Shown in pieces: positions 1 to 64,000 of a stretch of 64,000 nt of DNA. Each line of letters starts with the position of its first letter. Within the stretch, counting starts at the first letter, position 1. Source of the DNA: Cytidiella melzeri (Eukaryota; Basidiomycota; Agaricomycetes; Polyporales; Irpicaceae); the NCBI GenBank assembly GCA_022592445.1, contig JABYQR010000037.1:145691-209690 (forward strand), in the 5' to 3' direction. The translations under genes were made by a program, and so were the position numbers. The notes under the pieces were generated by a model. It ran no database searches. It saw only the letters and a list, made by a program, of their open reading frames with translations, and was not told the DNA's origin.

Positions 1-52
1 AGTATGTGCACGAGTCAAAATGAGGGACGCAGACATAGAGACGACATGAATA

Positions 53-1837
53 TTAGTTAAATGAAGAGTTCCCGGGACTGAGCAAGAACGGCTGACGACG
101 GCCACTGCCCGAAGCCGGTGTGGGCGTTCCAGGGGTTGAAGGTTCACCATTCGGCCTCGCATACGCCGGAAGGGGGAAAGGGAATTGCGCCAGAGGTTGA
201 GTAAAGATGTGAGTCTCTTTCTTGCCGCAGCCGCTTCGGGTGCGCGTGCTTATGGGTCGGGGAACGAAAGGCTGTCGTACCTCGCTAGGCTGCACAGAAA
301 CGCCGATACGACCTACGAAAGGTAAACGGTTGGCCTGGTGAGGTAAGTATTGAGATGGCTGCTGCGACGATCCTTGTGGAGGCGGTGGCTGGGTCTTCTT
401 GACTAGCAATTTCAGATAGACAGAGTCGACGGTTTCCATAGCGGTAAACTTCTGGTTGAGACGCGCCATCCTCTCTCGCAAGACTGCATCCTCTGGATTG
501 GGCTCAGTCATCGTGCAAGCATCCATAGTACTTGGTTCCATGTCAGCTGTATCCACCGCACAGGATTGGAACTCGCGAGTTTCCTCCTGTACGCATGGGG
601 CAACTGGTGGCATTGTCTCTTCCTCACTCGTTTGGGTTGACATCTCGCTGGTGAGCCTAAGGGGAGGACATAGCGAGATGCCTAGTCCGCTGGCTAGAGA
701 GGAGGTACACTTCACGTCCGTTGTTGCGTCCATGAGAGATACGATTGAGGACGCGGATCCTGAGGGCTCGGATACCTCCTCGATTCGGGACAGAGAAACA
801 ATGCCAACCGGCTCCGGGGCGTTCTCTATTGCGCGGAGTATGCTACCAGTCACGCCAAGTCGTTGCGACAGCAGCAGGTTCAGACGCCAGAGGAACAGAA
901 TTCCAGTCAACAGTCGCCTCGTGCTCGAGTTGAAGCGACCCTTGGTGCGCTGAATGTACGTCACAAATTTCTTGCAGGCCCTCTCGCGGTCCTCCACCGA
1001 CTTCGTGTACTTCTGGTACCACGCTTGAGCAACCTGCTGGAATTCAGAGCGCTGTATGCTTCGTGCTTCCAGCTGAACATGGAGCAGGCCATTGGCATCC
1101 AAAGCGCGTATCAGCTGTCGTTGACAGTGGACCTTCTGCACCGATAGGATTTTCCACTGAGAGAATAAAGTGTTCTTAGACCGAAGAATCGGGCCCAAAC
1201 GTCCACTTAGATAACGAGCGAACCGGTAAAAGAAGACTAGAGCGAAGACTAGATAGCGAACGGCATCCTTGTATTTTTGTTCGGCCAATGAGAACTCCTC
1301 AACAAGAATGGCGTAGTCCCTCTGAGTTTGTGCCACGGTCGCATTGTCGTGCAAAGCTATCGTCTTATATTCGTCCAGCTGGTCAGCAAGTTGTTTCCGC
1401 ACATTCTCTTGCTCTTGTATCACCAGTAAAGACTGAGACTGTGTCGCTTGGGCAACTTCAAGATCGTTCGCCAGCCGCTCGGCAAGTCTTTCAGCTTTCT
1501 CTAGAGGTTGAGCCGCCTTTTGACGTTCTCTCCCGACATCTTCAGCATGGCGTCGCTTCTCATCCGAAATATTAGAGTGAAGTTCGGCGATATCTTCATT
1601 GTTCCTGGCAACGATGGTTTTGAGTTCCTCTTCTCGACTGAGAGCGTCACGAAGGCTGAAGTCGAGATCTGCGTTACGTCTTCGAAGACTTATGACTTCT
1701 GCTTTGGCACGAAGCAGGTCGACCTGCCTTCGGAAAGGCGATGTGTCCTGGATCTGAGAACTATCGAGAGCTTGCTGTTTCAGCATTGACTGAACTTCTT
1801 CTGTAGTCCGAAGCGCGAGTATCTGTATGCGGCACAT
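53..1837 (-). CDS. Coiled-coil protein of unknown function
   Basis: A single open frame of about 594 codons from the first in-frame ATG. The frame extends upstream to 1864, but only from a TTG, so an upstream exon is possible. The N-terminal half is rich in charged heptad-like segments (E/K/R/Q with regular Leu), as in a long coiled coil. Two short hydrophobic aromatic stretches (YLVFALVFFYRFARYL and LLTGILFLWRLNLLLS) interrupt it; they could be hydrophobic helices or membrane-associated hairpins. The C-terminal third is low-complexity, rich in Pro, Ser and Thr, and ends in a basic tail. I recognise no enzymatic motif. The function is unknown; a cytoskeletal or membrane-tethering scaffold is only a guess from shape. 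Confidence 0.6.
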   Translation of the reverse strand: MCRIQILALRTTEEVQSMLKQQALDSSQIQDTSPFRRQVDLLRAKAEVISLRRRNADLDFSLRDALSREEELKTIVARNNEDIAELHSNISDEKRRHAEDVGRERQKAAQPLEKAERLAERLANDLEVAQATQSQSLLVIQEQENVRKQLADQLDEYKTIALHDNATVAQTQRDYAILVEEFSLAEQKYKDAVRYLVFALVFFYRFARYLSGRLGPILRSKNTLFSQWKILSVQKVHCQRQLIRALDANGLLHVQLEARSIQRSEFQQVAQAWYQKYTKSVEDRERACKKFVTYIQRTKGRFNSSTRRLLTGILFLWRLNLLLSQRLGVTGSILRAIENAPEPVGIVSLSRIEEVSEPSGSASSIVSLMDATTDVKCTSSLASGLGISLCPPLRLTSEMSTQTSEEETMPPVAPCVQEETREFQSCAVDTADMEPSTMDACTMTEPNPEDAVLRERMARLNQKFTAMETVDSVYLKLLVKKTQPPPPQGSSQQPSQYLPHQANRLPFVGRIGVSVQPSEVRQPFVPRPISTRTRSGCGKKETHIFTQPLAQFPFPLPAYARPNGEPSTPGTPTPASGSGRRQPFLLSPGNSSFN

Positions 1838-1864
1838 CGATGAGCGTACCGTAAACGTTGTCAA

Positions 1865-2922
1865 GAGAAGGGGCGCACCTCAAGGGATTCTCTCAGCTTC
1901 AACTGAGTAGAAGAGGTCCAAACCGCCTTCGTTAGTCCACAGTACTTGCAAGACACCTCTAAAATGCGGAGAAGCGACTGCAGGACTTCATAGACTAAGC
2001 TGAGCCAGCTTCGAGCAATACGAGAACCTTGGAGAGACGTTTGAGATATCTATGGTGAAGCATTAGTATGTATACACACTTCTTACCCGCAACAAGACAA
2101 GCCACTGACCGCAGACGGGTACACCTCCTCGTACACGCAAAGGCATACCACGGAGACGAGGAAACATATCACTTGGAGGAGAACCATGTCGAACAGTTCT
2201 GCCACAGTTCAGCCACCCCAGATCAAATTAAGATAAATAGGAGAATAAAGGAGAAGAAAAGAGACGACAAAGACGTCGAGGAGTAGTGGAAGGGAGCAAG
2301 TTGAACTCGGAGCCCGCGGATATTGAACAAACTGAGGCCACGTGGGCTTCAAATTGCCTCTTTCGGTAGTGCACGCGTCTCGCCGCATGCCAGTGGGCCT
2401 CTCCTTGTTGCCTGCTATCACCTTCGTTATTCCTCCATGGTTAGTTATGCCACGTATGCAGGGTTCAGTGCAATCAAGCTGGCATGAACTCATGTCTATA
2501 TTGAACAGAGACTAGATGATGGTGACGCTGTTCACCCTAGTGCCGCCGTTCATCTACGCATGAGCTTCAACAGGTTCATCACTCAAGATGTATGCGCCGG
2601 TGAGTATATGTATACATCTTTCTACACCTTTCCTTCCACTGAACTTCAAGATTCAAGAGCAAAGCATCTCAGCCGAACATGGTATGCTATCTCACCTCCT
2701 TCTCTATGCTTCCACCTACGCAGCGTGATGCAACAGCAAACTCTGGTACGGGCCACATGCCTCGTGGTCACGAGGTCTCTCACAGAGCCCATGTACAATC
2801 TCCTTTGTCTCCACCTGTTGAGCACAATACGCCATTATTCACGGTATTAATACACCCATCCTCAGATCATGTCTTTTCAACAAGCTCACTGACCGTTTGT
2901 GTCCTCTCTGCTTTAGCGACGG
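1865..2922. other. Intergenic, no gene seen
   Basis: About 1 kb between two divergently oriented genes. Only short open frames without recognisable motifs are present. It probably holds both promoters. An ATG at 2872 opens a seven-codon frame; it could be a first exon or an upstream ORF of the next gene. Confidence 0.4.
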
Positions 2923-4204
2923 ATGTCCAGTCACAAACATGACGCTCACGAACTCTACCCTGACCCCGACCTCGAGCAGAAGCGCGTGGATGCGCTCAAT
3001 CGCGCGATCTCTTTACGACTCTCACGAACGCCTCCTATAGCCACGACAAGTAGCCTGTCAAAAGTGGTTAATGCCCAATGGCATCCGGGCCTCGACTTCA
3101 GGCAATCAGAAATGAATCGTCTTGCTGTGCTCACTTTATCAACGCGACAGGCACGTGTATCCACTGTTCTGCTTCGTATTGATCAGCGATAAACTGTGCG
3201 CCCGTCGCAGCAGGGAGGATGCAGCATAGATTGCAGAGAACAACCAAACACCGACAAAGAGGTAAACAAGACAAACAGGATATGGGAATGGCGGGAAGGG
3301 GTCAGAGTGAGCACACCACCAGCCTCTGAGGATCTAGAGGTGACTGGACGACCTATCGTTTGACGAGTATCATCCCTTACGCATCTCTATAGCCATTGCA
3401 AGAACCGTTGCCTCCGATTTCACCACCTCCCTTGGTGGCACGACCAGCCAATACGAAACGACGAATGTCCCATGTCCAATGGTATCCGCATCGTGATTTC
3501 ACAAAGTCAGAATTGGAACATTTGCGCTTGCTCACTGCAACTGCTCAACAGGCATGTGTACACGTTTCTCCGCTTAAGGTTGATTTCGTTTATGCGTTAT
3601 GGTTTAGCTCCCGAGAGCAGGGCCCTCGATTTCAGCTCCCGTGGTGGGAGGAGTACCTCCCGTATCGGCAGCACCCACCTTGGTGGTCGTGCAACCCCCA
3701 TTGGTAGCACCGCCTCCGGTAGTATCACCGCCCCCATCAGCAGCACCTCCGCCGGTGAAGAAAGATCGACAATGGTATTCATACGATCCATCATCTAAGC
3801 CAGGCCGACGCCGGAACACATTCAAAAAAGAAGGTCGACATCGTGCAGAAGCTTCAGAACCCGTTGTACAAAAGGAACCGGTACCGGAGCTCTGGAAATG
3901 CGTCCTGGCTAACTGCCCGTGTGGCAACATATCTTTCGCCACAAGCCAAGCGCTCAACGAGCACATGAACTCGTTTTATCTTCCCCGTTACCAATGTTCA
4001 GGCTGTGGAGGACTGTGGACGCATCTTGAGACCGCATTCGATCATGTTCGGGCTGGTCGCTGTCACATGTCGGATCCGCAATCCAGCGCGCATGTACCGG
4101 TTATATGCCTTTACGGAACCCCCGGTTACCACCACAAGGTGCTGCAGTATCCGCCTCAAGCAGCTCATAATCCAGTGGAAGAGTCGCAACGTAGTATAGA
4201 ATAA
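2923..4204 (+). CDS. Modular QW-D-F repeat protein with Cys/His-rich C-terminus
   Basis: Probably one spliced gene. Exon 1 (2923 to about 3154) encodes QWHPGLDF followed by a Leu-rich helix. An acceptor at 3391-3392 opens exon 2, which repeats the plan: Pro-rich linker, QWYPHRDF, then a similar helix ending LTATAQQACV. The frame at 3641-4204 supplies a longer Pro/Val-rich linker, a third degenerate copy (QWYSYDPSSKPG), and a C-terminal domain with CVLANCPCGN...LNEHMNSF...QCSGCGG...HVRAGRCH, which looks like paired C2H2-like zinc-binding segments. The donors after the first two modules lie at the same relative place, as expected from exon duplication. I do not recognise the family. The start is uncertain because a further 5' exon may exist. 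Confidence 0.45.
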
Positions 4205-4280
4205 TTCACACCGCCAATCAACATTATTTCAAGCCATTGAACCCTCCATGCAATATATGACGATCGTGACCAGTGGCCAC

Positions 4281-4463
4281 AACGACTGTGAGCGGCTGTT
4301 TTGCATCTAATATTTATGTCTGATAAGTACTTATCTGCATCCGCTCGAAGCCACCCCCTGTTGGAATCGCCACACCCAGTTCGGGCCATGATTGACCTGT
4401 ATATATACCCAGTTTTCTTGCACTACAACCGCAACCCGCTTTCGTCTCAACCTTCACGACATC
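4281..4463 (+). promoter_or_regulatory. Promoter of first PPxY membrane protein (duplicated)
   Basis: Holds a TATA-like CTGTATATATACCC about 65 bp before the ATG. Its upstream part (GACTGTGAGCGGCTGTTT, then TAATATTTATGTCTGATAAG, then ATCCGCTCGAAGCCACCC) recurs almost unchanged before the paralogue, so the control region was duplicated together with the gene. Confidence 0.5.
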
Positions 4464-4931
4464 ATGTCCTCGCTTTCAACACTACTGGTTATCAGCACAT
4501 TCACAGTGTCTGCTTGTGCGCAGTACAGCTATGGGGGCCCCTATAATTATAGTAGTCGGTGGTGGCGTCGGGGTGGCATAGTCGCAGGAGTAATCATTGG
4601 TCAGTGAAATGGAATGTTGGAACATAGTTTACAATCTAATCTGTCTGATGTCGCAGCTGTTATTATTGGCCTTTTTCTATGTTATTTGCTCTACACGGCG
4701 TGCCATCGACGTAGTAGAAGTGGGCAACAAGTGCTCCTCGCACCACCAAGATACCTCCATAGGAACAGCCCACCTCCCTCGTTCGCTGCGCCTATCGAAC
4801 CTCCACCGGCTTATCAAAGCAGTATCCGGAAGGACGCACCTGCGTACACTGCTGGGCCTGGTATGCCTCAGCCTTACGGTGCAATACACCCCGGTGGCTT
4901 TGCGCCGCCGCCAGGTTATCCGCCCCGCTAA
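4464..4931 (+). CDS. Small single-pass membrane protein with PPxY-type tail (copy A)
   Basis: Two exons (4464-4599 and 4657-4931) join in phase 1 through a 57-bp intron with GTCAGT donor and CAG acceptor, giving about 136 residues. The order is: N-terminal signal peptide ending near SACAQ; a short Tyr/Gly/Arg-rich ectodomain; one hydrophobic segment (GIVAGVIIG continuing into AVIIGLFLCYLLYTAC); a basic stop-transfer (HRRSRSG); and a Pro-rich cytosolic tail with PPPAY and DAPAY, ending FAPPPGYPPR. This layout resembles fungal RCR-type proteins, whose PY motifs recruit WW-domain ubiquitin ligases such as Rsp5. That role is inferred from layout only. It has a close tandem paralogue 940 bp downstream. 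Confidence 0.75.
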
Positions 4932-5188
4932 GGGGTGCAGCACAGCCTGCGTATGCGATCTTGTCTCTGAACCATAGCGCGCATTTTCATTCTAGTATGC
5001 ACTGCATAGAATGCTTGTCCATTATTTCCATGAATCAACGATACCCATGCACAAGTGATACACGATTCCCTGAATGACCCCCATCCACCGAACTTTGTAA
5101 TGTAATGATGCCCCCTAGCACTCCATTTCGAATTTGTTCAACGCCATTTTATATTATGATTGTAATAATTGCATGATTGAGTGCAGAA

Positions 5189-5403
5189 ACGACTGTGGGC
5201 GGCTGTTTGCTTTCCATTTAATATTTACGTTTGATAAGTAGTTATGTGTATCCGCTTGAAGCCACCCGCTGTCGGCATCGTCATCATCGTCGACATCGTC
5301 ATTACACTCCTCCACCACCTAGTTCGGCCATGAGTGACCTACATATACACAGTTTCTTGCAACCACAGCCGCACTTCACTCTCGCCTCGACCCTCACGAT
5401 ATC
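5189..5403 (+). promoter_or_regulatory. Promoter of second PPxY membrane protein
   Basis: Repeats the upstream block of copy A (GACTGTGGGCGGCTGTTT, TAATATTTACGTTTGATAAG, ATCCGCTTGAAGCCACCC), followed by a CATCGTCATCATCGTCGA microsatellite-like stretch that is absent from copy A. The TATA-like element is CTACATATACAC, weaker than in copy A. Confidence 0.45.
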
Positions 5404-5872
5404 ATGTTCCCGCTATCAGCACTGTTGGTTATCAGCACATTCGCAGTGTCCGCCTTCGCGCAGTACACCAATGGCAGCCCGTATTATAGTAGTCGGCGGC
5501 GGATTGGCGGTGGCGTAATCGGAGGAATAGTCGTTGGTTAGTACCATGAAACGATGGAACACTGTTGACGATCTAATTTCTAATTTCGCAGCTGTTATTG
5601 CTGGCCTTTTACTATGCTGCTTGCTTTCAATGGCATGCCGTCGACGTAGAAGAGGGCAACAGATGCTCCCCGCACCACCAGGATACTTCCGCAGGAATGG
5701 ACCGCCTCCCTCGTTCGCAGCGCCTACTGAACCTCCTCCGGCTTATCAAGGTGGTGGCTTCCGGAAGGACGCACCTGCTTACAACAACACCTCTGGACCT
5801 GGTATGCCTCAGCCCTACGGCGCACCACAGCCTGGTGGCTTTGCACCGCCCCCAGGCTCTCCGCCCCGCTAA
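5404..5872 (+). CDS. Small single-pass membrane protein with PPxY-type tail (copy B)
   Basis: Tandem paralogue of the gene 940 bp upstream, with the same two-exon structure (5404-5536 and 5592-5872, phase 1, CAG acceptor) and about 137 residues. Signal peptide (cleavage likely after SAFA), a short Arg/Gly ectodomain, one membrane helix (AVIAGLLLCCLLSMAC), an RRRRRG stop-transfer, and a tail with PPPAY, KDAPAY and FAPPPGSPPR. Intron position and tail motifs are the same as in copy A. The main differences are a GGGF insertion and an NNTSGPG stretch in the tail. As for copy A, a WW-ligase adaptor role is an inference from the PY motifs. Confidence 0.75.
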
Positions 5873-6321
5873 GGTCTGCAAGACAATATGCGTACGCAAT
5901 TTTCTGCCTCTGAACCATCGGCAACATTCTCATTTCGTGTCCGTTCACATAGAATGCACATCAATTTCACGAACAAACGATACCCATTGATACACGACTT
6001 TTTGAATGACATACATCCCTTGGACTTTGTACTGTAAACATGTTCACTTGCGATCGCACCCGCAGCATCCCGGATCCCCGACTTTGTTCGACGCCAGTTT
6101 ATTGTAAATTCGCTCATCTATTCCACGCATTATCTGTTCCTTACAGTAGAACACACGCTACTGCCGAATATCATGTAATTTCTGCGTGTGTATGCACCTA
6201 ACGAAAAGCTGAAGTACTGTGGCACAGAGTATATATATTCGCTGTACAAAAATCGGCCAAACCTACGGCTACAATGCGATCAAGGATACAGCAAGATGAC
6301 TACGGTCTTGGGCTTGTCAAT
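5873..6321. other. Convergent 3' intergenic region
   Basis: Lies between the 3' ends of copy B (+) and HGH1 (-). It probably holds both polyadenylation regions. A TATATATATTCG at about 6228 has no credible downstream gene. No gene seen. Confidence 0.4.
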
Positions 6322-7974
6322 TTAAACCTCTACAATCATGTCATCCTCGTCATCATTGACTGCCTCAATTTTGGCACCATCCTCGACATGATGCTCTTCA
6401 CCGTCCTTCCGCGTATGCTCCGTCTCATCGCGCTTCAAGTAATTGACCAACCGCTCGACATGCTCAATCACCTCGTCTTCCCTCTCGTTTTCGTGCAATG
6501 CACGGATCACCTCATACACTCCATGCGCTCGGAGATACTCACGACCCCAAAACGTCGTGCAGAATAATAGCAGCGTCTCTATGTGAGTGAGGCGGATGAC
6601 GGTATCCGGTTCGCGCTTCTTCGTAGCCGGTAAAAACTGTAGTGCGTCTGGGAGAAGCTCTTGAGCCTGTGAGAATGTAAGATGTAAGCATCAAGTCGGC
6701 GTAGTGATCGTTATAGAGACATACGTCTAGATCGAACTCTTCGGGCCCCGCGAGAGGTAGAAGCAGATAAGGTAGCAAGTTAATGCCGGGGGCCTTTACA
6801 TCTGACGGAGGGACAGCAACCTGCTCAGTGTCAGGCGATAGCATTGCTTTGTGGGCTTCTTTTCGGAATGCACAGTTCCTAGTACTCCGTTTAGTCTATG
6901 TTCAGGCGCAGAGTGTTGAGATGAGCTGACTTCATTACAGATGCAATTCCTCCTCGCCGAATTGTGTCCTTATGCTCGGTAAAGACGAGAAGCTTCACGA
7001 GCGGATACTCCAGGACTCCTTTTGATTCAAAAGGATCAGAAAGCCGTGGTGTCAAGAAGAATATGCGCCCAGGAGGAGCCTAATCGTATCATGTATGCTG
7101 CTCGTCACTTTCTTGCGCGTAAAGGAAAGCGATAGATACTCACGATGCTGATATTCGCGAACACACTTGACAAGAAGTGTAGGCTTGCTTTTCGGGGTCG
7201 CTTGGACGGATCTCCTTGTCCGTCTACCGCCGCACCTTGCACAAATGCTTCGAGCAACAGGGGTAATGCCAGAACCTCCTGTGCATCGCCGGAGGGGTAT
7301 GGGACTGGGGCTGAGCATGTACCGGAACGAGAGTTGACGGGGTAATAGGATGTTGATGAGTTTGGGTCCGGAAGGATGGATACCTTCATCGATAATAATG
7401 TAGCAGCTGTAGATGGTGTAGAGGTGATGTTCGAGAGTATCATCGAAGCAAGATCGGCGAGGGTAGCTTGGGGATGCTGAACATAGCCAACGTCTGTTAG
7501 CATCTGCTTTGAGTATGCGGAACTTAGTGAAGCTTACAAGGATGTATGATACCAGAAAATTGAGGAAGGACTTTTCTGACAGGGATGAGGAGACCAGAGA
7601 GTTATCTGATAGGTTGACCAGTGCTCTGAACGCATCGTGAGCAGTTGCCTGTGGGAACATGAAAGATCCCGAACGACATTCGAACCATCGTAGAGGACTC
7701 ACTAGCTGATCTCTGCATAGAATTTTGAGATCTCGAATAACTTCGTTGTCTTGTACTCCCTGCAATCCACCCCCTCGCAAGCCGGCGAGGAATACATTCC
7801 GGTGTGGTGAGTCTTTTGGTGTATGTCCCAGTAGATTTGATAGAGCAACCTGACGGACCTGCGGATTTCGGTCTCGCAAAAAAGGTAAAAGCTGCACATC
7901 TCTAGGGTATGAGGACTATGTCGGCACATTGTGACGAGACTGACCTCCCGCAAGAGCTGTTCCTGGTTCGACAT
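6322..7974 (-). CDS. HGH1: HGH1 homologue, eEF2-folding cochaperone
   Basis: Seven exons, all joined in phase 0: 7974-7945, 7891-7703, 7648-7538, 7503-7144, 7079-6939, 6895-6725 and 6666-6322, giving about 448 residues. Family signatures are an N-terminal armadillo-like repeat (LLPFLRDRNPQVRQVALSNL), the DUF383 region (ALVNLSDNSLV), an RRGG-x-A-S...RNCAF segment, the hallmark LLPYLLLPLAGPEEF, and DALQFLPATKKREPD followed by a C-terminal helical repeat. The end is acidic (NDDEDDMIVEV). In yeast, Hgh1 works with the TRiC chaperonin to fold translation elongation factor 2; the same cytosolic role is expected here. It shares a 250-bp divergent promoter with SPT20. Confidence 0.9.
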
Positions 7975-8224
7975 TTTAGGAGCAAGTTTATGGGCGTTAC
8001 CACATAATAGTAGTACATGCAATGACCATACTGCTAATAATGATTACGTAACTGAGTGAGCATGTCGACCTTCCTCAATAGGCAGTGCGTTAACGCAGCA
8101 TCCGACGTCGACCACGGGCCACCGAGTCGCAACTGCAACGACAGCACGCAGAGTACTGGTGTTGGTGGCGGGAATCCAGCAGCGCACACTTACCGCACTC
8201 CTATGCATTGAGCCTGGAGGTAGG
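7975..8224. promoter_or_regulatory. Divergent promoter HGH1 / SPT20
   Basis: The two start codons are 250 bp apart on opposite strands. No clear TATA box is seen on either side, as is common for housekeeping genes. Confidence 0.5.
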
Positions 8225-10702
8225 ATGGCCGCCTACAACATAACGAGGTTCGTTGCAGAGCTCTTAGACGAACATAGAGACTCTCCTCCGTCATTCGCGA
8301 TACAACTCTATCCGGAACACTGGACGCTGAATGGGGGATCCAAGTTCATGTACAACAGCCCAGTTGCAGTGCGTACCTACAGCGTGTCATCAAGTTGCTG
8401 TGCTAATCATGCGTATGTAGACTATATTAGACGATGTTCGCGCCCAGCGCATACCCACGGACTTCCTCGAGCTATGCGACGCAGCAGGACTGCCTTTCTA
8501 CGATGGTGAGCTGTACGCCACCTTCACACCACCTCTGTCACCTCATTGCTATGTCCCCCTCACCACAGGTTGCATGATTGTTGAACTTCTTGACTATCGA
8601 CCACCTAAGGGCAAAGACCCTCTCCTAGAAGAGCCAATCTGTTCTCATGTAGTCCTAAGCCCCACTGGCGAGTCGCTTTGGCAAGACTTGTGCCTGCTCA
8701 ACCAGAAATCGGGGTCGCTGTGGACGGACAAGGAGGCATTAGAGGTTGAGGCGAAGATAGTAGTAAGTAGACAATTTATAGGTGCCACGATACCGTAAGT
8801 TTACGCTTATGTAGATGGCGGCATCTCCACCACTATGCCTAGACCCTGATCCCAGACTGACTCGCGTCGCCAACAACCTTCTCCGCGTATCCGTGCCGGC
8901 CACCCCTTTGTCGTTGAAACGGAAGGCTGCTGCGATGGAGCAGGAAGAGGAAGAAAGCGAGAAGGCAAGAAGGATAAAGATCATGCAATACATGAACCCA
9001 CGAGTCAGCAGGTCAACAGCACCGAGGTAAGACTTCCGCAGATTTGCTTCTTCAAGCGCACAACAAACTAAATATCCACACAGTTACCGTGTCCTAGAAA
9101 TAGTCGAGAAGATCCGCCGTCAGCGAGCTCAGCTTTCGGCCCAGAGCTCGCAGTCTGCTCTTCCTGGCTCTACGCCTGTGGCTCCGTCGAAGTTTGGTGC
9201 TCCTCAGCTGCCGTTAGTATCGGCCGGACCTTCATCTTCACCTGTCCCGGCACCAACCCCAGTAGCTGCTGCTCTTGTCAACGGTAATGTCAATGGTGTA
9301 CCGCAGAGGAGGAATACCCCTGTTCCCTCTGTCAAGCCTGCTTCCTCTCCCGCCCCTACAACGACCTCGTCCACACCTGTTCCTTTGCCTACAAATGGAA
9401 CCACATCAATACCTCCGACAGCACCTGCAGTCGCTGCGAATACCACCAGGTTTCAAACACCTCGTCCGCCATCTGCCGCCCCTTCAGCCATTCCCCCGCA
9501 CATGCAGCCGATGTACGCTGGCTCTACACCACGAATGCTCAACACCCCTCCGCCACCTGTACAACGACCGCCATCTGCGATCGCTAACAGTGTTGTCTCT
9601 AGCCCAGTGCAACGGCCGGCATCTACCTCGCAGCCACTACGGCAGACCCCGCGACAAGCTCCTGCTGTACTCCCTCGTCAACCCCCGCAACAAGCAACAA
9701 ACTCGCCTCAGCGTCAGCACGTGCAAACGGCACAGCCTGTTCAGTCGCAAGTCCCACAGCAGCCGCAACAATCACAGCTTCCGGTCTTCAACAACGCCGT
9801 GACGAATGTCTTCCTACAGCAAGCTGCACAAGCCGTTAAGCACATGAAGAAAGTGAGGTTATATGTTGTGACCATTGACCCATTGAGACTTACCAATGCC
9901 TTCCATCTAGCCTGGTCAGAATATCTCGCCTGCTGTACAGCAACAGATGATGCAAGTTTATATGCGCCAAGCTCAGCAGCATGCTCAAGCACAAGCACAA
10001 GCACATGCGCATGCACAGTCGCAAGCGCAAGCGGTTCAGAATGGTCGAGTACCGACGCCTTCACAGGCCCAGCAACCTGTCCGGTCACCCGCGCCACAAG
10101 GATTGCAAACACCACAGCCGCCACAGCAGCAGCAGGCTCGTAGTAGTCCGCACGGTACTGCTGCCACTCCTGTGCTCACAACCCAGCAGCTTGCTCAGGT
10201 ACAGGCACACCAGATGGCAGCGCAACATCAGCCACATGCGCCACCTCAGCAGCAACAGCAGCAGCCACATAGCTTTACTTACCCAATGGGCCAGGCTCAA
10301 GCCCAGTTCAATGTCTCCCAGCATGGTCAACATCTACGCCCTGTTATTCATGGTCAACATGCTATGTTAGCACACCAGTATCAGGCGGGTGTTCAGCAGC
10401 AAGCTCAGCAAGGTCAAGACCAGATGCAGCACCAGGGTCAAGGACAACCGCAGCCGCAACCCCAATCTCAAGCGCAGGCGCAGGTGCAGGCTCAGCAGAT
10501 GCAGCAAATGATGGCGCAGTATGGGTACCAGATGCAGATGAACATGCAGGGGCGTGTCCCTCAGAACGCGTATTCGTGGCCTGTCAATGTGAACATGGCG
10601 AGGAATATGCAGATGGCGAACGCGAATATGGTGGGGCACCAGTTGCAGCTGGCGAATATCGCTGCTGCTGCTTCTCAGACGGGCAAGCCTGCTGGGTCGT
10701 GA
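8225..10702 (+). CDS. SPT20: Spt20-like SAGA complex subunit
   Basis: Six exons (8225-8368, 8421-8505, 8569-8762, 8815-9026, 9084-9852, 9941-10702), all junctions keeping frame, about 721 residues. The N-terminus is the Spt20 domain: YNITRFVAELLDEHRDSPPSF, LYPEHWTLN, then TILDDVRAQRIPTDFLEL, GLPFYDGCMIVELLDYR and the VVLSPTGESLW region. An acidic/basic helix (EQEEEESEKARRIK) follows. The C-terminal half is a long Pro/Ser/Thr tract, then a Gln-rich tract with QAQAQ repeats, typical of coactivator subunits. Spt20 keeps SAGA, the histone acetyltransferase coactivator, structurally intact. The open frame continues upstream of the chosen ATG, but MAAYNITRF matches where the conserved domain begins. 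Confidence 0.88.
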
Positions 10703-12015
10703 GGGGATGTGGTTCGGTGAGGTGGATGGTGACTGGGTGTAATTTATTGTTTTGGTCATTTGTACACTAACCCACGATTATTTCACTGTATTATGCGTAC
10801 CCTTACCATCTTCTAGTGCTGTACTGTCAGTGTAGCTTCGTATCGCTGCTCACCATTGAACAAAAAATTTCCATTGTCAATGACCGTTCTGCCTCGCGGC
10901 ACCCGGAAGGAAACTTGGGCAGTCAGGTATGTGTTCGCGTCTACGGACGAGCGTTGGGAGACCTACAATTGGTGGCAAAACCAAGTATCCGCGCAGATAA
11001 CGATTGCGAAGAAAGAAGCGAAGAAATGAGGAGGCTGTAGTAGCGTATCGGCCAGTAGTCAATCTCATGACCACAAATTGAACACGCTGCACACGTTCTG
11101 CAGCCGTAATATATTAGTGTCTATGCTGGTTTCGAGAGACCGTTTGCAGCTGCTTTTTTTTGCGGGAAAAGAGAAAGTTTACTGCAACGCGTCAATCACA
11201 GTGTACGATGTATGTAGTACGGCAACGTTAACGTACAGCTGAGGACCGATACTCGTTGGTACGTGATATCTTTCTGCTTATAGTACCGTGTAAAACAGTG
11301 GCCAAGGTTTGGGAATACCGAAGATGCCACGGTGGCACAAAGAATCCAAAAATATGTTCCAACCTCACGCCTGGAGCTTCTTGAACTCAACTTGAGATCT
11401 GCGCTGCGAAACAGAGGTAGGGGCAGCAACATTGGGGCCGGGTGAGTTTGGGTTTCTTGATAGGGAGATGGGGGGGATGGCAGCCGAGAGTTGGTCGCGG
11501 TGGTCTCTGAGAGGGGATGTGGGTACGGTAAGGAAAGCGCGGCGTACGTACTATCAGAGTGTATGTATCAATAACGGATGAAACAGAAAAAAAGGGCCGG
11601 TTGCAGGTAGTTTCGGTTTTTCGGTCCTATGTAGAACTCCCCATTGTCCCCCTTGCTCCGCTAAAAGATATGAGTAACTGGTACTAGTACTGTATATTCA
11701 TCTGAGTAAGTTGAATGTTAGAAAAGTATAGCCGTCCTACAATATGTACACGAAACCCCTTCATAACACGAGAGATACAGAGAGTCAGAGAGAGAGACAG
11801 AATGAGAATAAAGTGCGGGTCTTAGAGGCAGAAAACTACTAGCAGGACAAAAGCGCTTGGCCACAAGACAGAAACCCCGAGTCATGAGGGGGGGGGGGGG
11901 GGAAGGGACAGACAGGGAGAAAAGATGCCGTTGTGTGTCGCGAGCATCAATTGCACCGCGTATGATGGAGGGTTGATGGATGGATGAATGCGTCGAGAGG
12001 GGCCACAATCACTAC
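10703..12015. other. Intergenic, no gene seen; homopolymer G run
   Basis: 1.3 kb between the convergent 3' ends of SPT20 and the GATA factor. No supported gene. It contains an uninterrupted run of about 15 G at 11888-11902 and several GA-rich stretches. Confidence 0.45.
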
Positions 12016-13673
12016 TTACACCCTACGCATGGGCTCTCCCACGTCGTTTCGTTTCCCTTGCGACCCTGTCGAGTCATCGTCGCTGTCATTGTCCCCGCTT
12101 GAAAACCCGTCGGGACGGAGCGTGCCACCAGGCTTCAGCTGTCCCACTCCGCGGGTGCGCCCGGGCTCTCGTGTACGCTTCTTGATCTACGGTTGCACAG
12201 CAAGTTTTTTTATGTTCCATCCAAAAATGATGAGTTCTTGATGGCTACATGTGACTGAGATGAAACTGAGGCAACGTACCAATTTGGCATAGACCAGTCC
12301 GCATGCATTGCACAACGTTCGAGGACCTGTAAAAAGACACCGCAAGGAAACACAAAAAACGCGTTGATGATTACTATCTAGCCGAGACATCCTCCAGTGC
12401 TGGATGACACACGTACCCATAGGTCCCCTTCGCCACTCGGGCGTGGAAGTCGCGCCGCAACCAAGACACGTCTGTCCGCCTTCTACCGGCACCTCGTTTT
12501 TCTGGGGGTAAGGACCAGAACGGAGGCAGGGAGAAAATGGGCATCAAGGGTAGTAGATAAGCAAAAAAAGATTAATCAATGAGTGCGGATGGAAGTCAAT
12601 CACTCACGTTTACGTTTGGCTTGCGCGACTTTCCGTCACCCTCTTCATGCGAGCGCTCGCCGTTAGTCAGTAGTGGCGGCGGTGGTTGGGGGGGCCGTGG
12701 CGCCATGTCGCAGGCGGAGCGTTTAGTGGCAGAATCTAGAGCCTGTGCGCCGTACGTCGCCGCTTGTAACATCCTCTCCAGAGTCTCTGCGTATCCTCCA
12801 TGTTGTCTACCAGCACCAGTATCGGCTCCTATCGCGTTGGAGGAATCGATAATGAGACGGTATGATTCTATGAGCTAGAAGAAGGACACAGTAACCCGAA
12901 GTCGAGTTTACGTGTTGTGGGTAGGCGAGGAGTAGACAGGGGTGCCAAGAAGAAGTGGTCGTGTTGAATGTATAGAATGGGCAGATAAGCGGTAACAGTC
13001 AATTGGACGAACACGAGGAGACGGGAATGGATGGAACAGGATTGATTGAGGGTGTGCTTACCTTGTGGTAGTCTAACCCTAGCTGCGGAGCCTGAGGCAA
13101 CGGTGCGGACGTCTGGGGTGGCTCGACCAGAGGCTCCTTGCCCTTGCGACCTTTAGACGACTGAGAGGTCGCGTCAGGTGGCCGGTCTGCGCGTTCGTCT
13201 GCGCGACGATTATCCGACTTGGATGGACCAGCTGAGAGCGCCCTTGTGTCGCCTGGACGCTGAGCTTGTTGCGAGTCTGATCTGGACCCGTAAGGCGGCT
13301 CTTGCTGCTGCATAGGAGGTGGGTAAGACTGGGGCTGGGATGGGTAGTGCTGTTGCCAGCCTTCGGGTGTCCACTGCGCCGTCTGGCTCTGTTGAGGGTG
13401 AGGAACGCCATAGGGCGGCGGGTATGCTTGCTGTGGCTGCGGCGGAGGGTATGTATTGGGTGGAGGGTGGCCAGGATATTGTTGTTGCGGGGGTGGTGGC
13501 GGCGGTTGCTGTTGCTGTTGCTGTTGTGGTGGAGGGTGAGGATGAGAGGCGCCATTGCGCATCGGGCGGGCTGAACTAGGTGGGTACTGAGTGGCATCGT
13601 AAGGAGGATATGGCGCGTAAGCATAGGGCGGGTTCGGGTCTTGCTGGTTGTAATAACGGTTGTCTGAAGACAT
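12016..13673 (-). CDS. GATA-type zinc finger transcription factor
   Basis: Five exons (13673-13062, 12874-12608, 12501-12417, 12326-12280, 12186-12016), all in frame, about 393 residues. The N-terminal 200 residues are Pro/Gln/Tyr-rich, with a polyQ-polyP tract. A helical segment follows (LIESYRLIIDSSNAI...LERMLQAATYGAQ). The single GATA finger is split over two exons: CLGCGATSTPEWRRGPMG and PRTLCNACGLVYAKL, a CX2C-X18-CX2C layout, then a basic tail IKKRTREPGRTRG and an acidic Ser/Asp stretch. It should bind GATA motifs in the nucleus. No PAS domain is present, so it is not a classic WC-2. An in-frame ATG 41 codons upstream (13796) is an alternative start; I chose the one before the low-complexity region. 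Confidence 0.85.
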
Positions 13674-14747
13674 GGTCGGAGTCAAGCAGATTACTGCGAG
13701 AGTTCGCGAGGCTGTGGCCGAGAGAGAAGGCCGATTGTCGTCACGAGACGCAGTTGATTGACTGGCGCTTGGTCGAGGTATACGAGAGTGTCTCACGGGG
13801 CCACGGGAGTTGCGCTGGCTGTTGCTGAGGACTGCAAAATAAATGTGAGTTGTCGCGGTCTACAGGAGAGAAACAGGCAGGGATTTTAAAGGAGGGTCGA
13901 CTCGAGCCATGCCAGCAACATGCTCGCCATTCTCTCGAAGATATCGTGACGAGACAGAGCGGCCCACCAGCAAAAGTGGCTGGTTGGGTCTGGAGAGGAG
14001 GTTGCCCGCGTCCGAGCGGAAATTCCGATTTTCTCCAACTGTCTAAGCTAGATCTGGAGATCTACAGCGAGAGCCGTACATCGAGATTTGTGAGGAAAAA
14101 AAGAAGCACTTACGCTCGTTGTTTCCTGTTCGAGTCTGCCCCCAGCGTCGTTGCAGTTTCCAGGACGCAGGAAGAAATTCGAGGCTACGGCGAGCAGCGG
14201 GCAGAGGTTGGATGCTCTGAGTCTCTGACAAAAGAGCTAGGTCAAGACTATTTTTCTTTCACCGTTCCGAACTCCTAACCCGGCTCCTCTGCGGATATCG
14301 TTAGTTTTGGCCTCCCACAAAAGCACAGACCAAGCTGGCACACGTCCGAGCAGACACGCTCTCTCGCACGACTTTGACGGTCGCAGGTAGCTGACTACAC
14401 TCACATGTACAGTCGAAATAAACGTCTTGGCCTACCTCTCAAAATTTCAGACGCAGCAAGGTCGGAGCGGAAAGCAGTCCTGTGCCACCTATCAACCCGG
14501 CTTCCGACGATCACGTGTTTTATTCAGCGTTTCAACCGCGTCGGGACTCGGGATCTTGCTCAAAGTCAAGCTCAGGCTTGCGCAGCTTCCTCTCATGAGT
14601 GCATAAACCCACACCACGTCTGGGTGCAAGGGAAATCCGCAGCTTTCAACTCAGAAACGCCAATCCATCCGTCAGCGACATAAGCAGGATCAGCACATAC
14701 ACGCATCACATTCAAGTTGCTACAATACACTTCATCTTCTTGTTTAT
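13674..14747. other. Upstream region of the GATA gene, no other gene seen
   Basis: Probably the promoter and 5' leader of the GATA factor plus the 3' flank of the hydrolase gene. The antisense open frames are low-complexity shadows. No RNA gene recognised. Confidence 0.4.
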
Positions 14748-15849
14748 CTACAAATACTTGATCATCCACTCAACGTTCGCCTTGAAAGCGCCTTCCTTTC
14801 CAGCCTTGACCTTCGGGTCGCTCTGCAGACGAACAAAACGAAATCAGTTTCACACAGTCATACATCAAAGATAATCAGCCCAAGACCCACCAAGTCGCCG
14901 CGAACCGCGAAACCGTGGGTGCATCCCTCCCAAAAAGTCCTCTTGTACCCAGGCGCAAACTTTCCTTCGCCCAAGATCGCGTCTGCCTTCTCTTGTTTCT
15001 CCTGAGGGAACTGCGGATCAATGGTGCAGCTGTTGATCAAGAGAGGGGCTTTGCTCGATAGGTATTTCTAAACGCGCATTCTCAGAAACTCTAGCGACCG
15101 AGAAAAAGAGCGACCCAACCACATACCTCAGCATCCTCCGGCATCTCCAACAAGGAAGGGTGTGAGACGGCGACGGCGTCAACCGCGTTCTCAAACGCAA
15201 GGTTGAACGACGTGCGGGCACCGTAGCAGTATCCCAGCGCGCCGACCCTAGTGATACCACTGCTCTTGAGCGCAGCGAGGACCTTGCGTATGCGTGGTTC
15301 AGTGACGTGGGGACCGTTGGGTCCGAACCACTTCATGAGGTCAAAGTCGGATCCCGGGTCCAAGGCGTCAGGAGGGCATGGCTCGTCAAAAATGTCGGGA
15401 ACAACCACTTTGAACCCGTTGCGTGCGTAGTCATCGGCGAGAAGCTGATCGGTAGGGCATTATGTGGGTGTTAGTGATGCTATGTATGAGGAGCGGGGGG
15501 AGGAGAGGGCAGGGGCAATGATGATCATGACAGAGATGGGAACGAACCTGATGGTTCGGAAGCTGCACACCAAAGACGTCCGGAATGTAGAGGAGGACTT
15601 TGTCCTTGGGGTAGTCAACGGTGGGTGTCGCGACGTATGCTTTGATACCGTCGAATTCTTCCCATTTTCCTGTATACGATGATAGCGGTGAGTTTCGCCC
15701 ATCCATTTCTATGTCCCTATACCATCTCCATTCGAATACAGACCTTCCGGGGTACCCTCGTGGCGTACACCTTGAGCAACGCGATAAGTGACAAGCTACC
15801 CGAAGGAGATGCACAACACACCCTGAGTACAGTGCTCGCAGAAGCTCAT
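14748..15849 (-). CDS. Dienelactone hydrolase family protein
   Basis: Six exons (15849-15822, 15770-15744, 15669-15548, 15444-15127, 15067-14891, 14822-14748) give about 248 residues, close to the family norm. The start MSFCEHCTQGVRHEGTPEG fits fungal members. The alpha/beta-hydrolase core shows the Cys nucleophile elbow GYCYGAR; the triad is completed by an Asp (likely in the SCTIDPQFP region) and the His of CTHGFAVRGD. Bacterial relatives open dienelactone in chlorocatechol breakdown; the fungal substrate is usually unknown, so this is a cytosolic hydrolase of unassigned substrate. The first two exons are only 28 and 27 nt long and are supported mainly by the conserved N-terminal motif. Confidence 0.88.
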
Positions 15850-16656
15850 GTCGAAGTGTCTTGTGTGTTAGTTGCTGAAGAGGAGGATAGGGGAGAGCGA
15901 CCGCAGAAGGCTCACAGTCTCACATATATGGCTGTCATCAGACTCTGCGATCTATAATCCTAATCTCTTTCCATTGCATTCGATCTGGATCCGGGAGGGA
16001 ATGTTCGAGCACGTCATAAGATCAGCGTGGTGCTGCACAGAGCTTATGTGGCAAGCAGCGAGGAGGACCGGTTGAGCCGGACGGTAAAGCAATTCCAATT
16101 GCGATCATCAAACCCATGGTCTCTGGGCGGTTTGGGCAAGGACTGTGTGTTCAGCATATTCTTAGGAAACCTCTCGGATTGCAAGACGCAGTTGTGTGTG
16201 AACGAGAGTTGAAAAACTGGCTCGAATAATGGCGTTTTCCCATGTTCCTGATTGGCACAACCTTGAGTGATGTCGTGGCGATCTGCGAGTCTTACTGCAT
16301 CTGCAACTGCCCTTGTAACGTTAATCTCATGCCATACGGGGGTGCATATTGTGTGGGCTAGATGACAGCAGTGGTGAGTACATGTGCGACAGAGCCTACG
16401 GACTCTTCTGACTCACCAAGAACTACGTGAGGGAAGGCCGAACGTTAAGCGTCAAGAGCTGCAATCACGAGTGACCATATGGGAAAAACGAATCACGAAG
16501 ACACGAGTATGAGAATTAGGTCCAGAGTCCACTAATAACACAGACATCCGAATACCTGACCATGGGCGAAGATGAGCTTTCGGCCAAAGCACATAGCACT
16601 GGTACTTACCGTAATACAACATGAAAAAGCGAAGCCACCACACAAGGTAAACACAT
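15850..16656. other. Intergenic, no gene seen
   Basis: About 0.8 kb between the hydrolase start and the SDS3 stop, probably the hydrolase promoter and SDS3 3' flank. Short open frames here lack any recognisable motif. Confidence 0.4.
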
Positions 16657-17853
16657 CTAGGGTTTGCTCGCCATCCCGCCTGCGGCAACCCTTCTCCTCT
16701 TGTTCCCTCTCCTGATTTCTCCAAGGTCCTGTTCAATCTCGGCCTCCTTGCATGTAGTCAACAAGTGCAAGCTCTTCCCAAGACCACCGACGCTCTGTGC
16801 TTCTCTTCCGCCGCCCTTCGCCCTTCGTCTGCTGTTAGTTGAGCTTGTGCCTGCGCCACTACTAAGGTGAGTAGATGTCAAGGGAAGTGGGAAAGGGGAC
16901 GGCAGTTCGTCGACTGAAAGGGAATGTGGGTTCAGAAATGGGCCGGTAGTGATCGGACCATTCGATATTGAAGATATTCCACCTGTGCCGGGTGTCGCGC
17001 TCGCAAGAGGTGTCGGGGGAGGAGACGTCCCACCTCCAAGCTTGTTGCGAAGCTTACGTGTGATGTGTGGACGCGACTGGGAGTCAAGCCCGCCCTCTGC
17101 CATACAGTTCACCAAGTCAGTCGCGTGGTGCTTCTGCATGAAGTTATAAATCAACGAACCTGCCCCAGTACCTTCGCCCTCTTTCTCCTCCCTCGCTCTT
17201 CGACGCCGCTCTTCAATTCCTTCAAGCAGGCGCTCCTTGATACGCTCCCTCCCTCTCTTCCACTCGTCTTCGACGCGTTCTCGTTCTTCGTCGTACGCAG
17301 TTTTGACGCAGTCTAGTGCGTGTCGCTCTTGCAGTACTTCAGAAGCGAGCAACGCAGATCGTTCGAGAGTGACAGGATATAACCGCAGTTGGTATGCGGG
17401 TACAGTGTCTGGACGAGTTGATAGATGATATGCGAGGAGGTTCAACTCTTGTATAGCTTCACCATAGTATCTTCCAGAGTTGTAGAGCACGCTAGGTCAC
17501 AGCGATCATAGGTCGTCAGCGCCGCATATAGTCACAGGGTAGCATAACAGGTTGTGCTCACTCTTCTCTGCGTTCGCTCATCTCCTTCCCAAGCTTACTC
17601 GCAAACTCCTTCCGTTTCCTCTTCTGAGAGTCCTCTGTGGGGGTGCCGCCTGCGATAAAAAGCGAAGAGAGAGGTGTGAGCCAGCTCTTAGGACCACCTG
17701 GCATCACTGCAGATGAGACGTACCGTGTACCCTGCTAGGTCCAGCGTTCAGGTTGCTCGGATGATAGTCTCCACTGTCGAAAATCCCGTTCTGTCCTCTC
17801 GACTTGCTCGAAGAAGCGTAGGGTAGAGCGAAAACCCCAGGTTGTGGTGGCAT
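16657..17853 (-). CDS. SDS3: Sds3-like subunit of the Rpd3L histone deacetylase complex
   Basis: Three exons. The first begins MPPQPGVFALPYASS; a short middle exon encodes KRKRKEFASKLGKEMSERRE; a long last exon begins near 17490 (VLYNSGRYYGEAIQEL). The order matches Sds3/BRMS1 proteins: a basic patch with EMSERRE, a helix, a long charged coiled coil (AYDEERERVEDEWKRGRERIKERL), the RPHITRKLRNK motif, a Pro/Ser-rich linker, and a C-terminal helix KEAEIEQDLGEIRR followed by RGNKRRR. In yeast, Sds3 is needed for the integrity and catalytic activity of the Sin3-Rpd3 large complex. It is transcribed divergently from argininosuccinate synthase across 337 bp. Confidence 0.82.
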
Positions 17854-18190
17854 TATCAGGGTGAAGGCGGTTTTGGTGTAGCGGATCCACTTGCTTTGTT
17901 GACTGCTTGGATACAGCTGAATGCCAAGGGAGCTTTTTCGGCGGTTGAGGGTGTATAGGAGGTTCAAGGTAAGCGGGGAGACAAAGAAAGGCTCTCAGCC
18001 ACCCACCGTCTGCAGCAACTCCAGCGCTTGACTCTGTCGGTGATCTCCGCAAAACATCTGTACCGAGTCAATCCGTTAGCGCCCATAATCGAGAAACTTT
18101 TGGTCTAAAAGCCAGGATGTCAATCTTCTTTCTCCTCCTCCTTCTCCTTTCTCTCTTTATCTCATCAAACCACTGTAAAACTCGAACGAG
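17854..18190. promoter_or_regulatory. Divergent promoter SDS3 / argininosuccinate synthase
   Basis: 337 bp between two outward-facing start codons. A long pyrimidine tract (TTCTTTCTCCTCCTCCTTCT at about 18124) lies just before the argininosuccinate synthase ATG. Such CT-rich blocks are common near fungal transcription start sites. Confidence 0.5.
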
Positions 18191-19922
18191 ATGCCTGAAT
18201 CTAAAGGACGTGTTTTACTGGCGTACTCTGGAGGCCTGGGTTAGCTATGGTGTCAATAAATCTTTGGAAGTGACGCTGATCTGCTGTAGATACCTCGTGC
18301 ATCCTTGCATGGCTCATCGAGCAAGGTTACGAAGTCATTGCTTTCATGGCTGATGTCGGCCAGGAAGAGGTGAGTCTCAATAGCTTTCTTGCATGACTGT
18401 TCTTGCAAAACTTCGCTTTTGTTAGGACTTTGAAGCCGCACGCACGAAAGCTTTGAATGTCGGCGCCAAGAAGTTTTTCGTTGAGGTACGCGAGCACTAC
18501 ATGAGTGTTTATCGACACATCTCATCTGCTGCTGTTGTAGGATCTCAAACGCGAGTTCGTGACGGAACTCATCTACCCCGCAGTTCAGGCTAACGCCATC
18601 TACGAGGTACATTCAAATGCAGTCAATGTATGGCTTCGAACATAGTTTGCTTACCATCTGATCTTGGCAGAATGTGTACCTCCTTGGTACTTCACTTGCA
18701 CGCCCCGTCATTGCTCGTGGGATGATGGCCGTCGCAGACCGTGAGGGTTGCGAGTAAGTTCGTGAATCATATTCGGCATGAGTGGTTACTAATTGAGATC
18801 CAGCTACGTCTCACACGGATGCACAGGAAAGGGCAATGACCAGGTCCGATTTGAGCTCGCCTTCTATGGCTTGAAGCCGGACATCAAGGTCATCGCACCA
18901 TGGCGTATTCCCGGTAACTAGATGCTCTTTGGGATAATACTGGAAAATCTCCTCATACACCTTTGCTATTATTCAGAATTCTACAACCGCTTTGCTGGTC
19001 GCCAAGCACTTCTTCAATACGCTGCTGAGAAGCAAATCCCCGTGCAACAAACTGCTGCCAAGCCGTGGTCAACAGATGAAAACCTCTTTCATATTTCGTA
19101 TGAGGCTGGCATTCTCGAAGATCCCAACACTACTCCTCCTACTGATATGTGGAAGCTCACCACTGCCCCCGAAGATGCGCCAACTACCCCTGAGCAAATT
19201 TCCATCGAGTTCAAGGCCGGTCTGCCTGTTAAAGTGACTGTTCCTGCCGAAAACAAGGTGTACACTGACCCAGTGGAGGTCTTCCTTGCCCTCAACGCCC
19301 TCGCTCGCAAGCACGGTGTCGGCCGCATCGACATCGTAGAAAACCGATTCATCGGAGTCAAGTCTCGCGGTTGCTACGAATCTCCCGCTGCTACGATCTT
19401 GCGTGTAGCACACATGGACATCGAGGGTCTTACTCTCGATAGGAATGTTCGTGCGCTCCGAGACCAGTTCATTACCATTGAGCTCGGCAGGATTTTGTAC
19501 AACGGCCACTGGTTCACCCCCGAGCGGGAGTTCGTAGTGAGCGCCATTCCGGCGAGCCAGCGCACGGTTAATGGTGTGGTACGCCTCAAGCTCTACAAGG
19601 GCAACGTTGTCGTTGAGGGTCGTTATTCCGAAGAGGTAAGTGGATAATGAGTGTGCACGCGTATGATATTGGTAAATATTGACATCTGATGTGCAGGGTC
19701 TTTACGATGAGAAGCAGTCCTCTATGGATGAACTCGGTGGATTCGAGCCCACAGACACAACTGGATTCATCCAGATCGAGTCTATTCGTATCAAAAAGTA
19801 GGTTTCCACCCTTTATTGATCATCGTACACTTATCGTCTTGATACACAGATGGGCCCAAGCAAACATCCGAAAGGGCCAGGCTGGCACCGAGCCCAAGGA
19901 TGTCTACGGCGTCCGTGTTTAA
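18191..19922 (+). CDS. ARG1: Argininosuccinate synthase
   Basis: About eight exons; the first (18191-18239) encodes [16 protein letters not shown] and splices in phase 1 into [27 protein letters not shown]. The N-terminal SGGLDTS P-loop is the ATP pyrophosphatase motif. Further family blocks are [78 protein letters not shown] and a C-terminal [12 protein letters not shown]. It joins citrulline and aspartate at the expense of ATP in arginine biosynthesis. All catalytic blocks are intact. Intron positions were read from frame and GT/AG signals; the intron before EFYNRF contains an in-frame ATG that could be mistaken for a start. Confidence 0.95.
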
Positions 19923-20996
19923 ACTTTAAAACCAGTGTGTGCGAAATTGGCTGCAAGTGCAGTTATGTAAGATGCTGTAATGAATTGCTTTCGTCTATGA
20001 GATCGCGTGTTGTGCGTGAGCTTTCAGGCGAGGTTTACCGCGAAAGTCAGTGTCTTTACTTATATCCGCATGGTCTGCTGCCGACACGAATATGCTAGGG
20101 TAAGGAGAATCTCCACATTTGCAAGGACGTAGTATCATTTTGCTTTGCCGCCTCGCGCGACTGTCGATCAGGGTTAACAGTCATTCACGACCTTTGAACA
20201 TGGAGCTTTCTTCACTACCGCTAGTGTCGAAGCAAGTTTGTTTCTACGAGACCCTAGGGCCACCGACCGCAAGACATGGGCACCCAACCTACGTACAACG
20301 ATCTCTTCACTTTTACCCCCCATGTAATCTTTCATATCACACACAGGAAAGGCCACGTGTCAGCCCACTGTGTCTTTGTCTACTTCAACCTCAGACACGG
20401 ATCTCTCCATCTCAACGGATAATGTCCAAGCGAGGGAGAATGGCCTTAGACTCAGGAAACGCGAGGACGTTTACTCTCGAGCACGGGCTCACCGATTTAG
20501 GTATCTGCTGAACACGTCCAGGCTGTCAAAGGTGGCCGTTTTTAGCTGCGAGCGTGGTTCCGAACTCCCTTCAAGTGGCTCACAAATAATGCAACAAATG
20601 TACGTGTGGCTACATGGTTCAAACTGATATAACCTCATACGATTCTAGGAGGAGAATGAAGCTTCGAATGTGACGCTACCGTTGCTAGACCTTCCTCCCT
20701 CTGTGTTGGCTTACCGCGCACATTTATGTACGTTCGTTTTTTTTTGCGACAAGCAGTGTACACAAGCACTGAGCCATTGGCCCTAGCACAATAAAGAAAA
20801 GTCATGCTGGGGTCTAGTTTGATGCGACCGAGGAGAAACGGGAGAGATCGAGAGAGCTGGCAATACCGTGTATGACGCGAGGACGTGAGAGAGTCGGTAA
20901 TACCGGTTATGGCGCTTGCGGCGCGCCATGGATATAGATTCCAACAGTCAATATGTGCAAGTAACAACGAGCCATCTTGTACCATACGGCGCACGC
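19923..20996. other. Intergenic, no gene seen
   Basis: 1.07 kb between the convergent ends of argininosuccinate synthase and the first F-box gene. Several short frames are present, none with a recognisable motif or plausible exon structure. Confidence 0.4.
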
Positions 20997-22754
20997 TCAC
21001 TGTCGGAAGGGAGCTCTGTGTTCCGCCAAAGGGTATAACACAAGTAGCTGGCCGCGAAATGTACCAAGCACCACCGTCCCAGTAATCTCCGAGAGCGCGC
21101 AATCTGCTATCTCATCATCATGCTCGTTCGTCGCATGTTTGATTGTATATATAGGTCTCCCTGGTGTGTCCATCCGCGGGGTATCCCCATCAGTCGTCGA
21201 CGAGCAATCTTGCGACTGCTGGTAATCATCGACGGCAAACCCGGAGACGCGCCATCCTGTGTCCGGGGTTTCCTTAGAATGTTCGAACCAGACTCCGCGC
21301 TTTCCCTGAGAGCCGAGAGCACATCCAGAAACTATGGAGTGAGTGACCCGATGTTCTGCCAGCAGCGTGACGTTGACATCCAGAGGAAGGGAAGTGAATT
21401 CATGACTAGCCAGAAGGGGTATTGACGAGGAGATTTCGTCCGAGCGAGGGAATCGCATTTTGATGGCGTAGTGAAGGAGTCCGCGACTGAAAATGTATGC
21501 CAGGAAGGTACAGGTCACTATTTTTGAATCCTCAGTGTACATGATTTGTGGCTCCGCACAGGTTGCGTGATTGAAATCCATTTCCGTGCGCAACAGGTCG
21601 GTGCGTGGGAGGGCCCTTTGTCCTCGGAGCTGAATCACGTCCGCCCGTAGCCCACCGTTACTCTGACTGACCTCATCCAAAAAGTCGAGGGTGAGAAGGT
21701 CCACTATGCCTTCCCGTATACACAAGAGATGGCGCGGTGTTAGGAAATACACAGCAAGGACGTGGCCATGCTGTGAACCTTCATCAGTCCATGACCACGC
21801 GTCAACATGTCGCTGTCTACTCACTAGATCGGCTTGTTCTCGCTGCGCACTCCAAGAAGAGTTGGTGGGCCAGTGCCAGAAGCGAAGATTCCCTAAATCA
21901 CTATACGCGACGAGCTGCGAGCTCGGATCGACTGCTAAGAAGCGGTATTTACAGCTTCCGGAGGTGGGTCCGTCAAAGATGCTCCCTAGCAGCTGCGATT
22001 CTGCCACCTTTGAAGTAAGCCTGATCTTTTGAACTGTGGTTTCTGCCAGCGTGCAATTAACACTGAAGCCATACATATCTAGATCTCGCAGCACAAAGAA
22101 GAACACTCACCTTTCTCACTCCAGTCGTGTGTCCAGCAAGTCACTACCAATATAATCGCATCGCCGTTTAGGTCCACGCATGCTGCAGATGACGTATAAA
22201 GTCCATGTATCCCATCTCGCAGCCTACAAACCGGTTTCAAATGTCCTCGTGCCCAGGCACCTGTGCGCGGCAGACCAATGTAGTCCGCATGCTCGTCCGA
22301 TGGATACAGGTCCCATACTTCAAAGCATGTGTCCAGTATTGCCACCACCCAGCGGTCCAAGATGACATGCATGCCTTGAAAGGAATCAACCTCTGCTCGG
22401 AGTCGTAGTGCGGGTTGTTGATGGCGAAGCCATGACTTGGCAGTAACATGAACAGAAGTGGCCAGTTCCTCTGGGTCCTTGGTCTGTCCTACTGGTGAAG
22501 GGGCCGTAGAGCTCGTACCACACGGCAGTGGGTACCGTTTTGACTGCGACTGCAGGATGCCTTCCCAAATTGCTCTTTCGTGGCTCAAGAGAGAGCATCG
22601 TCGGCATACCTACAGTAACGTTCAGCTGGCTATCCCGCATTCTTAATTGCGCTTTAGACTCACACACCTTTCGCAAGGTCCACACGTCCGTGATATCGAT
22701 GTAGGTTGCGATGTATACTATGAGTTCGTCAGGGAGGTTCAAGAACGTGGCCAT
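20997..22754 (-). CDS. F-box protein, copy 1 of a tandem pair
   Basis: The N-terminus MATFLNLPDELIVYIATYIDITDVWTLRKVC is an F-box: LPxEL start, hydrophobic I/Y core, LRKVCRRC end. The first intron follows LRK. Downstream exons carry RRCSLLSHERAIWEG, LDRWVVAILDTCFEVWDLYP, LRFWHWPTNSSW, LYFLTPRHLL-like and CALGSQGKRGVWFEH, ending ALSEITGTVVLGTFRGQ. The repeated WDLYP- and RFWHWP-like strands suggest a beta-propeller without clear WD40 signatures. Basidiomycetes carry many such F-box proteins; they act as substrate receptors of SCF ubiquitin ligases, with unknown targets. The next gene upstream is a clear paralogue in the same orientation. Confidence 0.8.
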
Positions 22755-23244
22755 TCGAGCGGACTGGGCTAATCATGAGCAGCAGCCACTGATTCGCAAG
22801 CAGCATCCACAAACCTGAAATTCAACGCTCAGCCCGTACGCGTCCTTGTTCCACAATTCCTAGTGTTCGATTAACACGACCTTATTGATACGACCTTTTC
22901 ACTGAGGTGGTGGTCGGGAACAACTCCAAAAGTGATTTAGTACCCAATCCGACGGTCGTTTGTGCCACGTGGTAGGCTTCACCAATGATCATCCTCTTCC
23001 AAGACTACTCATGTACTCGACCGTGACCACGTACTGCCAGCAGTTGAATGCTGCTGCAAATAGCAAAAGTCAGAGCTGCTGCCACTAGTACGGGAGTCAT
23101 GCGGCTCTGAACAACGCGCGACTCGCTACACAGAAGCTGTGTACAGCTCAACGAGTCGACAATGAACGTTGATTTCAGCATCTCCCCATGCCATCTTGTA
23201 ACAAAAAAACCCCACGTATGCTGAACGGCAACATGACCTCAAGA
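22755..23244. other. Spacer between the two F-box genes
   Basis: About 490 bp holding the promoter of copy 1 and the 3' flank of copy 2. No gene seen. Confidence 0.4.
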
Positions 23245-25123
23245 TTACTCGAGCACACGAAGCTCACCGCGCCTAGTGCCAATTACCACTGTCCCAGTAA
23301 TCTCCGAGAGTGCACAATGTGTCAAATCATCTGGGCCTATTTGTTACGTCGTCAACAAAACGTATGACAGAGAATGCACGCTTACCTCTAAGATCGTAAG
23401 AGTTCTCAACTTCGTGTATACACCTTCCTTGAATGTGATTCTGCTGAATACCACTCGGCCCAACAGCATTGCCACCCGTCTCCGCATTGCTTTCAGACCA
23501 GTGGTTGTTTGTGGCAAACCCAAAGACGGAACGGCCCATGCTCGAACGATGTCGCTCCACCCAGACTCCGCGTTTCCCCTGAGAGCCAAGTGCGCACGTA
23601 GAAATGAAGCCGCGCGAGCCTGGTGTGTGACCGCTTCTAGCTGGGTGTGTCTGGCCACTAGTAACATTTGCAAACTGCGCCATGTAATGCGATGCCAGAA
23701 GCGTGACGTTCATATCAAGAGGAAGAGACGGGGATCCTCGTGTGGTCAGAGGCGGAGTTGATGTAGGAGAATGGGGCAGTCGCGCTTCGACCGCGAAGTG
23801 AAACAAACCACGCAAGACGTCGTACGCCAGGAACGTAGACGTGACTGTCTGTGTATCTCCAGAATAGGTAGTTCGCGGCTCTGAAAACATCGCCCCTCGC
23901 ATGTTCATAGACACGTTCGGGTAAGGAAATTGAGTAAGAGGGACATTCCTTTGTCCCCGAAAGTTCAACATATCTGGCTGCAAGGTCTTTTTAGCTTTAG
24001 ATACAGGAGTATCGCTAACCTCTGCCAGAAATTCAAGTGTGAGCAGGTCCACAGTGTGGGTCTGGACACATATAAGATGGTGTGGCGTTAGGAAGTGCGC
24101 AGAAAGGACCATGGTGTACTATGGTCTCTGCTTCAATGCACGGCAGTGGCAGAACAAATCAGCTTTGCGCTCACAACCTCGTCCTCGACGTCTTCGATCT
24201 CCACTTGCCAGTACGACTCCGTAGGCCAGTTCCAGAAGTGCAAAGTGTTTGAAAAACTGAACACAAGCACCTTCGAAGTGGGGTCGATTGCTCTTATGAT
24301 ATGCGTCGAAAAGGGCCCATTCGCGATGCTGGCGATGATTTTCGGCTCTAGCTCGCTCGAGGTCGGATCTATCCCCAAAATCGTCGTGACTGGCTGCTCG
24401 GATGTCAGCATCATCGACGAGGTCACAAGCTACCTGAGCGAAACAACCTACCTGACTGGAAAGCGCGAGAATGATTGTGTCGTCTTCTGGATCTATACAC
24501 GCCGCAGATGAGAGACAATGCCCATAGATCTCCTCCTGCAGTTTGCAAGCAGGCTTCAACGTTCTCCACGCCCAGGTGCCTTTGCGCGAGAGGCCGGGAT
24601 CGCCTGTGTTCTCATCCAGCGGATAAAGATCCCAGATTTCATAGCAGCTGTCTTGAAACACCACCACCAGCCAGCGGTCGAGAAGCATGTGAAAGTCCTG
24701 GATGGACCTTACTCTGGGACTGTATGTGTAACCTGGGTGATGCGGTGACACATCAGGTTGAAGAGATTGTGCGGGTCGGTGAGGACGGAGCCACGACGTT
24801 GCGGTAGCATGGACAGACGTGGCTAGTGTCTCCAGATCCCCGCTACGTACGTCCAGTCTCCCAGATCTAGAATTGATGAAATGAGGCACTGGTAAGTGCT
24901 TTGACTGAGCTTGAAGAACAGCCTCCCAAATTGGCCTTTCGTGGCTCAAGAGAAAGCACCGTCTGCATGTCTAGTGGTATGATGAGCGATCACAGTGATT
25001 TCTGCTATCCTTTGCAATACTAGTGCGCGCACGCACCTTGCGCAAGTTCAAAACGTCTGAAACGTCGGTATGGGCTAAGATATACATCACTACCTCGTTG
25101 GGAAGGTCCAAGAAGGAGGCCAT
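23245..25123 (-). CDS. F-box protein, copy 2 of a tandem pair
   Basis: Paralogue of the preceding gene. F-box MASFLDLPNEVVMYILAHTDVSDVLNLRK, then an intron whose acceptor before TCRRCFLLSHERPIWE restores the same junction as in copy 1. Shared blocks are LDRWLVVVFQDSCYEIWDLYP, TLHFWNWPTESYW, HFLTPHHLICVQ, STCALGSQGKRGVWVE and CALSEITGTVVIGTRRGE. A last intron with GTAAGC donor and TAG acceptor at about 23342 joins YDLR to GPDDLTHCALSE; copy 1 reads straight through here. It ends soon after (ELRVLE), so its C-terminus is shorter than that of copy 1. A role as SCF substrate receptor is inferred from the F-box. Confidence 0.8.
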
Positions 25124-25389
25124 CAAGTGGGTTTCGCTGGTACTGTAGCTAATGGCCTGGTCAGAGTCGTTTGTACGATGAGAGCATTGTACAAACCGGA
25201 GCCCCGAGCGTTTTTCCTTGTCGTTGCACGGACTTTCAGTTGACTGGAGGTAGTAACAAGTAAAGGGACGAACTACGCGCCTTGCCAAAGACGGTTGTCG
25301 GCGCGGCCGGTAACTCAGAATTCAAGCAAACCCCTTGCCGGAGATTTCTCAGCAGTGACCGAACTCCCTTCACTCAACCACAAGCCACC
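25124..25389. promoter_or_regulatory. Divergent promoter F-box copy 2 / GRX5
   Basis: 266 bp between outward-facing ATGs. No TATA box is evident. The GRX5 ATG has a strong context (GCCACCATGTTC). Confidence 0.5.
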
Positions 25390-26027
25390 ATGTTCCGCTC
25401 TGCATTCCGTGCTACCGTAAGTCTCCGCAGTGTAACTACAGCATTGCAAAAGGTTTACCTCTACTTCTTCAGCTTTCACCGCTCCGAGTGACACCAGCAG
25501 TCACACCACGCTCTCTCGCCATTGCGCGTCGGTTCATCACGCAGGAGGCCAAACAACAAATCCAGAAGGCTATCGATGCTACGCCAGTAGTTCTCTTCAT
25601 GAAGGGGACACCTGAGCAGCCGCAGTGCGGTTTCTCGCGCGCAGCAATACAAGTGCTGGAGCTGCAGGGTGTACCTTCGGACAAGCTCAAGACGTTTGAC
25701 GTGTTGCAGGACAGCGAGCTGAGGAGTGGTATCAAGGAATTCTCGTGCGTGTTAAATGATGTTCTCTTCATACGTTCGCTGGCTAACGAAGATGCGTTCA
25801 CAGCGAATGGCCAACAATTCCGCAGTTGTATGTGGCAGGAGAGTTCGTGGGTGGTTGTGACATATTGTTGAGCAGTAAGTACTTGTCCGCTAACTGCTGG
25901 CGTGATTCGCCTACTGAGTATGTCCACGTTCACAGTGCACCAATCCGGCGAGCTTGAAGAGCTTCTGGAGAAAAAGGGAGTCCTTCCTCCGCTCGAGAAG
26001 GTCCCCTCAGAGATGACAAAGTCATGA
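25390..26027 (+). CDS. GRX5: Mitochondrial monothiol glutaredoxin
   Basis: Four exons (25390-25416, 25473-25744, 25804-25874, 25936-26027), all in frame, 153 residues. A basic, Ser/Thr/Arg-rich N-terminus without acidic residues (MFRSAFRAT...RSLAIARRF) looks like a mitochondrial presequence. The domain shows [20 protein letters not shown] with the monothiol CGFS site, then [19 protein letters not shown], giving the TIPQ cis-Pro loop and GG-CD glutathione site. Grx5 carries a glutathione-coordinated 2Fe-2S cluster from the Isu scaffold and Hsp70 to acceptor proteins in the mitochondrial matrix. The first exon is only 27 nt long. It converges on ZIM17 with 99 bp between stop codons. Confidence 0.95.
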
Positions 26028-26126
26028 TCTATTAGATGACTCTACCTGCATGTACGGCTGTTATACTCCATAATTGCATTCTATAAGCACCCATACTGCA
26101 CAACACTATACATTTCCAGCCCAGCT

Positions 26127-27064
26127 TCATTCCGGCGCATACTCAAGTGTAAGCGACCCATCTGTCGCCCCTCGCCTAACCTTCTCGCCCTTGGCCTTCA
26201 TGAGATCCTCAATCGTTCTCAACTTGCCATCCTCCGTGCTGTCTTTGAACCAACTCAAGTGATCCGCTATGAGATGCCTGCAAAGCAACAAGCACAAATG
26301 AGCATTCACTGTCAAGCACTCAACAGCATACGTGGAACAGCCATGCTATACATAGCTCGTGCATCTAGTGCCGTTCTATCTGTCTAATGTTCGCGAAATA
26401 CCTACGATCATCGCAATGCATGCACAAACCACCTGCCGGCTGCACTCCGGCGCGGTATCCTCATGGGAAAACAAACACACACTCACCTATTCTTACATCC
26501 CGGACACTGCACAATGACTATCCCCCTTTCGTAACTCCTCTTCGTGAATTCATGAGTCGAACGTGTGTCGCACTCGGACACGGTACATGTGAACGTCAGC
26601 GACAGCCGTGGCTCCTCTGGCTGGGTTTCGTACGGAGGCGTATGCTCCGCCACTTTGTTCGCCGTGTCCACGTCCGATTTTGCCACTGACGTGGTATCGG
26701 TTTGCGTGGAAGTCTTCAATTCGCCGGTAACGGGTGCGCGTTCTGGGTTTTTGTATGGTGCTTCGTCTGTCAGGACTTGAAATCGGGACTGCTCCGCACC
26801 GTCTTTTGCAGTGGACACGTCTGATTTGGACACGGACGTGGTGTCGGTTTGAGGGGCAAAAGGTGTGCCATAGCCATTCCACGTTAGTGCAGAACAAGTG
26901 AACGGTCTGAACCTAGTATTCCCTATCGTCCTGCTCGCATTGAGATTTGAGAGCCGGTGGTGGTGTCTGCAAACAGAGTGAGACGACCGGCGAAGTGAAG
27001 CCTGAGAAACACCATGCACGGCCGTGCGCGTGACTCTAGCAAAAGTAGGAAGACCTCTCGTCAT
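26127..27064 (-). CDS. ZIM17: DNL-type zinc finger, mitochondrial Hsp70 escort protein
   Basis: Two exons joined by an intron with GTGAGT donor directly after CPGCKN. A long Arg/His/Ser-rich N-terminus (MTRGLPTFARVTRTAV...RSSHSVCRHHHRL) fits a mitochondrial presequence. The DNL domain is FTCTVSECDTRSTHEF, TKRSYERGIVIVQCPGCKN, then RHLIADHLSWFKD. The first cysteine pair is spaced CX4C, where many homologues have CX2C. Between presequence and domain, a Thr/Ser-rich linker contains two copies of a QTDTTSV(S/A)KSDV module about 45 residues apart. Zim17/Hep1 keeps matrix Hsp70 (Ssc1, Ssq1) soluble and supports import and Fe-S cluster assembly. The linker duplication is unusual and is not needed for the call. 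Confidence 0.9.
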
Positions 27065-27654
27065 TTTGTGTGTAGCAGGAATAGAGCAAAGCAGAAAGAC
27101 AGTTGGGTATGGAAACGATAGGCGTTGGTCCGTTGGAGGTCTGCTACAATGCCTGGCAGGAATGCACGCAAGCAAATTTGGGACGCGATCCCGTGATATA
27201 GCGTAATCAATCACATGCGCATACATACTTACGCGTCTTCGAATTCAGCCCGAATCGCGACGCGTTTCGGCCTGCCTTCAAATATTATTGCTGCCCTTAA
27301 GAATGTACATTTTGACAGCAAACCTAAGCACACGCGTGCGAGGCCCTCGAGTCCTGAGGTCAGACCGGTCAAGACGGAGGCTGACACTACTACTGGTGTA
27401 AGAACTACATAGCTAAGCATTGCTGTGGCAAACACAATCGGAAAACCTAGCATACAGCTAACGTATACGTGCAACCGTTTAGTATCATCTATCACAATCC
27501 GTTTCCTTTACAGTCGACCCATAAATCGCAGCTGACCCCGTTCGCAGATGTCCATGTCAGAGGTGAACACACCACCAACATCCCCAAACGACTGTTCCAA
27601 TCCATGTCCACCCTAGTACTAACCCACCTGAACCCAAACCCCGGGTTCGTCTTC
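27065..27654. other. Intergenic; one weak hydrophobic ORF
   Basis: Holds the ZIM17 promoter and the 3' end of the Zn2Cys6 gene. An open frame at 27229-27495 (-) encodes 88 hydrophobic residues (PIVFATAMLSYVVLTPVVV core). I recognise no family and no promoter for it, so it is not called as a gene. Confidence 0.35.
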
Positions 27655-30600
27655 TTACTGACGCTGATGAGGCTGGTTATACTCGTCCAACAACCCGCTC
27701 TGGTGCATAAACTCCGTCCACCGCGCCCCAATTTGCGAGTCCCTCGATGCGAGACCGAGGGTGACGAGCTCAGAAGGGGGCATGTTGAACACTGGTTCAC
27801 CACCAACAGTATTAGCAGCAGCAGATGATGATGATGAAGAAGACCCCGTCCGCTGCTGCAGCGGTTCTTGTCGGCCGCCTTGCGCAAGGTGGTGATGATG
27901 GTGGTGGTGGTGAACAGCGCTCTCCTGACGGCGCATGTAGCTCTGGGGAGCGGAAGGCGGGGCGTGTCCATAATCCGCGTATTGAGAGTGCTGGACAGCT
28001 GGGATGGTGGGTTCAGAGTGTTGTGAGCCCGGGTACGGCATGAGATGTTGAGAGGTGTATTGCTGGTGCTGGTGCTGTTGCTGTTGCTGGTGGTGGTGTG
28101 GCTGGTGTTGTGAAGGCCAGTCGTATCTTGGCGACTGTGTCTGCGGATACGACGACATCCCGTAATACGAGCCTTGGTGTTGTTGGTGTGAGGGGTACGA
28201 ATCAGGAGAAGAGTACTGCTGCGAGCCTCGCATTCGAGCGTCTTGCTGCATCCACGCATGGCCCGGCATGACAGGGACCTGAGACATGATAGTAGACTGA
28301 ATGGACGAGACCATCTGTGCCGGACAAGGCAAGTCCGGCGACAAGTTCGAGTCGTACATTGATGATGATGGAGACGGCTCTACGACTGCGTGCGAAGGCT
28401 CTGGGCTATTATTGTACGGTGACGCCTGCTTGGAAGAGCTAGTAGCGACCAGACGTGTCTTGCCCGCGAAGATCTCCAATTCATCTTCCTCTTCCACTTT
28501 CACGGTCCACTGCGAGCCGTCCTGTGCGGGGTCACTCCTAGCAGCCGTGAGAGCCACGTGCGCCTTCTCACTCAGCTTCGTCAGGATAGGCTAGCACCCA
28601 AATCAAAAGAGTGAATGGCAGTTTTTTTCCGGGTGAAACCGAGGGCGATTTCTAACGTACCAGAGCTTTAGCAGCGCGGCGACTGAGCTTTGATGCGTTT
28701 GAAAACAGCTCACACGCTGTGTCAAGTTGTAGAATAGCGGAAGGAGCCAAAGGGGATTTGGGGCCCCTGGTGACGACTGTGCCAAAAACAACCTAAATGC
28801 ACAACAACGTGAGCCGCGAGTGATGACAGGAAGAACAGACGCCGTACTAACCGCGGCGGAGAAAGCGTATGTCCATATGAGCCAGAACCGAGAACATACA
28901 CCTGGATAAAGAGCGTATTGATTCTTGATCGTCGTGAGGATGGTAACAGATGCGCGGTACGCAGCCAAGAACGATGGCGCGTAATTGCTGCGGACCGGGT
29001 TTGTAGGACAGTCAATGATGGCCTGCGCAAAGAAGCTTCTGTGTATCCACAGCAGGACTAGAGAGATAAAGAAACGACGTATCGGGTCGCGTGAGCAATC
29101 ATTTCCACTCCGCTCGCATGAAGTTCAGGGTTACTTACCTACTTCACGGCAATTAGACAAGACGAACCGTTCCATGGACGTGGACAGAGGTACAGATTCC
29201 TCATCACCGGAAGGTGAGACAATCTCCTCCAAAATGGCGGTCACTTCCGGAGGGACAGGAAACTCCCGTACTTTCCGGTCGAGCTCCATGATCGTGGCGT
29301 AGCTCGGAGGCTCTGCTGCAAGAGCCCGGTGAGCAACCTCAGATACACACTGCATCGCAAACCGACATCCCCAGCTCTGGACTGTAATTGCCGAAACCAG
29401 CGATCAGCCACAAGGAAGCAGTATCCAGCAATTTAAAGACATACATTCTGCGTGTGAATCAGGTTCTTCATCCTCCGTTTGAGTGACCCCACCTTCGGGC
29501 GGCGTAATGGGGGTTCCAGGATACCTACAATCGATAAAGTCTCGAGAGAGCGTCGGCGGCCTTCCCGTAGCAAGACTCTGGTGAAGAACGCGTTTAGACA
29601 GGTGAATGTCCGTGTACACCTGAATTGACTGAACGAACCTGCCATGCGTCACCGATAAAAATATCCCAGAACAGAACACGTCGACGCTGGACGTCCGTTT
29701 CCTTGAGTCCCCAGCGAGCACTGTCTCGGTCTGGTCACGCGGTCGTTAACTCCTCCGAGCCTTAAAATCGAACTCTGATGAAGAGGAATGACTCACGGAG
29801 ACCAATCTGAATAACAAACGACGTAGCATTGAATTCAGTCGTATCAGGCCAGACGATTATGACAAAGATGTTACGTACACTTTGGGCGAGTTGGCTAGAC
29901 AAAGTCAGGAGAGACCACGCCGTTTCAATCGACGAATCACGCTCTGTACCCGACATTGCGACATAGTTGCTAAGCAGCCGCAGTGCCTGGATAGTCACCA
30001 TTGAGGGCTTCTCCAATACGGGCTGTAGACATAACGCGGCCCTCGCGAGATGATAATAGTGTTCGCCTTCTCCGGTTTGGTTCTCGTGGTCGCGCTCGAT
30101 AAGCGTGCCGATGGCGCAGGCTAGAAAGACCACGGCAATATCGTGAGGACCTGAGTAGTCGTGCATGGGACTCCCCTCGGGTATGTTCATCGGCTGCTTG
30201 TATATAAATGGGATCATCTCGTCAACGAGCTGTTGGGGCGTGAGACCACGAAAGAGCCACGCAGCGCCCTCTACGTAGGCTTGTGCGAGGCGGAGGGTTC
30301 GGTCATAAGGAGGGAGGTAGGTGATTATCATCTGGTGAACGTCTGCTGTCGCTCCGATGGGAGAGAAAGGGAATGCAGCAGAGAACCGCGTTAGTTCGCC
30401 CGCTATTGGCGGTGTCATTGAGTCTCGTGTAGAGTCTGGTGACTGGTTGCCAATAGACGGAGAAGCCGGTAATGAGGGGCTGTCTGAGTTCTGGGTGATA
30501 CGAGGTAAGCATGTCACCACGAAGCCGCAGGCCATAGCACTCACTGATAGCAGGTACTGATTGGGTAAGAGTAAGCGAGTACTCGGAATTCAACAAGATG

Positions 30601-31462
30601 AACTAAGCGACTTGCCTCTGTCCCACCAGTTGGTCCAAAAAACCGGGAAATACCATGTTCAGATACCGACAGCGTCCCGAAGGCATCGATGATATTTGAC
30701 GTTGGCAGTGGTGACTGATTGGCAATGATGTCGTCCTCGAGCTCCTGCTCAACGGTATCGGCCGCTACGAGGTCATCACGTAAAAGGGGATGTGTATCGT
30801 TGGAGCCCTTTGCGTGCAGAATGGCCAGCGCATCCTCCAACTGTCGTATTCGATCCTTCATCTTCGCTATTCGTTTGTGCAGATGCTCGGTGGCAGCTAA
30901 CACGAACCTGTTGAGTAAGTTGAGAATCGTGCTGTAGAGCATAACGCCCGCTCTTGACGCTTACCTGGTGCCCTGTCCCGTAGCCAGACTCCCTAGGTGT
31001 CGAGGTCAGTTTGATGAGCAACTCGAAAGCTGAAGAGATCGCTGCATACCATTCGGACAGAGAGCTGCACATCCTCGGCGCTGGCGGCAGTCCCTGGTGA
31101 ATACCCTGGGGACACAACGCTGCCATAATGGAGCTCATACCTGGCAAGATTTGCAGGGAATGGACTTGTCGCATCGAATCTGAGGTGGAGGTGAGCATGG
31201 CCACCAGTCAAGAGGAGTCGACTTGGGATGGTCACCTTTAACCTGTCCGAGTAGGTGGTAGTAAGAGAATGAGAGAGCAGGAATGAAGAATGAGACAGTG
31301 CGATTGATCGCACCTGCGGCACTCTGCGCACGAGATTTCGCCCCTACTGCGTTTCAGCTCTATCTCTCGCTGGTGGGAGCTGTCGAAACTCTCATCTTCG
31401 TTGTCCTTTCTGGACTGCTTGCGTTTCTGACTTGCACTGGGTCTCGAGACATCTGGTGGCAT
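27655..31462 (-). CDS. Zn2Cys6 transcription factor (agaricomycete PriB-like family)
   Basis: Many exons. The DNA-binding domain is assembled from four: CAECRR (exon 1 ends 31314), a 7-nt exon at 31242-31236 giving L-K, IRCDKSIPCKSC, and RRGCAALCPNG. The result is the CX2CX6CX5-6CX2CX6C pattern of the fungal binuclear cluster. SLATGQGTRFVLAATEHLH and a coiled coil (KRIAKMKDRIRQLEDALAIL) follow, probably for dimerisation. The middle exons (about 29.1-30.5 kb) have the helical pattern of the fungal transcription factor domain (LPPYDRTLRLAQAYVEGAAWLFRGL). The C-terminus is Gln/His/Ser-rich, with poly-His and poly-Ser runs. The CPNGS-TGQGTRFVLA sequence reminds me of the Lentinula PriB-type family; that family name is from memory. 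Nuclear regulator, targets unknown. Confidence 0.85.
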
Positions 31463-33797
31463 GGGTGCAGAAAGTAACAGTGGTTGCTACCGGAAGGGGG
31501 AGGGTCGCAGACACGTCGTTAGCCAGGCATTCGCTTATTTTAGTGTTTTCGGTGCGAGCTATGGGCGGTTCTTGTGTATGGGACAATCTGGCTCGAAAGG
31601 GGCAAAAAGAGATCTCACCCTCTCCTTCCTCCTCCTCCGCCAAACACACGAGCAGCGTTCTTGGCCAGCGTCCTCCAAATCACATGTCGCATCTGCAGCC
31701 GCTGTCGTATTATTTAGAGTGAGCGCGATAGCAGTGCACTCCGGTGAAACAGGCCACAAGACGCATACGAGTCCGCTTTATTGATATTTTTCGTACCAAC
31801 GTGAGAGAACTCTGCGCAAACTCTGCAAGTCTCTGGGTCCTCCTTATCTCTACTCGTCGCCAAACTCGTGCAGTCGGACATAATAATCAGTCATCGCGGT
31901 GACATAACCAGCTAGATCTCAGATCGTCGGAGTTCAAACACACAGAGGCCTTTCCAAGTCAGGCGCTCTCTCCAAGGAACGTTTGGCGAAACCCTCAACA
32001 ACTCACTTGCGCTCTTTTTCTTCTCTCCTGCGGATGCAATCAACTACGCTCAACAGTGTGCCGGAAACTGACACATGGTGTTCCAGCTCAGGTCACCTGG
32101 ACCGCTATGGGCTCATCAACTGCAGGCACCATGCTCCTTCGGTGCAAACGCACTGCATGTGCACCCGCTACCAATGAAAATTTGTGAGTCATCCCCGCGG
32201 TTTTATCTCAAGCTACAGGAGGTGGGTGCGGCGAAATTATTCGCCTGCAATTCCTGCCACCACATAAACGGGGTAAGCTTCGCACTCGGCACACGCACCA
32301 CCTATCTGACCATGACTTCCTCCCTTCCCAAACTCCAAACGCCACAGACCTGAAAGCATGCCTCGGATATTTGCATGCAACATCCGGCTCCGATGACACT
32401 TCGAACTTTCCCTGGAAACCTCGTTTCTGCGAATTCGCGTTCTACTTGCGCATGACATGTTGACCTCCCCACGCAGCTGGAGAACGGAGGATCACGGCTA
32501 TGGCGCCTCTCTTTGTTTCCTCTCCGCCGCTACGTCTGTACCTCAGGATACTCACCTCGAGGCCTACGTGCCAGGAAGCTTACTGCACCCACATCTGCCA
32601 CGTCTACGCACAAAAAGTCAATCGTGGCCTGAACAGAGTTCGTCCAGCTGATCACGCACACAAGTGAGCCCTACTGTTAATCGATGGTTCAGCTACGCCG
32701 CCGACCGCCCTGCAGATAAGAAGAAAAGACATTTCAACAACATCCGCCCGACGACAGATCCTGGGCGTCTTGTGGGCGTCTCACTCAGACTTGTGTTCTC
32801 CAACTGAGTCGCAGCCTTTCTTTTTACGCGCCCTGAAGATCTGAAACATTGCAAGTGTGTTTTCATTGGCGTCTCTCTCTGCAAGCTGCAAGGATCTAGT
32901 GAAATGCGGTGCTGACCGCAACTTCCAACACCGAGGTATGGCGCGCAACGCAACACGTCCCGGGGACTCCTGACGAGAGGTCACTCAAATCCGAATCTTC
33001 CCATTCGACCCACCGAGTGCATGCATTGGTTGTGTGGCAATGAACCCTATGTCGTGATCGTACGTATCAAGGTGGCTGAGCGGCGGGTACTGTACATGCT
33101 GCTAGTAGCATAGCAATAGCATGCTTACATTGCTTAGTGTGAAGATGATTGGATCACGCGATGTTGTGCTTGGTGATAACAGAACCTCCATCGTGGAAGG
33201 TAATGTTTACACGATACAAGATGACGAACAGCTCGTTCATGGGCACGACCACCTATGGCCGGGCCAGCGTCCACCAGCCACAACCGTCAAGACTCACGCA
33301 ATTATTATGGTACCTACCAATATGCAACCTTGCTCGCAGTGAACCATAGCTCACCTTGTTGTTAAATCTTCGTCCACCGTGGGTGTAGTGAAGCGTAATA
33401 CACTCAAAGACTAGGCAAAGCTATCATGCGCTGCACGAGATCGTACCTCGGAATGAAGCCACCCTCAAGCGAATCGAATCATCTTCGCAACCTCTAGACC
33501 TGCGTTACAACAACATAAATACAACCCACCAGCTAGGAAGTACAGGACACCTCTCCCGTCCTGCCAAGCTCCTCTACTATCGCTCGTTGGGACCATTCCC
33601 ATAAAACAGCATGCGCAATGGTATCAAGTAAAACCACGCAAATGAAGTCATCAAGTGCGCGAGGGCAGACCCAGCTGGCCCAACGACACCGATGCATCTG
33701 GGTATCTGTTTCCGTAACTTACTTTCGTCCGAGGACAGGAAACGTGATCTTGACTGAAAGAAAAGAGCAAATTACTTCCTCTACTCCGTCAGCCGTG
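31463..33797. other. 2.3-kb intergenic region, no gene supported
   Basis: Probably the promoter of the Zn2Cys6 gene plus unannotated sequence. Several frames of 60-95 codons exist on both strands, but none shows a motif, bias or exon structure that I can defend. A non-coding RNA or a lineage-specific small gene cannot be excluded. Confidence 0.4.
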
Positions 33798-35412
33798 CTA
33801 TGTTGAGCAGAAGCCAGAGTCGCTGACGGCTTCAGCGATCTTCGTCGCGTCGCCCAGGCGTACAATATCTAAATTGGTGCACGGGGATCCGTAAAGGCAG
33901 ACCGGAAAGTAAAAAAAATGCATCAGATACTCACTGAAATACGCGTGCGCCATGGCTTCGGCAGCAGTAAACCGCTCGTAGTGGTCGTACCGCAAAATTC
34001 GATCTAGTAGATCAATTGCTTCGGGCGTGACGTTCGGTCTGTTGTCGGTAGTTGTGAACTTTGTCCATGGCTGCTTTGGGTGACTGCTCAAAAGGAAGCG
34101 CGAATGAGTGGTGGAAGCTCTTCTTGCCGCAGCCGGAATCAAGGGTTTGCAGAGCAACGGGACACTGACCTCTCCAACAAACCAGGGTGACCCACGGTGA
34201 TATGCAAATTGTACTTCTGCATGTAACGCTCGAACGTGTCCGTGCCGAGAACCTTGACGATCCGGAATAGCTGGTCCTCGTTGTCTTTTCCCCGAAAGAA
34301 ATGCTCCCGCTTGAATATCTACCAATGTACGGTAAGAGTCGATCTTGCAAATTGAACGCGCAGAGACGTACCATGGAAGCAAGCATACATCCGACGCTCC
34401 ATAGGTCCAGACTGTAATCATATTTTTTGTCGTCGGTGAGCAACTCTGGAGCCTTGTAATACCGTGATCCCACTCGGATGTGATACTCTGTCCCAGGGTG
34501 ATAAAATTCCGCGAGGCCCCAGTCGATGAGGCGTAACTGTGAAATGGGACGATTGAACACTCGTCCGTTTGAAAACGACATAAGAGTTCACTTTACGCTG
34601 CTGGCGGTCGTACATGACGTTCCCAGGTTTGACGTCGCGGTGCATGATTCCACGAGAGTGTACGAATTCCAAAGCCTAAGACAAGCAAAGGTAAGCACCG
34701 TACGAACGCGGCAACACACGTAGAAAATTGAAAGGACAGATACTGCATTAGAATAGTCTGACAGGATTCTCCTTCATACAGGCTGCCCGTCTGCAAACAT
34801 CGAAAAATTGCGTGGCCACTTGCCACAACCCCTCTAGAACGGCCTGCGCACAACAAAGAGCAACCACACTCACCGTCAACAACTGAAACACATAATGCTT
34901 GATCTCCAACTCCGTAAAGGTCGAATACAACTCCTTCCACTCCGTGTTCTCTACAAACTCCATAATCAGACTATTCGCCCGCGACGGCGGATCGTTCACG
35001 ACGTCCAAGAGACCGACAATGTTCGGACCGCCAGTGAGGTTCCGCAGGATCTTGATTTCACGCTTGATCTTGCGCTTGTGGACTGGTTTGAGGACTTTGA
35101 TGATGCATGCGTCCTCTGTTGTCATGTCTATCCCTCGAAAGACCTGTGAACACACTGCATGGTTAGCTCCCTTTCGTGCCGTAATATCTGCATCCCCATA
35201 CACCCAAGCACACGCACCTCAGAGTACCTCCCGCCGCCGACCCTATGCATGATCTCGTAATTGTCTGGGACATTCCAGTCGATGTGGGTGCGTTCTAGGG
35301 TAATTTCCCGTGCACAATTAGCGCAGATGCCAATCGAGATGAGTGACCACATACCATAGTCATACCACGAGGACCCAAACCTCGCGTTGACGTCTGCGTA
35401 CACTCTGGACAT
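33798..35412 (-). CDS. CKA1: Casein kinase II catalytic (alpha) subunit
   Basis: About seven exons. The start [20 protein letters not shown] and the next exon ([28 protein letters not shown]) are CK2-specific; the Gly-rich loop is [29 protein letters not shown] holds the catalytic Lys and the basic substrate cluster. [14 protein letters not shown] is the catalytic loop. [15 protein letters not shown] has the DWG metal-binding motif in place of DFG, a CK2 hallmark. [13 protein letters not shown] and [17 protein letters not shown] close the activation segment. CK2 is a constitutively active, acidophilic Ser/Thr kinase in nucleus and cytosol. Some exon ends are approximate; catalytic residues are intact. 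It is the last single-copy host gene before the transposon island. Confidence 0.92.
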
Positions 35413-36759
35413 GGTCGAATAAGGCGGGGAGCGGCGACGGGCGCACGACGACAACGACCACGACGGTGAGGCCACGGGACATGCACAGAGACAGTAACAC
35501 GCCTTTGCCTCTCTCCACAAATCGGGATCTCACGAAGCGCTGAACGGGCCTGCTACATAATCTCTCTTACATCACCGACTGGCACAATCGGCTACGATCA
35601 AATGATTCCCAAACGGCAAGTGTGTAGGATCGTGAGTTCCGGGGATTTCTAGTAAGGGGAAAGTACCAGACAATCGCCTACGCTACGCATGCACACAATT
35701 TTTGAATTGTTCATGCACATCAACGGTTATCTGCCTAGGCAGCTACGGGCGAGTCACAAGTCATCTCCAACTTGCAGCATGTACAATGGCCATTATGAAA
35801 CATTAGAAAGAGTGTCAGCCCAGATATCCATCCTTTGTACAGCAGGTGAATGTGATCTTGTATGACAGTGATCATGGGTATTTATTAGTTGCATCTTTCA
35901 AAATCTTGACATGAATAATCCTGAGACCCACATCACTTGTGCGAGTAGGGCCAGCAAGGGGCAAGATACAGTTCCCAATGTCCGTGTGTTATTTATATGT
36001 TGGTGTTTGAAAGTTACGAGTGCAGGGGATGACTTTGAAGGTCAACTAACTCTAGGAGTAAGTGTCTTATTCTTTGTCTGCTCTATAGAAGTGGTATATA
36101 TACATGTCTGTAACTAGATTACTAATGCTACAGCAATGTCATAAGAGTAAGGATTGGTAATCCATAGTCCTGCTTGCTAATACTACTGAATAGAGAATGT
36201 AAGCAATGACTAAGCATCCTGCATAACTGAATTGTGTTGTGATTTTACGTGCCATTCCGACTTGATGCGCCCAACTGAAAAGTACACATGTACTCCTTTT
36301 CTTTTCATTTCCGATGCCTGTTCTCAATTTCCGTCTCTCATGTTTTTTCTTATAATTTTCCTGTACCTGTTTCAATCTTGTGTTGTCTGATTCTTTTACA
36401 TTCTTCACCTTCCATACACGAATTATCCGCTTCGCTCCTGTATTCTTGTACCTGACTCCTCGTCTCTCGCCCCTCTCGTGTACTCGTATTTTTCTAAGTC
36501 TTTCTCATACTATACATGTAAAAAAGGTATAAAAACTCTAGCTACTTGACTCGAATCGACATCTCTTCATTCGCATTTCCGCCCCCCTTCGGTGTGCTCC
36601 AACCCTGCTCACCAAAATAGTGCTGACTGAGCCTTTAGTAAGCTCGATACATATCGTTACAAATGTGTTGCGGAGCAACTGCTGCTATGCTGATAACCCT
36701 AACAAGGGAGTGAAGTAGAGAGGAAGGGGGCAGATCTCCAACGACAACAATTTGAACAA
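35413..36759. other. Intergenic boundary between host genes and transposon island
   Basis: Begins as the CK2 alpha promoter, then becomes AT-richer. A TATA-like GGTATAAAAACTC at about 36526 followed by pyrimidine-rich sequence may belong to a promoter or old LTR, but I found no matching TG...CA ends with a target duplication. No gene seen. Confidence 0.35.
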
Positions 36760-36936
36760 GGTATCAGTGGAGTTTAAAGCGTTGAGAGAGAAGACTGAGG
36801 TGGTGGTCACTGAAAGAGTTGGGGATCAAAAGCAATAGCTGTGCATTGATCAAAGTAAGTCTTATATACGGTAACTACTGGCGCTAAGCATGCAATCAAA
36901 GCGGAGTCTCAACATGAGTCTCAGTATATTTGAACA
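36760..36936 (-). repeat. Copia 3' LTR
   Basis: Matches 42606-42782 with roughly ten scattered substitutions, which makes the insertion older than the gypsy copy nearby. Inner end ...TATATTTGAACA (TGTTCAAATATA on the element strand). Confidence 0.85.
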
Positions 36937-36943
36937 CTCCCCT

Positions 36944-39900
36944 TCAAGCATGAACATGAAGCAGTTCATTGAAGTGCTTGAGTTTTTCGAGAGGTAGTGC
37001 TTTAGTAAGAGTATCAGCACGTTGATCGGCAGAAGGTACGTGGTGCACAGTAATGTACCCTTTAGTTACACGATTGCTGATGAAGTTCTTGCAAATGTTG
37101 AAGTGTTTAGTACGTTGAGAGTGTTGTTCCTCGGGGGAACAAACAATCACAAGAGTTGACGCGCTGTCAGTGTACATCTTGACAGGGTCCATAGTGCAGT
37201 TAAGTAATTCATCTATGAGGCTCTTCGAATAGATGGCCTCTGTGGACGCATGAGCAAGTGTGCACAGTTTGGCTTCGGTGACCAATAAAGTTACAAGTGA
37301 ACTGCACTTACTTGATTAAGAGATAAGCAAGTTGTTGTATGTGAAGGTGTAGCCCATTATTGGTTTATTGCCGTACGTAGTCATACCATCAGAGTTGCCA
37401 TAACCTACGAGTGAAGTAGAAGTAGGGTTGGCTTGGTTTCCTAGGACAAGCCAGTAGTTGCATGTTTCCTTGAGGTAAAGGTAACACTGTTTAGCTGCAG
37501 CGTAGTGTTCCTTAGCAGGGTCGGATGAGTATTGTGCTAGTTGACCAGTGCAATAAGCAATGTCTGGCCGAGTACTGTCGGCGACGTAGCGTAAGCCACC
37601 AACAATAGACATGTAGTGTGTAATGGCGTCAGCGTCCTGATGTGGTTCGGTCACAGCACAGGGGGCTAAGTTGTGCTCGTGTACCATTGGTGTGCAGCGT
37701 GAATGCTTGTGGTCAAAGTTGTATCGCTTAAGTATGTTCAAGATATAATTCCTTTGGCAAAGCTTGATAATGCCTGCGGCTTTATCATAAGTGTCATGGA
37801 TGGCCTGACTAGCCCTTAATTTTTGCAATTTACCTCTTGTTTTTATCTGTAAAACTCCGGGCTGCAGCTCAGTTGCAACCTTTCATGCATAAACTCCTTT
37901 TGCACGTCTATTAAGCGCCCGTATCACGTGGCTTAGACGCTCCACACGGTCACATTACTTGCTACTACGTCACACTAGCATGTGACTTAGCTTAAGTAAG
38001 ACCACATGGCTACAAGCACATGGCTCAGCCCATAGCTAGGGTTTGACGTCATAGATACTGCCCACATGGGCTCCTTATTGTTCTCTTTATGGAAGGATGT
38101 TCTCACAGGTGTGGGAATGGAATACAATAGTTGGTCTCCTTTTAGATAGATTCTCTCACGGATAGAGTTCTTGGCAAGGTCTAGACAATAGCTATTGTTC
38201 TCCTTTAGGTAGTCCTTTTGTTCTTCGTTCACATGGCTTCTTGCAAAGCCTGCCCTCAACATGGTCTGTGCGCAGGTCCCTGAAGTCTATATAAGCAGCT
38301 ACATGTACGCTCCTAGCCCCCATCTCGACCTCTTGGTCTTTACTGGGCTAGGTAAGCAAATCCCTCCTGTACTACATAGCTAGTAGTACCCAATACTAAC
38401 TTGGTCTTTACTGGGCTAGATACCTGCATAAGGTTTATAGTTGGTGAGAGCATTGTGCTATACGTCTGCCACCACCTCGTCGTCGTCTTCCACTCCGTGT
38501 CCCTAGTTGCTACGTTGAGCTCTGTCTCCGTGACAATAAGCAACTTCCATGCCAAGCATCCAGTGGATAGTTCCACTGTTAGTAAGTTCAACATGTTGTC
38601 TGAGTGCGATCTCAAAATGTTCGGCAACAGTAGTAGTGATAGTGCCAAGAGTAATGTCATTGACGTGGACAGCAAGTAGAAGTATGAGTGTATCACCTCG
38701 ATAGAGGTAGAAGACTGCATTGTCGAATTCACAACGCTTCAGTCCAAGTGCAAAGAGTATGTCACATAATACTTTGTACCAACGACGTCCGGCTTGCTTA
38801 AGGCCGTAGATAGTTTTCCGAAGTTTAAGTACCCAGCCAGGTGGCAGGTTCAGAAGTAAGTCACCAGGAGGTGGACGAAGATAAAGGTCTTCATCCTCAT
38901 GGATGTTACCATATAAGTATGCGGACTTGATATCGAGCTGAGTGATCTCAAAGTGTAGTGAAGCCGCGAGAGTAAGCACAAATCATAATGAACTCATATG
39001 TGCAACAGGTGTGAATAAGTTGTTCAAGTAGTAATCAATGCCGTCACGCTGGGAGTATCCTTGCGCAACAAGTCTTGACTTGAGTTTAGTGACTTTGCTA
39101 TGTTCGTATTTTGTTTTGTAGACAAAGCGCAAACCAGTGATGTTTGCATTTGGCGGCGGGATACAGTATTCCCAAGTGCCAAGTTGTTTGAGGGTATAAA
39201 CCTCGGTTTTCATTGACTTGAGCCAGTCGATCTTGAGTGGGTGGTTAAGTACGTCTTTGTAAGTAACTGGATCACCGACATCTTCAGCGTAGTATGCATT
39301 GAATTCAGTCAAGTAGAAGGCAATGTTTGTATCGACTTCATCATAGTTTAAGCCTCGAGCTTTGCACAAAGGCTTAGGCTCTCTAGTAGAACACCTAAAA
39401 CCAGAAGGGTCAGGCTCGTCGATGTCCATGGGTTCGACATGAGGATTCTCCTCGAGTTCAAGTTGTTTTTCAAGAGTAGGTTTTTCAATATTTGGTTCTT
39501 TCTCCCCTTCAATTTGTGCCGTAGAGTCAACAAATTGCAAGTTTCGTTCAACGCCTACGCGTGTTCTGAAGTAAACGTAGTGGCCTTTGGAATATTTAGC
39601 AAAGCCTATCCAAACGCCGCGCTTGCCTTTTGGCGCGAGTTTATTGGTTCGGTATTTGTCGTATACAATACACGGTTGACCAAACTTTTGAAGCACATCA
39701 AGGTTTGCTTCAGTACCATAGCATTTGAAGTAAGGAGTTTTGTATTGAAGAGGAGCACGAGGAGTGCAATTATAGAGATAGACTGCATGAAGCACAGCGT
39801 ACCACCATAACCAGTTCGGTAAAGCAGCCGTATGCAGGTTTACACAAAGCAAGTTCATAATAGTCTGGTGTGTGCGTTCAGCAACACCATTTTGTGCAGG

Positions 39901-42556
39901 AGTATTGTGCACAGTAAGCCGGGGTATAGTACCTTGTGACTTCAAGTAGGTTGTCATATTTGCACCAGTGAATACGCCATCGTTGTCAGCTCGAAGGATC
40001 TTGACGCAAATATTGTATTGCGTAAGAAGCTCAGTAGAGAAGATAACCCATTGAGTGAAGGCATCATCTTTTGTTTTGAATGGCGCAAGTGTTAACCATC
40101 GAGTTGAGTTGTTGTCAATAGTCAACCAGTACAGATAATGACCAGTAATCGACACAGTGGGTAGTGGCCCAAAGATGTCAATATGAAAGTGATCACCAAA
40201 GGAAGTAGCCAACGGCGAAGTACGAGCTTTGGGGACTGGAGTACGATGAATATTATTCAAGATACAGTCCTCGCACGGAGTTTATGTGCGGTCAGTGATA
40301 TGAGTAGTGATGATAAGCTTGGACGTTTCGAGTAGTTTGTTTATCTGGAAATAACTGATGTGACCGAGTTTTCTATGAAGTTCAAGCATCGTTATACCAG
40401 ACTTATGCACGCTTGCTAAAGAAGTCACGCGAGTAGAGTGAAGTGAATACAAATTGTGTATTTCTCGTATCACAGCTACACAAGACGCGTTTGAGTCATA
40501 TATGGTACAAGTATTTGAAAAGAAAGTAAAGCGATAGTCAGCATCCAATTTTGAAACACTGATAAGCGTAAAGGGTAGTTGTGAGTTGTAGTAGACATTC
40601 TTTAGCATGAGTTGATTATGCATACCATTTTCTTGTTCTACCTTGAGTACCATGTCGCCGGCGAGTTTGAGACTTATTTGTTCTGAGTTGGCAACAGTGA
40701 GTAAGATAGCCGGTACAGAGTGAACATTGAAAAGTAAGTCACCATATGGCGTACAGTGTATAGTAGCACCAGTATCGATGACATGAACACACTTGTCAGA
40801 CGACGAAGTCGCGAACAGTGGGAGTAAAGTAGAAGAAATGGTACGAGGAATGACGTGCATTGTGACGTCCAAGTTGGAAAGAGACTTAACACACGCGCTC
40901 TGACCAGTGAAGCCACTGCCTGTGGTGTAGTTGAAGACGGGCACGGAGTGAGGGTGCTCGAGGACCTCATTGTCCGAGTCAGCAGTGGCAGTGACGTTGG
41001 CCATGAGGCCAGTAGCAGTTGAAGAGCCGGCAGCGGTGGACTCTTTCTTCTTGCCTTGAGCAGCAGCGGCAGCGGATTTGCAAGTGATGCCCTTCTGTTT
41101 CATCGCAGCTTTGGACTTTTCAGTCCAGGGCAGAGGGCAAGTTGGCATCATGTGGCCAGGCTGCAGTTGCCCTGACCAGAAGTGGAGGGCTTGCTCGACA
41201 AGTAGGGAGCTGCGGCCGCGCGAGCAGTAGTGGTGGTTTTGGTCAAGCGTTTGACCACGGCCTTGCCCTTGGCGTGCAAAGCCGAAGGAGCGTGAGCTTT
41301 GTCCTTTGGGACAAAAGTGGTAGGCCCCTTAGACTCGGAAGTCTCCGGGGGTGCGTGAGTTGCCAGTTGGTGAACTCGCGACGAAGCTCAGCAATGAGCG
41401 CGTTGGGCCTGTAGCAGAACTTCTCTCCAGCCAGAGTGGAAGAACGTACGCCGACCTTGTAGTTCTGGCGTGTGGCGACGTAGGCAGGAGGGATAATCCC
41501 GATGATGGCAGCATAGAAGATGTGATCGGGGATGTCGACGCCAGCAGCAATAAGCTTGCTGCGGATGTTGGTGGCATCGTCGAGCAGCTTGTCTATCTCA
41601 TAGATAGGACAACGAAGGTGGAAGAGCTGGTATATCTCATTCGCGTCAGACACGGTTGTCTTTGGATTGTAACGTTCACGCAGCTTATCCATGAGTACGT
41701 GGGGCTTGTACTCATTGAGATAGTTTGCCATGACCGAGTCAGAGATATGACCAGTCAGGACATTGAAGACAGCCCGCGTAACCTCTTGAGGAACGGTCAG
41801 GCCACCTCGGAGTGTGTGGAACTCCAGTATAGTTGACATAGCGGTCTCAACGCGGAATTTCCACATCGGCCAGGTGTCAGCCCCAGTAAGTCTGCCAACA
41901 TCAGAGAAGGCTTTGTTAATGTTGCTGAGCAACATAGCGAAGTTGTTGTCATGGCCAGGTGGCACGGACAGAAGTTGCGACACTTTGCGTGTTGACCTAG
42001 TGCCTATGGAGCTAGGCGGCGGCAGCGGTGGCGAGCCACCAGGAGGGCTACCAGGAGGAGGGGGAGTTGTCAAACGGCGAGCAGGACGTTTCTCGCGTCG
42101 TCGTCTAGGCCTCTCATCCTCATCCATACGGTTATCATCACTGTCATTGTCTCTTCCATGAGGGTGACAACGGCAATCGTCATTGCGAAGAGTATCGAAG
42201 GGGATGCGACGGCAATCAGCTGGAGGAGTGGAGACATGACGAGCACCTGGGATTGTTTCACGATTCTCAGAGCTAGATGAGTGGTTGTCGTTGTTACTGG
42301 GTTGGGGGTCGATGTCTGGGACATTAGAGGTGGATGGTCAAGCTGAGGGAGCATCAGTCTTTGTGATAGGGGTGGAAGACATTGAGGGAGGAGGTGTAGT
42401 AGGAGCAGGAGAAGGAGTAGGGGTGAAGGTGGGAGTTGTCCTGCGAGTGGTGGTTCTTTGGCGGGGTTGAGCTCTGGTGCCCCTGAGAAAGTTGGTTTGG
42501 TGTCGCTCTCTAGTGGAACGACAAAGTTGAGCTTGATCAGCGAGATCAGAGCTCAT
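36944..42556 (-). pseudogene. Copia gag-pol remnant
   Basis: In element order: N-terminal gag from about 42556 (MSSDLADQ, interrupted by TGA near 42338); a UBN2-type gag core (41.4-42.1 kb, TWPMWKFRVETAMSTIL); protease (VIDTGATIHCTP, about 40.78 kb); GAG-pre-integrase (LHRKLGHISYFQINKLL); integrase core (about 39.4-40.2 kb, HIDIFGPLP, ADNDGVF, NGVAERTHQ); reverse transcriptase (38.5-39.2 kb, KSRLVAQGY, QLDIKSAYLYG, IYGLKQAGRRWY); RNase H (36.94-37.29 kb, ending ADTLTKALPLEKL). In-frame stops at 40282 and 38983 look like CAA-to-TAA and CGA-to-TGA changes. The catalytic box reads HVNDI in place of a VDD, so the polymerase is dead as well as truncated. The C-terminal part of reverse transcriptase (37316-37786) resumes in frame beyond the nested LTR. 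Confidence 0.85.
37792..38535 (+). mobile_element. Solo gypsy LTR nested in the copia reverse transcriptase
   Basis: 744 bp beginning TGTCATGGATGGCC and ending TCTCCGTGACA, the same family as the LTRs at 45387 and 52260. It is flanked by a perfect 5-bp target duplication ATAAG (37787-37791 and 38536-38540). No internal sequence is present, so it is the product of LTR-LTR recombination. It keeps the TATA box, the 68-bp intron-like segment (38352-38419) and the ACAATAGCTATTGT palindrome. Confidence 0.93.
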
Positions 42557-42605
42557 CAACAGAGAGGAGTAGGTGGAGAAGTGTAGTAGAGTGAAGATAA
42601 AACAA

Positions 42606-42782
42606 TGTATCAGTGGAGTTTAAAGCGTTGAGAGAGAAGACTGAGGTAGTGGTCACAGAGAGAGTTGGGGATCAAAAGCGATAGCTGTGCATTGGTCAAA
42701 GTAAGTCTTATTTACAGTAACTACTGGCGCTAAGCGCGTGATCAAAGTGGAGTCTCAACATGAGTCTCAGTATATTTGAACA
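42606..42782 (-). repeat. Copia 5' LTR
   Basis: 177 bp from TGTATCAGTGG to TATATTTGAACA on the plus strand, partner of the LTR at 36760. The element reads leftwards from here. Confidence 0.85.
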
Positions 42783-42861
42783 GACAACATGTCACAGATT
42801 CTCAATGTTTCTACAAGACTTGCTTTACCAGGCAACGGTATTATTGGGAATATTTCAGTGC

Positions 42862-42922
42862 TTATCTGGCATTTATCCAGCACTTATCTGGTGTCAATTT
42901 AGGCGCTTATCCAGCGCTTATC
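42862..42922 (+). promoter_or_regulatory. Cluster of five TTATC (GATAA) motifs in the LTR
   Basis: Five TTATC cores at 42862, 42873, 42884, 42907 and 42918, in a degenerate CTTATCCAGCG-like repeat of 11-23 bp spacing. On the other strand each is GATAA, the core bound by GATA factors. It may be a decayed minisatellite or a regulatory cluster. Confidence 0.4.
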
Positions 42923-43006
42923 AGGCGCTTATTCCGGCACTTATTCTCAGTGCCTATCAATTGATGCGCTGATGTGCTCCTTTCCTGATCTGTGTATCAC
43001 ATGATA

Positions 43007-43044
43007 GAACTCTCTAGAATCTTCTAGAATCTTCTGGAACCTTG
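43007..43044 (+). promoter_or_regulatory. Heat-shock element array in the solo LTR
   Basis: Alternating GAA and TTC triplets with exact 2-bp spacing: GAA 43017, TTC 43022, GAA 43027, TTC 43032, GAA 43037. Imperfect flanking units are GAA-ct-CTC at 43007-43014 and TTG at 43042. Five consecutive perfect units exceed the three usually needed for heat-shock factor trimer binding. The TATA box lies about 290 bp downstream. Confidence 0.6.
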
Positions 43045-43502
43045 TGCAACATGCTGGAACTATGATGTCATAGTGTAGAACATTATAGTAGATGATGTCA
43101 TAGTTCTTAGAACCTTCTGGAAAATTCTAGCCTTGTCTTAGAACAAGCTAGAACAAGTCTAGCCTTGGGACTGGGTCATGGGGTCAGGTCATGGGGACAA
43201 TTGCTATCAGTTGATTATTGAAGTGGCACCACTAGGGCATAGGGCATGCTTAGTAAGGTAGATTACTTTGCTTACTCATGTAGGTATTAGTGGTCTAAGG
43301 GTAGTACCTGGGGTCCTTCCCTTCATGTATATATAGAGGCACTCCTGAGGGCATATCCCCTCAGTCTTATCCACTCTGTTGATAAAGGACTACTCAGTAC
43401 TCCCCAGTACACACTCTCACCAGCATTCTACTCTCTATCTCTCTATCTCCCCCTCAAGTTAAACACTTATCTGGTGAGTGTAACCTTAACTGTTACACAA
43501 CA

Positions 43503-44647
43503 AGGTCAAAGTTGATGATGAGCAGGCAAGCAGGCACTGAGGCCGGATACTAGCAGTGCAAATGACAGATTTAATAGGGTATAATACTAAGTTACATGCA
43601 GTAACTCACCTAGCAGTGCAAATGACGGAGAGGTCAAGATGCAGAGCTAGGGAGAGTGAGGTCTACTATATGTACTGTGTCTGGGTGGTCTGTGCGCAAG
43701 TTCCCACACTAGGGACTGGAGTAACAATAGAACAATAAAGGACCAGGGTAACAATCAGGGACCAGGGTACGTAGAACAATAGAACTAGAACAATAGACAA
43801 TATGACAATAGAACAGGAACAATAGAACAACAGAAACTGGGGAAATCCCTGGGGAATCCCTAGACAATAGACAGGATACAATAGACAGAAGACAATAGGA
43901 CAATAAGAACTGGGGGAAGCCCTGGGGAATCCCTAACAATGGAAGGGGAACAATACAACAGTAGCCTAGGTTGATCTGGAACCGCTCCAGATTGAGTCTA
44001 GGGTTTGGGTCTGGACTATTGATGAATAAGGCAGGATGTCACATGACCTGGGTTAGGGTTAGGTCTGGTAATAGTCCTAGCCAGAAAATAAGCGCTCTAG
44101 ATAGGCGCCTGATACTGTAAACTGGTGACTGTGATGGAAAATTCTGGTCTCTGTTGGACTATCCATGTCAGAACGGTTTTCACACCAATTGTTGTTCTTC
44201 ACCTCTTTGATTATCCTGATAACTACTTGTCTTCCTTACATTTGCCTTGACAATCCAACTTGTCCTTCCTCCCTCATTCCCTGATCTGCATTGCCTCCGT
44301 TCAACATGGACTATTATGTCATTGTTTATCTTCTTGTGTCCATTCAAACCTTTGACCTAACTCCAATTGATTACCGTTGCCTTGGTTCAGCCCTCGGCCT
44401 TTCCATACCTCCGTTACCACTCCGTCAGATCCAATCCTGTCTATCTCCTGTTTTGGGTTCAACCCCTCCTCCAGTGATTTTCGCCTCATGGTCCATCTTT
44501 CTATTGTCCCTTGACAGTCTTTTCTCCCATTGGCTTTCCAAAGTAGCTGTTGTTCTCTGTGTATTGTTCTTCCTTTCTATTCCTCCAATTTGTTACCACT
44601 ACTTCGGACTGGTCCGAAAGTAATTAGGCCAACATGTATAAATAGCC
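43503..44647. repeat. Repeat-rich spacer with AACAATAG-type short repeats
   Basis: No gene supported. A block at about 43729-43960 is filled with short dispersed repeats around ACAATAGA plus two copies of a CTGGGG-AATCCCT motif. TAGCAGTGCAAATGAC occurs twice (43550 and 43612). A hydrophobic frame at 44291-44623 has no recognisable family. Confidence 0.45.
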
Positions 44648-45386
44648 TGACACGGAGACAGGGCTCGACATGACAAACAGGGACAAGAAGTGGAAAACAA
44701 CAAGGAGGCGGTGGCAGGAATAGAGCACAATGCTTTCACCAGCTATCAGACTTTGTTCAAGTTGCTAGCCTAGTAAAGACCAAGTTAGTATCTGTACTAC
44801 CAGCTATATAATACAGGAGGGGGTGGCTTACCTAGCCCAGTAAAGACCAAGAGGTCGAGATGGGAGGCTAAGAGCATACATGCAGCATCTTATATAGACT
44901 TCATGGACCTGCACACAGACCATGTTAAGGGCAGGCTTTGCAAGAAGCCATGTGAGTGAAGAACAGTAGAACTACCTAAAGGAGAACAATAGCTATTGTC
45001 TGGACTCTGCCAAGACCTCTACTTGTGAGAGAATCTATCTAAAAGGAGACCAGTTATTGTATTCCATTCCCACACCTGTGAGAACATTCTTCCATAAAGA
45101 GAACAATAGGGAAAGAACAATAGGAGTCCATGTGAATGGTATCTATGATGTCAAACCCTAGCTATGGGCTGAGCCATGTGGTTGTAGCCATGTGGTCTTA
45201 CAGAAGCTGAGTCACATGCCAGTGTGACGTATCAGCTAGTAGCATGACCGTGTAGAGCATCTAAGCCACATGATACAGGCGTTTAATAGACATGCAAAGG
45301 GTTTGGCAGAGAGGGTTGCAAGCTAGTTTCAATGCTAAAGACTAGAGGTAATATGTGAAAAAATAAGGGCTAGTCGGGCCATCCAG
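44648..45386 (-). mobile_element. Old inverted gypsy solo LTR, split by the full-length element
   Basis: The reverse complement of the gypsy LTR, diverged throughout. It starts TGACACGGAGACAGGGCT and runs to ...GGGCCATCCAG. Its last four bases (GACA) lie beyond the full-length element at 53021-53024. The flanks TAGCC (44643-44647) and TAGCT (53025-53029) are a 4/5-matching target duplication. It still has the intron-like segment (44831-44765 on the minus strand) with GTAAGC and TACTAAC. Confidence 0.85.
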
Positions 45387-45896
45387 TGTCATGGATGGCC
45401 TGACTAGCCCTTAATTTTCGCAATTTACCTCTTGTTTTTATCTGTAAAACTCCGGGCTACAACCTAGTTTCAATTCTCTCTGCATAAACTCCCTTTGCAC
45501 GTCTATTAAGCGCCCGTATCACGTGGCTTAGACGCTCCACACGGTCACATTACTTGCTACTACGTCACACTGGCATGTGACTTAGCTTAAGTAAGACCAC
45601 ATGGCTACAACCACATGGCTCAGCCCATAGCTAGGGTTTGACGTCATAGATACCGTCCACATGGGCTCCTTATTGTTCTTTCCCTATTGTTCTCTTTATG
45701 GAAGGATGTTCTCACAGGTGTGGGAATGGAATACAATAGTTGGTCTCCTTTTAGAAAGATTCTCTCACGAGTAGAGTTCTTGGCAAGGTCTAGACAATAG
45801 CTATTGTTCTCCTTTAGGTAGTTCTTTTGTTCTTCGTTCACACGGCTTCTTGCAAAGCCTGCCCTTAACATGGTCTGTGCGCAGGTCCCTGAAGTC

Positions 45897-45940
45897 TATA
45901 TAAGCAGCTACATGTACGCTCCTAGCCCTCATCTCGACCT
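45897..45940 (+). promoter_or_regulatory. LTR core promoter and predicted transcript 5' end
   Basis: TATATAAG at 45897-45904. The sequence ATCTCGACCT begins 34 bp after the start of the TATA box, at the expected initiation distance, and is exactly complementary to the 10 bases just after the LTR. The start site itself is inferred. Confidence 0.6.
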
Positions 45941-45960
45941 CTTGGTCTTTACTGGGCTAG

Positions 45961-46028
45961 GTAAGCAACACCCCTCTTGTACTACATAGCGAGTAGTATC
46001 AATACTAACTTGGTCTTTACTGGGCTAG
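45961..46028 (+). other. Intron-like segment inside the LTR
   Basis: 68 bp with GTAAGC donor, a perfect TACTAAC branch site (46003-46009) 19 nt before the 3' end, and GGGCTAG acceptor. The 20 bp before the donor (CTTGGTCTTTACTGGGCTAG) are repeated at the 3' end of the segment. The same segment is at 52832-52899, 38352-38419 and, inverted, at 44765-44831. It is exactly missing from the LTR at 59888. Confidence 0.6.
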
Positions 46029-46146
46029 ATATCTGTATAAGGTTTATAGCTGGTGAGAGCATTGTGCTATACGCCTGCCACCACCTCGTCGTCGTCTTCC
46101 ACTCCGTGTCCCTAGTTGCTGCGTCGAGCTCCGTCTCCGTGACATT

Positions 46147-46156
46147 AGGTCGAGAT
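46147..46156 (+). other. Predicted self-priming primer-binding site
   Basis: AGGTCGAGAT, two bases (TT) after the LTR end. It is the reverse complement of ATCTCGACCT at the predicted RNA 5' end (45931-45940). It does not begin with TGG, so it does not look like a tRNA 3'-end binding site. The two-base gap is what integrase end-processing would leave. Confidence 0.65.
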
Positions 46157-46217
46157 CGTTGTGAAACCCTGGGTTCCCCCATTCCCACCGTTTAAAAAAG
46201 TTTATTCCTGTTTGACG

Positions 46218-47018
46218 AGTACGTCTCCGGTCTTTCCATACCGTTGAGCTACTACTTACGTCGTCCGTTTCTACCCCCTGCGTTGTTCAGTGCCTAAGGA
46301 CACGCGCACCCGTTTTTCCAAGGACCTCTCTACGAACGAGCCTCAGCTCAAGAGGTGCCTCCCCCCATCTTTCCTCGACGCTCTCGCTGCCAAGCGTACG
46401 AGCGGTCAACCTCATCGCTGGTCTGACAAAGACCTCGTCAACGTCGCGAAGTACGTATCAAAGAAGCCGCCCGTCAAAGGCATCACCCTCACCGTCCCCT
46501 CATACGAGGAAAACCAGCAACTTCGCGCTTCTGCCCGAGCATACGGAGAACGCATTGCTGAAGAACGTGCTCGCACTCTAGCAGAGCAACACACCCACAA
46601 GCCGACTCTCACTGAGCGGCTTGCTAAACTTCCTGCACCCACTCCTGCTCCTGCCGCACCTAAGCCGGTGCTTCTTGACTTCAAGAAGCTAGCACCCTGC
46701 GACCTTGCAGGCATCTTTAGGCCAAAACTTACAGCTGTCCGCACTCGGCTACAAGCTCTTACTGAGCTCGAAGAACTCCTTAACCGCGCAGACCCCGACC
46801 ACCGTCGCGCCCTGCTCCACCTCGTCAACAAAGTCAACCGCTTCCTCAACCGACTTGACGACCTCGCACCAGTCACCGCCGACCGTGAGTGGCAACTCTT
46901 AGACTGGGGGTGCAAAGCAATAGGGAAAATTTCTTTTAAGCAGCTCCGTAAAAGCTACAACAAAGTTCTTGCGCAGCTTAACGTAGTTAATAACGATAGC
47001 TACTTCGAGTGGATCTAG
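46218..47018 (+). CDS. First ORF of the gypsy element (ORF0), unknown function
   Basis: Spliced ORF: base 46218 joined to 46291-47018, about 242 residues. Basic N-terminus (MPKDTRTRFSKDL), a conserved block QPHRWSDKDLVNVAKYVSK, an Ala/Arg-rich helix (YGERIAEERARTLAEQ), a Pro/Ala linker (PAPTPAPAAPKP), and a Leu-rich helical C-terminal domain ending NVVNNDSYFEWI. It has no zinc knuckle and no capsid signature I recognise. It lies 42 nt upstream of the gag ATG. It is intact here and broken in copy 2. It may be an accessory or nucleic-acid-binding protein; that is a guess from charge. Confidence 0.6.
46219..46290 (+). other. Predicted intron that creates the start codon of the first ORF
   Basis: 72 bp with GTACGT donor and TTGTTCAG acceptor. 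The upstream exon ends GACGA and the downstream exon starts TGCCTAAG, so splicing yields A|TG in the context GACGATGCC, with A at -3. Unspliced, the frame has only GTG here. The second copy conserves donor and acceptor (60651-60723, 73 bp). Confidence 0.55.
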
Positions 47019-47060
47019 ACAGTCCACAGTCTTGTAACAAATTGCATACATTTCTTCGAC

Positions 47061-48179
47061 ATGGATCCCAACCAGCCCGCCGCCCCTGCTGCCCCTGCTG
47101 CCCCAGCTGCCCCAGTCACCAACCTGAGCCAGCAAGACGTCCTGAATATATTGGGCGTCTTGACACAAAGGATGGTAGACCTGACCAATCAGGTGGCTGC
47201 ACTTGCAGCTGCACAGACACCAGCGGTTGCCGCTGCTACCCACGCTTCTCGGGAAAGAAGCATCGTTGAGAAACCAGTCTCCTTCAAGGGGAAAACATCG
47301 TCGGAAGCTCGGCTCTTCCGTCACGCGTTCATAGTATGGGCGCAAAATCAAGGAAAAGCGTTTTTCCAACAAGACGCGCAAGGCCAGGTCCGAGTGGATA
47401 ACAATGGCGCGAGGATCTTCGATCCTCACAAACTCATCACCAGCGCCTTGTCGTTTATGCAGGACGACGCTGCCGACTGGGCTCGCCCTCACATCGAGGA
47501 GTTGGCCAATAGCAAACCAGCATTTGGAAATGACTGGGACACGTTTATTGAGGCCTTCAAGGCAAAGTTTGAGCCTATTGACGCGGTCATGGAGGCCAAG
47601 ACTAAGGTTACCGGCATGAAGCAGGGTAACAAGACATTCGCCGCCCACATCTCGGAGTTCGAGACCTGGGCCCCTCGCACTGGCTGGAGCCAGCAGGACC
47701 TTTTCGACCGTCTCAAGTCAAGCTTGAGTACGGAATACCTTCAGCGCGTCTCCTACTTCCAGACCCGCGCCACAACTTACGATGCACTGAAGGACCAGTG
47801 CAAGGCAGTAGACGCTCAACTAGCGGATCTACGCAACAGCACAGGGAAGGTCATGGTGGACAGTTCCTCGGGACATGGCAAGTCCCACCAGCAAGCGTTC
47901 CGTGATCCCAATGCGATGGAGATCGACGCCTCTCGTTTCTCCGCCTCGTTTGATGCGCTCTTTGCGGGGCTAGGCAAACAGGAGATCTTCCAGAAATGGA
48001 AGAAGGAGATGAGCAAGCGCTGCTCGGTTTGTGGTTCTGAGAGCCACAAGAAAAGGGACTCTAAGCACCCAGAGGACCCGGTTTGCAACCACTGCGGAGG
48101 TACTGGTCACTGGGGATCTGTTTGCCTGAAAAGGCTTCAAGGCGTTCCTAAAGGACAGAAAGTTGCGGCCACCTCGTGA
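47061..48179 (+). CDS. Gypsy gag, copy 1 (C-terminally truncated)
   Basis: 372 codons. Ala/Pro-rich start (MDPNQPAAPAAPAAP), a coiled coil (LTQRMVDLTNQVAALAAA), the retrotransposon gag core (SFKGKTSSEARLFRHAF, WDTFIEAFKAKFEPIDA, FETWAPRTGWSQQDLFDRLKSSL), then two Cys/His segments: CSVCGSESHKKRDSKHP (degenerate) and CNHCGGTGHWGSVC (a CX2CX4HX4C knuckle). Compared with copy 2, a single-base deletion near 48174 creates a TGA after VAATS and removes the last 48 or so residues. Confidence 0.88.
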   Translation: MDPNQPAAPAAPAAPAAPVTNLSQQDVLNILGVLTQRMVDLTNQVAALAAAQTPAVAAATHASRERSIVEKPVSFKGKTSSEARLFRHAFIVWAQNQGKAFFQQDAQGQVRVDNNGARIFDPHKLITSALSFMQDDAADWARPHIEELANSKPAFGNDWDTFIEAFKAKFEPIDAVMEAKTKVTGMKQGNKTFAAHISEFETWAPRTGWSQQDLFDRLKSSLSTEYLQRVSYFQTRATTYDALKDQCKAVDAQLADLRNSTGKVMVDSSSGHGKSHQQAFRDPNAMEIDASRFSASFDALFAGLGKQEIFQKWKKEMSKRCSVCGSESHKKRDSKHPEDPVCNHCGGTGHWGSVCLKRLQGVPKGQKVAATS

Positions 48180-51100
48180 CCTCGTCGACTACCGCCACAA
48201 CAAAGCAAGACGCGTCCGACGACAAGGATGCTAAAATTGCTGCCCTCAAGGACATGTTGGAGCTTCAGAAGAAGCAAATGGACGAAATGGCGGCCAAAAT
48301 CAACGCGGTTTTTTGAAAAGGACTCGTGACACAGCCGCAGCTGCGAGTCCCTCTGATACCCCGTCCTCACTCCTCTCGTCTTCTGCCTCGTCATCTTCGT
48401 GTACAAAGTCTATCTCCTGCCCGTCGTCTACTATCTCCTCATGTACTATATCGTCGCTAGATCGGTTATCATCTCATTTCCGTGTACATGTACTAGTTAA
48501 AGGTCTGAATAGAAGCATTCGCGTTCCTGCATGATCGATTCGGAGCTACGGCTTTATTCATCAGTCACCAGTTCGTCAAGAAGCATAAGATTATTCAGCA
48601 CCCGCTCGAAAGGGTTATCTCATTGCATAACATTGACGGAACTAAGAATAAAGCTGGCGGATTAACGCACTTCGTTCGTCTTACACTCACAGTCGGAGAT
48701 CACACGGAAAAGGCAGAGTTTCTCGTCACGGACTTAGGTCCAGAAGACGTCATTCTTGGGCTACCATGGCTCAAGCGCGTAAACCCTACCGTCAACTGGG
48801 AAAAAGGAGAAATGACAATTCCGAGCGGCTCGGAAGAATCTCCTACTGAACCTTTCCAGAAGGTTGCGGTAATCGCAAAGAACGTAGGCAGTGGGTCAAA
48901 GCCGGTATTATCCAAGACACCACTGACGAAGTCTGGTGTATGGCCGGCTTCACCTACTCTACTAAGCTTGCTGCCGAAGCAAACGAAGCTAAAGCTCATC
49001 GCTCCTTCGAAGACATTGTTCCTCAGAGTATCACCGACATGCTAAAGTCTTCTCTGAGGAAGAGTCTAATCGGCTACCCCAGCATCAGCCCTGGGACCAT
49101 TCGATTGATCTCAAACCAGACGCTCCTGAGACCATCAAATCGAAAGTTTACCCTATGCCCCTGAATGAACAAGCCGAACTTGACAAGTTCATTCAGGAGA
49201 ACCTAGCAAAAGGTTACATCACGCCTTCTAAGTCTCCGATGGCTTCTCCAGTCTTTTCATCAAAAAGAAGGACAACAAACTCCGACTTATTCAGGACTAT
49301 CGTAAACTCAACGACATCACCGTGAAGAACCGCTACCCTCTACCGCTTGCCACCGACATCATCAACAAGCTCAAGGGTGCAAAGATCTTCACCAAATTCG
49401 ATGTTCGTTGGGGATATCACAATGTCCGCATCAAAGAAGGAGACGAGTACAAAGCGGCTTTCGTTACCAACCGAGGACTCTTCGAACCTAAAGTCATGTT
49501 CTTCGGTCTCACGAACTCACCCGCTACCTTCCAAGCTCTGATGGACAACATCTTCGCCGACCTCGTGGCCGAGGGCAAGGTGGCTGTCTATCTAGATGAC
49601 ATCTTGATCTGGAGTAACAACCTGACAGAGCACCGCAAGGTTGTTCATGAAGTCCTCGAGCGACTTCAGCAGCACGATCTGTATCTTCGTCCGGAAAAGT
49701 GCGAGTTTGAGAAATCTGAGATCGAGTACCTTGGATTGATCATTCGCGCCGGCGAAGTAGCTATGGACCCTGTCAAAGTCCAAGCAGTTTCTACGTGGCC
49801 CACACCCAAGAACCTCAAAGAAGTCAGAGGATTCATGGGTTCGCTAACTTCTACCGCCGCTTCATTCAAGACTTCTCAAAGCACGCACGGCCTCTACACG
49901 ACCTGACTAAGAAGGACGTACCGTTCGTCTGGGGTCCAGCACAAGAGACTGCCTTCACGTGCTAAAGAAGGCCTTTACCACTAAGCCTATCTTGGCAGTC
50001 TGGGACCCTGAACTCCCTACACGTCTAGAAGTCGATGCCTCGGGCTATGCGACCGGTGGAATCATCTCCCAGAAATCGAAGGAAGATGGATTCTACCACC
50101 CTATCGCCTACCGGTCCGCCTCTATGACTGAAGCAGAGCGTAACTACGAAATCTTTGATCGGGAGATGTTAGCCATCACCGAGGCTCTCAAAGATTGGCG
50201 CCACTACCTTGAGGGGCTCAAGGAACCGTTTGAGATCTGGACAGATCACGCAAACCTGCAGTACTGGAAGACTGCGCAACACCTCACTCGACGTCAAGCA
50301 CGTTGGTCATTACTTTTGGCTGACTTCGACTTCGTGTTGGTACACAAGCCCGGTAGTACCATGATACACGCTGATCCTCTCTCTCGTCTTCACTCTCACG
50401 CTGTCACGGACGAAGAAGACAACAAGGATCAGGTGGTACTGAAACCGGAACACTTCCGGATCCTCGCACCAGTGCGCTTGCCACTGCTTCTCCACTCGAA
50501 TCAAAGATCCGAGAATGCACGGAGCAAGAAGCAGAAGTCGCACAAGCTCTCGCTACCCTTCGAAAAAGGGTCCTCGCAAACTTGTCGGCGGTTTACTCGA
50601 ATGGGAAGAGAGTGACGGCTCATCTATTACAAGGGAAAACTCTACATCCCTAACAACAAAGAGCTCCGTCACGAAATCGTCAAATCTTGCCATGACACAC
50701 CCGCGGCTGGTCATCCGGGCAAACACGGCACCATAGAGCTAGTCTCACGACACTATTGGTGGCCAAAGATGAATGCCTTCATCGAGACTTACGTACTAGG
50801 TTGTGATCGCTGCCAACGCTACAAGTCAGCTCCACACCCTAAAGCAGTACTACAGCCTCAGGAAACTCCGGCCGGACCTTGGGAACACGTCGGAGTAGAT
50901 CTCATCACTCAGCTGCCACCCTCTAAGGGATTTGATTCGATGCGGTCTACGTCGACCATTACTCCGATCAAACGCACATCATCCCTACTACCACTAAGGT
51001 TAACGCTGAGGGGATTGCCGATCTACACTACAAGAAGTATTCCGACTTCACGGCATTCCCAAGAAGGTGTTCTCTGACCGAGGACCCCAGTTTGCAGCGC

Positions 51101-52094
51101 GCTTCATGCGTGCGCTCTATCACCGCCTGGCATAGAGACTGGTTTTACGACCGCCTATCATCCGCAAGGAAATGGCAAAGTCGAACGCAAAAACCAGGAT
51201 ATCGAACAGTATCTGCGTCTATTCTGTCAGCAACGACAAGACGACTGGGTCGATCATCTACCGGCGGCTGAGTTTGCACTCAACTCGCGAGTACACGCGG
51301 GTAACTCCCAAACACCGTTTGAAGTCATCTATGGATATCGCCCCGACTTCACCATACCAGTCGGCAAGCGAAGCAATATCCCATCACTCGATGAGCGCCT
51401 TGACAATATGGCTCGAGTACGCAAAGAGACCGAAGCAGCTCTTCGTCTAAGCAAAGAAAAGATGAAGCAACTCTACGAGTCTGAGAAGCGCTCTCCACGC
51501 GTCTTCCAAGTAGGGGACATGGTCTGGCTAACGCTAAGAACGTCCAGATCACCAGGCTACCCCTAAACTCGGTCCTCGACAACTCGGCCCGTACAAGGTC
51601 ATCGAACGCATTGGCGATCTCGATTACAAACTCGATCTACCCAGCTATCTCCGAATCCACCCCGTCTTCCACATCAACCGTCTAAGTCCCTGGCACGACA
51701 ACGGCAAAGACGTACCTCCACCTCCTGATCCTATCGTCATAGAAGGAGAAGAACAGTACGTCGTCGAAAAGTGCTAGACAGCAGGCTACACGGACGTTGG
51801 AAGAAATTGCAATTCCTTGTCAAATGGGAAGGGTATTCAGACGGACACAATAGCTGGGAACCAGTAGAAAACCTCGAGAATAGTCAAGAAGCAATTGACG
51901 ACTTCTACAAAGCAAACCCCGGAGCGCCCCGGGTCATCAAAGCTTCACTCTTCGCGGATCTCCGCTCGCACTTTCGGGAATTCAATACCCAGACCGACCC
52001 CGCTTTCCTTCGCACGATCTATCCATCTACATACGATCTTAGCTGGGATGAAGGCAAACACATCGGTCTGGATATCTCAAGAACATCACACTGA
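48180..52094 (+). pseudogene. Gypsy pol, copy 1 (frameshifted)
   Basis: Domains in order, in shifting frames: protease (about 48.53-48.83 kb, DS-x-A-T-A-L-F site, LGLPWLKRVNPTVNW); reverse transcriptase (49.16-49.85 kb, [14 protein letters not shown] with catalytic Asp at 49400, YLDD at 49589-49600); RNase H (49.99-50.40 kb, LEVDASGYATGG); integrase HHCC zinc finger and core (50.65-51.45 kb, GHPGKHG, CDRCQRYKSA, GVDLI); chromodomain (51.78-51.90 kb, LQFLVKWEGYSDGHNSWEP). Catalytic residues are mostly kept, but at least five single-base deletions interrupt the frame, for example near 49256, 49843, 49962 and 51131. Confidence 0.85.
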
Positions 52095-52244
52095 CGGGTA
52101 ACGTCGAGTCAACGACACCAGAAGGGGAGAAACTTCCTAGCATCCTTCTGACTAGACAATCGGGGCAATTCTGCTGAATCCCTGTAGACGGGTAGAAGAC
52201 CTCTATCACCACAGCACAGTGATGCTTCGCGAGGACGCTCGATT

Positions 52245-52259
52245 TTAGGAGGGGGGTAA
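52245..52259 (+). other. Polypurine tract of gypsy copy 1
   Basis: TTAGGAGGGGGGTAA directly before the 3' LTR: a purine-rich plus-strand primer site. Confidence 0.75.
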
Positions 52260-53015
52260 TGTCATGGATGGCCTGACTAGCCCTTAATTTTCGCAATTTA
52301 CCTCTTGTTTTTATCTGTAAAACTCCGGGCTACAACCTAGTTTCAATTCTCTCTGCATAAACTCCTTTGCACGTCTATTAAGCGCCCGTATCACGTGGCT
52401 TAGACGCTCCACACGGTCACATTACTTGCTACTACGTCACACTGGCATGTGACTTAGCTTAAGTAAGACCACATGGCTACAACACATGGCTCAGCCCATA
52501 GCTAGGGTTTGACGTCATAGATACCGTCCACATGGGCTCCTTATTGTTCTTTCCCTATTGTTCTCTTTATGGAAGGATGTTCTCACAGGTGTGGGAATGG
52601 AATACAATAGTTGGTCTCCTTTTAGAAAGATTCTCTCACGAGTAGAGTTCTTGGCAAGGTCTAGACAATAGCTATTGTTCTCCTTTAGGTAGTTCTTTTG
52701 TTCTTCGTTCACACGGCTTCTTGCAAAGCCTGCCCTTAACATGGTCTGTGCGCAGGTCCCTGAAGTCTATATAAGCAGCTACATGTACGCTCCTAGCCCT
52801 CATCTCGACCTCTTGGTCTTTACTGGGCTAGGTAAGCAACACCCCTCTTGTACTACATAGCGAGTAGTATCAATACTAACTTGGTCTTTACTGGGCTAGA
52901 TATCTGTATAAGGTTTATAGCTGGTGAGAGCATTGTGCTATACGCCTGCCACCACCTCGTCGTCGTCTTCCACTCCGTGTCCCTAGTTGCTGCGTCGAGC
53001 TCCGTCTCCGTGACA
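52260..53015 (+). repeat. Gypsy copy 1 3' LTR
   Basis: 756 bp, nearly identical to the 5' LTR. Includes the intron-like segment at 52832-52899 and the palindrome at 52675-52688. Confidence 0.93.
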
Positions 53016-53024
53016 TCCAGGACA

Positions 53025-54618
53025 TAGCTGCTAGACATGGGGCTAGAACCTCAGTCTATCCATTTTGTATCAATATTCCTTCTATCGATCCATCATCTGT
53101 CTGCCATTGTGCTTGACAGCAACCGTGCGGCCTAGACTATCATTTGACCTTGTGTGTAGTTACACCAAGGGGTTCTGACTTGACAACTTGTCTCTTGACA
53201 ATAGATGGTCTTAACATTTGGATAGACTCTTCTGGGTCTACCCCGTGCACCAAGAAGATCAACTTGATTGGCAACAACTGAGGTCTTGCTGCAATCCCTT
53301 ATCATCCTTGCTAGCCTTACCCTGGATGGGAAACAGCACTTAGGCACATCAGAAATCAGAAGCATATGACAGTAGGAGCCAAAACATCCCTTCCCTGCTA
53401 CAGAAAGCCACAGCTTGTCTACAAGAAGAAGCAAGATGTCTATGTTGACCATGACAACGAGTGGGAACATTGCACAGCTGATATCTGTCCCAATTGTGAA
53501 CTAGCAAACCAAACAGTAAGACCGCCACACCCAGACTTTGAATTTGTGGACGTTGCCCAGTTGAGCAACACTTGCGAGAAGCCAGAAGACGCAACAAGAG
53601 ATGAGCAGAAGTACCATCTGCTAGTAATACACTACCACTATTTTTAGAAGAACTTACAGTAGTATCAAAACTAACAATGAGTACTCCTGAAGAAGCAATA
53701 CAAACCGAAGGTACTGGGCAAACATACACTTATGAATATTAAGGTATGAAGGTAGTGACAAATGAACAAAGTCAACTCCAACAGGCAATAATTACTTGAC
53801 AATGTTTTGTGATATCTACAAACATCAGAATATTGAGTCAATGACATTGAAGATGGTATAGCCATCATTCAGGATGGCCTACATCAGGATCTACCAGAGA
53901 TATCCTTCATAGATGGAACTGGTAACAATGTAAGAGAACTTTGTGAGTATATGCTTTTACCAGTTACAAGTTCACAATTACTAGTATTATACTGTGATAA
54001 ATTTTGACATGAAATTATATCAGTGCCATATGCTAGATCTACTCTGTGGCACTGTACAAAGAACAGCTGGAAGAATGAAAAAAAAAAATATCAAAAAAAA
54101 ATCAAGTGTAACAGCTCATAGAATTCACAAGCTATTTCCAACTGATGAATGCTCTAAAGTACATCACATTTACAAAAAAAAAAAGTGCCCCTGCGTCATA
54201 GCAGTAATGACCTTTTATTCAAATTTGAACATACTATGTAGGCTAGTAGATATGTATTTAACATGAATATCATGGTGACAGCCATTTCACCTGCCATTTT
54301 ATTTATAACAATGCTCATATATGGTTTCACAATGAAATACACACTGATAGATATCCTAAATACAATGGTCATATTACAGAAATAAACTTGAATATGTGAA
54401 TGACATGTGATTAAGGGTGCAAATTTTTGGTTGCAATATATACATGCTCTGCTACCAACCAAGCACCTCCTTTTATACCAAGATGTAAAACATCTAAATC
54501 ACATTTTGGATTTCAGGAATTGTATCTTGCCACTCAATCACCCTACTCCCACAAATTAGTGGCTACCCTGATTAATGCATGGTTACCCTTCCAACAAACA
54601 AGCTTATCAATTATAGTA
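53025..54618. other. AT-rich spacer, probably old transposon remnants
   Basis: No gene I can name. An ATG-started frame at 53366-53647 (+) encodes 93 residues with CTADICPNCEL; it may be a fragment of a transposon protein. Poly-A runs occur at 54079-54100 and 54173-54183. From about 54430 onward the sequence belongs to the repeat family also found at 57.3-59.3 kb; its copy is interrupted at 54618 by the pogo element. Confidence 0.4.
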
Positions 54619-57281
54619 CAGTCGAGTATGTGATAGTGCATGATATCACCATGCATAAGGCGTCGTAATGCATGGCGAGGAGCGGGGACGGAGTCGGTGC
54701 GCGGGGATTTATGCATGAGGCACCATACCGCATAATGCATAAGCGTTTACGGTCATTATGCAGTAGTAGACCTGACAAAAATGGATGTACGAGCGCGATT
54801 GCAGCCAAAAATTGTTAAATGCTCACTGTTGAACTGGTGATGAGAAATGCATACGGGCAACAATACTAACAACTGTCCGACGACAATGAGTGACGGGAAG
54901 ACAGCACAGTCAAAACGCAGAAAACCTCGGGGACCAGCCAATCCCGAGGTTTATGCAAAGCGAAAGGCAGCTGTCCGTACCGCGCAGAACGCTCCAAGGA
55001 CGTCCACAACAAAACCCAGCAAGCATCAGCGAAGCAATTTGACTTTGCACGACTGGCTCACCATTGTTGAATATTTTGACAAACACCAGCCCATTAGCCA
55101 GGCCGCCGTTGTTGCATACTTCAAAACACATCCAGAGGGCTCATTAGTTTTTAACCAGAGCTCCTTATCCCGCCATTTATCGACAACAGGGCGCGCAGAG
55201 GATCAACAACTGCTGCAGTCTTTCCCGACCGCGTTGTCAGCAAAGCGCATCCGAGTTGTTACTCGACCAGATGTTGAACTTGCGCTGTTCAAATGCGTCA
55301 AGCATATGGAAAGCAAGAACGAACAGGTAAACGGACCAATGTTGATGGCAAAGCGCAGCGTGTTTGAAGCTGCGCTTGATGTCCCAGAGAACAAGAGGCT
55401 GCTGAGTGACAGCTGGATAAAGAATTTCACCCGAGCGTAAGCATTTCTTACTGTACTGTATTGAGAACAGTGGCTCACCCAAGTTGAACATTCAGCTACG
55501 GTTTGAAAGGATTTTGTAAACACGGAGAGGCAGCTTCGGTTGATTTAGAAGCAGTGGCAGCGGAGCAAATCAGAGTGCAGGGCGTGGTGGCAAAGTTTGA
55601 GAAGAAGAATATCTTCAACTTTGATGAGACGGCTCTGTTTGCGTTGTGAGTCCATTATTGCTGCCATAATTCATGCATGCTTACGGTGTTTTGATTACAG
55701 TATGCCTCCAGATCGTGGGCTTGCAACGTATCAAATGTCCGGAAAGAAGGCAAACAAATTCCGTATCACCCTAGGTTTTGCGTGCAATGCAGATGGCATT
55801 GAGAAGCTTCCTGCGTTGTTCATTGGAAAGTCAAAGCAGCCAAGGTGTTTTGGGAAAATCTCTGCTGATCGGTGCGGGTTCTATTACCGCCACAACAAGA
55901 CGGCATGGATGACTATGATTATCTTTGAAGAGTATGCAGTCTATCTCATTCACATGAATTCAAGCTTACCGTGATGCATCAGGTGGATTAAGACATATGA
56001 CTGCAAGTTTTGTGCAGAGAAACGGCAGATCTGTCTCTTGATAGACAATTTCTCTGGTCAATCAATTCCGTATCAGCCAACCAATATTGAGATTGTCTTT
56101 TTCGAGCCGAACATGACCCCCTTCGTCCAGCCGCTTGATGCAGGCATCATCCGATGTTTCAAGGCACACTACCGTCGTGCTTTTTGTCAGCGTGCCTTGG
56201 AAAAAGATGAGGCGGGAGAAGAGGACATCTACAAGATTGAGTTGCTTGAGGCTATGCTTATGACCAAAGACGCCTGGAAGGCGATTACAGCAGATACAAT
56301 TCAGAATTGCTGGCGACATACCGGAATTATTCCATCAGATCCACCCCCTCAGGCTGCACCAGCTGCGCTTCCTCTGCCTCCATCCACTTCACCTCTCGAC
56401 AACATTAAAGCCTGGGATATCGTGCAGTCATTTGCAAATGGACAAGGCGGCGGTTTACCCGAAATCATTGAGCAACTCACAGCCCTTCTCGGCAATTGCT
56501 ATTGCTGCGAGGATTGGAGGCCTGCCTTCGATGAAGTCTTTGCCGCAGAGGATGACACTGCCGCTGCAGTCACCGCAGTAGAGTCCCTCCGTGCATGGAA
56601 GACTTTCTCAATTCCGAGCCAGCGTGTACCTTCGGGGATAGCCACTGCATCAACCATCTCAACGGCAACTCCTGAGCGGCCCAGTCTTACTCAGCTTCAG
56701 GATCTTGAAACAGATCTGTCCAAAGCTGTGGAAGAGCTTTGTACACGGAGACACGTCCGAGGTACCACACTTACACTCGAAGAAATGCTGAACCCGGTCG
56801 AGGAGCTGAAAATAGGTGAAGAAGAATTTTCTTTCCCTGGAGGGGATGCAGAGATTATAGCAGAGGTACAAAATGAACTCAACCCACCCGAGACTATCGA
56901 GGTTGATGACAGCGACAACGATGAACCGGAGGAGGACAAAATCTTAGCTTCGGCTGCCATTAGTGTGTGTAAGATGATGGAGCGGCTGTGTCTTGATCAT
57001 GTTGGTGCGGATGGGGTTGATCTATTGGCTTTGCAAGGGCAGGTGAGACGTCTTTGTGGTCATCTTTGCTGCGAAATCACCTCTCGGCAGACTCAGTCCA
57101 CTTTAGATGTATTCTTTGGTGTGCCGTAGCAGTACGTGACAAAGTGTGACAGGCTCTGTAGCAGAAAGTAACACAATGTCACAATTGGTCACAATTGGTC
57201 ACAAATATTGTACTGCATAAGGCGTCTTAATGCATGACGAGACTGGGGGACGGATGCTATGCGTTATGAGATACTGGACTG
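54619..57281 (+). mobile_element. Pogo-type DNA transposon
   Basis: 2,663 bp between imperfect terminal inverted repeats starting CAGTC-AGTAT (left CAGTCGAGTATGTGATA, right end reversed CAGTCCAGTATCTCATA), flanked by TA dinucleotides (54617-54618 and 57282-57283). A 30-bp subterminal direct repeat beginning TGCATAAGGCGTC is at 54652-54681 and 57214-57243. The sequence flanking the two ends joins into a site present uninterrupted elsewhere in the window (58138, 59085), which confirms the ends. Confidence 0.88.
54847..57129 (+). CDS. Pogo/Tc1-like transposase, apparently intact
   Basis: Four exons (54847-55436, 55496-55645, 55701-55931, 55983-57129), all junctions in frame with consensus GT/AG, 705 residues without internal stops. 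The N-terminal region is basic with helix-turn-helix segments (LTLHDWLTIVEYFDKHQPISQAAVVAYFKTHPEGSLVFNQSSLSRHL), then a CENP-B-type DNA-binding region ending DSWIKNFTRAYGLK. The DDE_1 catalytic core has its three acids in FNFDETAL, LLIDNFSGQ and FVQPLDAGIIRCFK (DDD type, as in pogo). The C-terminal tail is Pro-rich, then acidic (EVDDSDNDEPEEDK). It should cut and paste its own element into TA sites. An ATG 13 codons downstream is an alternative start. Confidence 0.88.
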
Positions 57282-59269
57282 TACAGTCACTTTATCCCAG
57301 ATCAATTTGCTTATCAAAGGTGTCTCCAGTAGCAAATGCCCTTACTACAGTCGCCATTCATAACAAGATTACTTGGCAATGTTCTTACCAGGAACAAAGT
57401 TGTTTACTGAGGTTCTTTGTGGTAACATAATCACTTGTAACCCTGTTCCTGCAATTCACCCAATCTGCATCTGGATTGTACAACATAATTCAACATTGTT
57501 GTGGACAAAGCACACTTCAAACAATTTTTATCTCTACACTCTACTCTACAAACTTGTTTTTACTTCTGTACTCACACCTGTTGTTGCACTTTAGACAATA
57601 CAGCACAGTCCTGTTCTGTTCATGAATGATTGTGTGCTTTATTTAAGACAAACCACTAACTCGCCATGCACTACTCATCAAAGAACCTATTTTAAACAGA
57701 ATCACTTGGTCAACCTTCAGGAATTGTACTTGCCGCTTGCCGTCCTTGCTGACACTATATTGTTTAAGTTGCAATAACAGGTGTGATTACAGAAGCAAAA
57801 CAAGTTTGTAGAGTAGAGTGTAGAGATCAATGTCATTGGACGCACATCTTCTTCATAATGGTCTTGGTATATGCTACATAATCTAGATACAATTCAGGCA
57901 AACTGCAGGGGCAGGGTTACAAGTGATTATGTTACTGAAAACAAGTTAAATAAGTCATATAGCATAAAATAGTATCTTGAACCAGTGACTTTATTACCAA
58001 AAAGAACCTCATTAAACAACTTTGTTCCTTGTAAGAACCTTGCCAGGTAATCTGGTCATGGATATTGACTGTGTAGTAAGGGCATTTGCAATCTGTGACA
58101 CCTCTGATGAGCAGCTTGATCTGAGATAAAGTGACTGTACTGCTATTGATCAGTTTGGTTGCGGAAAAAGGAACCATACATTGATACAGGTAGTCACCAA
58201 TGGTAGCAAGGGGCTTCATATATCTTATCATTAATCTTGTGCAGTGTTAACTGCTGATGCCAGAAAATTACTTGCTTCAAGGATATGGCTTGAGGGTGTC
58301 TCAATAAACCAACTCCCAAAACATGTTACATGTGTCCTGTTGATGTCTGAACTGCCTCATCCCCACTGAAACTGCCACAGGCTGTGTTCTGATTGTAATT
58401 TCTGCTTAGAAAGAAACTAGTAGTTGTGAAACTTTGTGGAACAATCAGATGCAGAGCTTACTGCTGATGCTGTCAATGTCTGAACTAGCGTTAGCAAGGC
58501 CGGCAAGCAGCAAGTACAATTCCTGAAGATTGAAAGAAATATTACTTTTTGAGCCAGATTTGTAAGAAAACTTGGTGCTGGTAGCAGCCTGAACAAGTAA
58601 TTGTGTTAGAGATGGCTTCTTCAATGAGTAATGTATAGTAAGTTGGTGGTTTGTTTCCACTGGAGCACACAATTATCCATGAAAGAAGAGGGACTGTGCT
58701 GTATTGTTTGAAGTGCAACAATGGGTGTGAATACAGAATTCAAACATGTACAAGTTTGTAGAGTAGAGCATGGAGATAAAGATTGTTTGACATGCGTCTT
58801 TTTCTTAATGGTGTTGAACTATGTTAAATATTCTAGATACAATTTGGTAAACTGCAGGAGCAGGGTTGCAAGTGATTATGTTATTGATAGCAAATTGAAT
58901 AAATCATATACCATGAAATAGTTAATTGCACCTGTGACTTTGTTACCAAAAGGAACCTGAGTAAACAACTCTGTTCCTGGCAAGGACCTTGCCAAGCCAT
59001 CTGGACATGAATATTGACTGCATTACAGGCATTTTCTATTGGTGACACCATTGAAAGGCAACTTGATCTGGGATAAACTGACCGTACTACGAATGATAAG
59101 TTTGGTTGCGGGAAAACAAGCCATACATTGATGAGGGTAGTCACCAATGGTGGCAAGGGGCTTCATATATCTTATCATGAATCTAGTGCAGTGTTCACTG
59201 CTGATGACAGAAAATTGCTTGCATACAAAATAAAGAGCTTGAGGGTGTCTCATTAGATCGACTCCCACA
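57282..59269. repeat. Unclassified repeat family, three copies
   Basis: One copy is plus-oriented and split by the pogo element (about 54.43-54.62 and 57.28-57.60 kb). Two are inverted: about 57.93-58.70 and 58.72-59.27 kb. Shared signatures on the coding-like strand are RYMKPLATIGDY, LSQIKL and QEQSCLLRF/KEQSCLMRF, in frames broken by stops. The family might be a dead transposon or an old non-coding repeat; I cannot name it. Confidence 0.6.
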
Positions 59270-59887
59270 GCAAGTTATATGTGTGCTGTTTGTTGATGTA
59301 TGAACTGCCTCATCTCCATTGAAACTGCCACAGGCTGTGTTCTGATTGTAACTCCTGCTTATAGAGCCCTAGTGGTTCTGAAACTGTGTGAAAGGATCAA
59401 AGGCAGTGCTCTATGGTGATGCAACCGCGTCCTGTTGATGTCTGAACTGTCTCAGCCCCACTAGAGCTGCCTGATGTATGAACTGCCTCATCTGCATTGA
59501 AACTGCCACAGGCTGTGTTCTGATTGTAACTACTGCTTATAGAGCCACTAGTTGTTGTGCAACTGTGTGAAAGAATCAAAGGCAGTGCTCTATGGTGATG
59601 CAACCGCGTCCTGTTGATGTCTGAACTGCCTCAGCCCCACTAGAACTGCCTGATGTATGAACTGCCTCATCTGCAGTGCTCTATCGTGATGCGACCGCAT
59701 CCTGTTGATGTCAGAACTGCCTGATGTATGCACTGCCTCATCTGCATTGAAACTGCCACCGGCTGTGTTCCGATTGTAAGTCCTGCTTATAGAGCAACTA
59801 GTGGTTGTGAAACTTTGTGGAACAATCAAATGCAGTGCTTGCTGCTGATGCAACTATGTCCTGTTGATGTCTGAACTGCCTCAGCCC
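59270..59887. repeat. Tandem repeat block, about 180-bp unit
   Basis: Units contain CTGTTGATGTCTGAACTGCC, AAACTGCCACAGGCTGTGTT and GGCAGTGCTCTATGGTGATG. GATGCAACCGCGTCC recurs at 59418 and 59597 (period 179), followed by truncated units near 59688 and 59846. One related unit lies outside the block at about 58335-58490. The block is cut at 59887 by the second gypsy LTR. Confidence 0.75.
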
Positions 59888-60576
59888 TGTCATGGATGGC
59901 CTGACTAGCCCTTAATTATCGCAATTTACCTCTTGTTTTTATCTACAAAACTCCGGGCTGCAGCTCAGTTGCAACCTTTTCTACACAAACTCCTTTGCAC
60001 GTCTATAAAGCGCCCGTATCACGTGGCTTAGACGCTCCACACGGTCACATTACTTGCTACTACGTCACACTAGCATGTGACTTAGCTTAAGTAAGACCAC
60101 ATGGCTACAGACACATGGTTCAGCCCATAGCTAGGGTTTGATGTCATAAATGACGTCCACATGGACTCCTTTTGTTCTTTCCTTAATGTTCTCTTTATGG
60201 AAGGATGTTCTCACAGGTGTGGGAATGGAATACAATAGTTGGTCTCCTTTTAGATAGATTCTCTCACGGGTAGAGTTCTTGGCAAGGTCTAGACAATAGC
60301 TATTGTTCTCCTTTAGGTAGTTCTTTTGTTCTTCGTTCACACGGCTTCTTGCAAAGCCTGCCCTCAACATGGTCTGTGCGCAGGTCTTTGAAGTCTATAT
60401 ATACTGCTGCATGTACGCTCCTAGCCCCCCATCTTGACCTCTTGGTCTTTACTGGGCTAGCTTTCTGAATAAGTTTGATAGCTGGTGAACGCATTGTGCT
60501 TCACGCCTGCCACCACCTCCTCGTTGTCATCCGCATCGTGTCCCTTTTTGTCACGTCTAGCCCTGTCTCCGTGTCA
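59888..60576 (+). repeat. Gypsy copy 2 5' LTR, lacking the intron-like segment
   Basis: 689 bp, TGTCATGG...CCGTGTCA. Shorter than the copy 1 LTRs by 67-69 bp. The missing piece is the intron-like segment: here GGGCTAG (ending 60460) continues directly into CTTTCTGAATAAG. In copy 1, GGGCTAG is followed by the segment and then by ATATCTGTATAAG. Confidence 0.92.
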
Positions 60577-60649
60577 TTAGGTCGAGATTGTTGTGTAAAC
60601 CCTGGGTCCCCATTCCCACCGTTTTAAAAAAGTTTATTCCTGTTTGACG

Positions 60650-61451
60650 AGTACGTCTCCGGTCTTCTCATACCGTTGAGCTACACTTACGTCGTCCGTT
60701 TCTACCCCCTGCGCGTTGTCTAGTGCCTAAGGACACGCGCCCTCGTTTTTCTAAGAACCTCTCTACACCTGAGCCTCAGCTCAAGAGGTCTCTTCCATCA
60801 TCGTTCCTTGACGCTCTCGCTGAAAAGCGTAAGAGCGGTCAACCTCATCGCTGGTCTGACAAAGACCTGGTCACCGTCGCGAAGTACGTGTCCAAAAGCC
60901 GCCTGTCAAAGGCATCACCCTCACTGTCCCCTCTTACGAGTAAAACCAACAACTTCGCGCTTCTGCCAGAGCATACGGAGAACGCGCCGCTGAAGAACGT
61001 GCTCGCACTCTAGCTGAGCAGCGAACCCACAAGCCAACTCTCTCGGAACGGCTCGCTAAGCTTCCCCCGCCCACTCCCGCTCCCGCTGCACCCAAACCGG
61101 TGTTGATAGACTTCAAGAAGCTATCACCGGTTGACCATCGTCGGCATCTTCAGGCCAAAACTCACCGCCGTCCGCACCCGCCTGCAAGCTCTCACAGAAC
61201 TTGAAGAACTTCTAAATCGCGCCAACCCTGACCACCGTCACGCGCTACTTCACCTTGTCAACAAGGTTAATCGTTTCCTCAACCAAGTCGACGATCTCGC
61301 ACCTGTCACATCAGACTGCGAGTGGCAGCTCCTAGACTGGGGTTGCAAAGCAATTGGGAAGGTTTCCTTTAAGCAGCTTCGTAGAAACTACGACAAAGTC
61401 CTTGCACAACTTAACGTAGTGAATAGTGATAGCTATTTCGAGTGGATTTAG
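60650..61451 (+). pseudogene. ORF0 of gypsy copy 2, broken
   Basis: Homologous to 46218-47018. The split start (A at 60650, donor GTACGT, acceptor TCTAG at 60723) is kept. A single-base deletion after KYVSK shifts the frame, and the original frame has TAA in the SYEE region. The C-terminal part (from 61131) is open again and ends NVVNSDSYFEWI. Confidence 0.75.
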
Positions 61452-61574
61452 ATAGATCCATAGTTTGCCTATCACGTCGTCCAGTCTTCCTTGTGAAAAT
61501 TGCATACATTTCTTCGATTCGAGCATCACCAGACTCCGACCGAAGAAAATCGTCGTCTCATCACCCAAGAAGAC

Positions 61575-62834
61575 ATGGACCCCAACCAGCCCGCCGCCCC
61601 TGCTGCTCCAGCTGCCCCAGTTGCCAACCTGAGTCAGCAGGACGTCCTAAATATGTTGGGTGTCCTGACACAAAAAATGGTAGACCTTACCAATCAGGTG
61701 GCTGCACTTGCAGCTGCACAGGCACCGGCGGTTGCTGCTGCTACCCATGTTTCTCGGGAAAGAAGCATCGTCGAGAAACCAGTCTCCTTCAAGGGGAAAA
61801 CCTCGTCGGAAGCCCGGCTCTTCCGCCACGCGTTCATAGTATGGGCGCAAAATCAAGGAAAAGCGTTCTTCCAGCAAGACGCGCAAGGCCAGGTCCGGGT
61901 GGACAACAACGGCGCGAGGATCTTTGATCCTCATAAACTCATCACAAGCGCCCTGTCCTTCATGCAAGAAGACGCAGCTGATTGGGCTCGTCCTCACATC
62001 GAGGAGCTAGCCAATAGCAAACCAGCATTTGGAAATGACTGGGACACGTTTATCGAGGCCTTCAAGGCAAAGTTTGAGCCTATTGACGCGGTCATGGAGG
62101 CCAAGACTAAGGTTACCGGCATGAAGCAGGGTAACAAGACATTCGCCGCCCACATCTCGGAGTTCGAGACCTGGGCCCCTCGCACTGGCTGGAGCCAGCA
62201 GGACCTTTTCGACCGTCTCAAGTTGAGCTTGAGTACGGAATACCTTCAGCGCGTCTCTTATTTCCAGACCCGCGCCACAACCTACGATGCACTGAAGGAC
62301 CAGTGCAAGGCAGTAGATGCTCAGCTGGCCGATCTACGCAACAGCACTGGGAAGGTCATGGTAGACAGTTCCTCGGGACATGGCAAGTCCCACCAGCAAG
62401 CGTTCCGCGACCCCAATGCAATGGAGATCGACGCATCCCGTTTCTCCGCCTTGTTCGACTCGCTCTTTGCGGGTCTAGGCAAACAGGAGATCTTCCAGAA
62501 ATGGAAGAAGGAGATGAGCAAGCGCTGCTTGGTTTGCAGATCTGAGAGTCACAAGAAGAGGGACTCGAAGCACCCCGATGACCCGGTCTGCAACCACTGC
62601 GGTGGCACCGGTCACTGGGGGGCAGTTTGCCTAAAACGGCTCCAAGGCGTCCCTAAGGGACAAAAGGTTGCCGCTACCTCGTCGACATCGTCGACTACTA
62701 CTGCAGCCAAGCAAGACGCGTCCAACGACAAGGATGCTAAAATTGCTGCGCTCAAGGACATGCTTGACATCCAGAAGAAGCAAATGGATGAGATGGCAGC
62801 AAAAATTAATGCGGTTTTTGAAGCGGACTCGTGA
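61575..62834 (+). CDS. Gypsy gag, copy 2, full length
   Basis: 419 residues from the ATG that aligns with copy 1 (the open frame also extends upstream from a TTG). Same order: Ala/Pro start, coiled coil, gag core, degenerate CLVCRSESHKKRDSKHP, and CNHCGGTGHWGAVC knuckle. It then continues past the copy 1 stop into a Ser/Thr/Lys segment and a C-terminal helix (KIAALKDMLDIQKKQMDEMAAKINAVF). It ends TCG-TGA-C, with pol open in the +1 frame. Confidence 0.9.
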   Translation: MDPNQPAAPAAPAAPVANLSQQDVLNMLGVLTQKMVDLTNQVAALAAAQAPAVAAATHVSRERSIVEKPVSFKGKTSSEARLFRHAFIVWAQNQGKAFFQQDAQGQVRVDNNGARIFDPHKLITSALSFMQEDAADWARPHIEELANSKPAFGNDWDTFIEAFKAKFEPIDAVMEAKTKVTGMKQGNKTFAAHISEFETWAPRTGWSQQDLFDRLKLSLSTEYLQRVSYFQTRATTYDALKDQCKAVDAQLADLRNSTGKVMVDSSSGHGKSHQQAFRDPNAMEIDASRFSALFDSLFAGLGKQEIFQKWKKEMSKRCLVCRSESHKKRDSKHPDDPVCNHCGGTGHWGAVCLKRLQGVPKGQKVAATSSTSSTTTAAKQDASNDKDAKIAALKDMLDIQKKQMDEMAAKINAVFEADS

Positions 62835-62835
62835 C
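62829..62835 (+). promoter_or_regulatory. Candidate +1 frameshift site at the gag stop
   Basis: TCG TGA C, conserved in copy 1 (48324-48330). Pol is in the +1 frame and overlaps the gag end. The layout resembles the UCC-UGA-U site of antizyme mRNAs, where ribosomes skip one base at the stop. Inference only. Confidence 0.35.
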
Positions 62836-64000
62836 ACAGCCGCAGCTGCGAGTCCCCCAGATACCCTGTCTTTGCCTCCTTCGTCGTCCTCGTCTTCTGC
62901 CTCGTCTTCCTCGTGTACAACGTCTACTCCATGCCCGTCATCTACTATCTCCTCGTGTACTATATTGTCGCTAGATCGGTTATCGTCTCATTTCCGTGTA
63001 CATGTACTAGTTAAAGGTCTGAATAGAAGCATTCATGTTCCTGCTATGATCAATTCAGGAGCTACAGCTTTATTCATCAGTCACCAGTTTGTCAAGAAGC
63101 ATAAAATTATTCAGCACCCGCTCGAAAGGGTTATCTCATTGCATAACATTGACGGAACTAAGAATAAAGCTGGTGGATTAACGCATTCGTTCGCCTTACA
63201 CTCACAGTTGGAGATCACACTGAAAAGGCAGAGTTTCTCGTCACGGACTTAGGTCCAGAAGACGTCATCCTTGGGCTACCATGGCTCAAGCGCGTAAACC
63301 CTACTGTCAACTGGGAAAAAGGAGAAATGACAATTCCGAGCGGCTCGGAAGAATCTCCTAATGAACCTTTCCAGAAGGTTGACGGTAATGCAAAGAACGT
63401 AGGCAGTGGGTTAAAGCCGGTATCATCCAAGACACCACTGACGAAGTCTGGTGTATGGCCGGCTTCACCTACTCTACTAAGCTTGCGGCCGAAGCAAACG
63501 AAGCTAAAGCTCAGCGCTCCTTCGAAGACATTGTTCCATCAGAGTATCACAGACATGCTAAAGTCTTCTCTGAGGAAGAGTCTAATCGGCTACCCCAGCA
63601 TCAGCCCTGGGACCATTCGATTGATCTCAAACCAGACGCTCCTGAGACCATCAAATCGAAAGTTTACCTTGCCCCTGAACGAACAAGCCGAACTTGACAA
63701 GTTCATTCAGGAGAACCTAGCAAAGGTTACATCACGCCTTCTAAGTCTCCGATGGCTTCTCCAGTCTTTTTCATCAAAAAGAAGGACAACAAACTCCGAC
63801 TTATTCAGGACTATCGTAAACTCAACGACATCACCGTGAAGAACCGCTACCCTCTACCGCTTGCCACCGACATCATCAACAAGCTCAAAGGTGCAAAGAT
63901 CTTCACCAAATTCAATGTTCGTTGGGGATATCACAATGTCCGCATCAAAGAAGGAGATGAGTACAAAGCGGCTTTCGTTACCAACCGAGGACTTTTTCGA
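62836..64000 (+). pseudogene. Gypsy pol, copy 2, 5' part (mutated)
   Basis: A Ser-rich linker (SSSSSSASSSSC), then the protease, where the active site reads MINSGATALF: the catalytic Asp is Asn (AAT, about 63052). Frameshifts follow, for example near 63187 and 63668. The reverse transcriptase start is present ([22 protein letters not shown]), and motif A reads [10 protein letters not shown]: the catalytic Asp is Asn (AAT, 63914). The rest lies outside the window. Confidence 0.82.

Follow-up and report, generated by a model that had tools for sequence, protein, structure and literature searches.

If a complete spliceosomal intron lay within the R region of an LTR retrotransposon, it should vanish whenever spliced RNA serves as the template for reverse transcription; how, then, could such a unit be present in some long terminal repeats (LTRs) of a genome and missing, to the base, from others? 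The question is raised by the window, the whole stretch of 64,000 nucleotides from Cytidiella melzeri analysed here, which is part of contig C301 in a survey of the 49.7-Mb genome. The initial annotation described a segment of 67-68 bp with the signals GTAAGC, TACTAAC and CTAG in four LTRs, and one LTR (copy 2) from which exactly this segment was missing. Three of the four LTRs lie on the forward strand and one on the reverse strand, at confirmed coordinates (Table 1), and in the LTR of copy 2 the repeat runs directly into U5, the 68-bp unit being absent. The size of 756-758 bp given for intron-bearing LTRs holds for the pair of element 1, but not for the shorter solo LTR, nor for the reverse-strand LTR, which has diverged. 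Copy 2 is known from one LTR, since its 3' LTR falls past the end of C301 (209,690 bases), which is also the end of the window. We consider that the unit is probably a spliceosomal intron in R, lost through reverse transcription of spliced RNA, a reading drawn from the DNA sequence.

The Element and Its Surroundings

Element 1, spanning 45387-53015, combines an LTR pair with TG..CA ends, a target-site duplication, gag, and RT and RNase H domains, as found in LTR retrotransposons; we provisionally file it as Ty3/gypsy-like, solely from its Retrotrans_gag and RT_RNaseH matches. Between its 5' LTR and gag lies a frame of 242 aa (46290-47018, forward strand, listed from GTG), which matched no Pfam family at E 0.001 and could be an additional protein or the beginning of gag. 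The interval separating the solo LTR from the reverse-strand LTR contains fragments of a copia-type element (38983-42127, reverse strand), with RVT_2 and SH3_retrovirus matches and a copia gag match under the Pfam cut-off. A forward-strand frame at 56038-57129 matches the end of DDE_1 (transposase-like), and argininosuccinate synthase is a host enzyme in the window, its best named matches among 120 relatives listed coming from mushroom-forming fungi such as Fibroporia (90%) and Grifola (86%).

Table 1. Positions in the window of element 1, the related LTRs and the parts of the intron-like unit.
Feature	Position	Strand	Details
Solo LTR with intron	37792..38535	+	744 bp; ATAAG duplication
Presumed intron of solo LTR	38352..38419	+	68 bp
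Old reverse-strand LTR with intron	44648..45385	-	84.5% identity; 13-bp gap
Presumed intron of reverse-strand LTR	44765..44831	-	67 bp
5' LTR of Ty3/gypsy-like element 1	45387..46144	+	758 bp; TGTCA...TGACA ends; TCCAG target-site duplication with 3' LTR
TATA box TATATAAG	45897..45904	+	putative promoter role
rep1, 20-bp repeat closing presumed exon 1	45941..45960	+	
Presumed spliceosomal intron, R region of 5' LTR	45961..46028	+	68 bp; GTAAGC...TACTAAC...CTAG
5' splice site GTAAGC	45961..45966	+	
Small inverted repeat inside intron	45980..45998	+	TACTAC...GTAGTA
Branch-point-like TACTAAC	46003..46009	+	
rep2, second copy of 20-bp repeat	46009..46028	+	forms intron 3' end
gag of element 1	47061..48179	+	Retrotrans_gag PF03732 match
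3' LTR of element 1, intron present	52260..53015	+	756 bp
Presumed intron of element 1 3' LTR	52832..52899	+	68 bp
Copy 2 LTR, precise loss	59888..60576	+	689 bp
Single repeat at joined junction of copy 2	60442..60460	+	

Anatomy of the Intron-Like Unit

A direct repeat of 20 bp, C followed by TTGGTCTTTACTGGGCTAG, stands identically on both sides of the unit in element 1, and in the window copy the sole AG after CTAAC is the end of rep2 and with it the 3' end of the presumed intron. The GT-AG register falls at the extreme 3' end of the repeat, with 20 shared bases preceding the cut and none following it. When 400,000 units of 68 bp were simulated with an equal 20-bp ambiguity, 22 accommodated GTAAG, CTAAC and AG by chance, and 1,746 the looser GTRNG, YTNAY and AG. 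The GT...AG ends, together with a 5' splice site and a branch point of consensus type, are those of a U2-type intron, and the length lies in the range of host introns, as represented by a single host gene of the window, in which eight introns measuring 50-86 bp were located by spliced alignment. The unit measures 66-69 nt in 98 of 100 copies listed from the 845 in the genome, with a full range of 61-69 nt, and small internal deletions are seen in two of the 100 listed intron bodies (lengths 61 and 62). Folding the RNA of the intron and its repeats gave no excess stability (z 0.37, -0.46 and -0.61). Visual inspection of a candidate peptide frame starting in exon 1 led to its rejection, as copies differ in the lengths of both the C tract and the intron.

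Conservation of the Splice Signals

Conservation was read from 100 listed of the 845 genome copies, picked solely for having two exact 17-bp repeats separated by 30-60 nt. All 100 have GT, 96 have GTAAG and 95 have CTAAC; the base preceding CTAAC and about ten other intron columns vary by 15-60%. A C tract and the small inverted repeat are also conserved in these copies, the core arms ACTAC/GTAGT of the latter being present in 88 and the full arms in 65.

The initial annotation had asked whether the splice signals are more conserved than the rest of the segment, and this proved to be the case when departures from the commonest letter were counted in 59 intron-bearing LTRs: none in 354 positions for GTAAGC and one in 295 for CTAAC, against 146 in 2,155 for the intron middle. 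The corresponding counts were 718/29,289 for U3 and 330/5,601 for U5. Over a 19-bp core, rep1 departs at 3 and rep2 at 2 of 1,121 positions each, the rep2 figure being biased by the choice of the LTRs, about half by similarity to the unit and 30 by the exact 3' junction. Those 30 LTRs give the same picture (rep1 2/570, GTAAGC 0/180, CTAAC 0/150). Splicing alone does not account for the conservation of rep1, which belongs to the presumed exon and varies as little as rep2.

Genome-Wide Presence and Precise Loss

Across the genome we found 1,087 5' junctions with the intron (at most three mismatches) and 114 joined, intronless junctions, the latter an approximate count at the same tolerance that includes at least one intron-bearing copy (on C289, with GTAAGTG). 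A further count was anchored on an exact TATATAAG and ATAGYTGGTGA, and is thus blind to the repeats and splice sites. It placed 415 copies in the full length class (the first 100 listed) and yielded 50 precise losses and two more with longer upstream tracts, making 52 losses among 468 anchored copies; both longer-tract losses are also among the 114 joined junctions. One anchored copy, as assessed from its length and the part displayed, is intron-bearing with a shortening located upstream, and the intron is retained in 416/468, about 89%. Therefore either unspliced RNA would be the usual template, or the intron is restored, or it is seldom spliced. Partial loss of 10-58 bp was seen in none of the 468 anchored copies, with matches displayed to 80 letters. 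Copy 2 stands outside the anchored count because its TATA box differs; there, as in L074, it reads TATATATACTG and not TATATAAG. No tandem-expansion junction occurs in the genome at up to two mismatches, nor was there an expansion length class among anchored copies, the single match bearing no resemblance to this LTR.

Timing and History of the Losses

The unit is absent from both LTRs in nine intronless element pairs. Six belong to full-length elements with matching target-site duplications (C257, C453, C76, C499, C1 and C108), and three further pairs are intronless at both ends (C65, C161 and C731; duplications not read). Within-pair LTR identity is 99.6-100%, except for C108 (659/689 aligned, 12 mismatches). 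On contigs C1-C78, at the listed places (158 with the unit, 21 without), 29 same-strand neighbours 5.5-8 kb apart comprised 24 both with the unit, most of them unverified as true pairs, three both without and two mixed. No mixed LTR pair was confirmed among the neighbours sampled, since both mixed ones involve L074 and fail as pairs. Because both LTRs are intronless and no mixed pair was confirmed, the loss appears to precede integration, and it appears to proceed one way.

Individual candidates were followed up. On C48, an intronless LTR at 42815 and an intron-bearing one at 49645 (6.8 kb) differ strongly in U5 and have mismatched outer duplications, and were therefore rejected as a mixed pair; on C35, the intronless member of a mixed candidate (9.5 kb) is a solo LTR flanked on both sides by GTATC. 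A search for the partner of L087 on C411 found no LTR at 1050-1950. In L019/L020, a 60-bp U3 deletion is common to both LTRs of one element, with eight overlapping bases in the alignment; repeat-linked deletion before integration therefore does occur here.

On a tree of 96 LTRs (59 carrying the unit and 37 lacking it), calculated from sequence outside the unit and its repeats, the state must have changed at least 16 times, eight of these changes being forced by well-supported branches, and none of 500 shuffles came as low as 16 (mean 29.7). The state is therefore both recurrent and inherited. The closest other sampled insertion is intron-bearing for 19 and intronless for 18 of the 37 intronless rows, a number in which both LTRs of a single insertion are counted; L065, whose nearest insertion L051 carries the intron (99.4%), is an example. 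Separate intronless insertions form clusters on the tree, which suggests that intronless elements transpose. Independent losses with imprecise ends, which had been named as evidence against splicing, did not appear: losses are recurrent, and all of those seen are precise. Among the sampled LTRs, copy 2 is nearest overall to the intron-bearing L036 (95.4%), its U5 to the intronless L099 (95.7%), and this disagreement points to recombination. Recombination among packaged RNAs can spread the intronless state across lineages and make losses seem more numerous than they were, which lowers our confidence in the exact number.

Origin of the Intronless Copies

If the unit is indeed an intron lost through spliced RNA, transcription would start shortly (about 30 nt) past the TATA box, exon 1 would measure about 30-35 nt, and poly(A) would be added past 46029, placing the entire intron within R, in the 5' leader. 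The host spliceosome would excise GTAAGC...CTAAC...AG from part of the transcripts. The usual template would be unspliced RNA, leaving the intron in the great majority of copies. Where a spliced RNA served as template, strong-stop DNA would contain the two exons in direct junction, and the loss would pass to both LTRs by strand transfer. Many intronless insertions may have been founded in this way and some seem to have been amplified as intronless lineages, copy 2 presumably being one such.

The identical repeats would give the same product, with the deletion in both LTRs, if reverse transcriptase jumped from one to the other in minus-strand synthesis, in which case the unit may still be an intron or a conserved element. 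We regard this as rather unlikely. The deletion shared by L019/L020 is a precedent for a repeat-linked event before integration, and high frequencies of recombination-deletion are described for Ty1 reverse transcription (PMC2923131). The reciprocal expansion was not found, and jumping does not need conserved splice signals at the one register that serves splicing; neither argument settles the matter, since jumping could be biased towards deletion. Sequence alone cannot separate splicing from jumping, because rep1 and rep2 show no lineage-level difference in the LTRs read. The initial annotation's proposal of loss through a spliced genome is favoured by the signals, the length, the precision and recurrence of the loss, its presence in both LTRs of nine elements, the clusters of intronless insertions and the failure to find expansions, but jumping gives the same product; we infer that splicing, and not template jumping, accounts for the losses.

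Recombination between the repeats, raised at the outset as the competing explanation, stays viable as jumping by reverse transcriptase but finds little favour in its genomic form. If single LTRs underwent recombination or replication slippage at their 20-bp direct repeats after insertion, the product would be the same; mixed pairs and expansions would be expected of this route, and as no mixed LTR pair was confirmed in the neighbours sampled and 0 expansion junctions occur at up to two mismatches, we consider it very improbable. Equally improbable is that the unit is a promoter-downstream DNA or RNA element, such as tandem protein-binding repeats, matching splice signals by chance. The equal conservation of rep1 and rep2, as well as that of the small inverted repeat, would agree with such an element, but the chance fit is rare, conserved islands are few and include the 5' splice site and the branch point, and intronless copies exist as recent-looking full-length insertions.

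We also think it quite improbable, as a separate proposal, that the intron restores itself, with both its retention and its near-identical repeats explained by copying back from an unspliced 3' R. Since rep1 and rep2 are identical over 20 nt, strong-stop DNA copied from spliced RNA and halted inside the repeat could anneal to rep2 in the 3' R of an unspliced RNA and so regain the intron; each cycle would copy rep1 into rep2, and intronless copies would be cases of failed repair. If this were true, the element would use spliced RNA yet keep its intron. The same T-to-C change is found in both repeats of three copies with two intron haplotypes, a weak hint of copying between rep1 and rep2; three copies are not enough, and it was set aside as evidence.

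Relation to Known Systems

Identical repeats at the end of an exon and the end of an intron resemble those of an intron born by tandem genomic duplication. In the LTRs described here, however, no unduplicated ancestor was identified, and both states occur in many lineages. The foamy virus acceptor is distant from the donor in the LTR. The major splice donor of foamy virus lies in the LTR upstream of the poly(A) signal, and U1 acting on this donor suppresses early polyadenylation (PMC3694450). The unit likewise has a 5' splice site in the LTR, probably upstream of the poly(A) signals, whereas for foamy virus the donor alone is reported in the LTR (PMC3694450) and here donor, branch point and acceptor fall within 68 bp. 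Because all three lie within the LTR, the unit is found at both ends of the element. By analogy, U1 suppression of early polyadenylation may be why the element retains a splice donor in R.

A natural proviral copy without a spliced-out segment is also known as the Delta-HFV foamy provirus, in which a 301-bp deletion is spliced out of pregenomic RNA (PMC1224871). That deletion concerns the tas gene in chronically infected cells, whereas here the LTR changes and intronless copies cluster as separate insertions. In intron-marked LTR retrotransposons such as mini-Tnt1, the marker is lost through reverse transcription of spliced RNA (PMC2923131); that intron was engineered into a marker gene, whereas the present unit is natural, sits in the LTR and occurs genome-wide. 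BARE1 likewise is an LTR retrotransposon with a spliceosomal intron, of 104 nt, giving a spliced subgenomic Gag RNA which, its authors argue, takes no part in replication (PMC3735527). Among the matches listed from open-licence papers, taken by titles and abstract openings, we found no report of a complete natural intron inside an LTR; the phrase "intron in the LTR" in PMC5542766 concerns a lentiviral vector called LTR1 that contains an intron, and has no bearing here.

The roughly 1,100 intron-bearing and 110 intronless junctions would thus offer a natural experiment on the frequency with which spliced RNA is reverse transcribed, and on how unspliced genomic RNA is set aside. Comparison of intron-bearing with intronless LTRs may further allow a test of whether the loss of a leader intron helps or harms a retroelement.
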